From positions 62,001 through 126,000 of the forward strand of contig JNDT01002350.1 in the NCBI GenBank assembly GCA_000697055.1: 64,000 nucleotides of DNA, given 5' to 3'. The position numbers were made by a program, and so were the translations under genes. Every line of letters begins with the position of its first letter. Within the stretch, counting starts at the first letter, position 1. Positions 1 to 64,000 of the stretch are shown one piece after another. The stretch comes from Saksenaea vasiformis B4078. Lineage: Eukaryota > Mucoromycota > Mucoromycetes > Mucorales > Saksenaeaceae. Below the pieces are notes generated by a model. That model was given only the letters and a program-made list of their open reading frames with translations. It did not search any database and had not been told where the DNA came from.

Positions 1-462
1 GAATCCCGGTCTCTTTCGCAACGTTGAACTCACAGCGATCGCAACAACCTCCCAGGTACGGCAGTGGCTCCAAAGGCCCCATTAATATGCTCAGTCAATA
101 CATGCTTGGCTCCGCCGCGTCCTTTGGATTTTTTATGTGCAAGTATCTAGAAGAATTCGCTTGGAACCCCATTTTTCGCTAACATGACGCGCACTTCTTT
201 CTTTCTTTTAGCCATAGGATCGGTTATTCGGTCGGAAGGTCGATCCCTTCCTGAGGGTACCTCGTGGACTCAACAAAGACGCCTCCCAATCTACATTCAC
301 GAAAAACGCCACGCCAATGCCTAAACTGTCCCCCCTCCAAAAAAGAAAAGTAGGAATAGATGTGTACAAAGATATGATCAATACAGCCCATAACTCTGAA
401 TGAGTTTGCTCCTGTGTGGTCCAATTTCTTCCCAATGTTTATTTTTTTTCCGCTGATTCATT
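1..462. other. Left edge and 3' flank of ATG26, no confident gene
   Basis: No gene can be assigned here. On the minus strand there is a short open stretch between an in-frame TAG near 139 and a TGA at 30-32. It could be the last exon of a gene running off to the left, but it has no start codon and no family I recognise. The rest is probably the 3' flank of the ATG26-like gene, whose stop is at 463. Confidence 0.3.
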
Positions 463-3400
463 CTATTCAGTGTGTTCGTGACCTGTCGATGTATGGCCTA
501 AACCAGTCCATACGGTTGAAAGCAGCGAGGACCTATTGTTATTTTCAGCTTCAACATGGATCCGTTTGGCTAGATCGATATCCCGATAGATGCACTCAAC
601 AGCCGTCTTCGTGCCATTCTCCTAAACTTCCTAGTTACCTTTTTCTTCTTCTTCTTCGACGATGGGTACGACTTACCTGCTGGATCGTTTCACCCAATGT
701 TTTTGCTTTTTCAATGATGTTTACGTTCCGAGTGACGCTAACCAAAGCATCGTGCAGCTTATCTACTGTCAGCTTCGAGATACAGATGCCGGCACCGAGA
801 TTCTCAACACGTTTAGCCCAGAACCACTGATCACCAAAGAAAGGTTTGATCACCGCGGGCAAACCGTACCGAAGTCCGGCTGCCGTGGTCCCTGCTCCAC
901 CATGATGAACAACCGCCTGGATCTGAGGGAATAGCCAGTCGTGAGGGACAGAATCTAATGTAATAATTGTCCCCCGGTGCTGATCCAGCATCTCACGACT
1001 TTCGTTATTTTCATTCTCCTTTCCCCGTGATGACCATCCCTTGCAAATGATGGCTCGCACGCCAGAATGCAGCACTGCATCAATCACGATCCGACTAACT
1101 TCTTTTGGATCAGACACGATAACAGATCCAAAACCAATATAGACAACGGGCCGCTCATCATCGTTCTTGCCATGAAGAAACGAAAGGAGCTCATCGCTCG
1201 GTTTCCATGACACGTTGGGATTGTCGAGGAACCAGTAACCCGTACAATGGATGTAATCTGGCCAGTCTTTGGGTGGATGCACAATCGAAGGACTGAACGG
1301 ATAGATATGCGGTACCTTCCATAGCTCAAGTCGTTCCAGATTGGTCGGAGGCAAATGAAGCGTCCGCTTACGGAACTGATTGACTTGCTTGGAGATACCC
1401 ATCCAAAGCGCCATATCAATCATGACATACGTCATGTCGTTGTACATACTGCCACGTGTATAATTCTGCATTGCGGATGGGTGAGGAAACTGGGTCGTTC
1501 GGGACCATGGGAAAGGCATTGCACGAAAATAAGGTATTTCTGCGCAGTTTTTTTTGTACTTATCAGTCGAAGGAGTGCGAAAAAGGAAAGTAGCGTATTA
1601 CCTAGTTTCTCGGCCATATGAATACCGACCATAGCACTCGGCGTCTCGATCAAAAGGTCGGTTCCTTGACATGCTTGCCATGAACTTTCCAAAAGAGTCC
1701 CAAGCCATTGATTGATCTGGTCAAAAACACGAGTCAGCTCATATTTCATTTTTATGCCAAACCTACAATGCGCATTCCAGAGCGAATAAAGTTGGGAGAC
1801 CAAAATCCTGCTTCGACGCACAGCGTCTGCATTATAAGTTTAGTCAGTGAATCATGTCCGTCTGCCTATCTGGCTTTACCATGAGTTCATTCGCATCGCC
1901 TCCGATGGGTCTAAACTCTATGCCGTGTTCTTCTATCCAGTTCTTGTATTCGTTATGAGACGCAATACGACAACGATGGCCATCCTTTTGAAGCTCCTTG
2001 CATAGTGCAATAAATGGTTGGACGTCCCCGCGCGAGCCAATCGTTACGCACGTAATATGCATCGGCTTGCACGGGCTGTACTTCTGACATTTTTCAGTGA
2101 AAGAACGGGAAGAAAGCAAGGGCGGTCCGTCTTCAAAAAGATAGAGATAAGCATTGACCCATTGGATGTGTTCTCTGTATCTCACCATATTCCACAGGAG
2201 GGAGGACATGTTTGTTGCCATTTTCAAACATGTCACTCAATTTCAAAGAAGGTGGAGGCGAAGATGATTTCCTTAAGAGAAAATACATTATGGTCGAGTT
2301 CTCATAACAGTTTGTCAACACTCACGTCGTCTCAGTATCTATTTGTCCGATGGTTTGTAGATAGAATGCTGTATAACACTCGTCTCGAAGGTCAACCGAA
2401 GTAAACTCAAAAAATATCTAATTACCTGGTATCAATTATTCCTTCTCTCTGGTCTACATGCTATACTTACCTCCTCTTGCATATCTTTGACTTCAATACT
2501 AAAGCCATGGAGAAGATGATAACCCCGGCTCTTTAACCGACGAAGCTTGGTGATATCGCGGTGAGGTACAATGAGCTTTAACAAACACACATATATATCA
2601 ATAAAATCAGCTGTCGTTTTTTTTTTCTAATCCTATCAAACCTTCTGTCTACCAGCCAATACTTTGGAATGGAAACAGAGATAGTGTTGCGTGAGATAAA
2701 GTTTACCGTAGTAGGGTAATATTCTCCAAAAGGTAGCGTTGAATGCTTCAATTCAAGTTTAGTTAACCCGCTCGGCTGGATGCCTCTTTCTTTACTCACT
2801 TGCAAGGACGGATTCTCTATCGCCAAGCATGGGAAAGTATTTCCGTAACATGCTATCCATCTTGCCTTGTTCATTTTCGCCAGACGATGGATTTTGTTGT
2901 TGAAACATGGAACTAAAGCGAGTGCTAATCCACGAGGAAGCTTTGGACTTGGTCTCTAGCACTTGCGTTGCCTTTTCTTGTACGGTGCCCTTGGAAGAGC
3001 TTCTTTTATGACGACTACTACTACTACTACTTTTTTCCTCCGTACCATCTGGCGTGCGAGATAAAGAACCAAACTGGAACGGACTTTTTGCAAGATTCCG
3101 AAGCGAACTCAAGGATCTGTTTCTGAGATGGCGCAAGTTCTTTGATCTGGGCGGGTGGCTGGCGGGCCGCTCCTCGTTGGACACAGCCATTACATCATCG
3201 TCACTTGGTACCTTAAGTGCGTTGGATGAGCGTGATACAGGCCTTTCGCGCGAATCGTCGTTCCGGTACACATGATGTAATGCATCCGTCAAAGCACGGG
3301 GTATTTTTGCCAAACTATCTGTGGATGACCGGATATTTTTAAGCGGTTGCTGGTCATTCGGATCGGAGACCCCAAGGTTCTCGATCACTGTCTCCTTCTT

Positions 3401-5078
3401 CGTTGAGCAAGAAGCCGAAGAGATGTTCGAACTGGGTGATTCTTCCTTCTCGCTTATGGGTGTAGCAGAGACAGAGGAGGTAGATGATTGTCCAGGACAT
3501 GGACGTGATGAAGGAGGCGTCGCAGGTTCGGATTCACAGGCATGCTTCCGAGTTATCTTTGGCATTTGCTTAGGTGAGGATGGCAACGAGTTAAAGGAGG
3601 AACGTTTGTTCACCGTCTCTGCATGTTCTAATCCAGTTTCTCTCAATGTCGTATCTACCACCGCATCTACGGCCGCATCTGCAACGGTATCGTCTTTCTC
3701 GGTATCCCGGTCGCTGAAGACGTGGATTGCATTTGTAAATGCACTGAGCAGCACTGCTGACACAGCTGAAGCCGTATTCCTGGACTGGATTTCTGTGTTC
3801 CCAAGATCCCCTATATCGAAGTGGGTATCATCTACTGACGTCCTGCTCTCTGAACAGGGCGATTTTGTATCCCAAAACTTTTGGATGGTGGAAAAAGCGC
3901 GATCAATATCTTGAAAAAAAGAGAAGTAATACTACGTGCGACGTTAGAGAACGGCTACCACTATTTATGGCTAATTTTTAACTCACTTCGTCCTCTTGAT
4001 CATCGACTTCGTCTGTGTCGGTTATCCTGATCTTAATGTACTCAGCAAATTCAAAGGCAGATGATTTGTTCACTTCTGCCATTTTACTAAAGGGTAGCAT
4101 GATTCGCACACTATTTCCCACATTTTTCGCAATAAAAACGCCACGACGAAGTTCATCCATCCATTCTTTTTGCGATACTTCCGAGTCTGCGGTCACTCTC
4201 AGCGTTCGGTGCTTCGTGGTCATTTTGATGCCGAATCCTTTTTCCTCCTGGATATCCGTAACGTGGCTAAGATTGATGGTCTCGAGCGGGAGGTACTTGC
4301 GTTCTGCTGTTTCGTACCAGGAAAGCGCATGATTCTGCAGGCTGAAATAGTACCGATAGGTTCCTGCAGATATCCAATTAGGTTTTTTTGAAAGGTAACC
4401 AGATTTTCTAGGCCCTCTCTAGCACCAAATGACAATGTAAGCTTTCTTTATCTGTCCTATGTGTGTAGACCTACTCCAGGACGAGGCAGAGAAGCATAGA
4501 AACAGACGTGACGGTCAGTCACATACATCCACCCCGGCAGTGTCACAAGACGCACGAGATAACACGAAAAGACTGTTGAAAATGAGTACTTGGCATTGAT
4601 ATTTTAAATTCTTTACCTCCCACCAATGTCTCTGAGTCTGGTAATTCAAATACTGTCCTGACTTTCCGTGCTAAGAGTTTTCGATCAAATTCCGTCTCCT
4701 GTGCTGCTGCATCCTCTCCAAATTCCCCATAAAGAGGGTCCTCTTCTTTGTCTGACCCTTTCTCGATGGACATTTCCGAGATGTTCCGTATCAGACTGCC
4801 GGGACCTTGTGTCACTTCATTTAGCTGGCTCTGCTCAGCAGTAGCTAAGGCACAACTAATGAATTCTTATGTGCGTAACGTATTATTATTGTTACGTTTA
4901 CCCTGCATTGCTGCCTACGTGGTCCGTGCGGGATATTAAGTTTTAGAGAAAAGGAAGGGTAAGAAGCATTGACAGTATTCTCTTGGAGAAAGAAAAAAGG
5001 AACTCTGTGACCGACCTGTTGCGTTGTGTCAGATTGCTCATCAGCCTCAGGTGCTGGTGTTGGCTGATTGTGTGGCAT
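463..5078 (-). CDS. ATG26: UDP-glucose:sterol glucosyltransferase, ATG26/UGT51-like (multi-exon)
   Basis: Transfers glucose from UDP-glucose to the 3-OH of membrane sterols such as ergosterol; the family acts at membranes and in some fungi in pexophagy. Read 5' to 3' on the minus strand: a short first exon (start at 5078, [15 protein letters not shown]); the first half of a GRAM domain ending in [10 protein letters not shown] near 4490; a PH domain ([17 protein letters not shown], then the [11 protein letters not shown] region, 4000-4370); a long Ser-rich linker (2950-3750); a second GRAM part ([19 protein letters not shown] near 2540); the glycosyltransferase N-terminal motif [18 protein letters not shown] (2030); and the C-terminal domain with [20 protein letters not shown] (near 880). 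The last exon, after an intron at about 615-680, reads [20 protein letters not shown] and stops at 463-465. The estimated total is near the roughly 1200 residues of yeast Atg26. Family assignment is firm; several intron borders are approximate. Confidence 0.93.
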
Positions 5079-6163
5079 GGCGTAATGAATGGGTAATGTC
5101 AAAAGAAAGAGTAAAAGAATGCAAATGGTTTTTATTTTACAAAGGGTGACTAAATAGGACAAAGTGAAGTAAGAAATGAAACCTTAAATATGAAATTTTA
5201 TTCATGCCACCGGCTGTCAAATTGCATGTGGTCTTTTTTCGACTTCCAAAAGATTTGGCGCTGCCTGAAAAATGAACGTTGCACGAAACAAGTAGAAATT
5301 GGGGGATAACAGCACGCCCCTGAAACGGTTCGCATTCATACCCAGACTCTGCAAAGTTACAAGTACGTAATTATGGAAATGAGAATTCTTGTGGTTTTGT
5401 GCATCCTAGAGATGCATCAAACAGCATGAGGAGTGTTCCGGAAGTGTCTTTCCGCGCTAAAAGGAACGTCGTGGACCCCATCCAGACTGAGGAACGCAAA
5501 AATTGCTATTGATTTTATTGGCGTTAATTGCTCTGCTATTGCGACGAAGGTGACCGAGCATTTGATACAGCTATCTAACGGTTTCAAAGCCGCTCATGAC
5601 AAGTAGAACAGGCAGCTGAAGGGTAAGTGTATCTTGGAAAATTGGAAGGAGGATAAACGTATACTAACCGTCGTTCAAAGTCTCTTTGAACGCGGATACA
5701 CAACTAGAAACGAAAGCTACCGTCCATCTTATCAACTAGGTACTATATCTATTGGCCTTCAGATACGTGAGCTGCCCGATTCGTTTTCCATGATTGACAG
5801 ATGTAGTATTTCTCCGATAGCCTCATCACTTTTTTCTTCCAGCCTCCTTGCCTAAGCTGCACCTGTAGGATTGTACGTACATTGAGGCAATAACTTCAAC
5901 CTTCACGGCACCCAGATGACGGTTAGAACTATATGGCGACCAGCGTAATCCACGCTGACGCTAGCTTTATTATTTTAAGTAAAAAATATATGCAGTATGT
6001 AATGTGTCATTCTGACATGAGTATCAAACAATCGCTATTCACTATGTTACAGCAAAATTTATAAATAAACAAACACGTGAAAGAAAAAAATCAGTGCTTC
6101 ATGCGTAGAATCTAAAGGAGAAGAAAAAGAATGAGCACAGATGGTTAAAACAAGACGTCCAAC
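5079..6163. other. Intergenic, AT-rich
   Basis: This lies between the 5' end of ATG26 and the 3' end of the IQGAP-like gene. It probably holds the ATG26 promoter and the terminator region of the neighbour. A 73-codon plus-strand frame (5634-5855) has no recognisable composition or homology. I see no RNA gene or repeat. Confidence 0.5.
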
Positions 6164-9100
6164 TTACTTCTTGTTAATCAGGTAAATAAGTAAGTTGACA
6201 TTGACCTTTACAAGTCCATCCAGTACATGCATCGTCTGTGCACCTTCAAACTGAGTTTGTAACAAATCTTCGTAACGAACATCAACATGAACAGATGAGA
6301 TATTCCATCCTGCGTAGCTGCCTTCTATAGTGATCACATGTGCTTGATCCATCGACAGAATAATAGGAATGCGATCGTAATATCTTGGATGAATATCAGC
6401 AATGTCGACCACAATACCACGCTCGTGTAGCTGTTTCGCTGTATATTTATAGGAGCCGTATCTGGGTACAAGTCCTTGCTTCCTTAGTCCCTTGATGTGG
6501 AAGTATTGACGCGTAAATGGAAAAACTCTTTGTTTTTTCTTCTTGCCAGCCATTCTGTCCATGCATCCGTTCAGATAATCCTCATACTGCTGTCGCTGAT
6601 CCAAAAGGTATTTCTGCTTTTCTATCAGATTTGACAGCGTCTGCTGTAATTTGGCAACCTCTCTATCACGCTGCTCCCGCCGAGAGTTCTTGCTGGTAAT
6701 GTCGTGTGCGATCATGTTTATAATATCTTGTGAATCCGATATGACTCGACAGCGTTCCAGATGTGTGACAAGGTGATGAGCGATCGTTTTTAATTGATCA
6801 AATCGAATGCTTTTCAAGTAACTGTTAGTAAATTCCTTGTAGCCATGTGCAGTTGTATGTACCTTTCCAGGTCTAGAGGTTCCTCTCCAGTGCGTCCGAG
6901 TTTCAAGTATCGCCGTTTGGCCGCTATTGTCTGGTCACCTTGGAACTCTTGTTCTTTGACGGTGGACCACATCTGCTCATGATCTCCTGTCACTGGTTGC
7001 TCGAATATCTCGCGGAGCGTTTTTCCGCTCTGAATCCGGATCACATAGACGACGAGACGCTTGGTATCGACTAGTAGTTGTTGGAGCCGAGCAGCTGGAT
7101 CTTGAGGGATATCATTGCTGCGATTGGCAAGGGAGAGGCATAGTACAGACGCGTCTGCCGGTATATCACTTCCGGGGTTATAGGGCGATGAACCGAGGTC
7201 ATCGAGGATTTCACGAAGCATGCCGTGTGAGGGTTCGAGTTCATCAACGTTGGCTTCAAGCATGTAATGCAAGTAGTACAGCTCGTGTGGAGAGATATAA
7301 ACAACTGGCTTATGGGTCCGGGCGTGGTCAGCAAGCATATCCATGCCAAAGTAGGCTTCTGGTGTCCGAACGTCTGTCACTGTTACCGAATAGGACGTTT
7401 AGCGCATTGTATGGGAGGATGGGCCCTACACTTACATTTCATGAACCATAAGCCAAAGCGTCTTCCAGCATCCTCAACATATTCGTTCAATGGGGCCAAA
7501 AAGACGTCATTATCGTCAAATACTTTACCAGAAGAGATTTGTTGAAGCATCTTGGAAATCTAATATCCTAAGGATTAGTTTCCTTTGGATTAGTATAGTG
7601 GCCACATTACCTCTGCTAGATTCTTTCTTTGGACAGGATTGATAAAGCTGTCCATCACATCGTACTGTTCCGGAGCACTACATTGGATGTTAAAACCACA
7701 CAAAATAAAAAGCAGAAGCATTACACAATGGCTGGGTTCAGGTAGCGGTAATAAATGAAGTGGCCCAGTATCTTGATGATTTTTTCTGGTTGTTCATGAG
7801 GGAAGTTCTCCTCCAGCACCAACCTGAGCTCTCGAGCGACGACGCGAATGCCATAAGGCATTTCATCCACCGTTGAGGTAAGGACTGTTAGGAACCGTTC
7901 GGTGATCTCTCGTAAGTTGCGGAGATGCAAGATAAATGTATCTCTGACTTCTCGGTCCGCCAACGCTTCTTCTGAGTTGACTGAATGTTTGCGAGTCGAC
8001 GGTCGGCCAGTACGAGACTCTTCGTCATTGATGATTTTATGATAAATGCCAATAGGGTCTGTCTCCAGATCCAAAAATTCATTGTTGATCACTTCATTAA
8101 CGAGTGGAGTCAAGAACCTGCGAAAAAATTCTCGTTCCTTCGCACCTCTAGAAGTAAAGGAGAAGTTGATATAGACCCAAGGATAGACAAGAGCAAAACT
8201 TACCGATTTGTCTGAACGACGAGTTTCATGAATGTATAGTTGCCCCGCATAAACTCTTGCGTGCTCTCGACAAACTTCATTTCTTCAGCAATACAATACT
8301 AAAGCAAGCTTGTAAGCCTTGAACGAATAGTCGAATGGGATACTTACCTTGCACAAATTGATCAGTAGGTACTCTTCACGCGCGTTGGTAGCGTATCCAA
8401 ACAACGATAAAACTGTAGACTCAATTCGCTTGTGCCCTGCTGTGTGCTCCCCAAGGTCTTGTCCACTGGTGAAGGACATAAGTCGAGCAAGGTACTTGGG
8501 CTCTGTCTGCAGAAGATATACCAGCTGCTGATACAGTTCTAGCCGTTGCCTGTTTTCTTTGTCAATTCCTCGAAGTGATTTCGTTGGACTGGCGAGTTGT
8601 GAAAACCGACGCTGCTGCATTTTCTTTTTTTGAAACGCGCCGGTCATTTTAGTCACTTCGTCTAAACTGATGGCGTTACGGACAAGCAATGCGATCTGGA
8701 TGTCCACTGCATTGACATGAGCATCCAGCTGATTATTTTCCCGAATGTGTTTAATCACTTGTTGTCGAAGGTCTTCTAGCGCAATCTCTTTATCAAAGTC
8801 TAGACTGCTGTCATCAAGAAGGTGAATAAAAGACTTGACTGTCCCAACGGATGGATTACTATCCGTCGCTAAAAAAAAAAAAAGAAAAAAAAGAAGGGAT
8901 GATGTGAGCTCTTTTCACCACAGCTATCGATGTTTTGAGCTTACTTAGTCGGCGGAATGAATTTCCAAGCAGTTTGTTCTTCAGAAATCCTTGAAGCTTG
9001 ACTATCTTGTCAATGTTTGATTCGTAGTGAGCCATGGCCTGTTGATATCTGTTTCTTTTCAAATAGCCACGACAGGCGCTTTGAAACTACGAGTTCAAGC

Positions 9101-10572
9101 GCATTAGAATTGGATGGAAAGTTGGTACGCTTTCTTTTTTCACCTTTGTAATCCAGACTTCCGAATCTTCAAATGAAATCTGTTTGGATTCTAGCTCTTT
9201 TCGTCGCAAAACACCTCGTGCCTGCGCCTGGATGTGTGTTACGAACGATCGGAAGAAGGTGGATTGATGGACCTCTTTCACTTGAGAGAGCTCCTTACGG
9301 GCAAGCCATCCTCGGACAATAGACTGGCATGTTTTCACTTTATCCAAAACCTCCGGATCAGACCAGTCTTTTTCTTGAGGTGCTTCATCTACGGTTTCCT
9401 TGGTGATTGTTTCGTACATCATTCGAACTCTTTCTGCCTCCTCATCTGTGTCGCTGTCTTCTTCGACGATCAACTCGGGGGTGGGTGCGGGTAACCCTTC
9501 AACAAATCCTGGCATATCAATCTGTTGAAATTGGTAGGCATTGTCGTCAAACTCTTCTTCCAGTTCTTCTCGCAGAGAAGACCCGACATTCTTAAAATTT
9601 GGCATAGCAACGCCATAGGAATCTAGTACTCGTTGTGTTGCAGACAGCTCCTCATCTATTCGGTTTGTTGAGCGCTACATCAATGTTGTAGGGTTGTGCT
9701 TACTTGTAAAGTGGAGTTTTCCAAACAAATTCTTGATGTTTGGTGCCATACGTCGGTTGGCCAATAAATGACTAGTCGTGCATAAATAAAAAAAATGTAT
9801 CTCTTTGTTTTTCTCTCAGTTAGAGAGAGATTTACCTTAAGGCATGTATGCAATAAATCACTTTGGGTATGTTCTTCTTGTCATACAGATCAGTGAGTTC
9901 AAACCAGAAAATAGCAGGTAATCGAACGACCCGGAGCGCTCTGAAGAACGCATTGATATTCTCGGAATGCAGAAACTTGTGTTTTGTACCCTGCAAGCGT
10001 TGTAAGAACAGGAAGAAACATGATGATTTCGTTACAATGATAATTTTTTGTACTGCACTGGGCGCAAATTTCCCTGCAATTTTAGCCAGAACAATACCAT
10101 CCCTCATGGTTTCTTCCAATTTGATCACTGGATCAATTTCTTCACGCAAGCATGACTCAATCCATCTATAAACGAAGAAAGCAAATGAGTACATGGAGCC
10201 GACTTTTTTTACAGAAGAGCAATGACTAACTCTTTCGCTTCGCCAATGTGACATAGGTACTCGTAAGCAAGTAAGGTGTTGCGCTGTTTATCCATCCACT
10301 GACTGCTTGTAGTGATTTGGTCGTTCCTTTGCAAACGTATCCGACCTGATATGCAATATTATTCAGCAAAATGACGCACTCTTCTAGCAAACAACCCCTT
10401 TACCTTGCATGCCTATGACAAACCACTGTTTAGTGTTTTGATAAGATTAAACTTTAAGCATACCAATCACATCTTCTGCATTATCGGTAATTGTCGGTAA
10501 ATGGAGATTAGAAAGGTCATTTTGACCAGCTATGACCGACAACCGTTTTAAAGGTGTCGTTGTATTTGCCAT
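6164..10572 (-). CDS. rng2: IQGAP-type Ras-GAP-related scaffold (rng2/Iqg1-like), multi-exon
   Basis: A scaffold that links actin, calmodulin and small GTPases; the fungal members organise the cytokinetic ring. Read on the minus strand, the start is at 10572 (MANTTTPLKRLSVIAGQND). A calponin-homology domain follows at 10250-9830 (EEIDPVIKLEETMRDGIVLA, FFRALRVVRLPAIFWFELTD). IQ calmodulin-binding motifs follow (SIVRGWLARKELSQ and HIQAQARGVLRRKE near 9200-9330, and FLKRNRYQQAMAHYE near 9050). The GAP-related domain covers about 8750-7720 (EKIIKILGHFIYYRYLNPAIV ends one exon) and a RasGAP C-terminal domain ends at 6164 (VNVNLLIYLINKK). About ten short introns separate these; the first exons are very short, so the 5' structure is the least certain part. 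S. pombe Gap1-type RasGAPs lack the CH domain, which is why the IQGAP assignment is preferred. Confidence 0.9.
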
Positions 10573-11182
10573 GATAAATAGTGGGAAAAGAGCGAAAAAC
10601 CAGGATCTGTTTTCCCCCAATTGCACTTTTATACCTATAAGGTACCCAATATGGTATGATTGTAAACAAGCAACGTATGCATCGCTTTTGTTGAGTTATC
10701 TCTCTCTCTTCTTTTTACTTTATTATTTCTTTCATGGCTTGATTTGCCATCCGTTCATTCAGTTACTTGCACCTATCTCTTCTAGCAAAACCTAATACAT
10801 CTCCATGATTCACTGATGAGGCGTGTCTTTGATTTTTTGGAGGCGTATTTAAACGTATCACGTTACCACCAGCGGAGACAGAGAAAGTTCCTTTTTTGAC
10901 AAGGCGATAAACATCACAGAAAGCTAAAAAGTTTACCATCGTGTGTATACGGATAGTGCGTGTGAGTGCGTTTTACTTTTTCAGGAAATCATCGAGGAAC
11001 GGAAGGGACAACAAACTACGATGTACAAGTCAAGAAAAAAAATATGTGTGCCTGAGAGCACCGTATGTGAAGGAAAGGTGAGAGTTGAACGAAGGAATGG
11101 AAAAGATATAAATGCAAGAGGCTTATCCCTTGGTTGATAAGGCCTCTCCCGTGGTCTTTAAGCTGATCCAGGTTTCTGTCAG
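10573..11182. other. Intergenic, T-rich
   Basis: Upstream of the IQGAP-like gene and downstream of the PP2A scaffold gene, both on the minus strand. It contains pyrimidine-rich runs near 10700-10740, compatible with promoter or polyadenylation sequence. No coding signal is supported. Confidence 0.5.
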
Positions 11183-13598
11183 TCAGAGTTTACTTTCTTT
11201 GACTGACCACATACCATTCATTTCCAAAGCCCGGGTAGCAAAGAACTTCACATCACCATCCGTATCCAGACTGAGACTTTCAAGCGCAGGCTTCACTACA
11301 CTTCCAGCAAGATCTGCTGTGCTTCTATCTTTGTTCAGCAGCGGCACCAATGCTTCCAAAGACTTGGCAACATTAAAACGTATATTGGGAATCGGGTCCT
11401 TGGTAAGATCAATCACTGTAGGCAAGATGAAATTCTTGATGTCGTCGGGTGACATAGCGTCAGCAATTGTCTACAAGATGGAAAGAAAAAAGGTAAGGCC
11501 AAATCGTCTTCTGCAGTTATGTAAAATGTGATGTTTACGGTCAGGGCAAATAGCATGGTCATTCTATGCAAGTAACTTTCTTCGCTGACCATCTTTAGTA
11601 CTTCTGGAATCACCGTCTTCTTTGCCCACTCTGGCCCGAATACTTCTGTCAGTTTCTTCAGATTGATGGTCGCGGCCTCACGAATTGAGAAAACGGAATC
11701 ACGAAGCCATGACATGCACAAGCCAAACAGTCTCTCATCGAAAAACTGTGGACCCAGCTGTTTTGCCACAAGCGGAATGTACTCAATGATACGCAGACGG
11801 ACACGCCATTGTTTGTCTTCCGAAAGCTCCGTAATGGCGGGCAAAAGTGATTGCGACAATGATTCGATGCCGATGACTTGTCGCCATTAGACAAAGACAA
11901 TAAATTATGCATCGTAGCGCTTACCTTCATTGACTTCATCCAACTTTGAAATGACGTTCAATCGTACATCTGGGAATTCGTCACCTAGCAACACCAGGAA
12001 TGTCGGCAAAAGATACTCGGGAGTTCTAACGTCGCATTCAGCGAAATCCTGTCTGCATTGTCCAAAACTCACGCTTGTTTGCCCAAAACTGGAGCCAGAC
12101 CACCAATTTCCTTCGCAAGCGCAGCACGAGCATGTTGATTTTCGTCTGTAGCAAGTTCGCGAACGCAAGGCAAGATACTTTCGACAATCACAGATGGATC
12201 AACAAACTTTGCAAAACCTGGATCAAGGGATTCGGTATGTCATGTTATCTTTCCTGGTGTGCGCCTGCGCAACAATGCGGGCTTACCAGGAATCTGTGTC
12301 GCAGCAGCTGTTCGGACTTCTCCTTCAGAATCCCTGATCAACTTTACAAAGGCTGGTATAAAATGTTCACGGACAAGAGGGTTTCCAAATGCTTCTGAAA
12401 CCTTGTAGACAACAAAATGAATGTATCATCTTCACAGGAGGTATTTCTTCTTACCTCGACATACTTTGAGGCGAGCATATACTTCACTCGCCATGAGACA
12501 TCCTCGGCCAAAGCCATAAAAGATTGCAGCAAATATTCCTTATTCTGCTCCAATGTCAGCAGTTTTGCAATAGCAATGATGTCTTCGATGGTCAGTAGTC
12601 GCACAGAATCCTGGTTGTCCTGAGCAAGCACTCGGAATAAAGTCAACGCGGTGTTGATAACATCTTCATATGACAGTTGACCAGCAAAAACCTAAGATAA
12701 GAATCAATGAATGGTTATCTATCCTCAGATAGCTGTGTCGAAAATATTAACTTACTGCTAAAGCTTTTGCAGCTGCTCTTCGAACCATAGGGCTATCGTC
12801 TTGAACGAGTTGAGAAAATAGGCTAAAATTGTTTTTTATCAACAACAACAAAAGGGGCGATTTGGAATTACTTACTTTCTCAGTTCAGCCTGCAGCTCGT
12901 TCGAAACCTTCTTATACACCACGGCGTATAGACCTGTAGCTGAAGTCCGGCTTGTAAACCATTCACCAATGCTTAATCGTTTTAGCATCGGAATAAAATG
13001 CTCCTCAACATGTCTCTCCGGCATAACCTCAGCAATCTCGCAAAGCGACGTTACAGCCTACAAGGTGTGATTTTGGTTCATGTTATAAGAACAAACAAGT
13101 GCTTCTTTTTTCCCTCTTGCCAACAGCCTCGCCCCTCCCTTCCTTAAGCCCCTTTTTTATTATTTACCCGATCCCTCACGGTTGCTTCCTCTGCTGCTGC
13201 CATGTTCTCCAGCAATTTCAATAGATAATGGGCGTACTCTGGACCACCAAGATAAGGCATGAATTTCCCAAGTTCTTCTGATAAGGCTAGAAGGGCCTCA
13301 TCCTCGTCGTCCAAGAGCTCTATCGCCATAGATATCAGTGACCATACCGAGTGACAGACAGTCAACCTTCAAAAAACGGAACTAACTCATTTCTTGTTCT
13401 TTCTTCTCCCAAGGCGGTGGCAATGGTGGACAAGCTTCTGATGGCATTCACTCTGAGTTGAAGATCTTCATGCTTCAGTTCGTCTATCAGCACAGCAACG
13501 GGATACTGTCCAACGTTTTGTCCTTGTGATGGGTCAGTCTCCACAGGGTCTTCATCCATATAATCCGTCGGCGAAAGAGGATTGCTGTCGATTTCCAT
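11183..13598 (-). CDS. TPD3: Protein phosphatase 2A scaffold subunit A (PR65, HEAT repeats)
   Basis: A structural subunit that holds the catalytic C subunit and a variable B subunit of PP2A. The start at 13598 reads [17 protein letters not shown], an acidic leader, followed by the first HEAT repeat ([29 protein letters not shown] near 13490). Repeats continue across at least eight exons: [24 protein letters not shown] (13300), [18 protein letters not shown] (12500), [19 protein letters not shown] (11810) and [26 protein letters not shown] (11400). The protein ends [10 protein letters not shown] at 11183. The repeat signature and total size fit the roughly 580-residue PR65 family. All introns are short with GT-AG ends. 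TPD3 is the yeast name and paa1 the fission yeast name. Confidence 0.93.
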
Positions 13599-14225
13599 AT
13601 CAAATTAAGTCAGAGGAAAAAACAAAATAAGTGAAAGCCTGCTGTGATGATTTCCAGTACAAAGCAAATGCAGGAATTCGTCTGTTAAAAGGCTTACTGG
13701 GCTCTCAGGTTTTTGGACGACGAGAGAATTTTGGCCGAACTTCGAACTCAGCTCGACGAAATTAGAACTCAGTTGGGACCTTCGTTTTGGGCATGCTTAT
13801 TCAAAGGATTTTTTCTTCAGCGATGGAAAAAAGAAACCATGTGTTTATTATAGTCTAGAGTGACTTTTTTGATTCACATTTGGGCAGACTCAATAGTACA
13901 AGATGTCAACTAGCGATTCTCAAGTGGGAATTATCTTGCGCACGACGCCCAACTTCCTTATTCGGCGGAAATGTGTGTTAAAGCGCCACTCCAATTCTTT
14001 ACTGATGGCAATCCTCTTTCATTGGGTTGTCCATCGCCTGGGCTTCACGACATTTTCGACTACTAATCCAAAATGGCGTATGGCCAATCATCGAGAGGTA
14101 TCCTTTAACAATGTTCCGGAAAAACACATGAGTGACACTATAGAAAGTTATTGTGCTATCCAGGGTTGAATTTAGCTGGGAGAGACAGTAGTTTGTTGAA
14201 TGGATTTCACGCTATTCTATATGAA
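13599..14225. other. Intergenic
   Basis: 5' flank of the PP2A scaffold gene. A plus-strand frame of 88 codons (13903-14169) starts with ATG, but I do not recognise it and it sits immediately before a repeat copy. It is not supported as a gene. Confidence 0.4.
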
Positions 14226-14870
14226 GCTTGCCCTGAAAAAAGTATTGAGTATGCGGTCATCAGCAGATAAATTGACAGACGGTTTATACTTCACTTAATC
14301 AACTTGTTCTCTCGATGGAAACAGAGTCATATAAAGTAGATAGAACGTAGGTTCATGGCTAGTAAATACGCAGGATACTACTTCATATAAGCCTTACTTA
14401 CCTCCGGAAAGCGATTCCACTGGTGGCGGAAGTCGAACCCGCAACCATGACTGGCGGCAGCGACACCCGGCAGTACAGGCCAGTTGTGAGTGATCTGCAC
14501 TGGGAGTGCCAAAAGCGATATGAAATCTGGTATTCTATTGCGTGTATGAGCCTATCTACTTTAGTGATGTCCGAAAAGCACTCGGGACCGAGACGGTTCG
14601 AAATAGACGTCATCCGGGGCAAATACCAGGCAAACGGCTATGTGTGATCCTGGACACACATTCCGTCAATAGTACGTACCGGAGACATTAGAGAAATGGA
14701 GCTGGGGAAGTAAAAAAAAAAAAAAATTATGTGTCCCTTTAAATAGCCACCATACCGCGTTATCTAAGACAAAGTTTACGATTGGGTACGGGAACAATTA
14801 ATCAGTACACTTAACTACTAATAGACTGGAATAACGCAATTTGACCTGAAGTGTAAAGGTCCACTTCCTC
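14226..14870 (+). repeat. Dispersed non-autonomous element, copy 1 (diverged)
   Basis: This copy shares an ordered series of blocks with the copies at 18.4, 31.5, 33.4, 46 and 54.4 kb. The blocks are a head segment with ATGCGGTC and AATTGACAG words, TCATGGCTAGTAAATACG, a GC-richer part beginning CTTACCTCCGGAAAG, GACGGTTCGAAATAG, GTACGTACCGGAGACAT, an internal poly(A) run near 14711-14727, and then ATGTGTCCCTTTAAATAG. Weaker similarity to the 31.5-kb copy continues to about 14870. No transposase is encoded. The class (MITE, SINE or other) is undetermined. Confidence 0.7.
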
Positions 14871-15615
14871 ACGCAATATTCGATAGTGAATCACACAAAG
14901 AGAAACGGTTACTCCTCAACGTAAAATTATCGGGAGCTGTCACAACTAGTTTACAAGTAGCGCAGAGATATTTACGTTTCCTTTCAAAGAGATTTCAGGA
15001 TCGAAAGTAAGGGACCACGATTTCACGTTGTCGTCATTGGTAAATGACAACATTACTAAAGACAAGACGTTTCTTTCCGCAGCATATATCATTAAGCTAG
15101 TATTATAACTTAAGGTACCAGAAGGATAAAGGAGTATCCATTTCAAGTATTGCATCACTATATTCTTTGAAGTCAGCCAGACGGCGTCGTAACGGATCTG
15201 TCAATCCTCGACTCTTCTGAGAGATGAGTGTCCAAAATTGGATCATTTTCGCATGCAACAGCCGCGAACCTGTTCGCAGAAAGAAATTTTAGACATGATG
15301 CAACGCCATATTCTGAGCTGAACGAGCATCATTTTCTGCTAAAGATAAACTTGGATATATTGAAATTAAGAAAAACTATCGTAAAAGGCACTCTGTTGAA
15401 CAATCGAAATACGAAAATTATGCTTGCAACAGCTTACATTTTTATTCATGAGATCGCAGTTACATGCCAAAAGAAAAAAGGTAAGCAGAAGAAAAACAAA
15501 TATTGTGATTAAGGAGCTAAGCAGTGATCAGGAAAGGTAGTTCGGACCTGCCGAAAGCAAAAGCAAGACGGATACCCAACAATTGCGTCTTGAATACTAG
15601 CCATCACGTCTTGAA
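14871..15615. other. Intergenic
   Basis: This is the 3' side of the monooxygenase gene. Short frames are present on both strands (for example 15228-15512 plus, Lys/Asn-rich), but none shows domain-like composition. Confidence 0.4.
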
Positions 15616-16884
15616 TTAGTGTTTGGCCGAACGTTTAGCCTTGACGAGAGTCATGGTGCTGCTGTATCCAGACTTGGTCCAGACTTGGTTCTCGTACGTG
15701 TCCCAATGGTGGTATTTGATGCTCTTGCCTGAGCGGACGCCAATTTTGACCTGAGTTTTGTATTTCTTGTTCAAGGTATTTGCCAATTCTCTCGACCATC
15801 GGAAGCCACGGACATTCTTAGCAGTAATAGGAAGAGTGACATCCACTAATCTTCGACCAACGTTCTTGTCAGCCTTCAAGGTGAAGCGCACCTTGTCGCC
15901 CACCTTTGGCGTAAGACCACGCTTCAGATAAGGCTTTTCATCAACCCATTGATTGCTTGGCTTGTGGTTAGGTTTGTCATCTGGCTTTGGCTTGTCATCC
16001 GGCTTTTGTTTGTCGTTATCGTCCTTGTCCTCAGGTTGCTTGTCTGGCTTTGCAGCGCCACCAGCTTGCTTGATAGTAACATCAGCACAGTTGAAGAAGC
16101 CTTCATGTCCAGCATCAATACGTTGCCACCAACTGTAGATGATTGCGTCACCGGTGCGGTCAGCAGGAACAGGTACGTCAAGATAGTAGAAAGAGGTGAC
16201 TTGGGAAACGAATCCTTTTCCATCGGCAGGAATTGGGTTAGGCGTGGTTTCGTCGTAGAGAAGCTCCAGATCGGACCATCGCAAGGGCTTGCTTGGGTTA
16301 TAAGAAGGCTTGGTGATGTAAACTTTCATGGTAGAAGGGTTGTGCGAGCGTGTGTTTTCCCAGCGCAGGCGGAACTTGCCATTCTTTGGTTCAATCACTG
16401 TCTTCTTCCATCCGGCACTCTGGGGAAGATCAAGTCCTTGCTTACGCTTGTCGCCACCAGCACAGAGGAGACCATCCGGAACAGCCTTCTTCACGGTCTC
16501 AAAATTATCGGGATTGGATGGATTGGCTGAAACTTCTTGCCACTGCTGGAAAGGATAGTAGCTTTTGCCGACATCGAGGTAAGCAGTTCGGCAACCTTTG
16601 TTAGGCATCTTGGAACCATCTTCAGGCCAGTAATAACCACCGTCGATTTGACATGCATATTGTCGTGCAAGAGGAAAACCAAGAGCACCGTGAGCAGACA
16701 CCTGCTGGACCGGCAAGAGCATCAAGCTAATTGCGCTGAGCAAAGAGAATCCTCGGAAAAGACCAGCTTTTCCAAATCCGTGCCATGAGCTTCCATGGTT
16801 GCTGCTAGCGTTCGACTTCATACTATGCCTGTTGATTGTTTGTTTGGAATGAAGAATACTTGATGGTGCGAAAGCATGGGCCAT
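15616..16884 (-). CDS. Secreted AA10-like lytic polysaccharide monooxygenase (chitin-binding type-4), intronless
   Basis: Predicted copper enzyme that cleaves chitin or cellulose chains oxidatively outside the cell. The frame has 422 residues. A long basic leader and hydrophobic core (about residues 43-63) end in QVSA, after which His65 would be the mature N-terminus (HGALGFPLARQYACQ). Histidine 181 (TRSHNPSTMKVYITK) fits the second ligand of the copper 'histidine brace', and Phe263 in EGFFNCADVTI sits where AA10 enzymes have the axial Phe. The block YITKPSYNPSKPLRW is characteristic of AA10/GbpA proteins. Residues 278-312 form a Pro/Asp/Lys linker, followed by a C-terminal domain of about 110 residues that I cannot name. 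The first Met (16884) gives a long leader; Met22 (16821) would give a more ordinary signal peptide. The absence of introns, unlike most neighbours, is compatible with transfer or retroposition. Confidence 0.85.
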   Translation of the reverse strand: MAHAFAPSSILHSKQTINRHSMKSNASSNHGSSWHGFGKAGLFRGFSLLSAISLMLLPVQQVSAHGALGFPLARQYACQIDGGYYWPEDGSKMPNKGCRTAYLDVGKSYYPFQQWQEVSANPSNPDNFETVKKAVPDGLLCAGGDKRKQGLDLPQSAGWKKTVIEPKNGKFRLRWENTRSHNPSTMKVYITKPSYNPSKPLRWSDLELLYDETTPNPIPADGKGFVSQVTSFYYLDVPVPADRTGDAIIYSWWQRIDAGHEGFFNCADVTIKQAGGAAKPDKQPEDKDDNDKQKPDDKPKPDDKPNHKPSNQWVDEKPYLKRGLTPKVGDKVRFTLKADKNVGRRLVDVTLPITAKNVRGFRWSRELANTLNKKYKTQVKIGVRSGKSIKYHHWDTYENQVWTKSGYSSTMTLVKAKRSAKH

Positions 16885-18395
16885 ATATACTAACCGTTGT
16901 CAATATGTTGCACAAAGTCCACGAGAGAACAATGTAACATGCTTTAATTACCAAAGTATTGCTGTTACCATTCTGCCCATTGTGCCCGCCAGACTGTAAA
17001 TTGGCTCTCTATTCTCTGTGTAACGTCCTAACCTTATCGTCGAAACAACAGCAAGGAAGATGAGAAATGCTGTACCGCAGCGCAAGTTGGACGCTAATGG
17101 CAATGAATATCACATAAAATTATCTGTCAAATGCTACGAAGTATTTCCCTGAAAGAGGGTATTATAGATAATGTCCAATCGGCACGCGTATGTGGAAGGT
17201 TGACAGAGAAGATTTGAGAAATTCAGTCACGGAGAGATATACCATTTGCGGAACAATGCTGGTGATATGTTCCACAAGTCCGATCGCTGGAGGCATCACT
17301 TTACCGGAGATTCTTGATGGACCCGTTTCTACAACGGCACACGTGTGTGGATAAAAAATCGGCAGATCAAGTCCTCAAAACTATAAATGCCATTTCATAG
17401 GATTAATTATTGGATGGTGCCAATGTATCCTGGTAGAATCTTTGCAGTACTACAGTTTAGCTATGTAGATTATGATGGCTTCATGACTCCAGTTGACATT
17501 GGCATGAAAAAATAAAGTAAGGTGGACCCTTAAACGCCGTGGGACGGATAGATTGTTACACGAGCACTAAATGGTATACCTTGTCGGAGCTTACTAAAGG
17601 CAATCCGCAATGTCATCGCAATATATCGGTGTTGTCAAAGAGAAAGCTTAACGACAAGATAGTGTTAAGGTTGTGCTCGCTCCGATGCTTGATTTATCAC
17701 CAATTTACAGTTACCATTCTTGCAATCTTCAGGTTGTTGCCTATCTTGACCAAGAAGCACGATCTAGCGAAACAACGCAAGCGGTGATCGGACTGTTGGA
17801 AATAATTGCGAAAATTTATTCTTCTATTTTCCTGCGAAGCATTGAAAATTTCTGATGACGTGCTATTACTTAAATCTAGTAGCATCCTTAAGTTTTACAG
17901 AAGTATCTGCTCTATGCTAGCGTTCTCAACCGAATCTTCATTATCACAGGTATCGAAAACATTCTTACTCTTACTTGGCATAATACACTAAATTAATGCT
18001 ACCGCAGATATCGATGATGATTCCAGCGTAATTCTTCCGGTTTTCTTAAGAACGAGAAACGTTTCCATACCTGCTAGTTACACAACCCCAAATGATCGGA
18101 TCAAAGGAAAAATCGTCACCGCACGCAGAAAAGAAGAAAAGAAACCGGATCTGACAGCTGTCAGTAAATACGAAAGTGAATGGTCTATTAAGAACGAGGG
18201 AAATTTGGATGGCCAATTGCTTATTTCGAACAGCTGCGTGATTCTGATTGCTTAAAACCGGTTGCTTTATGTACTACCTACTTTGGACCGTCACAGACAC
18301 ACTTGATTAAGGATTTGTTACGTTACGTTCTACACAGTGAAAGCTAGCACATTTATGCTTATGATATTGAACGATTTTTGACGTTATTCTTAACA
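16885..18395. other. Long spacer, no gene seen
   Basis: 1.5 kb of AT-rich sequence upstream of the monooxygenase. It holds only short, composition-poor frames on either strand (for example 17539-17787 plus). No recognisable repeat copy, tRNA or conserved protein fragment was found by eye. Confidence 0.45.
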
Positions 18396-18990
18396 AAATA
18401 TGCCTTGCATGAAGAACCACGTTTGCGCTAAGAAGTAATTAAATATACGGCTATTAGTTAATGAATTGGTGACAAAACCATATCTGTTTACATCACTTTA
18501 GTCCCCAGATGGACGCAGAATCTATTCAAGCAGCATAAAAATCATACATGGTTAGCGACTATTAGATGGGTCGATATTGATTTACTTGTCCCGAAGGTAA
18601 TCGATCTCGGTATAGAAACGACAAGTGATGGGAGGTACGCTGTGTAGAGGACTTGAAGCGATGCCAGCGTCCGGTGTGGTTCGATTGTGAAATTGTGTGA
18701 GGCAGCATGCTTATCTGGCGGTAAACGACGGCTACATCACTGCTAATGACGGTTAGCGACAGAGGCCATGCAGGCTAAGTGGTAGATAAAAAGAAATGAA
18801 TGACCTGTATATGTGATGAAGAGCCGTCATATTTGCCGATATGTAAGATGAACAAAGTCGAAGAAAAAATAATTCATGCGTCTCTTAAATACATATTACA
18901 TTGGGTGGAAGCTGCCATTATCTTGAAACATTTACAAGTCTTTCGACAGTATGATGAAATACCGTCACTGAAGTAATGAGTTGCTCCAAT
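18396..18990 (+). repeat. Dispersed non-autonomous element, copy 2
   Basis: The head block (AATATGCCTTGCATGAAGAACC, then TTAATGAATTGGTGACAAAA) is followed by CCCAGATGGACGCAGAAT, a CTTGTCCCGAAGGTAATC block, CAGCGTCCGGTGTGG, and ATGCGTCTCTTAAATAC near 18876. The segment after that (TGGGTGGAAGCTGCCATTATCTTG, ending CGACAGTATG) closely matches the copy at 33.4 kb. In this copy the ancestral tail seems to be interrupted by the segment carrying the small pseudogene and short repeats, because the next shared word (CTTAGGGACACTCA) only appears near 19920. Confidence 0.75.
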
Positions 18991-19283
18991 ACAAGACTCT
19001 AGGCCTAGATTATTATTCCTTGGATTAACACAAAACGAACTACTTCCCGGCAAAAGTTTAGGAGTACTTTTAATCGCCATAGCGCGTGTACTAATAGAGA
19101 AGTACCTGGAACTCTCAACAACCTTTCTACGCGTCATCTGCAACAGATTAGTTTCATTTGTTTCATATCTTATGTAGAACGAAAGAGAATAAGGACGAAT
19201 GTACACGTAGAAAACGGTGGTAGAATTGGAGTTCATATGTCCGTGCAGGGGATAAGCAGAGAAGGGGGGAGAGGTGCAGGCAG

Positions 19284-19633
19284 TCAAGTATGGCTTTCGA
19301 TCATGACTTCCTCTATTTTGATCAAGCCCTACGCTCGCCGGTAACTGGCACCATAGTCTTCATCTTCTCTGAACATTATGGAATCTGCGCCTTCATAAAA
19401 GAAGGGTTTTGGTGCTTCACTAAACTCAGCGCCCTCGTATAGCTCGCATGTCAACTTGCGCATCAGCTGCTGCGCTTCTTCGTAATCACTGCAGACGTAA
19501 GTCGAAATACTATCGCCATCAACATCTTCTTTATATGGAGAGAAGATGACCGTGACAACATAGACAGTTTCGTTAGGGAGAACGCTTGAGCTCTTATGAT
19601 CTTGTTCCCTTCTGTTTTCTGTCGTTTTGACAT
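19284..19633 (-). pseudogene. Broken paralogue of the 116-residue gene at 37683-38033
   Basis: Starts MSKRQKT like its relative at 37.7-38.0 kb and can be followed to the same C-terminus (ESHT). There are two lesions. One base is missing near 19609-19611 in the acidic N-terminal stretch (a frameshift just after residue 7), and the Trp codon of the RRAWGLIKI motif is TAG (19329-19331). Similarity continues into both flanks (about 19100-19750 against 37500-38180), so this is a segmental or element-borne duplication rather than a retrocopy. The function of the family is unknown. Confidence 0.85.
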
Positions 19634-19749
19634 AGCCATCTCGAAATCTCTTGCAGCCTAGCTTTCTACAAGTTGAGTACTCGCAGTAAATTCGATAATT
19701 GCGTCAGGCATCAGCTTTCTATGTCATATTCTCTTCCATGTTACTGTAT

Positions 19750-19905
19750 TGTTTGTGACGATTGTCTCGTGTTAGGGATAGGATCCTTTGTCTCATGCAA
19801 AAGACGTGTCAGTAACCGGATTCTCGTTATTTCATGCAAACAGTGTGTCTGAAATACGATTCCATTGTCTCGTGCAAGGACGTGTCGTTGGGAACTGCTA
19901 TGTAC
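19750..19905 (+). repeat. Degenerate tandem repeats (about 38-bp unit), array A
   Basis: Three to four imperfect units containing GTCTCATGCAAA or GTCTCGTGCAA followed by GACGTGTC and a GATAGGATTC-like word. The same unit recurs at 38.15-38.29, 45.54-45.95 and, inverted, 54.93-55.26 kb. Confidence 0.75.
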
Positions 19906-21871
19906 ACTCACCTCTGCCTCTTAGGGACACTCAGATCAGTGGCACTCATCTCATGGAACGCTAGCTGCGTGGATATCCACGATTTAGTTTTTATGAGTAC
20001 GGTCATACTTGCATTAAAACTGGGTAAGATGTTTGTCCAGCCGCCGGCGAAAACACGGTACATGAGTGTCCCTAAGCGGTAGATTTTGAGTGACCGTAAT
20101 AATCCTCGTGTTGGTGATAGGCGTAGAGTTGGAAAAGTTAGAAGAGATCTGGATGTAGGCCGCGAGGAAGCAAACATATGCCACGAAATCGCTGTTATTC
20201 AAAACGATAACTACGCGCAAACTGAAGTTGGTGATATGCGTTGAGATGAAAGGCAACGTCAAAAAATTCATACTGTAGAAATGCCATATAGTCAGATGAT
20301 ACTTGATTAAAAATTTAAGGTGGAAATGCATGGTACGAGCACGGTTAAATATTCAATTTTTTCATTTGTAACAGCCTTCATTTTCGATTGCCGGCTCTGT
20401 TTATAGAATTTGCAACTCTTTTCTAGATCTTTTCAGTATTATTTTGATGCTCTGTCCAGTAAAATTATCTGCATATCACATAATATAACCTCTGATTGTA
20501 TTGTCAGATATTGTCTAGTATTCGAAGCGGAGTATCCTCTAGCATCTTAAAGGATAGCCGCATTGGATTATATGGTTCCGCTTTAGTCTCCCCAAATAAT
20601 TTCGATAGTCTATATTCGCAGCGATACTTGGGGCAGAGTACAGATATACAATTGCTCCTTGTCACAACCTCATGGATGGCGGACACTTGTTGAATAAAGT
20701 CTGACCCTGCTACTAAGAGATGACGGTCATAAGTTTAACCTTCTGCTTTAAAGCGGCTGCTTTCAAGATTGATTTTGTACTCTAACTATTTTCCTTTCTC
20801 ATAGAAAGTAAATAACTTCGATATTAGTATTAGGGTGAGACATTTGGATTAACTTGATAAGACGTGTAAGTATGTAAAACTCAAAAAGCGGTTAAGCAAT
20901 CTCTTATTCAGGGCGAGAGAAAAGTAAAAAAAGCCTCTCAAATAAGAACTACGCCATTGTGATATGGATACCGCGCAGGAAAACCATACATGACCTAATT
21001 TTTGGATTATCCTTCCAATTGCTTTAGAGTACAGCAGGTTGCGACTTTTCCTTCTTTGTACAATACCTTTTAAAACGCGTGTCATACGACTCCGTCTATG
21101 GTTGTTTGGTATAACACATTCTTAATTTGCATCCATTTCTTCAAGATTCATGCAGGAAGCAACCAACGTATTGATAGCGTAGCTATTACGATATGAGCTT
21201 TGATCAAAGTAGAAGTCTCCTAATATATTACGCATTTGTTCGTGCAGTGCTCAGTTTGTAAGTCAAAAGCTTCCACGTCTGCGTTTACATTATGTAGGAA
21301 CCACTATAGGCGTTTTTCTTGACTGTATGAAAGAACTGTTGGTTTTTCTGAATCAGAAATCCGCGGCGTCGCTGTTTTTAATCATGAATAACAACTCCAT
21401 GCACAAAATAGAGGATGGGGAAGACTTGATTAATCGGTCTAGGCTCATCACGTCTATGCCTTTCTCGTTACTCGCCATTCCTTAATCTAATTGAAGAGCG
21501 CTTCGCCAAGTGCAAAAGCGTTATCAAGAGTAGCATCCTTCAAAACCAGGAGGATCTTGTGGCGCTTGGAAGATGCCTCCTCTGGAATCACGGCAGAAAG
21601 CTGCCAAGGGTGGATACGACCTGGCATTCAAAGAGCTTTTTCCAAGCCTGCCTTGAAAGAACGGCGACGATTAAAAAATAAATGTAATGCCTCGCTAAGA
21701 AGAAACACGAAATAAATATGTGTAATGCACGAAATAGACTTTCGACATACACGAAAAAAATATTGTAAACACACAAATTTGAGGCTGAAATGCCACAGGC
21801 TGTCAAAAACCTACGGACGCGCAGCAACTACGGAACTATAACTCATTCGCTTGACTGGTTACATTTTGGAA
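19906..21871. other. Spacer with repeat debris
   Basis: Begins with CTTAGGGACACTCA, a block shared with the end of the 33.4-kb element copy. The rest (20.0-21.87 kb) contains only short frames without recognisable domains on either strand. Confidence 0.4.
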
Positions 21872-23290
21872 ATGGATAGTCTCGACAAAGCCATCGAAGA
21901 GGTTTTGCCTGAGGTTGGAGATTCTCTTGTCAGAAATGCGGCAAGCGAAGCTCGGAAGAGATTGAATGCCTTAGTTCTCAGGCGAAATCAAGAATCGGAT
22001 AAGGTAGATCTGGAAACGCAAGATCTTTTTATACGCTTATTTTACTTCCATACAGTTTGAGGAGAATGACCTGGTCTTTGTGACTCATGCACATGACTCG
22101 GTTGCTACAACGATAAAAAGGGCAGCTGTCAAGAAGATGGAAAATTATCACCAATTGACTTACCAGAAAAAGTCCTTAGTAACGTAAGCAGAATTAAAAT
22201 AGAGTACGTAGTCGCTAAGAAACAGATCCGAAAGACTTGGCCTGAACTCTATTTTGGACCTCACTATAAAGCATGCTGGACCTCAATACTCGCTATTCAA
22301 TGAGAAAGATTGGAAAGAACTCCACAGGGCGTACAAGGCATCTATAGACGCAGAAAAAGCAGTGTCGAAAAATACATCGGTCATCAAGGAGATTGAACGT
22401 GTAAGAAAACCCAAAAGTTCTTATCATGGGCATTATTTGTTTAACGTTCTAGCGTAGCTTGCCAAGGATGATCTAAGAGATGCAAGAGAGTACGCCCAAA
22501 AAGCTGAGATGAAGGCATCTAGGAAATCCGAAGCGGACGTCTTTTCTACTTATGCATCCTAGTACCGTATAAATATTCAGGATTGAATTGGGTCTCATCT
22601 AGTTTCCTCTAGTCTCGAAGTTCTGGAATACCACTCGTATATCTTCGAAAAAAATGGCGTGGATATCACTGAGAACGATCTAGTAGTGAAAATTTGGGGG
22701 CCGATCCTAGAAAAGCTATTTCGTCAGACGAACTTGCGGTGCAAATGGTAACAGTTTGGACCAATTCGCACCTCTATGAATTTGACATTATGGTAGGGGA
22801 GAATCAGTAGGAGATTCCTGCGGTGTAACTGAAGGCACAGGCTTCAAAGTCGATCTACGGATCGTAAAGAACAATCGTAAACGAGGAAGAAAGGAAGTCG
22901 ACCAGTCAAGCGCGGAGATAGCTCGTCTGGATGCCACAATTGCAAAATCTAGCAGTGATAAAACTAAATTATTGATCGAATCTAAATGCACACTTGATCG
23001 GCTGCTTGGTGAGGTGGTATACCAGCAAGACGTTGTAATTCCAGCATTACAGCTATCAGGTAGCGTTTTGCAGAACCAAGACAAGATGCTCTTAATAATA
23101 TGAGATAATTTCAGGGGTGAAAGCAAGTCTTTATTCCTTACGACTCGCGGCTGATGGCCTGTACGTTGCAGTACACGAAGGCTCAGGCACGTTGCCTCAT
23201 TCTGCCCGCAACTTCAAAGATATGCGTCACGTGGTGGAGACGTTGTACAAGACTTGCCATACGGACCGCAGAAAATTTACGTCGGCATAA
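21872..23290 (+). pseudogene. Degenerate member of a lineage-specific protein family (unknown function)
   Basis: A multi-exon reading can be followed. It starts MDSLDKAIEEVLPEVGDSLV, with an intron at about 22002-22058, then FEENDLVFVTHAHDSV, then LFNEKDWKELHRAYKAS and LAKDDLRDAREYAQKAEM. A core follows (VKIWGPILEKLFRQTNLRCKW, EGTGFKVDLRIVKNNRK, VKASLYSLRLAADGLYVAVH). Stops and frame changes interrupt it (TAG near 22560, loss of frame near 22755, TAA at 23288-23290). The pattern 'LRxxWGE ... FKVDxRI ... LLIESKxxLDRL ... GLYVAV' reminds me, from memory, of a large uncharacterised family in Mucorales genomes. No function can be assigned. A second relic lies at 34.7-36.1 kb. Confidence 0.6.
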
Positions 23291-23960
23291 TATTTACCCG
23301 GATCTCACATCCAGTATTTCGATGTGTTCAATGCGACTATTTCTGACAACACCACGCGCAACTTTAACCAGCAAGCAGATAATATGATGCACTGCAAGGA
23401 CTGCAAAATGTATAAGGAAACAGCGAAATTTTCTGGAAGAAGGCGGTAGTATAAGACCTGCGAAGGCTACCGAAGGCAGAACCGAGGAACGAGAGACTCT
23501 GTCCCTTTGGAACAAATGATTTCGTTATATGACTTCGAGGAAGGCGGAACACGAAGGAAAGCTTATCGTCATGAACGTAGACGAATATAACACGTCTCAA
23601 GTATGTTCACGATGCGGCGAAAAATCTTTGGAACAAGCCAGACGCTAATGTTGCTCGGAGCACGTATGTATCTGCTATAATACCATCCACCATGGTTGCC
23701 GTCCAAGCACTTTTCTTTTTACCATCTGGAGGTAGTTAGCACTTCCTGCCTTACGGTTGTAAATATAGGTGTCCGCACATGTTATCCTAATGTTACTAAT
23801 GCTGCATCTGCTTTGCCCATTCTTATGTCGTTATTCGTTGATCTATTGGTACATCGTTATTGCTCCGCTAGTGGAGCTTATTTGGAAAGACGTGATAGAA
23901 TTGATTAATTGAGTGTGATCCATCTTTATGTCATAATTGTGCATACGACACCGCAGTCAG
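23291..23960 (+). pseudogene. Cys-motif fragment followed by a Fanzor/TnpB-type zinc-finger fragment
   Basis: In the frame of the preceding relic, after its TAA, the translation continues with QYFDVFNATISDNT and then a Cys motif (CKDCKMYKETAKFSGRRR, a TAG at 23448-23450, then YKTCEGYRRQNR). Near 23570 a different frame opens with NVDEYNTSQVCSRCGEKS. This matches the VDEYNTSKICCRC zinc-finger entry of the Fanzor-like gene at 28.48 kb. A weak CHNCAYDTAVRIM word near 23935 might be the eroded second half of such a finger. No intact gene remains. Confidence 0.5.
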
Positions 23961-24265
23961 AATAATGAAAACTGTAAATGGATCCTCTCTCTATAGCATT
24001 CTTTTACTAAGATTTTATGTTATTCTAGGCAGACTTTGCGTCCGTGGAGAGCTTTTCAACTGCGTTTTGCGGGAATATCTGCGCATGGATGTGCCTGCAA
24101 AATCTCAACACTTCTGCAATTGTGCTATGATAGATTAATTTCAGACACATGAGATACATGAAACAAAGAAATGTATGAAACAAAAAAAAGATTGCTAAAT
24201 ACAATAAAGAAAAGCACTTCCTTTTAGTAAGGCGCCTTCATTCTTCCTTACGTTTTCTATACTTT

Positions 24266-25447
24266 ATGGGTATTAAAGGATTGCATCATTTCTATAAAAA
24301 GGCGGAGGCGTACCAGGAAGTCTCTTCGCTTCGTGATGCTCTAGATGAATCTGGCGTGGAGATAGTGTTTATCGACTTTTGCGCCGTCTTTTTTTGGCTA
24401 TTGCAAGAAGTTGTTGCAGTAGATTTAATCACTCATTACTTGCAAAACTTCAAGGGTACTCTGTTTTCCCTATAAAGCCGGTCCTAACACAGGAAGATAG
24501 GTATTTCTTTGCAGTTACCGGATAAGGGACCGAGCATGATTGTTGCACACTCTGTTCTATGTTCCCTCGGTTATATTGAAAAGCTGTACAGCACGCAAGT
24601 TCCTCGCCGTCAAATATGCCTAGTTATTGATGGAAGAGAATCGCCAGCGAAGCGGAAACTCACAAACATCGGCAACAAAACTCGAAATTTGCATTCAACT
24701 CAGCGTTTCGTTTGGCTAGAAAGGGCCTGCGATGCGAGAAAAATAGGAAGAAGTTCGAAAAACAAGCTAGATCCTGGGTGCGTTTTAGTCCAGAGGTCAA
24801 GAATGCAGTGGCACAGGTACACAGCTCATTATGTCTGTTCTGTAAATCTAACTAATGAACGCATAAATGGTAGGCACTCGTTGCTCTGCAAATCCCTGAG
24901 TACTCTGCAGAAAACAGTCAACGTGTATCGTTTTTCCGTGCGCCATTCGAGGCGGACCCTTGTCTAGTACATCTGGCTAACACCTCATCCTACAAAGGCG
25001 GTATACTTTCTCCCGATGGCGACCTTTTCGTATACAGTGGAGCTCTGGAGACATTGGTAAGCAGAAGCTATCTAACGACATGGCTAATCTTGTCTCTAGA
25101 GAATTCTGCATATTGACTAGAAAAACGACATTGTATCCGCTCGTATCACTGCCAAATCTACAGTACTCGAAAAACTAGGGCTGCGCAAAGAATACGAGGA
25201 GGACTATCAACTAGTATGTAGAAGATGTTCATGCAGATTCCAACCTAATATTATAACAGGCGGAAAGGCGCTTGGCGGTGATCGCATCGATGTCTGGAAA
25301 TGATTACGCTGCGAACGTTAGAAAACTGTCGTTTGGCAAACTACAAAAGCTAGTCAAAGAGACTTCTGGAACGATTGAGTTCGCTGATGAACTGATGGAC
25401 AATGTAAGCTTCACTGCAACTTAAGCAGCCACTAATTTTACATCAAG
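24266..25447 (+). other. XPG/FEN1-like nuclease region at the N-terminus of the Fanzor-like gene
   Basis: Family motifs appear in the expected order. MGIKGLHHFYKKAEA is an XPG N-terminal start. EIVFIDFCAVFFWLLQ carries an early acidic residue on a strand. ICLVIDGRESPAKRK matches the 'FDGxxxxxK' element. FFRAPFEADPCLVHLA matches the XPG-I 'APxEAD' motif. GGILSPDGDLFVYSGALETL matches the 'SxDxDLLxxG' element. RRLAVIASMSGNDYAAN resembles the 'xxGxDYxxG' helix-hairpin-helix entry. The acidic residues of the XPG-I core (E and D of FEAD, the two D of DGD) are present. The reading joins the Fanzor-like part in frame through GT-AG introns, so one polypeptide is the simplest model. Two adjacent genes cannot be excluded. 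Confidence 0.7.
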
Positions 25448-27925
25448 GTGATTGACCGACTGCCTCTTGTGTCCGACATTCAGCGTAGCCGCTTCTACAT
25501 TGCGCTACGTCAATTTTCTGCTCCTACAGTGGGCTGCCGAGAAGGCACAACAAGTATTCGTCCTGATAGTACAATGATAAAGATACTGAGAAACGATGTG
25601 TTGCAACAAGTCGCCACGGTGGGAAGCCGATACACGTTTGCGGACACATGTTTGATCGACGAGACTGGTACGAGCGAAGAGAAGTGGGGCAAACTCCGCA
25701 ATTATCGTCCGCCAACTGTCAAACCATCTGCAGGGAAAAAACGGCGCAAACGCAGAAAGGTCTCTGGCAATCAGGCAGAACCAGACAAACGTAAAGAGGA
25801 CACTAAAAAGCTTGTGTACAATGATCCAAGCACCGGCGAAGAGATCCAACTTCATGAACTGACAAGAGCAACTTCGACTTGGACGTCCGGCCTGTATTCG
25901 TCCGTTCTGGCAGCGGCAAGCGCAAGGTGTCCATCCCAGCAGCAGAAAGCTAAACTCCAAGCTGAAGTGATTTGCGAGGTCCTTGACAAAGAAGTGCGGG
26001 ATATGTCCCTTGTGCGAACAATCGCATTACAGATGGCCAACCTTGCACTCCGCGCAGCTCAAAGGTTAGAACCTTCCCGCCGAGACAAAGTTTTTCGTGC
26101 ATTTTTCCAAAGTACTATGGCTTCAACCAGCAAACAGAACACTGATAAGCCTTTGGAGAACGCAGCGAAAACTTGGTCATGGATTCTGTGCTCGGCAATG
26201 GAGTATAGCTATTGGAGAGGCAAACCTAATCGTTATCCGCGGGTAATGCATAGTTTAGACGTTGAAGAACCACTTTTACTTCCAGATACGTTGTTGAGAA
26301 CCCTAACGCGTATATTGCCTTCCCAGAGGATAGAAGCATCACGGCGTTAGTAATGCTCATGAACGACGATCCCGAACTTCGGGACGTCCTCCTGTATGCC
26401 CGAAAGATTTGGTTCCTAGGTTATCGGCACGACTGGAGTAAGGTTCCTCATCTACCGACAGTAGATTACCGCCGCAATATTATCCGTCAGATGGCTGAAC
26501 AGATGGATACGAATTTCCGGCAGTGTGTGCTGTCGAACTTCATCAAGAATTCCATTGACTGCATTCGCACGGTGCTCAAAGATATCGCACAGCGGCCACA
26601 GGGCTGGCCAAGCCATCAAGCGTTTCCACGGTATCTGTTGGAGAAGGCAACGGGTGACAATGGCGAAACAGACACAGCTCTGCAGGAGGTCGATCGGCTT
26701 TTTCGACAGCTCGATGGAGCCACAAAGAAACAGATCAATCAATTCATTGATGAGCTGAAAAAAGATCTGCGTAAGGCTACCGCTGGTGGAAACCACTTGT
26801 CCCTAGACGACGTTTCGGATAGGCTGCGAAGAAAGGCGACCGTGCCCGATAACTGGCCTAGCCATGACAGTTTTCAGGAGTACCTGTTTGCTAAAGTCTG
26901 GCATGTGCCACTGGATATTGGTGATACGGAAGCTTCCATTATCAACGTGGGCCGGTGTAAAGACGTGGAACTGGCGATCACGAAACTTCCTGAAGCAAGC
27001 CAACAGGAGATCGACGACCTTGTGTCTTCTCACCGAAAATGCCTGGAAGAAATATTGCAAAAGAAAATTGGCAACAAGGTATTCAACCCGCATTATGATA
27101 TCAAGCATAGTGTCTAAATTGATGATTTATAGGCAAGTTCGAGTTTCCGAGGTCATGTGGTTGATCTATACCAATGTTTGGGGGTTGCACGTCCATCCGA
27201 AAGCAAACCTCCAACCAGGACTGCAGGAGTGCCTTCGAAACGCAGACCAACTGATCCACGTGAGGAAGACGAAGTTGCCGAGGATGAACAGCTTGCGGAA
27301 GGGCATGTTCTCTTGCCTTTACTAGTCTACTTCCTTAATCAGTATCCAAACGATATGTCGTTTCGCCTTTGCCCTACTGCCTCAAATCACAACATGTGCG
27401 TCCCTTTCACTAATGAACACGTGAAACAATTATTCAAGCATATTGACCACTTCTACGTTGGAGAACGGCTAGCAGGTAACGGTAATCACCAAGCTAAATA
27501 ACAATATTGAAAAATCTCATGACGCATTCAAAGAAAGCGGTCTAAAGCAATCCTGGGATGTCTTTCTGTCTCAAGCATCAACCGGTCGAAAGCGGGGTGA
27601 TTGCTTTAAATTTGTGTTTGACCAGACGGCCAGGGCAGTCGTTGACTCCAAGAGAAACAATATCGTGAAGAAGAGGAATAGCGATTATGAAAGGAGACTG
27701 CGCAAATGTATATCCGGCACGCAGCTACCGAGATTCACCGTCAAATCCATGTTTCAAACGGATGGTGTGAAACTTGTTGTTCCTTACACTGATTGGTGTA
27801 CGTCATCTTTCAAGCAAAAGCAACCTTTCCTGCCTGAGATACGAACGTTGTACTAAAGAACAAGACAAGAAAATCAAGCATCATCATCAACGAATATACT
27901 CGCTGATTATGACGGTGTCGTTGGT

Positions 27926-28732
27926 TTGGATCTAGGTGAGACTTATGCGGCGGCATCCTTTTTTATGCCAACCGGATCGGAGCGGAGGGGAGTTCAACTG
28001 ACTGTGAAGCGTAACGAACTTTATGGACGCAGCGCGATCAATGCTGCTTGGCTTCAAGATCGGAAGTCGAAATTTGGTATTGTGGAAGACGAGGACGCCT
28101 TGAGCTGCGGCTCACAAAGCTCGGATATGACGAAGCTGTTACTATACATCCGCGCATGGCAAGAAGATCATCGTGGCTTCCGCATCCGTAACTTCTATAA
28201 CAACAAATCAGTCATGCGTCGTTCTTGGGACACCTCTTTGTCTATCCGTTCCGCTCTTGACAAAGCTTGCACAAGTATCATCAAATCCACGACATATCCA
28301 TCTGGCGGCTCTTCGGGATCAGCATGCGCACAGCGCAAACCGGTGATATTCGCATTCGGAATGGATGGTATAATTCCAGGCAACCGGAAAGGGACACCAT
28401 CTTCTATGGACGGCAGACTTATGAACAGGCTGAGACAGCATATCAAAGCTTTAAACGAACAACACCAAATATGTCGTGTCGATGAATACAATACCTCAAA
28501 GATTTGTTGTCGATGTCTCCAACAAGGAACGGCTTCGAATGTTCGATATCTTCAGCGATCAACGGACCATGGAGAACAAGATATTTTGCGTATCCTCGTC
28601 TGTGACGCTTGCAGCGGTTTCTTCCACCGCGATGGCAGCGCTGCGCACAATATAGCTTCGATTACCACTTCCATGCTAGCACATGGGAAGCGTCCATCGT
28701 GCTTCATTCGGCCATCACGGCGATTAGAATGA
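27926..28732 (+). CDS. Intact open frame for the RuvC and zinc-finger module of the Fanzor-like gene
   Basis: 268 uninterrupted codons, in the same frame as the upstream 27614-27853 stretch and separated from it only by the TAA at 27854. It holds all three RuvC acidic residues (codons at 27929, 28484 and 28631) and the four zinc-finger cysteines (two near 28506-28515, two near 28602). The spacing from FAFGMDG to the VDE Glu is about 42 codons, as described for the rearranged active site of Fanzor proteins. The catalytic module is better preserved than the rest of the gene. There is no natural ATG near its beginning, so it is unlikely to be translated alone. Confidence 0.7.
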   Translation: MDLGETYAAASFFMPTGSERRGVQLTVKRNELYGRSAINAAWLQDRKSKFGIVEDEDALSCGSQSSDMTKLLLYIRAWQEDHRGFRIRNFYNNKSVMRRSWDTSLSIRSALDKACTSIIKSTTYPSGGSSGSACAQRKPVIFAFGMDGIIPGNRKGTPSSMDGRLMNRLRQHIKALNEQHQICRVDEYNTSKICCRCLQQGTASNVRYLQRSTDHGEQDILRILVCDACSGFFHRDGSAAHNIASITTSMLAHGKRPSCFIRPSRRLE

Positions 28733-28870
28733 GAAGTCCACCTCGACAAGTGGACTGGGCCTTCGCGCCCGTAGGTGCTCAGGTAGGCAACACGTCAAGT
28801 TCGTAGTCCGATAACTGAAGTTGTACCCGTAATTTTTCTGCGGTCCGTAGAGCACCTGTTGTACAAGTTC
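28733..28870 (+). ncRNA. Candidate guide-RNA scaffold (omega/fRNA-like) downstream of the Fanzor-like gene
   Basis: Starts two bases after the stop codon. Helix 1 is AGTCCAC/GTGGACT (28735-28741 with 28750-28756, 8-nt loop). Helix 2 is GGGC/GCCC (28757-28760 with 28767-28770, 6-nt loop). Helix 3 is AGGTGCTC/GAGCACCT (28773-28780 with 28850-28857, a perfect 8-bp stem extendable by two G-U pairs). A small CTGCG/CGTAG hairpin (28838-28842 with 28846-28850) overlaps its right arm by one base. TnpB and Fanzor guide RNAs are known to come from the 3' end of the gene and the adjoining element end. The location is from family knowledge, the helices are seen in the sequence, and the RNA itself is inference. 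Confidence 0.5.
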
Positions 28871-29346
28871 AATGTAAGTTAGCTCAGCACAGCATTATGG
28901 ACTCTCTTATCATGTCAAAGCGTGCAACGCTTGAAGTTGCTGACCTGGGCCTCCAGGGAAACCGACACGACTATGAACAAACGACCCCATCGGCAGTCCC
29001 ATTACCCGATTGGCGTCGTGGTATGGGTGCCCCCAAAAGCTATGAAAAAAAATATCCAACCCATCCCAGCCATATTCACTTATGCTGATAAATAACAATT
29101 TGCGCGCATTTATATCGCGGCGCTTTATATGTTGAAGCCTTTTGCTTCTTTAGTGAATGGCGTTACTTCTCTGTCGCATATATGATGCGATCTGGATTAG
29201 ATATACGGGAGAAATGAGTTAAGACAATAGAAAAATGGTTTAATAGTACTGTACAATACCTAGAGTATGAGTAGATTAGTGGCCTCAGCTATCAATTGAC
29301 ATGTGGTAACCGATAGAAGATCACTATAAAGCACGAAACACGAATG
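28871..29346. other. Spacer between Fanzor-like gene and LINE remnant
   Basis: This may contain the right end of the Fanzor-bearing element, but I could not find terminal inverted repeats or a target-site duplication matching the region left of 24266. A 63-codon plus frame (28897-29088) is not supported as a gene. Confidence 0.35.
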
Positions 29347-30110
29347 CTAAACTGGGACGGCGAAGAACATGACGTCCAAATAGAATTCAGGACAGATACG
29401 GTTAAAATTTGTTGTTTTATTTAACGTCCCTATGTAAACACAGCGTCTTGACAGACATATTTGTTTGGGACAGCTCAAAAAAGAAAGGGTAAAATAAAAA
29501 CCCTGCGGATGAGGCAAGGAAAAGGCCGAAGGAGTGGGGTAAAAAGAGCAAACGGGGTTAAAGAAACGAGTGTAAGAAATAGAAAGAGAAGAGAAAATGG
29601 GGAACAAAGGAAGAAGAGGATGGCAGCCTTGTAGTGCCTAGCCTGGTTCCAGAGGGGGATGAGCGAGCCAGCGTATCAGAGTCTGTCCGGGAGCGGGGTC
29701 ATGGTATTGCCGCAAGTCTGATCCCGGGTGCTGGCGGGCGTCAAGTTCAGCGAGAATGGTGCATACTCTTGGCCATATGGTGCGGAGCTGCTGATGACTG
29801 TGGGAGGCTGTTAAGGAAGAAGGATATGGGATCATCGGTTTGCTGGCGTGGGATACCCATTCGACCATGCATACGGAGGCAGTCAATGGCATGTTGCTTG
29901 GTGAATCTCGCGTATCCACATGTGATACAGGTCTTTTTCTTACCACTCGGGAGCCATGCTAGTCGCCAGCGGCCGCACCGGCTGCGATGTCGTCGCGTCA
30001 TGGGGAGCCATAGGACCGGATCCACGCATAGCGCTGGTCGACACGCTGCTAGGGTCTGTGCGCCAGTTGGGGCTGATGTTAGTGTTTTATGTGTGTCGCG
30101 CAAATATTGG
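29347..30110 (-). mobile_element. 5'-truncated LINE (non-LTR retrotransposon) remnant, minus orientation
   Basis: The minus-strand translation contains ACRPALCVDPVLWLPMTRR, RCGRWRLAWLPSGKKKTC, the CITCGYARFTKQHAIDCLRM Cys/His motif and DDPISFFLNSLPQ. This is the pattern at the C-terminus of LINE reverse-transcriptase polyproteins. One frameshift later it continues IWPRVCTILAELDA and ends near 29638, followed by a C/T-rich 3' region to about 29347 ending in GACGTTAAATAAAAC. No reverse-transcriptase core remains. The copy at 30436-31480 is homologous in order and in opposite orientation. Confidence 0.7.
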
Positions 30111-30435
30111 CAGATGGCCGCGCGGAAGACCTTGGTCTAAGCTTCTTCTGATGTCCAGGACAGATACTGTGTTTTGCAGAATCACTTGCGCTGCTCGCAG
30201 TCAGACAGTTGCCGGGACAGAGTCCGAGGATGTGGGCACCCAACCTGAACGTTGCGTTATCGCTTATCGAGGTCTTTTGTTTTTTCTTTTCATTATTTGT
30301 ACCAAATGTCTCCTTCCAAGCACGGAGAAAAAATTCCGCTGCCTAGCAGGAAGGTATTAGGGGACAAGATAGATAGAAAATAGTCTAATTATATACTGTT
30401 TATTGAACAAATTTTTACGCGTACGCACGCAGCTC

Positions 30436-31480
30436 AACAGTGGTTATGCAACACCTTGCGAACCTTCCATCTATGACAATCCGTGTCTCTATTCTACAAG
30501 CCAAATTTCTATTGCGCTCCATACGTCTTCCTCCAGATACCCTGCTCGCTGCTCTTCTCCCTCACACTCGAAACATACAGACGAGCCGCTATCGCCAACT
30601 CAAAGCCACGCAACTATGGAAGCGCCTCCCGCAACCGATCACGACAGTCGATCTCAAAACTTTCAAAAAAGAAGTTCGACTCTTCCGAGAAGACCGTCTG
30701 ATTGCACTCTGCACAGGAGATAACGCCGCCTAACTCAGAGCTTGCCGCCCACAACTCGTGGTAGATCCCATTCTTTGGATCCCTATGTCTCCCGCAGAAC
30801 GCAGCCGCTGTATACGCTGGTGACTGGGATGGATGCCAAGCGGCAAAGAGTGGCAGTGTCGTAAGTGTACGGCGTCTGCTCGCCTTAGCCGCCAACATGC
30901 CATCCTCTGCCTCGCCGCCCACCGCCGCCTCCAAGTTCCAATCGTGATCCTAGATCCAATATCCTTCGTCCTGAACAAGCTGCCAATTAGTCACCCCAAG
31001 TAGCGACGCCAAATCGCATATTGGCGGAACATCTGGCCAAAGCTGTGCGACATTCTGTTGCAAATCGATGCTTTCTGTCACACGCCAGAACAATTTCAGG
31101 TCGCCCCTCTGCTCCCTCGAACCGTTCGCAATGATTTACTGCTATGGCTGGAGTCTTCAACTACCACATCCCGATGCGACACAGCTACAACCACAGCTCT
31201 TTTGACACCCCTTTCCCCACGATCTCCCTCCCCAGTTTAACTTTCTGTTCCCTCTCTTTTCTCTCTTTCTTATAGTACAGATTCTCCCTTTCAATCCTTT
31301 CCTGATCTCTTTTCTTCCATTTCGTCATCCCCTTAGATCTGATACGTTTCGCCTTCTCTTTTTTCCCTTCGTTCACAAGGGTTTTCTCTCTCTCTTTTTC
31401 TCCTAGACCGAGCCAGAGTGGACATGTTAAATAACGAAGCACTCACAGTTATTCGATAAAAATACAAATTTTCACCAAAT
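30436..31480 (+). mobile_element. 5'-truncated LINE remnant, plus orientation
   Basis: The translation reads LANLPSMTIRVSILQAKFLL, RACRPQLVVDPILWIPMSPA, a TGA stop near 30823, then LGWMPSGKEWQCRKC, SARLSRQHAILCLAAHRRL (CxxC...HxxxC) and DPISFVLNKLPISHP, then IWPKLCDILLQIDAFCHTP. It is followed by a C/T-rich 3' region and ends with ATGTTAAATAACGAAGCACT and TTATTCGATAAAAATACAAA at about 31480. It is directly abutted by element copy 3. Confidence 0.75.
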
Positions 31481-32240
31481 TTTTACGCTGAGATATATAA
31501 ATTTTGCGTCCATGAGCAGCCACTTTTACGCTAAGAAAAGAATCAAGTATGCGTTCGTTAATACATAAATTGGCGACAAATTCATACACTACTTACATCA
31601 GCGCGGCCCCTCGATGGAAGCGGAATTCATGTAGACAGCATAACAATTCGTTCATGGCTATTAAATGGAATAATACTTGGATGTCATTTTACTTAACCCC
31701 CGAAGGGTAATCCCATGAAGGTCATGGTGGCCACACCCCGCACCGTGATGGGTGGGAGTGGGAGAGTAGAGGAGATTGGCTTCGATATATTGGCCAATTG
31801 TAGCGCACTGCAGAGAACTTGGAGCGATACAACGTCCGGCGATCTATTGTACAAGATGAGTGATGCTGAGTGCGACAACATTTATTTTACTTACTTAAGT
31901 GATGGGTAAAAGCGCCACCACAGCCGAAACGGTTCGGGACAGAGGTCATACAGTCTAAACACTACATCAAAAAACATGAGTAATCCTGGATGCGTATCCC
32001 AGTAAAAGTACATACCGGGGATGTAAAATGAACAGAACCAAAAAAAAAAAAAAAAAAAGAATTCATGCGTCCCTTTAAATACTCTCACTATACGCGTTCC
32101 GATTGGTGCGTTAGCGAACCTATTACAATGGACCAGCGCAATACGCCTTTGATTTAGAGGTAAAGGTACCTGAGATTCTGCTGCAAAAGCTCTCGGGTAC
32201 GCACTGCAAGATTGATTTGGTACCAACGCAAAGTAGTATT
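31481..32240 (+). repeat. Dispersed non-autonomous element, copy 3
   Basis: Blocks in order: TTTTTACGCTGAG and TTGCGTCCATGAGCAGCC; TACATAAATTGGCGACAAAT; CTTAACCCCCGAAGGGTAAT with a GC-rich part (CACCCCGCACCGTGATGGGTG); CAACGTCCGGCGATC; ACGGTTCGGGACAGAGGTCA; CATACCGGGGATGTAAAATG; a poly(A) run (32041-32058); ATGCGTCCCTTTAAATAC (32065-32082). Similarity to copy 1 continues to about 32180. Confidence 0.8.
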
Positions 32241-33355
32241 TAGATGACGCAAATGTGTATCCAAAATCCCAGTATTATCTGAGAATAAAAGCAACTGTCT
32301 GATTACTTCTGCGCCAATCAAAAACCAGCTATACCAGCCAGCACAAAGTCACGCGCAAAAATACTATGTACTGCGCACTGTCGTTAGACATTGCTCCCGT
32401 CGACTCCTGGACAGACAGAACCTTTATCAACGAGTAGATGTGGCGACAAATTGTGAATGACAGATGTGAGGATCATCGTTGACATCGGATTTAATGAAAA
32501 ACTTACATCAATGCCATAGTTGTGCTACGAAATGCTTGTGATTTTCGGAGAACGTATATTTTGACTGTCAGAAACTTCCGGAAGAATAATACAGCTCTTG
32601 CATGGCTGGCCTGAATAGGCGCGAAAACCGATGTTCTTGCGACTCATTCAGCGACTGCTATCATGATGCATGACGAGGACGTTCCCTCTGCATTGATTAG
32701 GTAAATGAACTAAGCGTTCTTTTATTATTTGATATACTCATTTTCTTTATCCTGAGACTCTTGACCAAGATCTAACGAAGTTGCTGCTCTCAGTTATCGT
32801 TTCCCGCATTGACTGCAGCTTTTGGCCCGCAAGGCACGATGAGCAAATTATGAAATGCACATACGAAAGATAGGTTATGAGCATCAGGATGAAGTTATTA
32901 TGTATGTATCCAGTAGTGGTACTGTTTGCGCCGCGCGCTGTCTGGCGCGATAAAGGGAAACGATTGTTCGTTAGTAGTAATCGGGTGTGTTTGCCTAATA
33001 TCCAATAGAAAATGGAATTTCGGTTGAAAAAAAAGGACGTTGTGAGATTTGTGATGATTTGATTGATAATGGTGAGAATACGTTGAGACTCTTGGATAAT
33101 TTTTTATTATTGTTATTCCCTAGTCAATCGGATTCTCATCTGAGAGGTTAGTTTGTAGATATCGCTCTATTAATTGACTATAGAATACGACAGACCTTTA
33201 CCGATTATATGCTAATTCCTTCTTTTTATATGATTTGATAATTTTTACCCACTACTAGCCTCATGGTTGTTTGCATAACAACATAAACAGACATCTAAGT
33301 CGAGGAAATGTGGCCTTTGGCTTGATTTAGTCGCTTTCTGTGACGTGCTGTTAAT
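32241..33355. other. Spacer, no gene seen
   Basis: AT-rich sequence between two element copies. No frame longer than about 60 codons shows domain-like composition, and no RNA gene was recognised. Confidence 0.45.
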
Positions 33356-33960
33356 TGAATGACACTTTACGCTACTCTAAAATAAATTATGCGTCCATGA
33401 AGAGCCAATTTTGCGCTGAGAGAAAAATAAAATATACGATCATTAATTAATGAATTGGCAACAAAAGCATACGTTTACTTACATCAACTTGGTTCCCAGA
33501 TGGACGCATAATATATTGGAGCAGCAAGATGGCATTCACAGTTAGCAAATGAAAGATGTTTTGATGCCCTTTTACTTACCCCCGAAGGGCGCTTATGTCC
33601 TTCAACAGGGGCCAGCCCCGCACCATAACGGGTGGGGGCAGCGAGATGGGATCGGCACGGCTTGGTCGTTGGCTTGAAGAGGTTAACGACCATGAGTCTG
33701 AACAATAGACAAAAAGACCTGATGAATCCCGTATGTGTAGTCAATCCCAGTACGTACCGGGGATATAATAAAGAAAACAGAGCCAAAGAAAAAAAAAACG
33801 AAAGGATTCATGCGTCCCTTTAAATACGGATCAATTTGGGTGAAAGCTGTCGTTATCTTAAAACATTTACAGGTTTTTCGACAGTATGGTGAGAAGGGAC
33901 TTGCTACGGACACTCAACATCTGCATCTTAGGGACACTCATGCAGTATAATTTAGAAAAC
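33356..33960 (+). repeat. Dispersed non-autonomous element, copy 4
   Basis: Well-conserved blocks: ACTTTACGCTACTCTAAAAT, ATGCGTCCATGAAGAGCC, TTAATGAATTGGCAACAAAA, CCCAGATGGACGCATAAT, CTTACCCCCGAAGGGCG, the CCCCGCACCATAACGGGTG block, GTACGTACCGGGGATAT, a poly(A) run and ATGCGTCCCTTTAAATACGG (33809). The tail (CATTTACAGGTTTTTCGACA) matches copy 2. It ends in CTTAGGGACACTCATGCAG without the gene-carrying segment seen between these blocks in copy 2. Confidence 0.8.
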
Positions 33961-34680
33961 TATTAGAGAGATAGCTTAGATTTCTCTAATGGGTATGATC
34001 GTATGCAAGTACCAACGAGCGTTTGAGTCTCTGTAGATCGACTGTTTAGGCTTAGATAGATGAACGTGATTATATCTACATGTAGGCGCTCGACGAGGGC
34101 TTAATTTATGGATACTCGGCTCATAGGCGTTACTTTACACTTAATATAACGAGTGTCAAATGATTTTCCGTCTGTCAAACACCTACCAAACAAACTGAGA
34201 TCCACAGTATCTCAAGCAACTCTTACCCGTTTAGCAACGCTTGCTCATTTTATTCGCAAAGATCTTATAGTTTGGGACAAGTCAAGAAAATAGCAAGCAT
34301 TATATGATTTATTTTTATGAACCCGAAAGTGTTCGCTAGATTTTCCTGTTGCTTTGTCATAGATAAAGATGCGTGCTGGCGATGTATAGGTCTCCTGCTT
34401 AACCAGCCAATTTAACGTGCACCTATTCAACTCGTCGATTTTTCTTTGGAAACGAGCTGTTGGAGTGATGCGGTATTAGACGCTTTGATATTTTTTCTGG
34501 ACGACTTAAAATTCTCTACTCGATCAAGTAAATATCAACAAGAGACACTTCATATTAGACTATTTCAAGCCAAAAATAGTCCATTAGAGAAGTTCAACGC
34601 CAACGATGGGAAGGTATAAAAAAGACCAATTGAAACTCTACTGCATTAGCCTTTCCTTTCACCACCTCTGTCTTGTTCCT
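33961..34680. other. Spacer, no gene seen
   Basis: No supported coding region. A 61-codon minus frame (34245-34430) is not recognisable. Confidence 0.4.
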
Positions 34681-36097
34681 TTACTTATCTACATTCTTAT
34701 TCACATCGGGACTATGTCCACAAGAGCGCCAATTGCGAGATACCTTGCTCAATATATTTATACATGATAGATAGGAAAAAACGGGGCTACAACTGGGTTC
34801 AAACCATAGCATCAATGTCTTCCCCATATAAAATATCATATTCATCCTCTCTTGATAGGCATCGCTTTCTCGTGCAGCAGTTTCTTTGAGTAAAAAAATA
34901 AACGATTTTATCAGAAGTGATTCGGCCGAAGATACTATGATTGATAAAGATGTCCATGATGGGCTTTCAGAAGCAATACGACCGGAATGGATGCCAAATA
35001 TTGCATCTGCTTTATGTATCTCTGGCGTTGCAATGTTGCTCTGACGATTTTTGCGTTTTTTAGCAACGAATTCTAGTAAGACAACAGATACCAATATCAA
35101 TTGAATTGTCCTTGTGTTGCAAACATCTTTTTTTTTTTTTTTTTTTACATAACTTGAGCTCAAATAGCTCCCTCAATGTTGATTTCATATCAGCCGAAGA
35201 TAATGAATTAGTTGGCAAATGGATGATGATGGCATCGCTAGCAAAATAGACTTCTTCTTCAGGCAACCATTGTAGCGTGTATATGTAACCGATATTATCT
35301 TGGAAATAAACCGGTTAGTAGTTGACCATCATTGCGCTTACAATATCTGTGTTCGTGCCGATCCAATCCATTGACATCGTCTTCGTGGCTTTCGGCTTGT
35401 TTGGTGATATCTTGACAGACTGGAAAACCTTTGAGACTCTTTCTTTATTTGGATGTAAAATAAGAGATGTTTACATGTGCTTATGCATCTTTATTGTTAT
35501 TCTGTTCATTCGGAGATTGTAATCTTGGCTCTGGTCAGCAGATCTGTGTTCCTGAGATGGCCTTGACTTTAGATATAATGCCGATCTTTAGATGTGGATC
35601 CATATCCTCACATGTGACCTATACGACAGTTTTGCTAACACCAAGTTTTTTGAGGTTGTTGAGAATAGAAGCGTTCACTCGTAGATTCTTGCACTGCTGA
35701 GCCAATCTGATCTCATTTGATACCGAAGCACGCTTCCACTCGTTGGACGACATTTCGATGGTTTCTTTTGGATCTTGGCATTTCAACAGAAAATCAATCT
35801 TCCTCGAATAACTGGGCGAGATATCCATAGTGTGGAAGATGGCCTTGCTGGTTTCAATCTCACGTTTTGTTGATGCGGATCCGGACTCCCTGAAAAGTAT
35901 AACATACGTATAGAAATAAGTAATGCAGTTGCTGATGTTATATATCGTAAGTAGATGGTTTTACTCATACAACCTGATATCAGTTTTTTTAAAGATCGTG
36001 TCCAATATCGATGTAAATCTGCGATAATACGTGATTTCGCTTGTTTTCGTTTCATCGTCCCAGGCGTCAAAAGATTCAATGCTAACAAAACAGACAA
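34681..36097 (-). pseudogene. Second degenerate member of the lineage-specific family seen at 21.9-23.3 kb
   Basis: Read on the minus strand: SIESFDAWDDETKTSEITYY and RRFTSILDTIFKKTDIRLYE (36097-35975); an intron-like gap; GESGSASTKREIETSKAIF and SNEWKRASVSNEIRLAQQ (35890-35700); then, in scattered frames, LPEEEVYFASDAIIIHLPTN and FFELKLC near 35160-35260; then VAKKRKNRQSNIATPEIHKA near 35050. The order (small domain, 'TxLRxxxGE', 'EWKR', 'xVYxAxxxxxxLP') parallels the other relic. Frames change several times, so it is not a functional gene. Confidence 0.5.
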
Positions 36098-36500
36098 ACA
36101 GTTAACTGACTAAATACGTTGGCTGCCTCATTCTTACAGCGCATCCTCTCTAATTTGAAGTCCTCATTTCCTTGCAAAATGCTTGAAAATTCCGGGTTTC
36201 GATATTACAGAGGATATGTCACAAAACCTTCTGAGTATGAATTGAGTTATGTGGTGGATAAAGCTCTCGTTTGGCACACTAAAACGCAATCCTAATACCT
36301 TCCAAAATTGCTGGCACAAGACAGGTCTCATGGATAAAGCTGTTCATGGAGACGAAGCAACCTCGGTGCTGGATGAACTTGTGACAAGCATGAATTGTCA
36401 ACTTCAGGCTATCAAGTGGACCACAATGACAATATCCGGTTTCAAGAGTGGCTGCCGGGAAGAAGAGGTTACTGCTGATTCAAGAACTGAATAAGACGCA
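36098..36500 (+). mobile_element. Probable pogo/Tigger-like transposase C-terminal fragment
   Basis: A plus-strand reading near 36190-36490 gives FDITEDMSQNLLSMN, a stop, then VMWWIKLSFGTLKRNPNTFQ followed directly by NCWHKTGLMD. The 'WxxVxxxTIxNCWxKTGL' arrangement resembles the C-terminal end of pogo/Tigger DDE transposases. Only this end is seen, and terminal repeats were not found. A second short FDITED-like word (LELDITEDLKTY, 36725) lies downstream. Confidence 0.45.
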
Positions 36501-37499
36501 TTCACTGATACGAAGACGAGGAGAATGCGAAAGATGACATACCCAGATCCTGCGGAAGAGAAATGTTGCATTCCTCGTAAAGATATACTGTTTCGCATTG
36601 ACACAATGATAGATTTTCTTGATGACGAGTTATTACATCATATTTTGCAAAGGATCAATGCGATCAGTAAATCTTTGAGCACTAAATCTCCCCCCGATAA
36701 GATATTCAACCTCCTTTTCAGGCTCGAACTTGATATTACAGAGGATCTGAAAACCTACACTATCTTTCTGGCGGTGGACCCGAAATTTGTTGTAGGGTTT
36801 TGACATTAGAAAGGCTGCACCGTAGCATAAACAAAGGGGGATACAAGCCTTTGCTTTTGCCACTGTAGTCATCTTTTATGAAACCCATAGAGGGATTGTT
36901 GTATAGAGCACAGATGAGGACACAGATCCACGTCTAAAGGTCGGCATATCCAAAGTCAGGACCAGGGTCAACATTAAAAGGGTAATCCATCTCTTACTTT
37001 TACATCAAATCAAGAAGAGTTTCAAAGGACCTTCTGTCTGTCAAGTAATATCTAAATATCCGAAATCCACAGATGTGGGCGGATGGTTAAGTTCTCCAAA
37101 ATGCCTAAAAGATGCACGAAACTGGTGTATCTATATGTCATATGTCATCTCTTGTAGAAGACCTTCTCCAAGTCAAAAAAAAATGCTCCTTTTATAAATC
37201 CCATTGTGTTATAACACGTAATGGTCATTTTGATCTATTGCGTTTCTTGAGACATCAAGGGGTGCTTGCACGTTATATATTTATTTGTCACTTTTCGGAC
37301 TGGGAGATGATTTTCTATCTACCAAACTTCTGGATAACCGCCGCGGTGTATATGATGATCTTAGTGTAGTCCCTCTGTTTTCTTAATAACTCCTGATTAT
37401 TTCTATGCTTGATAGCGGCACAACCCAGAGCGACCGAATCAAAAGAACAATTGTCGTTGCATAGTACTTTTATAGCCTTATATGAGTCCACCAGCAAAG
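36501..37499. other. Spacer with unassigned fragments
   Basis: A 92-codon plus frame (36525-36803) is open but unrecognised. The rest holds short frames only. A left flank shared with the 19-kb duplication begins near 37500. Confidence 0.35.
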
Positions 37500-37682
37500 A
37501 GAGGTACTTGCAAACTCTCAACATCCTTTCTACGCATTATGTGCAACGGATTTGTTTTATTTGTTTCATATCTTATTTGGAGAGCAAGAGAGAATAAGAA
37601 TGAGCGTACAGTCAGGGAACGACAGCAGAATTCGAATTCATATGTCCGTGCGAGGGATAAGGAGTGGGATCAGTGCAGGCAG

Positions 37683-38033
37683 TTAAGTATGACTGTCGAT
37701 CACGGCTTCCTCTATCTTTATCAAGCCCCACGCTCGTCGGTAAGTGGCACCATAGTCCTCATCTTCTCCGAACATTATGGAATCTGCACCTTCATAAAAG
37801 AAGGGTTTGGATGCTTCACTGAATTCTTCGTCCTCGTATAGCTCACGTGCCAATTTGCGCATTAGCTGCTGCGCTTTTTCATAATCACTGCACACGTAAG
37901 TCGAAATACTATCGTCATCCACATCTTCTTTATACGGAGAGAAGATGACCGTTACAACGTAGACAGTGTTATTAGAGAGAATGCTTGAGCTCTCCTGATC
38001 TTGTTCCTCCTCTGTTTTCTGTCGTTTTGACAT
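37683..38033 (-). CDS. 116-residue acidic protein of unknown function, intact copy
   Basis: Starts MSKRQKTEEEQDQESSS, a short charged leader. A compact region follows with a beta strand (YVVTVIFSPYKED), an acidic helix (DYEKAQQLMRKLARELYED) and the C-terminal motif YGATYRRAWGLIKI, ending DSHT. There is no signal peptide, membrane segment or known domain. The frame is intact, in contrast to its broken paralogue at 19284-19633. Both copies have homologous flanks, and the same type of short tandem repeat lies on their upstream side. The gene therefore travels with a repeated segment, which suggests element cargo or a recently amplified gene. I do not recognise the family. Confidence 0.65.
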   Translation of the reverse strand: MSKRQKTEEEQDQESSSILSNNTVYVVTVIFSPYKEDVDDDSISTYVCSDYEKAQQLMRKLARELYEDEEFSEASKPFFYEGADSIMFGEDEDYGATYRRAWGLIKIEEAVIDSHT

Positions 38034-38149
38034 AATAAACTCGAAATCACTTGCAACCTGGCTTTTTAAAACGGTGAATACATACGCGTAGTGAATTCGA
38101 CAATTACGTCAGACATCAGCTTTGCGTATCATAGTCTTTTTATGTTACC

Positions 38150-38290
38150 TCCAAGTCGATTGTCTCGTGTTAACTATCAGATTATTTTATCTTAAGCAGA
38201 GGATGTATCAGTGATTGAATTCTTACTATTTCATGGAAATGGTGTCTCAGAAACAGATTCCATTTTCTCATGCAGAAGCCGTGTCCGTCC
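38150..38290 (+). repeat. Degenerate tandem repeats (about 38-bp unit), array B
   Basis: Two to four poor units (GATTGTCTCGTGTTAACTAT, CAGAGGATGTATCAGTGAT, GATTCCATTTTCTCATGCAG) in the same position relative to the small gene as array A at 19.75 kb. Confidence 0.6.
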
Positions 38291-38524
38291 TATCTGATAA
38301 CGGGAAGTGGCGCGTATTTGAGAGGAACAGCAACTCTTCCCTTCTCTTTTCAATACATTTTATTGCCATCTTTATCATTCAACTATCTGATAAAGGAAAG
38401 AACGTAATCCTAGAAGAGATGCAAAGATCATATAGCCGCATGAATCCAGCGTGCCTGAGAATGAATTCAGGAAGACTGGGCATGAGGTGCAATGCTTTCG
38501 CTAAAGTTAAGTAAGCGCATGATT

Positions 38525-38640
38525 ATGTTGTCAACCCATGAACTGACGACCGCATATCCAATTCCTTGTTTAGTGCAAACTCAGCTTTTCATGGACCCAT
38601 AACTTGGTTAGAGTACCGTAAAACATTGTTCAGTAAACAG
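38525..38640 (-). repeat. Terminal fragment of the dispersed element, minus orientation
   Basis: The reverse complement reads ATGTTTTACGGTACTCTAAC, then ATGGGTCCATGAAAAGCTGA and GGATATGCGGTCGTCAGTTC. These match the head block of copies 3, 4 and 6. Only the first roughly 110 bases are present. Confidence 0.6.
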
Positions 38641-38797
38641 TAAGAGGTCTTCCTGCAACCGCACATATACTTATCCAATCTCACAAATCATTCTATCATT
38701 TCTTGCTTCCATTTAGTTTTAGATCAGCAAAACAAAACAAAAAAAAGAACTTCCATTGAAATTTTTAGCAAAGGTCTAAGTATGTACAGAATAGGTA

Positions 38798-41700
38798 TCA
38801 TGGTCGCCTAGTATAATGCTTTTGCCAGGCTAACACTTTTGCTGCCGAATCCTGATCGCCCGCTTTGAGGAATGCTTTCATAAATAACTTGTAGGTAGTT
38901 TCGTCAGCCTGTAGACTTCTTTGATGAGATCCAAGGAGCATCACAGGGCCCTGCTGCGGTTGCTTTCTTTGCTTCTCATGCTTATCATTCTTCCTACTCT
39001 CAGCTATCAGATCCCATGCAAAGCGATGCACTGATCCAGCCGGTGCATCCACCGGTGGCGGTGGTCGTTTCTTCATGGCCTTGTCATCCTCTGACGCCGC
39101 GAACCATTCAATCTCTTCCCGTGTGTGCCCCACAGCCGACTCAAAAATGTCCCAAATCGTATCCGACGGCAATGGATACGGCGCGTTTTTCTGCAGCAGA
39201 GCCTCTTTCCATTTACCCTGCCCAATCAATATCCGTTCCTGACGGGCAGACCGGGTATCGATCCGTAGAAAACCTTGGATTAAAAGATTAAACGTCACCA
39301 TATCTACTTCCAATCGCTCGGAGTGGTTGCGCATTGTCTTCACAAACTTCTCAATCATTCCCCAGTCTCGTTTCTCCACCAAGCCACGTATGATGGTATT
39401 TGTCGTCCAACTGTCTGGCTTTGTTTCTGAATGAAGCATCGTGGTAAAGATCTGGTATGCGGTCTGCAGCTGACCAGCGTTGACGAAAGACTTGATCAAC
39501 GTGTTGTAAGTGACGATATTTGGAGAATAGCCTGCTTCAAGCATGCTTTCAAACAACTTCTTCGAGCGTGACAAATTTGGTTGTGGTAGCCGTGCTGCAT
39601 AGGCATTTAAAAGCGTGTTGTAAAACGAGGTTGAGGGCCTCTTTTTGGCTACACAACCTTTGTCATCTTCGTTTTGTTTGAATTTCAATCGGTAGGCCAG
39701 ATCGCGCCATGCTCGTTCTGCTTTTCGGATGTCATTGCTCTGGCTTGCTGCTTCAATCATTGCCAAGTAAATGGCAGGTTTTGAACATCGTTCTGTAGAC
39801 GTAGTGTGGCTGTTCCCATCCCCTACCCCAATTTCCCCTCGAACCCATCTGTACAAACGATAGGCGTCGTTGCCTTGTCCTCTGTCTCCCAACGTCTTGA
39901 TAATACGCGCGATGTTATTCGACTTGATTTGGATATCTAACACACGTTCCAACGCCTGTACAGCACGGACAATCGAAGAACCTGAAACCGCAGGAACGCC
40001 ATTCTTGTTTAAACTCAGTAAATGGTTGACAATGCGCGTGATCGTGTTTGACGTAAACTCGATCTTCCGTTTCCTCAGCATGGATTCGCATTTGTTCCAA
40101 TCCCCTTTGGCGCACGCAGATTCTACAGCAAATTTGACAAGCTTACGATTTCTTTGTAATGCTTGACCTAAGGCGTCGGATCCCAAATTATCGTAATAAT
40201 CCATGCATTTTGACCATTCACCACGTTCTAACCAGGCTTCCATAATGGCAGCATAGCCATCAAAGGCAGGATCGGTTGGAATTGTCACTGCAGAGCAAAC
40301 TAATGTCTGATAGTCAGGAGAATCAAGCCACCTCAACGCTTGCTCCATCTGCCCCTGTCGAATATAACTCTGCACGATTGCTAAATGAAGATCCGCACCG
40401 ATAGGAAGGTTTTGTTTCTTCATATCGTATAACACGGACTCTGCACGTTCGGTTGCATTCGCGTTGGCATAGAGATGGATAAATGCACTGTACACATTGA
40501 GATCATGTGATGAACTTAATGTATCATACAAAGTCTGGGTATCGGAAGAGGAAAGAGAGGTGCCAAATGTCTTCAACATTATACTCGTAGCGTACAACGA
40601 TGGCTGAAGATGATGTCGCTGCATCAAATTGAACACAAAATCGCAACGCGTAAAATCATCATCTAGTGCGTAGATATCCAACAGTCGGTCGCACGTTTTG
40701 GTGGTTGGGACAAGGTCTGGTACAGCTTCCGACAGTAACTGGATGATGGAATGCAAACGCGATGATGTGAACATATGTCGCGTAGATAATGGAAATGCAT
40801 ATTCCGTTGTCGCGCGCCGTTTCTCTATCTCTTTTGCAAATTCATCCACAAAACGTTCAATCGATGCTGCGTCCCGCTCGCCCCCTGCACAGGGAGCTTT
40901 CATGAGGTGCTCGTAGCCTTGAAACACGTAGGTTATCATGCGGCGCAATGCAACCGGATTGCTAGTCAGTTCCTCTGTAGAGAATGTTTCAAGCGCAGTC
41001 ATTGCATGTCGCATATTCTTCTTCTTGGCACATATTTCCACAAGCTTTCCCAGTCCAGCACATGCGACAGCAGGTTCCACGATTTTCTTCATTTCATCCA
41101 AAACACGAGATGCCTGTCCAAGTTTCCCACCACACAGATACGTTTCCAGATAATGCTCGTACAAGCCAGAGGATCGCAACGTAGCAAGTGAAAGTCTAGA
41201 TCGTGCGGAAGTGAACACTTCGGACGATTGCTCGAGGCATCCAACCCGCGCGTAAGCTGTGATGGTCATACAGGCTATCGGTATAGTTGGCGCAATGCCA
41301 CGCTGTTGCATATCCTCGAATATACGCGTTATCCTTGACCAATTAACGGACTGGCGCGTCTCCCGGGCTCGTATATGAAGGACGAAAATGAGCTGCTCGT
41401 ACTCTGTTGTCGTCAATGGTTCAGCGCTAGTGAAATTAGCCAAGTCAAGATAAGCATTCCATAAACCATGAATGGAAGCTGCATGAATGGCATGTTTTGC
41501 ATGGAATTCCACAGAACATTGCTGCAACCGTTCATGAAAACATTCCACGGCGTCGTGAAGTGTCTGTGGTGGTACCTTCGAGCTTTCTTCAGCGCAGCTA
41601 ATTTGCTTTTTCTGTAGATTATCCTGGAATATAGGTGTCGTAGACAGTTGAGAGTAAGAAACGAGACGTAGGCGAGAAACAGAAAGTGCAGCTGGACGAC

Positions 41701-41809
41701 AGAGCATTGAATGTCCAGAGAGGTGTACAAAACGTGATAAATTGAATTTCCAGCGTGCGGATTGTTGTACGAGTGATCGCCTACATGAGTCGCTCAACTG
41801 GATGGACAT
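38798..41809 (-). CDS. Pentatricopeptide-repeat (PPR) protein, probably mitochondrial
   Basis: PPR proteins bind organellar RNA in a sequence-specific way and act in processing, stability or translation. This single exon encodes 1003 residues. The start is rich in Ser, Arg, Gln and Leu (RRSLVQQSARWKFNLSRFVH, ALSVSRLRLVSYSQLSTTP), as in a mitochondrial presequence. Degenerate roughly 35-residue repeats run through the protein. The clearest are AGYSPNIVTYNTLIKSFVNA and GQLQTAYQIFTTMLH, then TKPDSWTTNTIIRGLVEKRD and EVDMVTFNLLIQGFLR, in the C-terminal third (near 39280-39560). The last segment contains another repeat (ADETTYKLFMKAFLKAGDQD). The target RNA cannot be inferred. Fungal PPR genes diverge quickly, so no gene symbol is given. 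It is intronless, in contrast to most genes here. Confidence 0.9.
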   Translation of the reverse strand: MSIQLSDSCRRSLVQQSARWKFNLSRFVHLSGHSMLCRPAALSVSRLRLVSYSQLSTTPIFQDNLQKKQISCAEESSKVPPQTLHDAVECFHERLQQCSVEFHAKHAIHAASIHGLWNAYLDLANFTSAEPLTTTEYEQLIFVLHIRARETRQSVNWSRITRIFEDMQQRGIAPTIPIACMTITAYARVGCLEQSSEVFTSARSRLSLATLRSSGLYEHYLETYLCGGKLGQASRVLDEMKKIVEPAVACAGLGKLVEICAKKKNMRHAMTALETFSTEELTSNPVALRRMITYVFQGYEHLMKAPCAGGERDAASIERFVDEFAKEIEKRRATTEYAFPLSTRHMFTSSRLHSIIQLLSEAVPDLVPTTKTCDRLLDIYALDDDFTRCDFVFNLMQRHHLQPSLYATSIMLKTFGTSLSSSDTQTLYDTLSSSHDLNVYSAFIHLYANANATERAESVLYDMKKQNLPIGADLHLAIVQSYIRQGQMEQALRWLDSPDYQTLVCSAVTIPTDPAFDGYAAIMEAWLERGEWSKCMDYYDNLGSDALGQALQRNRKLVKFAVESACAKGDWNKCESMLRKRKIEFTSNTITRIVNHLLSLNKNGVPAVSGSSIVRAVQALERVLDIQIKSNNIARIIKTLGDRGQGNDAYRLYRWVRGEIGVGDGNSHTTSTERCSKPAIYLAMIEAASQSNDIRKAERAWRDLAYRLKFKQNEDDKGCVAKKRPSTSFYNTLLNAYAARLPQPNLSRSKKLFESMLEAGYSPNIVTYNTLIKSFVNAGQLQTAYQIFTTMLHSETKPDSWTTNTIIRGLVEKRDWGMIEKFVKTMRNHSERLEVDMVTFNLLIQGFLRIDTRSARQERILIGQGKWKEALLQKNAPYPLPSDTIWDIFESAVGHTREEIEWFAASEDDKAMKKRPPPPVDAPAGSVHRFAWDLIAESRKNDKHEKQRKQPQQGPVMLLGSHQRSLQADETTYKLFMKAFLKAGDQDSAAKVLAWQKHYTRRP

Positions 41810-42343
41810 GTCTCAGCTGCATAGAGAGTAGTCTCGTTTGAATATTCGTGTGCTGAAGACTTGCAGTTATAGGTTTCCAGTCCAAAGAGATTTTTCATGT
41901 TCGAAAGTCAACTAAGCCACCCATACAGGGGAAACTGACACCCTCCGACGTCCACAGCCGTTCTTTTTTCTCCTTTTTCTTGACTAAATGACACCATTTC
42001 TATTATCTATAGGATAGTACATAAAGGTAATATATCTGTAGCAGATTTTATAGGTCAACGTTGAGATTAAAGCTATTAACCTGGGAAACCAACCTCATTG
42101 TGCAACGTAGACAAGGCAATCGAACTTGGACTGAAAAGAGTGATCCTTCGTTCAAACAACATTTGATGAATGGAAAATTTATTCGCGAATGATCATCTCC
42201 ATGCAACGGTTGAATAAAGATACCAATGCTTCAATACAAACAAACAAAAAGTTACTGTTTTTCCTTCATACATGTTAAGGAGGAATTTTTCTTGCACCAA
42301 ACTCAACTCTCCGTCATTTTCGACTTCCTTTTTCGTCCTTTTT

Positions 42344-42610
42344 ATGGAGCTTACCTATGTTGAACTTTGGGCAATTGTTCTAGTAATGACAGGGCTATTC
42401 TTGTCCGGATTATGTTGGTGCTTTTGCTGCGGTACATGTGGTAAGAGAGTAATTCGTGCGAGCTGCGTCATCTTTACAATGCCTTTAGTTGGCAGAAGCC
42501 TCCTGCGTAACACCGCTTTTGCTCGATTTACGCGCGATGGTGGTGATAACTATCGGTGGGAGTACCACATTCCTAAACTGGACGACACTGTGGATTTAGA
42601 AGAGTGGTGA
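42344..42610 (+). CDS. Small Cys-rich single-pass membrane protein, unknown function
   Basis: I prefer the start at 42344 (MELTYVELWAIVLVMTGLFL) over the upstream ATG at 42272. One hydrophobic segment runs straight into a CWCFCCGTC cluster that may be palmitoylated. A GTAAGAG...CTTTAG segment (42442-42489, 48 nt, a multiple of three) looks like an intron. Removing it gives CCGTCVGRSLLRNTAFARF and a C-terminus ending DTVDLEEW of about 72 residues; retaining it keeps the frame open. The gene ends 24 bases before the end of the oxidoreductase gene on the other strand. I do not recognise the family. Confidence 0.55.
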   Translation: MELTYVELWAIVLVMTGLFLSGLCWCFCCGTCGKRVIRASCVIFTMPLVGRSLLRNTAFARFTRDGGDNYRWEYHIPKLDDTVDLEEW

Positions 42611-42634
42611 TAAAATCGCTTTCGCGTTTATTCA

Positions 42635-43983
42635 TTAAACAGAAGCAATGTCGACGACCTGACGTGAATTTGCCGACTCGATGGCGGCAACGATGAAAGC
42701 CAGGGCATGAAAAGCCTCATCTAGCGTGATACCGAGTTTACCATCATGACGCAGAACTTCGTACAGATTGGCCATTTCTCCCTCAACATCGACCCATTGG
42801 GATTGCTTGGCCTGCGTCAAAAGATCATCTATGCTGATTGGGTTACCTGAGGCATCAAGTAGCTCGAGATGACTGTCGTCAATCAAGCGTAGCGTTCCCT
42901 CAGTGCCATGTACTTCAAGACGCATTTTCTTTACACCAGCGGTACACTGTTCAAAGATCATCAATATATAAATCTTGGTTAACCTAGAGTCCTCTTACAT
43001 AAGTGAAGTTGGCCACACCCACAGCACCATTTGTTAGTTGAATAGTGCTAGCCAATGTATCTTCAACTGCGTGAATGCTGTGTGTCTTCGTTGCAAAGGC
43101 ACTAACGGCGGCAAATTTTCCTAGGATGGGAACAAGGTGGGCCATGTCATGGACGCCGCCATCGCTAAGGTACCCTCTAATTCTCCAACAATGAATGAAA
43201 CGGAACCTTTCGCACATATATATTTACCCTGCATGTTGTGGATTTTGTCGCCATGCGGTAGCATAATAAGGTGAATTGACATTGTGGGGACGAGCGGAAT
43301 CGTAAGTAAAGTTGACAATCTGATAAAACGTATTTTGAATACGGATGGAAATAATACACTGAATTTGGGCCTACCTCGCCAATGGTGCCTTTCTTGACAA
43401 GATCGGCAGCAATATGGATCAGCGGGTGATAGGCCCAGTTCTCAGCAACAGCAACAGCAGTTTCGGCCTCGCGTGCGGCCAGTACAATATTGCGTGCAGA
43501 TTCAAGCTGATGTGCTGCGTAACAGCATAAGCCATAAGCGTGTTTGCTCAGGTAGCCGACTTACCGATGGGTTTTTCGATGAGGATGTGTTTCTTGGCAG
43601 CAATAGCGGCCTTTACAATCTGATCATTTTTCAAACTCAGAATCACAAACTAGTTGGAGTGTATTGATCTACCTCTTCGTTGTATTGGATAGGAAGTACT
43701 ACATCCACAAGCTCTACGTTGGGATCATGGATAATATCGAGAGGATCGGTATAGATAGAGGATTCCGGAATACCAGCCTGAAAGGGGGTAAGTTAGTGCA
43801 ATGAGCGCTGACTAATCATTTCAATGGTGCACATACCTCTTTGGCAAATTTCTCTGCTTTCTCGCGAGTTCGATTGGCGCAAGCAACTATCTGGAACTTA
43901 TCTTGACCGAGCGCAGTATAGGCTCTTAAATGGCGATAGGCAAAAATACCTGTGCCAATAATACCAACTTTGACTGGAGACAT
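42635..43983 (-). CDS. Gfo/Idh/MocA-family NAD(P)-dependent oxidoreductase (multi-exon)
   Basis: Family enzymes oxidise or reduce sugars, inositols or related alcohols with NAD(P). The start at 43983 reads MSPVKVGIIGTGIFAYRH, the nucleotide-binding GxGxxA-type loop, followed by QIVACANRTREKAEKFAKE. The catalytic EKP motif is visible as KKHILIEKPIG near 43580. The second domain follows in further exons: AVAENWAYHPLIHIAADLVK (43430), a GGVHDMAHLVPILGKFAAVS block with the conserved His-containing motif (43150), and TLDEAFHALAFIVAAIESA near the end. The stop is at 42635. At least six exons with short introns are needed. The substrate cannot be told from sequence. The gene is tail-to-tail with the small membrane-protein gene. 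Confidence 0.9.
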
Positions 43984-45399
43984 CAGACCGGGAAAAAAGA
44001 AGAAAGCAACGTGTTTCAAATTTGGCGCTTTTTGCCAATTTGAGAATGGGGTAGCGCGTTTTACCCGTCACCGTCGCGTTACCTATCGGTCTTTCAAAGT
44101 TAACCCTTTGGAGAAAAAGATCTTGACTCTGCCAACGAACTCATTTATGGCAAGAGTCTGGCCGTTTCTGCTCTAAACTTTTATCTGTCAATATGTAGAC
44201 AGTCATTTGTAGCTATTCATATAATATGTACATGATATTGTTATACGATAGAATACAAGTGTATTCAAAGTACCTATCACATTACTATTGCATTTTGTGC
44301 TGATTGTCGAAGGCATGAAAAGATCCCAGTGATATTGCACCTTCAGCGTCGTATGATTGACCGACTTTTATACCAAGAGACTAAATCCAAGGGACGTTTA
44401 CGATACTGAGAATCCGGAAATCGATATTCCTTGTTTCTATCGTGTATATGTCTTGGATCCCGCAAGCATGCCTGAGACCTCACGCATAGCTCTGGGATTT
44501 CTTGTTGAAAACAGCAACAGCTATAGAAGTGTAAGGTTCCACGAATACTGGAATACATATGATATAATGCCTATCTGTAGCATTGTATACCGTCATGATC
44601 CCTAAACATTGGAGATTTCGCTTGATAGAATGAAAATAGATATCGACCCTCGTCCACTTTAGCATCTCTATTTTGGATATCCTCGAAGATAGCCTACAAA
44701 GTTAATCAAAGGTATGTACAAGCAACACATTTATAGCCTTCTAGTCCTTAATAATTCGTGCAGCTGCTTTATTGCGGATACTTAAAGTAAGGGAGCGACG
44801 TGGTGATTTGGTCTCGGTGACTATCGAATGATTTTACACTTCTCAGGCCGGCCATTTGATTCTATACTCGCATTCGTAATGGTATGTCTCTACTTTTCCT
44901 GTGTATTTATTGAAAGAGATTTGAGCAAGGTCACAATAACTGATTGTGTTTTTCGTCATGGTACAGCGATATTCCATACTCTATCTTGTGCTTTGGCAAG
45001 GATATATAAACTCGGCTACATTAATGCATCATGTTGTTGGCTCAGTTGTGGCGTGAACTTGGACGCTCCGAAGAATTTCGCGGATCTCAATAATGTATTC
45101 TTCCATACCACCATTATGAATATGATTTTTTTGTTACTGTCGGAAGTAAAGATTTAGATGCGCTATGGAAAATCGGGTCCCCGATTGACTAATTTTCCTC
45201 AGCTTAAAGTCATCGATCAGGAATCCATTCTCCCACAGTGATATCCACGTTTACGTTACGCTCAACTTGTTTCTAGTATATACTCTTCTGACAATTCGCC
45301 TTCCACCTTGTCCGACTATCGTTTTAATATTTTTCTATTAAGCAAGAATTCTTTCCGGGAAAGTTAGTATTTTTACTGTCTCTCTCAGGCCACTCTGCA
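43984..45399. other. Spacer with a possible eroded F-box/LRR-like fragment
   Basis: A 109-codon plus frame (44828-45157) is Cys- and Leu-rich and is followed by a reading KVIDQESILPQ near 45205. The pattern vaguely resembles leucine-rich-repeat F-box proteins, but no repeat is clear. Another frame (44357-44605) starts MTDFYTKRLNPRDVYDTENP and is unrecognised. No gene is claimed. Confidence 0.3.
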
Positions 45400-46560
45400 A
45401 ATTACTGGATTTTGAATACCCATTTGCGTGTATTCGAAGATATTTGACGTTACTTCCAGATAAACTCTGCGTCTTGGAGCACGTATTTTTACGTTTATCC
45501 GATGCTGTGATTTTCGTATCATACTCTTCCATGTTACGTTTATGTCATTGATAGCTTCCCATTATCTAACGCAGAGGATGTGTCAGAGACAGGAATTCAT
45601 TGTCTCGTGCAAATGACGTGATAAAGATAGGGCTCGATTATCTGGTGTTCGAGATAGGATACCATCATCTCATGCAAAGTATTAATCAGTGATCGGATTT
45701 TTTTTATTTCATGCAAAGGGTGTGCGAAAGACACGTTTTTCTTTATCTCACACAAAAGACGTGTCGATGATAGGGTACCATCGTGTCATGCAAAGGGGTG
45801 AATCAGTGATCGGGTTCTTTTGACTTATAAAAACGGTGTCTCAGAAACAGGATTCCGTCGTCTCATACAAAAAGTCTGTTGAAGATAGGTTCCTTTTATC
45901 TCACACAAAAAGAATATCTCAGATAACGGAAAGTGATGCATATTTAAAGCGAGCACTTCTTTTTCCTTTCTTCGTTATCTTCTTTGGCTCTGTTCGTACA
46001 AACATCCCCGGTACGGATGTCAACTTTTTATTACATATCCAAGATCACTCATTTTTTTTTTGTATGCCGTTTAGGCTGCATGACCGCTGTCCCGAACTGT
46101 CTTGGCCGTGTTGGTGCTTTATGCCCACACTCAAAGTACGTAAACGTTGTCACACACACTCAATATCGCTCATCTCCCGCAACAGATTGCCAGACGATGT
46201 ATCACTTCAAGTCCTCTGCACACCGTCTACAATGGCCGCTCCAAAGCCATCGGGGCCTCCCCCGCCTCTTGCCGCCCTCACCACTCCAGGTGCGGGGCTC
46301 TGGCCCTCGTCGAAGGGCAGGATTACCCTTCGGGGGTAAGTGAAAAGACATCAAAGTATCTTTCATTTACTAACCATGAATTATTTTTTATGCTACCTGA
46401 ATAAATTTTGCGTCCACTGGAGAGACCAAGTTCATGTAAGTTGATTAATTTTCAGACGAAACATTGATGTACTAATGGCCGCATATTCGATTCTTCTTTA
46501 GCGCAAACTTGTCTCTTCAGAGGCGCAAGATTTTATTTAGTGTAGCGTAAAAGATAGTTG
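45400..46560 (-). repeat. Dispersed non-autonomous element, copy 5 (minus orientation, with tandem-repeat tail)
   Basis: Read on the minus strand from 46560: TTTTACGCTACACTAAATAA; CAGTGGACGCAAAATTTATT; CTTACCCCCGAAGGGTAATC; the GC-rich part with CCCCGCACC; ACAGTTCGGGACAGCGGTCA; CCGTACCGGGGATGT; CTTTAAATATGCATCACTTT; then about nine roughly 38-bp units (45950-45540); then CATGGAAGAGTATGATACGA and TTTATCTGGAAGTAACGTC, ending near 45400. It has the same architecture as copy 6 at 54.4-55.4 kb. Confidence 0.8.
45540..45950 (+). repeat. Degenerate tandem repeats (about 38-bp unit), array C
   Basis: Roughly nine imperfect units. Each has a core like GTCTCATGCAAA or ATCTCACACAAA, then GACGTGTC or a GTGAATCAGTGATC variant, then GATAGGATTC/GGTACC. 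The spacing is irregular (about 30-42 bp). This is the longest array in the window. Confidence 0.8.
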
Positions 46561-46640
46561 AAAATTTGTTTTTTTTATTGAATAACCGTGAGTGCTTCGT
46601 TATTTAACATGTCCACTCTGGCTCGGTCTCGAGCGTAAAA
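46550..46640 (-). mobile_element. LINE 3' tail fragment abutting element copy 5
   Basis: The reverse complement contains CCGAGCCAGAGTGGACATGT, TAAATAACGAAGCACTCACG and GTTATTCAATAAAAAAAACA. It matches the end of the plus-strand LINE remnant at about 31400-31475, and is followed by the same element head (TTTTACGCT) as there. Confidence 0.75.
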
Positions 46641-46777
46641 GATAATTCAACACACAGTATGGCGGTCGCCGTTTTCGTATCTTTCAGACGCCGCTGGTGA
46701 GGGTGCCCGAAACACAGTCACGTAATAAACATTTTTTGTTTCTGTCGCAAACACCCTTATTCCCCTCATCTGCCTTC

Positions 46778-48604
46778 ATGTTGAGAAACGCTGTCCGCAT
46801 TGCGCGCCCTGCCCTTTCCGTCTTCACCAAAGCCACTCCGGCTGTGAGTTTTGTTTTCTATTTCACGCGCAACAACGCGTGCTGACCGATTCCATTTCTA
46901 GGTCCGTGTCAATGCCGCTGCTGCTGTTGCCTTGAGACATTACGCCTCGGCCAAGCCTTCCACTTCTGAGGTCTCTTCTATTCTCGAGCAGCGCATTTTG
47001 GGCGCTTCCTCCGAGGTCGATCTTCAGGAAACTGGTCGTGTCCTCTCTATTGGTGATGGTATTGCCCGTGTCTACGGTTTGAAGAATGTTCAGGCCGAAG
47101 AGATGGTGGAATTCTCCAGCGGTCTGAAGGTAAATTTAACGATACATTTATTTCTATTTCTTTGTTTCCGGTAGCTCAATGATGTTTTCGATTTTCTAGG
47201 GTATGGCTCTCAACTTGGAACCCGACAACGTCGGTATTGTCGTTTTCGGTAACGATCGTTTGATCAAGGAAGGTGACACCGTCAAGCGTACCGGTGCCAT
47301 TGTCGACGTGCCAGTTGGTCCTGGTATCCTTGGCCGTGTCGTCGATGCTTTGGGTAACCCCATTGACGGCAAGGGTCCTTTGGAGACCGTTGGTCGTTCC
47401 CGTGTCCAGGTCAAGGCTCCTGGTATTTTGCCCCGTCACTCTGTCAACGAGCCTATGCAGACTGGTATCAAGTCTGTTGACTCCATGGTTCCCATTGGTC
47501 GTGGTCAGCGTGAGTTGATTATTGGTGATCGTCAGACCGGTAAGACCGCTGTCGCTCTCGACACTATCTTGAACCAGAAGAACTGGAACAACGGCAGCGA
47601 TGAGTCCAAGAAGTTGTACTGTATCTACGTTGCTGTCGGTCAGAAGCGTTCTACCGTTGCTCAGCTTGTCCGTACTCTTGAGGAGAACGACGCCATGAAG
47701 TACACCACCGTCGTGGCCGCCACTGCTTCCGAGGCTGCTCCCCTTCAGTACCTTGCACCCTTCTCTGGTGCTGCTTTCGGTGAATGGTTCCGTGACAACG
47801 GTCGCCACTCTTTGATCATCTATGACGATTTGTCCAAGCAGGCTGTTGCCTACCGTCAGATGTCCCTTTTGCTTCGTCGTCCCCCTGGTCGTGAAGCCTA
47901 TCCTGGTGATGTCTTCTATCTTCACTCCCGTCTTTTGGAACGTGCTGCCAAGATGAACAAGGACTTTGGCTACGGTTCCATGACCGCCCTTCCCATCATG
48001 TAAGTACAAAGAAAAAGATAGATCAAGAATTGATATACTCATTTCGTTTATTAGTGAGACTCAGGGTGGTGATGTGTCTGCCTACATTCCTACCAACGTC
48101 ATTTCCATTACTGATGGTCAAATCTTCTTGGAAGCTGAACTTTTCTTCAAGGGTGTCCGTCCCGCCATTAACGTCGGTCTTTCCGTGTCCCGTGTCGGTT
48201 CTGCTGCCCAGACCAAGGCCATGAAGCAGGTTGCTGGTTCCTTGAAGCTTTTCTTGGCTCAGTACCGTGAAGTTGCTGCTTTCGCTCAGTTCGGTTCTGA
48301 CTTGGACGCTTCTACCCAGTTCTTGTTGAACCGTGGTGCCCGTCTTACCGAATTGTTGAAACAGCCCCAGTACTCTCCTCTTTCCATCCAGACCCAGGTC
48401 CCTATTGTGTTCGCTGGTGTCAACGGTTACTTGGATAAGCTCCCCGTTAACAAAGTCGTTGACTGGGAAAAGGACTTCATTAGCCACATCCAGTCCGAGC
48501 ACAAGGACACTCTTGAGGAGATCCGCACCAAGGGCGTTTTGTCCAAGGAATTGGAGACCAAGCTCCGCGAGATCTGCGATAACCACGTCAAGTCTTTCTT
48601 GTAA
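46778..48604 (+). CDS. ATP1: Mitochondrial F1 ATP synthase subunit alpha
   Basis: Non-catalytic nucleotide-binding subunit of the F1 head of ATP synthase in the mitochondrial matrix. Four exons: 46778-46843, 46902-47129, 47200-47999 and 48055-48604, all with GT-AG introns. Exons 1-2 encode a mitochondrial presequence ([20 protein letters not shown]) followed by [20 protein letters not shown]. The Walker A loop is [13 protein letters not shown] (47527-47565). The [15 protein letters not shown] and [20 protein letters not shown] segments are typical of alpha subunits. [20 protein letters not shown] spans the third intron. The protein ends DNHVKSFL. Codon use is strongly biased to C/T third positions (GGT, GTC, TTG, AAG) compared with neighbours, as expected for a highly expressed gene. 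Confidence 0.97.
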
Positions 48605-48759
48605 ATGCAACGTGAATAGATCGAAATAATCATAATAAAACAACAACCACCGTGTAAATTAAAACCAGCCAGGTGTTCATTGTATTGTTACAAGAAGAAA
48701 TGTTTTTTGTTTTGTCTATTGCTCTTTTTTTTTTTTCCTCTTTCTAAGTCGTGCCTTTT
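48605..48759. other. Shared 3' region of ATP1 and MIX23
   Basis: The two genes are tail-to-tail with 155 bp between stop codons. The segment is A/T-rich (AATAATCATAATAAAAC near 48627; a T-run at 48727-48736) and probably holds both polyadenylation regions. Confidence 0.5.
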
Positions 48760-49355
48760 CTACGCTTTCAAAGACAGCGACGAGGTGTCAAATACTCTAC
48801 ATTTGTTCTTGAAGACTTGCAGTGTTCTTTCACGCACAATATCCTCGACAACCAACTCATTGGCGATCATCCGGCGCTACAAATTGAAGGTTATGGGGGA
48901 TGAACCCAACTTCACAAAACCACTGTTGTTACCTTGGATTCATCTGTAAATACGCTCGACTTAGTTTCATAATCATCAGGATCCTCTTCCAAGATCTTGT
49001 TCTTTCTATCAATCTCATCGTCCATGACCTAGAAGGCAGGGGAAAAGGCACAGCGTCTTTTAAGCACGGATTCCTTTGCAAGGGGACGTGTACAAACCTT
49101 GAGACAATAGTTGATTGCCTTTTCGCGTTTTTCATAGGACGTTGCCAATTGCTTGAAGAAATCAGCACATGCTGTTTCAGAATGGACATCTGTCGTGTTG
49201 AGACGAGGCACAATATTGTCGTCAACTCGACGCAGCTCCTTCATAATCTCTAACGACACGCATTTTCAATAACCGCAGCGTCTCTCCATTGTCCTCCTAC
49301 CTTTGAAAAAGGAGAAATTGTAGCAGGTAGTAGGATTCAGTTGTTTTTCAGCCAT
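48760..49355 (-). CDS. MIX23: MIX23/CCDC58/Cid2-family mitochondrial protein (four exons)
   Basis: MIX23 is a small intermembrane-space protein that supports mitochondrial protein import; its fission yeast relative is caffeine-induced death protein 2. Reconstruction: the start at 49355 reads MAEKQLNPTTCYNFSFFK; exon 2 reads EIMKELRRVDDNIVPRLNTT and ETACADFFKQLATSYEKREK, ending INYCLK; exon 3 reads VMDDEIDRKNKILEEDPDDY; exon 4 reads RRMIANELVVEDIVRERTLQ and VFKNKCRVFDTSSL, with the stop at 48760-48762. The family signatures C-x(n)-F near the start, 'RxxDDxIxxxLNTT' and the C-terminal 'ExxVExIVxxRxxxVFxxKCR' are all present, with cysteines suitable for the CxnC disulphides. About 140 residues, normal for the family. 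Confidence 0.88.
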
Positions 49356-52300
49356 CGTAGTTGAACAAAAAAAGGAAGGTCGTGTATGTGTGTACAAGCA
49401 GGAGCGGAATGCACAACAGAAGGAAAAAAAAAAGAAGGACAAGTGCACGCACACAGCACCCTGGACTTGCACGGGCGGAGGTCTAAATCGATCACCGCCT
49501 TTTTCTTTTCCCTTCGCTGCAACAGCCACCACTTCGGTAATTCATTATAAAGGGATTATTGAAAGACAGTAATCACAAGTGATCCCACACGTACGTGAAT
49601 ATCATTGCTTAGTTAGATTGATAGCTGGCTAAGCGTTCTATTTTGAAAATAAGATTTTCTGTTCTATTATTGGACCGGTTGATTGCATGGACACCACCTG
49701 GCAGAGTGATCTAGATGCTAGGATGATGTTCTTATCATGGTTTGAGATCTTTACTATACAATTCAGCAAATGATTTTTAGGATTCTAACATGAAACTACG
49801 TCAAGTCGATCTTTTTTGAGAAATCTGCCCCAATAAGGTCCAGAGCACCCGACGCATCCTGGGCAGTACGATACGATGACCGTCTTAAATCGCTTGAAGA
49901 TGAGAGGAGTAAGAGTATCCCCTTTATCCAAAGCGTTTCTTCGAGCACTATTCTTGATTGTAGATCAGCATTCCCCTGTAGGATTAGAAACGAGAATAAA
50001 GCAGCATAAAAGAAGGCTTGCATTGCCGTACGTCTATGGCGTTCATAGCAAAACAGGTGACGAACTTCCTATAATTAAGGCTGTCGTATCTGACATTCTG
50101 AAAGACAATGCATGACTGGGAAGTGTAAAACCTCAACGTGTATTAGTGACGCATAGAATATGATAACAGCTGTTATCGTTCATACCATTGTCTGGAACTA
50201 TCATTCTCGTTGTATCATAGCGTTTCTGTAACTATAGCTATTTGTATATAAGTTTCTTATTGTATGTGTTTGTAAAGACACATCGGAAGTACAACTTAAG
50301 TCCTATTGAACTACTTGTCTCCGCTTTCCGATACAACCCGATATTTCGAAGATTGTTCTTCAAATTGTATCATCTGTAATCATGGCGCATGTCAGTGATA
50401 ACATCAAGAATCAGTTCATGTCTCTAATATTAGCCGCAATGTCTCGCGTCAAAATAAGTTGATCCGCACATAGCGGATCTATCGTGTGAGTTGGTTTACT
50501 AATTCTTGAGTTTATTTTTCGACCAGAGCCCTAAGGACTGCCTGTTAAGGGCTCTGCTATTCAAGATCAATGATGTAAAGGAAGTCAAATCTTATATGAG
50601 GAGAAGTCTATCGTCTCAGGGACATTTAATCTCATTGACTTTTTGGAAGACATGACGAGGCGGTCGTTTATTCCGTGATGCACCTGGTAATTTTTGCAAG
50701 CCACCGCGGTCCTTTCACGCGGCTTCTCGTCAAGAAAGACCATTGCGGCATCAATGTGGGACAGTGGTTCTTCAGAGAAATACATGCTTTTTCTTTCTAT
50801 AACTTCGGGTAAGTTGGTTTCTTTAGTCCCCACTATGTTCTTCATAGCGGCAAAAATTCGTTATTCAGTACTTGGATAGACTATATCAATTTCGGCATCG
50901 TTATATACCATAATTTTTCTAAGAATTGAACTCGTTCTTCGCCCATATTGCAAGCTGTTAGGCCGTCATTTTGGGAGTTCCTGCTTTTTATCGAAGTGGC
51001 ACTGTAGAACAGAATGGTAAATAATGCTCCAACAGGTATTTCTTTATTCCTTTGCCATTAATCTTGAATGATAATAATGCAGCATCGGTGGACCTGACGA
51101 AGCCCGTCGCACAATGACTCATCGTTGTACGTAACTTTTGTTCTTGAACGCGTTTGCGTGAATGCAATATGAGTGATATCCTGCTCTACACTCAGAGCAC
51201 CTTTGTCATGCAACCTCCGTAAAATCAATCTTCGCAATTTTCAAATAGTTTGCCAGGAGTTGAGGGCTTGAAATTGGTGCTGGAGTTTTGTAGAAACCTA
51301 AAACGTTAGATGGTATCCTGATCATCGTAGCAAACGCGTCCAACATGTCAACGGGACGTAAGTCCATCTACCCCACCAAATAAAACGATGGAATTGCCAA
51401 AAAAAAAAGATTCATTATTGTCTTAATGTACAAATGACTCCAGTTATCCTACGCTAGAAATTATTCTAACTCCTGACGTTACTTCAAGTCAATCGCGGGA
51501 CGCTTCAGAATTTGTGCTAGAACGATTGCCGTACCTCATTACTGCTAGTAGTTGTCATCATGAGCAATCCACACGACCCAGCTGTCCTTGAAAAGTGCCT
51601 ATAATAATGTAAGCAGTAAAAGACGTGCAGACCTCAGGATGACCGATCTCAAATCACATACCCATTCCTTCATCAATCAGAAGCACTCACGTAGGGTATT
51701 CAAGTGCCAAAATGGTACGAATAGATTTCAAACCTCAGGATGACCCTACGAAGGGCCAGGTACCCCAATGCCGTCATCAGTAGGAAACTAATCGCGAGAT
51801 CGTTGATAGCAAGGTACCAGCTGGCTACGCTAGGTGGGTATGCGAAAGGGAATGTGATGGGTATATTGACTGGGTATACGAACGGGTATATTCTTGCCCA
51901 CCACCCTCCAAATGCAAAAAGCATTTACGTTGAACTACGATAAAGCCGTTGCGTGCAATTGCAACGTCTAGGGAATAAACCTGTATGCAAATAAGATAAT
52001 CCAGAAAGGAAAATCAGAGCGGCTTGAAGACATACCAGATGCTGCCTACAGTCTTGGTTTGTAGCGACCCACATCCGAGTATCAAAACCTAGTCAGTAGA
52101 ATCAACCACCCGAGAGACTCAAGGTCACCAGATCATATCTTTCCGCTTGCTCTCGGAAAGTACATCTGGTCTGTGAAGTATAATCTTGTACATTTCAAGT
52201 CAGTATATTTTCTGTGACATAATGTGGATTCACCTTGATGGCTTGAAAAAAGACTTGAGTGCATGTATGCCTGCCTCCCTGTTACCGCGGTTGCTGAGGA

Positions 52301-52400
52301 GAAACAACTGCAGAAGTGGCAGCGCATCATGTAAATAGGTTACATAAAGTAACCGATCAAACAATATAAATAGAGCAAATAAACAAACTGTAACCAGGTG
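49356..52400. other. Gene-poor stretch I
   Basis: About 3 kb without a supported gene. Unrecognised open frames are a 79-codon plus frame (49876-50115, ETRIKQHKRRLALPYVYG) and an 86-codon minus frame (50585-50845, KETNLPEVIERKSMYFSE). A 13-base word (CCTCAGGATGACC) occurs twice, about 100 bases apart, near 51635 and 51735. GGGTAT-type words recur four times within 51836-51893. These may be decayed element pieces. Confidence 0.4.
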
Positions 52401-54429
52401 ATAAACATTGATTTTGCACTTACAGAAAGATGAAAGAAAAGTGAAAAAAAAAAGAAAAAAGGAAAAACGACGAGCCCTTTTCGTTTTCCCTTTTGAATTC
52501 CCGTGGCCAATGGCGATTGTGTGTGACCTTCTTTTTTTTATGACGCCTTCTTGCCTTCTCGCTGTTATTAAGCCTTATAACCATCTTTTACATGTTAAAA
52601 GTATGGAGGGAGCAATGGATGAGCATTTACTGTCAATGTACCGGGCAATGCAATAATCTGTGCGGAGTTGCATTTCGTATCACGTACCGATCCCCGCGTG
52701 ATTTTCTCATTTGTGCGGTATGTAAGCCGATTGCACGCTAGAAAATATTGTTGTCAATTACAATACAGGTAGACCATTCTTTTATCTTGCATTTTTTATG
52801 CAACGTTTGTAGATAACAATGCAAAACGAGAAGAAAAAGGTTAAACTACATTTAAGTTCGCCGATTAAACTATTCCCGATCTTATGCATGTGCCACCTGT
52901 CGATCAGTGCCACGCAACACATGTCCAATCACACCCGAGTTCCTGATATATGCAAAAAAGGATAATGATGATCCAGGTTTACTACCGATGAATATAAAAC
53001 AACGCAATATTTTGACAATCAAAACATCAGCATTATACATACCTATACTGTACCGAAGTAGTATGATGGTGAACACAATGGCCGACTAATTCAGACGCAG
53101 CAAACGGAGATAAATAAACAAAATAAACAATCCCGATGCAGACAAGCATAAAGTACTATCATCGGCGATGATGCAGAAGCTACAACGTAAAGTAATAAAA
53201 AGCAGCGTGTATGTACCGCGGCATCCGTATGAAATGGTATACGTCACCTATGTGACCATTTTGCATCGAGGGAAAACCGAAGCGAAAACAAAAGTTTATT
53301 CCTTCCCTTTTTTCTTTCTTTCTTCTGTGAGTATTCCTGTGATTGTTGGAGAGTCTTTGCCTTCTGTTTTGGAAGGCAGCCAGTGTCTACGATATATTGG
53401 TGCACGCATCTTAGGTCGAATGTTTGAAGCCATATTTGAGCATGTACGACATGCGTGACAGGGCTTGAGGAATACTTTACCGGAACCACTACTCCAACAT
53501 TGGTACACCTTTTCCGCGCACTGTTTCTTTGCGTGTAAATTTCTATTTCTCTCATCGCGCGTTGGGATTTCCTTTATGGGGCATTTCTTTCTCTTCCTTT
53601 CTTTCTTTCTTTCTTTTTTTACTTCTACTTTTTCTTTTTCTTCTGGGGATCTTGTATCAGAACCTCCACGGGGTGATCTCTGGGAACTTTGAGCTTAGCT
53701 CGATGCTAAAACTGATACGTCTTTGTGTTTAATAAAATTTAATTATAATGACAAATAACGCTGATGTTTGGTACCCATACTTAAAATTTGTATGTGCTCG
53801 AGAACGTGTACGGGATTGCAAATCACTGATCAGAAAAAGCGATCGTATACAGAATAGCAGGCAGAGTAGACCAATTGTATGCTTATTGTATACTCCCTCT
53901 TTTTCTTTGTAATAAATGTGCTGCCGCGACCGTTTCACGCAAGCAGATGTCGCATCGCAATGACAAACAGTTGACATTGCAATGATACTACCATGGAAAA
54001 TGTGTCGCATCAACTGTTGACACCCGAAATCTATGCGCGTAGCCCTTTATCTAAACCAAAAGTTTCAGGGATCTTGTAAAAAAAGACATTGATTAGCTCT
54101 ATCAGCAGTCGAGTAAAAAGCTCCACACGTATATAATGACCAAAACGGATAATCTACTACGCTAAGTGGATAGTCACGATGATATCAAAACTTTTCGACA
54201 TTTGTCGCAGAGATTCACATATAGAAAGTGCATATCGGATAAAGTATGGGACTTCAGCTCGACCGAAGCAGGCTGAATGTGGCTGAAGTTTACAAAGCGG
54301 ACATTGTAGAGGACCGCTTGGGATTGATCAGATATACTGGATCTTATTCGGATAGATGCCTCTCCAAAGATCTTTGCTTAGTGCCGTTCCATTAGAGGCC
54401 TAAATGTCGTTTTCTAGTCTGGCTACTGT
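52401..54429. other. Gene-poor stretch II with simple repeats
   Basis: No supported coding region. Purine-rich (52430-52470) and pyrimidine-rich runs are present, including an imperfect CTTT microsatellite at about 53590-53650. No tRNA or other RNA gene was recognised. Confidence 0.4.
53590..53650 (+). repeat. CTTT-rich microsatellite
   Basis: A run of CTTT units (CCTTTCTTTCTTTCTTTC) degrades into a T/C-rich tract. It is simple sequence with no coding significance. Confidence 0.85.
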
Positions 54430-55400
54430 TTATTGAAATGCGTTTTACGCTACTACTCTGAAATAAGCCTTGTGCCCAGAAAGAACCAATCTTGCACTGA
54501 AAAGAAAAAGAAGACACACAGTTAATATACCAATCATGGCAGAAAGACAATACATTACGTACATGAAGTCGGCCTTTCCATGGATGCAAAATTTATTGGA
54601 CCGGCGTATGACATATTCCATGGTTAGTAAATGGAATGATATTGATATATTTTACTGCTTTTGACAGATGCTTCCGGTGGGAGATGCCTGGATATATCGT
54701 TTTCGTATCTCACCAAGACATGATGCATGTCGTCGTAAAGATCGCCTTCAGAATTCAAGCTCAGAGACACTGGACTCGTACGTTTACACGATCTTTGCAT
54801 TGCTTTCAAGGTGCCGTGTTTTCGTTTTTCAGATAGTTTTCCATATGTTGGATTGATAAAGAAGACAAATAAAATGTACAAGAAAAAAAAAAAAAGAAGT
54901 CGGCAGCCGACTTAAATAAACACCACTTACCCATTATCTGAGACATTCTTTTTGTGTGAGACAAAAGGAACCTATGTCCAACATGTCTTTCGCATGAGAT
55001 GACAGAATCTTGTTTCTGAGGCACTGCTTGTATGAGTCAAAAGTAACCGATCACTGATTCATCCTTTGCATGAGACGATGGTACCCTATCACCGACACGC
55101 CTTCTACATGAGACCAAAACATGTACCTTTCACGTACCGTTTGGCATGATGTAAAAAAAAAGTCCCGATCATTGACACGCCTTCTGCACGAGACAAAGAA
55201 ACCTATACCTAACACGGGACAGTCGAGTCCTATCTTTAACATGTCCTTCGAGACAAACGTAACGTGGAAGAGTATGACACGTAAATCATAGCATCTGATG
55301 AACGTAAAAACACATATTTCAAAATGCAGACTTCGTCTGGAAGTACCGCCGAATAATTTCAAATAGACGCAAGATCGTGGAGAAACCCCACTAGTAAAAA
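54430..55400 (+). repeat. Dispersed non-autonomous element, copy 6 (plus orientation, with tandem-repeat tail)
   Basis: The head reads GCGTTTTACGCTACTACTCT and TGTGCCCAGAAAGAACC, followed by CATGGATGCAAAATTTATTG and CCATGGTTAGTAAATGGAAT. The GC-rich middle seen in copies 3-5 is largely missing or diverged. An internal poly(A) run (54880-54896) is followed by ACTTAAATAAACACC, then about eight inverted roughly 38-bp units (54930-55260), then GTGGAAGAGTATGACACG and GTCTGGAAGTACCGCCG. It ends near 55400. Confidence 0.75.
54930..55260 (-). repeat. Degenerate tandem repeats (about 38-bp unit), array D
   Basis: About eight imperfect units in the opposite orientation to arrays A-C: GTGTGAGACAAAAGGAACC, CATGAGATGACAGAATC, GCATGAGACGATGGTACCC, GACACGCCTTCTGCACGAGA and others. 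Confidence 0.75.
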
Positions 55401-55510
55401 ATCTCGGAACCATCTCAAGGACAAGGATCTAACATCTGACATCACCCCTCCAGTTCGTCTTCAAATGTAATCAAAGCGCCGCATAAGCTTTTCAAGTTAA
55501 AATATTGTAT

Positions 55511-56107
55511 TTATTGTGGATCACGAATCAAGAGCTCAAGTGAGAGTCCTAATTCCTGCTCGCACATCGTTTTGTATTTTTCAAAATGCTCTATAACGTC
55601 GTTTTGTTGATGGTCTAATGCAGCATAGGTCGTCAGCAGCATCTGATTGCTTTTATCAATGTATGCGACCTCTTTCATTTTTTTGGCTTCCTCCATCGAG
55701 CTTGGTAAACTACCTGGATAATCCAGAACTTCTGCCAATTGTGTCTCTAGTACCTGACTCCCACTATCGAAATTACTTGCAATTGAGTTACTGTTCTTCT
55801 GATGATATAGAAGCATGCAGTTTGTCAAATCCATTTCTTCACTTTCAACCGAACCAAGCACCCGACAACGAAAATCGGGTAAGTCTTCCAGGATAGGGGA
55901 AATAACTTCTTGATGGTACAGTTCATTCACGACCTGCGGAAAATGAACTAATAATGTTGTCTTCAGTTCGAGTAAGAGGAATGCAAATTCGCCATAAAGG
56001 TAAGAGTCCTCAACAATGGGGCCGAAGACAGTGATGCGATCACCGTAGCGACGGAAAAAATGCATTTCTAATTGACGAAATCGTTCCACGATCCGTCGTT
56101 TCGACAT
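55511..56107 (-). CDS. 198-residue protein of unknown function
   Basis: A single uninterrupted frame. I chose the second ATG (56107, MSKRRIVERFRQLEMHFFRR) because the upstream one adds only six residues. The composition looks like a folded, helical, soluble protein: FLLLELKTTLLVHFPQVVNE, then LPDFRCRVLGSVESEEMDL, then a C-terminal segment MLLTTYAALDHQQNDVIEHF with EKYKTMCEQELGLSLELL. There is no signal peptide or membrane segment. It is divergent to the DUF1764 gene, with about 480 bases between start codons that may form a shared promoter. I do not recognise the family. The even composition and intact frame argue that it is real. Confidence 0.7.
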   Translation of the reverse strand: MSKRRIVERFRQLEMHFFRRYGDRITVFGPIVEDSYLYGEFAFLLLELKTTLLVHFPQVVNELYHQEVISPILEDLPDFRCRVLGSVESEEMDLTNCMLLYHQKNSNSIASNFDSGSQVLETQLAEVLDYPGSLPSSMEEAKKMKEVAYIDKSNQMLLTTYAALDHQQNDVIEHFEKYKTMCEQELGLSLELLIRDPQ

Positions 56108-56589
56108 GGTTGACAGGTGAAGCAAAAGTGGAATTCAGCGATAAATTTTGCAACTAAGCCTCCGCCTTCTTGAGCTTAATGATAACGACTATCATTCACG
56201 AGACATTGAATGCGGTCTAAATATTGGCAATGATGTTTATACACCGGAGAAATGTAATTGTGTATTTATCCCATCCTGTGCAGGTCACTGCGGGAGTAAA
56301 GAATACTTTTGCAGTTATCAGACGGAATCCTCCAAAACTAGTATTCTATGAGACAACCGCTAAGCTCTTCATACGGAAGCAACTTTAGCAATTCCGCTGG
56401 TTTGTGGTAAAAGTGCATTCGCTGCTGTAACTACATCAGTCACTGTTGGATCGTTGAAGTCCATGTAATTGTCAACTCTAGAAGCGTGGAATGCGATGAG
56501 CTGGTGCTTGAATTACCTCTTTTGTCAGACACCAAAAATGGAATCTGGAGGGGAAAATTTTTCGTTTCCAAGCATTCTTCCACTCAGTC
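56108..56589. other. Divergent intergenic region
   Basis: 482 bases between two divergent start codons, likely promoter sequence for both. No recognisable repeat. Confidence 0.5.
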
Positions 56590-57234
56590 ATGCCTACCAC
56601 AGAGAAGAGTAAAAAAAAATTGCAACATCGACACAGGCGATGACTAAACTAATTGGTTCGCATTAACATTAGAAAATTCAAAGAAAGCTAGCACAACTTC
56701 CGAGATCGATGACATTTTTTCTGGTAAAAAGAAGTCAGTAAACAAGGACGAGAAAAAGGAAGAGAAAAAGGATCAAGAGAAAAAGAATAAGAAGAACGAA
56801 ACGAAAGAGAAAAAGGAAGAAGAGGGAGAAGAAGAAGGAGAAGGAGAAGACGATAATCGCGTGGAAGAGGTCGTTTTCGCCGAATTAGCTGCAGCAAAGA
56901 GTCAAAAGAAGCGACCGGCACCTGTCACCAAGGATGATGATGACTTTGCTGATTCGAGGGGAAAGAAGTCTAGTGAGTGAGATATCCATTGTTATTTCCT
57001 CTCTAATGATTCTGTTTAGAGCGAATGACAGAGGACGGTTATCCGCTGTACGACGTTAAGGATCTGAGGATAGGGGAGGGTGGAGGTAAGAGCTAAACTG
57101 CTAAGCAAAGAGGGATATTGATCCGTTTAAAAACAGATACTCCTGATTGTCCATTTGATTGTCAGTGCTGTAAGTATTTTCATTCTTTATATATCAACAG
57201 GAGTTAATGGTACAATGTCTCTTTAGGCTTCTAG
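56590..57234 (+). CDS. DUF1764-family protein (five exons)
   Basis: Too fragmented to show as one open frame. Exons: 56590-56608, 56673-56972, 57020-57085, 57137-57169 and 57227-57234. All joins keep the frame and use GT-AG. The product starts MPTTEKKNSKKASTTSEIDD and has the family's N-terminal TSEIDDIFSGKKK motif. A long Lys/Glu-rich tract follows, then VVFAELAAAKSQKKRPAPV, DDDDFADSRGKKSKRMTEDG and YPLYDVKDLRIGEGGDTPDC. It ends with the signature CPFDCQCCF. DUF1764 proteins are conserved across eukaryotes, but their role is unknown to me. The last codons lie on three tiny exons, which is unusual. The stop codon is 45 bp from the stop of UBR1 on the other strand. Confidence 0.88.
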
Positions 57235-57279
57235 GAAGAGAAAAGAACCACTTTGGCGATCCCTTTTCTCTATTGCGGA
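57235..57279. other. 45-bp gap between convergent stop codons (DUF1764 / UBR1)
   Basis: The two genes almost touch tail-to-tail. Their 3' untranslated regions must overlap each other or the opposite coding sequence. The sequence has no obvious polyadenylation signal. Confidence 0.6.
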
Positions 57280-60200
57280 TTACCAGGAATCCCAAGGTGT
57301 GAGCGCGTGGCTAGACTCCATACTCCTTCTTACAAAGGCTGGTACCGAATGTGATAGCCACATTTGTCGAATTTGTTCGTAGCGTTTCTGATTTAGATAT
57401 TGTGGTGTACCATGTCTGTTAGGTAGCGAATTAGCTCAAATATATCGTGTCATCTTAAACATACTTGAGTCCAACATCCACTTCACCGTGAGAATCCAGA
57501 TAAGGTGCGTTCATTATTGCTCCACCAGAATCGTGCAGCAATAAGATGACGCACCTATTGACAAGCATAAATATACCAAACTCACCGCTACAGCTATAGA
57601 AAGTTTAATGAATGATTGACCCAACCTGCATTCTCTTTACCTTCTCATATGTATATTGCATTCGCCATATTCGTCCTCGGTACAGCATGGATGCTGTGCA
57701 CAAACGAAGGTACCACATACCAGACACATAGCAGGACATTCTGGTACCGTGTGGCATTTTCTACATACTCGTCGCACGCTCTCATTGAACAGTTTATCCA
57801 TGCGGTATGGCAACGTTGCCATGGAAAACTCCGTAGGAAGATTCAAAGTGAGAGGTACAAGGTGTGTGTAAGCTGGTGCTTGTGCCATAGACTTGATATC
57901 GACTTTGTTCTCAGAGTACGCTCTGTAATGATCACACCAGCCGGTAATGAGTTCGATTTCGAAAGGCTCAAGGTCAAACAATTTGTCAAAGGAAGGAAGC
58001 TCCAGGATATGCAGCATACGGTCGTAATCATCATCTGTCAAACGCGTAGTATCATCATTCTGTAGGATAAAACCATGGTGTGTGACCGCCAAGAGCAGAC
58101 ATTTGCGAAGATACGGTAGTGTAAACGTCTTTAGCAGTGCTGCAAATACACCTGGTTTCACTTGTTGGAAGAACTTCTCAACAAACGGGGCTGGTACTTG
58201 CAGGATTGTCATTAGTATGGTGGCAAACTCTCTTGCTTCTTTTTCGCCTGCAGAAGCACTTTCTGGCGATCGTTGAAGATATTCCGAAACTCTTGGATCT
58301 TCAAGCTGTTCACTTCCCGTCAAACCTTGTATCAACGCCACTGTTGCCTTGGCAAATTCAGCCACCAATAGGATGCGCATCAAGTGATGAATTTCTAGAC
58401 CTTGATCACCGGTAGTGAAACCGAGGTGAACAAGCATTCTGAATGGGTCATCACACAGCAAAGGTGTGCTATCTCCGTTCGCAGATGAGTTTATATCGCC
58501 GTTAAAGACCATCTTGTTTAGACACGCAAGTGTCGGCGGTCCAAAGATGTCCTTTTTATCTTTTGCCCAGCTAGCAGTCAAGATTCTCGGAAGCAGGTCA
58601 TTGATTTTTGCCAGAAGCTTCAGTACCATCTGATTCTGGGTGGAAACGCCGTCTAAAAATGTGCCTGTGTGCTCCACAGTCAAGTCTTTTGCCTTTCTTC
58701 CTCTCTGAGCAATTTCTATGGATGAAATTGTGTAGGCATACATATCATACAGGTGTGTCATTGAGTGATGCAGACGATGACTCCGGAAGCGACCTAGATC
58801 CAGAACCCCTTCGCCTCGGACTACCTCCAGTGCATTGAGAAGTTCCTTGTTGAGATGATTGACTTGTTTGATATGATCCGGTTTAATGTCAAGTTTGTTC
58901 TCAGCACACAACTTTGCATCATCTACAGGCTCAGAGTAAGACCCGGGTATTCCCTGCATCGTCACCGGATCGATCTCTTGCTTAAAATGCGCGATCACGT
59001 TCTTCATCGTTTGTGCAACAGCGTCATAAGGCGTTTGTGTCGCCATCATGCCAGGATAAGCTTCTCGCTTGCCCTTCCATGCAATAGGCAACAAGATATT
59101 GCCTACAGCCTTGCAAAGTGGGCACAGGAAGCGTTTTCTCAAATATTCGCCGTGGGAACGGAAGATACGAAGAATATCTCTTCCTGTAATCTGATGATAA
59201 CCTTCGAAGCAATCCGCATGCATCAAATGGCCACACGAAGACGCGTGAAGGCCTGCCACCTGGGCATCGGTTGGAAAACCTCGGGTCTCGTTCTTCTTCT
59301 GCTGTGAAACTGGCGCAGCTGGTGCTTCAATGGGTTCCTGGAAAGTCTCCAACACGTCAACCAAAATGTCCGCGTCTTTCATTGGCGTTTGTCGTTGTAT
59401 ACGCGACTGCTGGACAAAGCCTAGCATACCATAAGGCTTTGTCTGATCCAGTTGACCTTGGCATACAATACAGGTGCCAGAAGGAAAATGACATACGCGT
59501 TCAATTTCATCGTCATGTCCCTCACCAATCATGCTTTCCGAAAGTGTAGGAGCGCGTTCAAATTTCTCCTCTTCCTCTTCCGCTTCCTCTTCCTTGTCAT
59601 CGTACAAGTCACCATACTGCGACATAAACTGAGATTGAGCTTGCGCAAACTGATTCATGATAGCAGCTTGGCGTGCTTTAGCAGCGGCTTTCTTCCGTTC
59701 GTACTCGATCTGTGCGCTGTTTTCTCTAGAACCAGCTTCTGATGTTGACATATCACTTCCCCTCCACTCTTGGATGAATTCTTTTGCTGCCGCTGATCCC
59801 AGTTTCTCAATCTTCTCAACGATAAACGAGCAGCGCTTATGGCATGATTTGAGATTATTATCATCAAGGCATAGCAAAAGCACTTGCAAAAGTGATGCCT
59901 TTTCCTCCTCAGCTCCGGAGATCTTGATAGGGTACTTATCCTCAACTGCGTTCTGAACAAAACCCCTTTCAGCCTCGATATCCATATCAGCAGGGAATTT
60001 TCCTTTGGCCTGGATGCGTTCCTTTTCTGCCTGACTATCCTCTTCCTCCACTACCGCCAACAACGCGATCTGTAGAGCTTCATCCACAATCGTATCGCTT
60101 GTGGTGCTCTTCGCGACCTTGGTATTCCATAGAGCATAAAGGATGACCTGACACAACATGCGAGATTGATAGAATCGTCTCAGTGACTTGAAAGGTCCAA

Positions 60201-63200
60201 ATTCTATCTTCTTCGGTGCGGGAACAACGAGAATCTCGTCTGTTTCCGATAACTTGCTCTCAGGATGATCCATATTCCATTGCTTTTTTAACGACGCCAT
60301 TGCTTCCTCTCGTTGATTTCTGGTATAATGCCAGTAATATGGATCCATCTCATGATAGTACTCGCGTCTAAGCTCGTAGAGACCGCTGTCATTGAGTCCG
60401 TCAGGAGGTTTATAGGTTGATAGCGATCCTAAAATAGATTCAAACGACTCATGTTCGGACAGACTTTCGGGAATGTTTCTGACAAGTTGAGAATAAGCCA
60501 TTTCCGTAAGTCCGAGGTACTGGATGATCGAACGACGGATCTTGTCCTCCAAGGATAGGCCAGCAGCATAGCCACGCTCATTAATGCACATAAGCAGTAA
60601 ATCCAGGAATTCTTCGACAATGTGGTTCATTTGTGCTTCGTCATAAATATCCAGCGCGCTATCCACTGAACCGCTGAACCAATCCCTGACGTGGAAACGA
60701 TCCATCATCGTTATCAAAAGCTGGTCTGGGTCCGTCACGACAAATCCTACTTGAAGAAGATAGAAGTCCCTATCGAATGTGTTTTCCCGCACGCTAATAT
60801 CACGATATGACCGCGCCTATAGCTCTGATAAGCAAATAGAACCGGTCAGAAATGACTTGTCACCTACCTGGCTTCGGACGCCCAGTCCATTACGAACCCA
60901 AACGCCGCAATTGATCTGCGCTATCAGTGCCATCGTTCTCAGGGGATATTCAAGCACCGTCAAAAATGTAGCTTGCACTGTATCCTTGAAGATACTATTT
61001 ATCATGTCTTTCAAGCCGTCGGCATAACCAATTTCCGCTAGCAGTTCGTCTCGCAAAATGGACACGTTTTCCAGCAACTCTGAAAGGAACCAATGATAAG
61101 GATGATGGAATGAAACAGGTTCCTTCGATATATCGTACTCAATGATGTCAAAGGAGCCTGCATGCAAGGTATCCACACGATGGAAGCGCTGTGCCTGGAT
61201 GCCTTTGATCAACATCGGTGGCGATTCATCTTGCTCATCCGTCTGCAGCCCAGGGGCTGGCTTTGGGTCCCATTCTTTCATGGTCTTGAGGACACGACAA
61301 ATCGATCGACATAAATTTCGTACAGCATCCACTGGGTTCGCACTTGACTTCAATGCTGAAAAGCAATCAGCATACTGCCAACAAAGTTTTGATATCTGCA
61401 GTGTTATGTTGAACACATTGATCCAAACATTGCCTTCATATTCCACATGAACGTCAGTCTTGCGCGTAAAAGGATCCATAGCTTGGAATTGATAGAGCAT
61501 ATCGATAAAATGACGCAGATAGCGTGGATTTCGACAAATCTCAGTTTTAACAGGCTCAGCATTTAGGACATAGCGGAGATCATAGAAAGCATAAGCGTAT
61601 CGATGTCGGGTGATTGCACGCGATTTACAGTCCACTTGCATTGTGCGGTACTCTTCTGGCAACATCATTTGGATATGATCGGTCAAGAAAAAGTTAGAAA
61701 AGATACAGCTCATGATGGAGAAGAACTCGTACTCCTTGACGATAAGAGCAGCGACAGTCGGTACAGTAAGTAGCTGCACGGAAAGCCCACAAATAGCGTG
61801 TTCTGGTTCTCTGTCTTTGAAAAAGAACGCGTCCACCAGCTCGGAATAATTTCGAGCGAAACGAACACCTACCAGAGATCCAGTTTACCATCGATATATT
61901 AAAAGCCATAAGTTACTTACCCAGAACTGGTCGGTACTCGTAGTTTGACACCATGGTGCCAATTAACAAATTCTTGATTGTCGTGCGTGCTGACTTCCAC
62001 AGTCGCAAATCGTATTGAAGCAAGTAGTCCAGTCGGATTTTGCGTTTAAACTCTTTTTCTAGATTCTTGTGGAGCTCCTTTGTTCCCGACACATTTGGTG
62101 CAAGACACACGCCTAATTTGTTTGCGATCTGGATTTCTTCGTTTTCCAACTTCTCCAAGTGTGTCAACCACGAGTTGAGATCCCAACTTAGATCGATAAA
62201 ATCGCGTTGATGGGTCTGATGTTTCGATCCACCTTTGGCATCGGGAGCTGTGGACGATCTTCGTGGCAGATGGCCTTCAGACAGGTTAGCTGGAGATCTA
62301 GGAGTATGTTCTTCGGGTGGATTAGTCGTGGGTGTCGCAACAGCTGAGGTCATTTCAACATCCTCGTCCATATCCTGGTATTGCATGTCATCGTCTCCAT
62401 CCTCCTCTTCAGTGCCATTTTCCGCATCATGGAATTCCCATTCTTCGTTATCTTGGTCGATTTCGTCGTTTTCCTCCTCGACGGCAAACATGTCATTGAC
62501 GTTTGCTCCGAGAATTTCGAACAACTCCACCGCTCCCTCATCGTCCATCGCTGCGTCGTCTTCATCCATACTATGAAAATCTTCCTCCTCTTCCTCTTGT
62601 TGAACTCGGCGCCGACGATAACGTGTTGATAGCATACCCAGCTGACGATCAAGGGACCATTCTTCGCAAAGAATATCACAAATAATATCTCGGATAATTT
62701 TGTTACCGCCCTCCACGCCATTAAAGAATGTGTAGGTACCACCCACAAGATCCTTGAGCCACGTCAGCAGCAGACCACATACATCTTCACGAATGATAGC
62801 TTCTGTTGAGCGGATGGTTACGGCCAGATGGATGCTGTTAATACGACCCGCAACCAGTGCCAGCTCTTGCAAGTCCTTTGATATCATAACTGTATGGCGG
62901 CCATGAGCATCGACGTTTTGTGCGACCTTGGAAGCCTGGGATTTGTTGCAGCCCGTCGCCTCGGAAACGATTTTAATGACCTCATTAAATGTATGTTTTT
63001 CATCATTCCACAGCACACACGCATAAGTCTGCTTCTGTCGGTCGCTTGTTTTCTTCAGACCGAGCGCTTCATGAGTATTTTCGCATTCACTTTTGATTTC
63101 GTCGTATAACTCTTGTGAGATGTGTTCAGGCTTTGTTGCAAGATGCTCAAGAGAGCTTTCAGGCGAAACGGCAAACGTTTCGAGAATATAATCTAAGACG

Positions 63201-63920
63201 TGCTGTATTGTCTTTCGTATGGAATCAATTAGATGATCTGGCACAGATGATTTAGGTTCTACTGTAGGGTGATGCATCGCTGCAGTTGCGCCCGACTGTG
63301 AACCATCACCTGCCACTGCAGATAAAGAATGAATACGGCATTCGAGAGGTACTTTCCACGCTTCTGGATCGCCACAATCACAACAGCCACCAGAACCTCG
63401 GCTAATCCGGATTTTAACATCGTGACCATCGTGATTGGTTGCATGAAAACATCGCGTACAAAGAACACATGTATCGTCTAGCCCACAAGTTCTAGCACAG
63501 TTGTCAGCAATTGTTTTTTTAGAAGTGATCCAATGTATACCTGCAACGATATACACTTTCTCCATTTTTAAGCAAGTGACCACATTGTTTGCCACGCTGG
63601 CTTTCTAAATATTCTGGTGCGTCTTCTTCGGCATTAGCCAGCTCGATGTCAGGATTTGCCTGAGCAGTGGTGGCAGAATCATCATGGTTAAGAAGGTTAT
63701 ACTTTTCTAGTAGAGTGGAAACGCTTCCACCTTCAGGTAATCCCTCTTTGAAAAAATATTGCTGCATTAACCCCAGATCGTTTGCCCACAACGAGCGGTA
63801 GCAATTCGTCAAGACCTGACGCTCCATTTCCTTTGTTAATTTGTCTTTACACACATTTGGCACTGCTACAAGGAAGTCGTATAACATGTCTGGTGTGATT
63901 GGTATAGTTGATTGCTCCAT
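57280..63920 (-). CDS. UBR1: E3 ubiquitin-protein ligase UBR1 (N-recognin)
   Basis: Recognises destabilising N-terminal residues and, with a Rad6-type E2, ubiquitinates N-degron substrates. The start is probably at 63920 (MEQSTIPITPDMLYDFLVAV); ATGs at 63941 and 63971 are alternatives. The UBR box spans the first intron: CGHLLKNGESVYRC, then CGLDDTCVLCTRCFHATNHD and RISRGSGGCCDCGDPEAWK. A ClpS-like domain follows (YACVLWNDEKHTFNEVIKIV). An acidic insert (62340-62600) lies after it. The RING-type domain (CIVCQGQLDQ ... HASSCGHLMHADCFEGY ... FLCPLCKA, 59450-59100) and the C-terminal UBR1 domain complete it. The long 3' exon ends near 57637, but the conserved tail continues in small exons as SCSGEFGIFMLVNRCVILLL, APYLDSHGEVDVGLKHGTPQ and RYEQIRQMWLSHSVPAFV, with the stop at 57280-57282. 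About 2100 residues, usual for the family. Confidence 0.96.
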
Positions 63921-64000
63921 TGTTGAAAACTGGACAGACATGTACACATTCAGAAGCGAGTGGCGAGGCACCCGACTCGAAGGACGGAATTTTTCAAGCG
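63921..64000. other. UBR1 upstream edge
   Basis: 5' flank of UBR1. It includes in-frame upstream ATGs at 63941 and 63971 that would extend the protein by 7 or 17 residues. Confidence 0.4.

Follow-up and report, generated by a model that had tools for sequence, protein, structure and literature searches.

A decayed Mutator-type element in Saksenaea vasiformis carries the probable C-terminal end of a giant protein that joins an XPG/FEN1/EXO1-family nuclease to Fanzor1

The window, a stretch of 64,000 nucleotides of Saksenaea vasiformis DNA, contains a Mutator-type (MULE) element of 5.6 kb (23252-28857) that ends in inverted repeats and is flanked by a target duplication of 10 bp. The following features were located in and around it:

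23242..23251, no strand: 5' target-site duplication GTTGTACAAG; the identical 10 bp recurs at 28858-28867
23252..23281, plus strand: 5' terminal inverted repeat (TIR), one half of inverted-repeat pair I1
23407..23520, plus strand: weak remnant of a MULE transposase region (tblastn E 0.002 against an ORF of copy C401, 45% over 38 aa)
24266..24457, plus strand: XPG-family exon MGIKGLHHF...VFIDFCAVFFWLL... with the first catalytic Asp; gene start, exon end approximate
24527..24816, plus strand: XPG-family exon with ICLVIDG; frame change at 24634-24655, single frame in copy C277
24931..25059, plus strand: XPG-family exon FEADP ... SPDGDLF with the I-region acids; Pfam XPG_I in relatives
25100..25216, plus strand: short XPG-family exon; in-frame stop in the window copy
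25260..25403, plus strand: XPG-family exon; its GNDY motif holds the last catalytic Asp
25448..27117, plus strand: middle region, then the first part of the Fanzor recognition lobe (inferred limits); colinear with copy C277
27133..27501, plus strand: further coding segment (VDLYQCLG..., FTNEHVKQLF); same ORF in copy C277
27473..27853, plus strand: Fanzor segment ahead of RuvC-I (TDGVKLVVPYTDW); closes at the in-frame TAA 27854-27856, open in copy C277
27857..28732, plus strand: Fanzor1 RuvC/TNB nuclease part (Pfam PF07282; SpuFz1 profile match; AlphaFold model and Foldseek)
28735..28770, plus strand: two hairpins, candidate omega-RNA scaffold (AGTCCAC/GTGGACT, 28735-28756; GGGC/GCCC, 28757-28770)
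28773..28780, plus strand: 5' arm (AGGTGCTC) of a long stem that pairs with the end of the element (8-bp pairing to 28850-28857)
28828..28857, minus strand: 3' terminal inverted repeat, the final 8 bases of which double as the 3' arm of the long RNA stem
28858..28867, no strand: 3' target-site duplication GTTGTACAAG, the same 10 bp as on the 5' side

A preliminary description of this DNA had taken 27600-28732 for a complete module. This region is just the final stretch of a far longer gene with its start at 24266, and 27614-28732, proposed there as one translation, is interrupted by a TAA (27854-27856) that leaves an open frame of 291 aa (27857-28732). The pseudogene state, the MULE-type element and the XPG-family N-terminal half had all been missed. 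We consider the feature to be, with fairly high confidence, the degenerate C-terminus of a giant protein of the transposon, with an XPG/FEN1/EXO1-family nuclease at its N-terminus and Fanzor1 at its C-terminus.

The two inverted repeats are 85% complementary over 39 nt, target-site bases included, and a genome scan with the TIR pattern (≤ 2 mismatches) recovered 73 places, against 0 for the reversed control. The same scan gave no match in the seven contigs of a sister family (A-type), which counts against our main reading, and 5' ends of the A-type elements were looked for and not found. MULE/MuDR transposons duplicate 8-11 bp of target, a range that takes in the 10 bp of the window copy and the 9 bp seen in C277 and C545, as judged by eye on the printed ends. 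The duplications of MuDr-type Fanzor1 elements are given as 9 bp (PMC3627910). A MULE remnant also occupies the same relative place in sister copy C277 (tblastn E 2.5e-4), the C545 element contains a MULE transposase match (PF10551, E 1.9e-8), and sequence related to the latter occurs in C401, C501 and C662 (the C401 ORF itself had no Pfam match); across the genome 48 MULE matches were found. The remnant shares the strand of Fanzor in some copies and lies opposite to it in C545 and C501. MULE transposase sequence is thus present in some copies of the element, and the window copy holds only a weak remnant at E 0.002.

The Fanzor identity proposed in the preliminary description was borne out by several kinds of search. 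The profile search suggested there yielded a match of the open frame to Pfam Cas12f1-like_TNB (PF07282; E 4.5e-7, 30.4 bits versus a cut-off of 26.3). Foldseek, run on a middling AlphaFold model (pLDDT 63.0), ranked SpuFz1, the Fanzor1 of Spizellomyces punctatus, first at 1.2e-6 with the runner-up at 2.3e-3. In a profile search SpuFz1 was the sole Fanzor among the 6 matches (E 0.013), and E210 and D259 of the window aligned with its E541 and D606, both at offset 394. Two designed helical repeat proteins that outscored SpuFz1 in the latter search (E 0.0033) were dismissed as spurious repeat matches; ParM and other actin-like folds in the Foldseek list, and a MutT chain match, were also taken as spurious. 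A single-sequence PDB search with the window ORF found nothing. The motifs that had been reported all lie where they had been placed: GLDLGE (27923-27940) with D25 (codon 27929), FAFGMDG (28349-28369) without a Glu, VDEYNTSK (28478-28501) with E210 (codon 28484), and HRDG (from 28625) with D259 (codon 28631), preceded by a C4 finger whose CxxC pairs sit in ICCRC and VCDAC. The catalytic site had been called rearranged; since its Glu falls on E541 of SpuFz1 and its last Asp on D606, it is the ordinary Fanzor1 site, and the same alignment rules out the displacement of the Glu as a novelty. The Glu position is invariant (5/5 sequences of alignment A2), E541 of SpuFz1 is described as helping to coordinate the active-site magnesium ions (PMC10432273), and a catalytic Glu on the loop preceding the TNB domain is presented as the classic Fanzor/TnpB/Cas12a pattern (PMC11423790). 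The motif D-X(125,275)-[TS][TS]-XX-C4 finger-X(5,50)-RD, given as common to Fanzor and TnpB (PMC3627910), is present in the window ORF (D25, T213-S214, CxxC 217-220 and 249-252, RD 258-259; spacings 187 and 5), and this Fanzor1 resides within a eukaryotic DNA transposon that has TIRs and a target-site duplication. The placement in a fungal genome agrees with the database relatives of this domain: of 14, nine come from Apophysomyces and two from Rhizomucor pusillus, which makes a Mucorales host probable. The genome of the window contains at least 97 matches to the domain at E ≤ 0.001, a lower bound with 134 of 174 candidates scored. Residues 1012-1410 of P0016, an annotated Lichtheimia protein, match 27599-28720 with one TAA within.

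The N-terminal half was compared by profile to the PDB, and the relatives retrieved were human EXO1 (1.5e-7), Rad2 (0.011), FEN1 (2.5) and XPG (3.7). At E ≤ 1, Pfam XPG_I was found in 5 of 6 members (best 2.7e-5) and XPG_N in 3 of 6 (best 0.0028), the C277 member having no Pfam XPG match at this threshold; the single-sequence scores are weak, the best member reaching 24.9 bits, which equals the printed cut-off, and the remaining members staying under it. Matches to XRN_N (0.0063), DUF2797 and PUF_NOP9 were all under their cut-offs and taken as spurious. The half is so diverged that a genome scan with Pfam XPG_I placed none of its 5 listed matches inside these elements. Seven acid positions are complete in P0016 (D37, D103, E191, D193, D213, D215 and D282), the first and last of which were placed by motif alone, and they are also found across the XPG pieces of the window; C277 is short of one (DGE in place of DGD). 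Counted along the profile alignment, five of the P0016 acids fall on the catalytic residues D78, E150, D152, D171 and D173 of EXO1. The sole structural model that contains the XPG part is a single-sequence model of P0001, an annotated Apophysomyces protein, and its quality is too low for use (pLDDT 33.5).

The fusion of the two halves, together with both family identities, can be stated with high confidence. It is present in three moulds, namely the fungus of the window, Apophysomyces and Lichtheimia: P0016 (1416 aa) has both active sites complete and is colinear with the whole elements, and the partial P0001 misses the XPG start and the Fanzor end. An XPG match occurs in 18 contigs; in 12 of them a Fanzor match follows downstream on the same strand, 4 reach the contig end and 2 have none. 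The window's own family displays the colinear domain order, not one open frame, because its copies have decayed; in the window a frame change falls within the middle region, between 26059 and 26392, and the order of that region in the sister copies agrees with P0016. An intact protein would measure about 1,400-1,500 aa. Gene models are predictions, and the incomplete ends of P0001 could be read as a sign that two adjacent genes were merged by annotation, yet such an artefact is highly improbable in view of the independent 1416-aa gene model in Lichtheimia and of the A-type copy C238, in which a single exon running from GNDY across the middle region joins the Fanzor exon in frame via a GT-AG intron (exons 3-4). 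The spliced C238 frame begins in the GNDY region and reaches the end of the Fanzor part (1,244 aa, no internal stop), and exons 1-3 of C637, also A-type, give a stop-free frame of 414 aa when spliced; these two stretches belong to two different copies, and no examined copy is intact over the whole length. Relatives of P0016 were not found in phage records, and of the pattern matches in viral contigs (74 and 67) 0 were confirmed.

The copy in the window is a pseudogene as judged from its letters: compared to C277, its reading frame is broken by two stops and shifts twice, and dN/dS is 0.998 over 230 codons of RuvC, as if selection had ceased. On these grounds the locus is very probably a dead relic without present function, which is compatible with our main reading, as that concerns the family, and which is silent on intact relatives elsewhere. 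A structured 3' RNA may still arise from it. In the same pair dN/dS is 1.05 for the N-terminal segment and 0.77 for the frame-shifted VDG segment. Other comparisons gave lower values: 0.12 over 99 codons for the window versus C567, 0.18, 0.19, 0.16 and 0.10 for the four XPG segments of C545 versus C662, 0.20-0.37 for three pairs of A-type exon 1, 0.54 with few changes for the A-type RuvC of C238 versus C428, and 0.58 and 0.55 with very few changes each for the N-terminal segments of C265-C401 and C545-C567. The EADP segment of C567 is in a shifted frame, and its defined values (0.50-1.28) speak for decay of C567. Rows with C501 or C637 (compared gap-free), the window VDG segment and the C567 EADP segment were left out, and dN/dS is undefined for most of the diverged pairs because silent sites are saturated. 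The XPG part shows signs of purifying selection. It might still be catalytically dead, or a structural or DNA-binding add-on comparable to the non-catalytic insertions of other Fanzor1 proteins, such as PpFz1 of Parasitella parasitica (9cf0, 9cf1), whose extra domain, described as a cyclophilin-binding RuvC insertion (FRI; PMC11423790), is not an N-terminal nuclease. The middle-range XPG profile scores would suit this explanation, which we nevertheless consider improbable, as P0016 retains each of the seven acids and silent changes exceed replacement changes several-fold in the clearest pairs. Both halves would probably be active in intact copies.

A covarying RNA structure was found between the stop codon and the element end (counts over 9 copies), and is a candidate omega-RNA scaffold. 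None of 500 shuffles reached the fraction of cells paired (92.0%), the number of double-change cells (11) or the covariation score; slid versions of the structure had 28-43% of cells paired and at most one double-change cell, and the MFE z was -2.12. Of the 7 copies having letters at the long stem, 2 show one pair with both partners changed. Two further measures were no better than shuffling (pairs with a double change, 85/500; further pair types, 470/500), and the structure tested was derived from one of the compared sequences; the TIR, where conservation has another cause, takes in helix 4 as well as one arm of helix 3. A match to iscRS (Rfam) was under the gathering score and was taken as spurious.

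Fanzor1 in MULE/MuDr-type elements of Mucorales is already known, and what sets the present one apart is the XPG-family nuclease fused to it. ROr-4, PBl-3 and MCi-4 (of Rhizopus, Phycomyces and Mucor) are described as Fanzor1 in MuDr-type elements (Bao and Jurka 2013, PMC3627910); they are alike in that Fanzor1 lies within TIR elements of Mucorales, theirs with 9-bp duplications, and differ in that they are reported to encode no MuDR transposase, whereas some copies here carry MULE transposase sequence, and in the N-terminus, which is an XPG-family nuclease here (the words XPG, FEN1 and flap are absent from the main text of PMC3627910). SpuFz1 (8gkh, 9ceu-9cez) shares the RuvC/TNB part, the Glu and the last Asp, but was solved without an XPG part, and the present protein has several hundred extra N-terminal residues and a second active site. 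With EXO1, the nearest PDB relative in its human form, RAD2-XPG and FEN1 it shares the N-terminal MGIKGL, the acid set and the XPG_I region, and unlike them it is a diverged transposon protein that is joined to Fanzor. Academ transposons carry an XPG nuclease; our literature search for Academ, XPG and transposon found no paper. Among the titles and abstract openings searched, no fusion of Fanzor with XPG, FEN1 or a flap nuclease is described.

A tentative scheme connects these parts. Judging from the duplication length, the TIRs and the transposase remnants, the MULE transposase would move the element; the RNA that covers the 3' end of the gene and continues up to the element end would fold into the scaffold, with the sequence just past the element end as guide, by analogy with Fanzor and TnpB. 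The RuvC half could then cut DNA that matches the guide, for instance the site left empty by excision, and the XPG half could trim 5' ends or flaps, or cut the R-loop, at that break, which would favour homologous repair by which the transposon is copied back. Joint RNA-guided cutting and end processing by one protein is a possibility for which we would claim slightly less than even chances, and we are equally reserved about the wider proposal of a natural two-nuclease RNA-guided enzyme whose own EXO1/FEN1-like domain resects the break or cuts the R-loop and so steers copy-back. Enzymes of the XPG family act on flaps and bubbles in general, and both halves are carried by an element that also holds MULE transposase remnants, so that the XPG part might instead serve the transposase on excision or insertion intermediates, with Fanzor working alone and the shared polypeptide ensuring co-expression only. 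This is rather unlikely, as the fusion recurs in Lichtheimia, Apophysomyces and the A-type family, the contigs of which have no TIR match, and this argues that the halves are linked to each other rather than to one transposase. As to the role of Fanzor for eukaryotic transposons, the fusion to a 5'-end/flap nuclease with signs of selection brings one proposal within direct reach of experiment, namely that the RNA-guided cut serves to be resected and repaired by copying. If true, an RNA-guided nuclease would here bring along the enzyme that processes its ends. The fusion also offers a natural model for genome-editing enzymes in which cutting is coupled to end processing.

The transposon carries, upstream of the Fanzor module to which the preliminary description was confined, an XPG/FEN1/EXO1-family nuclease. 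In the window the gene starts at 24266 with MGIKGLHHF...VFIDFC, followed in separate exons by ICLVIDG, FEADP...SPDGDLF and GNDY, a motif set that we take to be the signature of XPG/FEN1/EXO1 nucleases. Compared with the PDB, a six-sequence profile retrieved human EXO1 (E 4.8e-7), and a second profile of five sequences, Lichtheimia included, retrieved EXO1 (1.5e-7), Rad2 (0.011), FEN1 (2.5) and XPG (3.7). Of the six members, five had a Pfam XPG_I match at E <= 1, the best of them at 2.7e-5, and three had an XPG_N match, the member on C277 being without any Pfam XPG match (C-numbers denote contigs of the same genome that hold copies); as single sequences, the best member scored 24.9 bits, equal to the cut-off as printed, and the remaining members fell under it. 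The seven XPG acid positions are complete in P0016, an annotated protein of Lichtheimia hyalospora, and across the window's pieces.

The two nucleases form one protein. P0016 (1,416 aa) carries both residue sets in full, that of XPG at the N-terminus and that of Fanzor (D1126, E1322, D1381) at the C-terminus, and is colinear with elements of the S. vasiformis genome, most fully with that in C376; P0001, an annotated protein of Apophysomyces ossiformis (1,036 aa), extends from the XPG region to just past RuvC-I. Within the A-type, a sister XPG-Fanzor family of the same genome, exons 1-3 of the C637 copy join at GT-AG introns into 414 stop-free aa up to the contig end, and exon 3 of the C238 copy, which starts before GNDY, joins the Fanzor exon 4 over a 58-bp GT-AG intron to give 1,244 aa with no internal stop. 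The family to which the window's element belongs consists of decayed copies, so that the two parts can be seen there in colinear order without a single open frame. A Fanzor match lies downstream on the same strand in 12 of the 18 contigs with an XPG match; four run off the contig end (C637, C226, C265, C57) and in two (C5, C551) no Fanzor match was seen. In the literature searched, which covers few subscription papers, no description of an XPG-Fanzor protein was found.

Between the C545 and C662 copies the four XPG segments gave dN/dS values of 0.18, 0.19, 0.16 and 0.10; for the A-type, exon 1 compared among three copies gave 0.20-0.37. Less clear are the N-terminal pairs C265-C401 (0.58) and C545-C567 (0.55), with few changes, and the ratio was undefined for most diverged pairs. 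We read these codon comparisons as a sign of past purifying selection on the XPG part.

The element has the ends of a DNA transposon: homology to other copies extends from near 23255 to near 28857, the termini are imperfect inverted repeats (TIRs), and GTTGTACAAG flanks it on either side as a target duplication. Duplications were also read by eye for the copies in C277 (9 bp, CGAGAAAGA) and C545 (ATGAAGAAA). A degenerate TIR pattern was found at 73 places in the genome at <=2 mismatches (reversed control: 0). Eight of 12 convergent neighbouring TIR pairs span 627-800 bp and represent short, MITE-like elements with the TIRs of the XPG-Fanzor element (C186, C239, C368, C596, C49, C377, C659, C180); since the TIRs are common to both, one transposase may move both. 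The A-type contigs were without a match to the TIR pattern at <=2 mismatches; five of these copies (C238, C395, C428, C637, C226) have a common 3' end, and the A-type C-terminal tail has many charged residues. Over 198 columns, positions 31805-31997 of the window are about 71% identical to sequence flanking the element in C662 (L027:1987-2174, on a stretch cut from that contig); this is a different repeat.

In Rhizopus, Phycomyces and Mucor, elements that hold Fanzor1 were assigned to the MuDr superfamily by their TIRs and 9-bp target duplications (Bao and Jurka, PMC3627910). Those elements are without a transposase, whereas here the 8.1-kb element in C545 contains a MULE transposase domain (PF10551, E 1.9e-8); the whole genome has 48 MULE matches. 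Sequence related to the C545 domain is present in the 5' part of the C401, C501 and C662 copies; the C401 open frame, with no Pfam match of its own, is 68% identical to that of C545 over 50 aa. The window retains only a weak transposase remnant (23407-23520, E 0.002), and the matching place in C277 reached E 2.5e-4. C401, C662, C277 and the window have the transposase remnant on the same strand as Fanzor, whereas C545 and C501 have it on the other strand; measured against the direction of the Fanzor gene, L059:420-1214 and L026:8669-9484 are oriented opposite to L025:6282-7118 and L027:8506-9501. A MULE transposase would drive the movement of the element.

The motifs on which the Fanzor assignment had been based were all found at their positions, and the expected profile match was recovered: the open frame, 27857-28732 (291 aa), matches PF07282 (Cas12f1-like TNB) at E 4.5e-7. 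It has at least 97 matches at E <= 0.001 in the genome (38.7 Mb, 666 contigs). A TAA at 27854-27856 parts it from the upstream segment 27473-27853; the C277 copy, 94% identical to the window, is open there. The RuvC sequences of these two copies gave a dN/dS of 0.998 over 230 codons, as expected once both copies had died. At the usual place of the RuvC-II Glu (28349-28369) stands an Asp (GMDG), invariant in all five aligned Fanzor sequences. Dozens of more distant C-terminal matches on many contigs (about 27-40% identity, roughly query residues 150-290) suggest other Fanzor families in the genome.

The 125 bp between stop codon and element end in the window can form, in nine copies, a structure consisting of:

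a hairpin, AGTCCAC/GTGGACT
a second hairpin, GGGC/GCCC
a long stem that pairs AGGTGCTC with the terminal GAGCACCT
a TIR hairpin

This structure, named from a single-sequence fold, had 92.0% of cells paired and 11 double-change cells, against 28-43% and <=1 for slid versions, in counts that come from copies related to one another; part of this advantage is expected because the structure was derived from one of the compared sequences. Two of five measures did not stand out from shuffled data: 85 and 470 of the 500 shuffles came out equal or higher. The RNAalifold consensus (22 pairs, 8 with double changes) retained the first hairpin and lacked the second hairpin and the long stem. The window sequence folded with a z of -2.12 (5 of 200 shuffles as low), and Rfam gave nothing above the gathering score for the 3' sequence. 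By analogy with the known systems, we infer that the transcript would act as an omega-RNA whose guide lies beyond the element end and is taken from flanking DNA. The fusion protein would then make an RNA-guided cut, and its XPG half could process the cut or the R-loop such that repair by copying is favoured. The first-hairpin sequence occurs at 11 genome places within 3 mismatches (reversed control: 0), ten of which adjoin Fanzor matches. The exception, at 107613-107634 of C390, a contig without a Fanzor match at E <= 0.001 among those listed, is perhaps a stand-alone scaffold.
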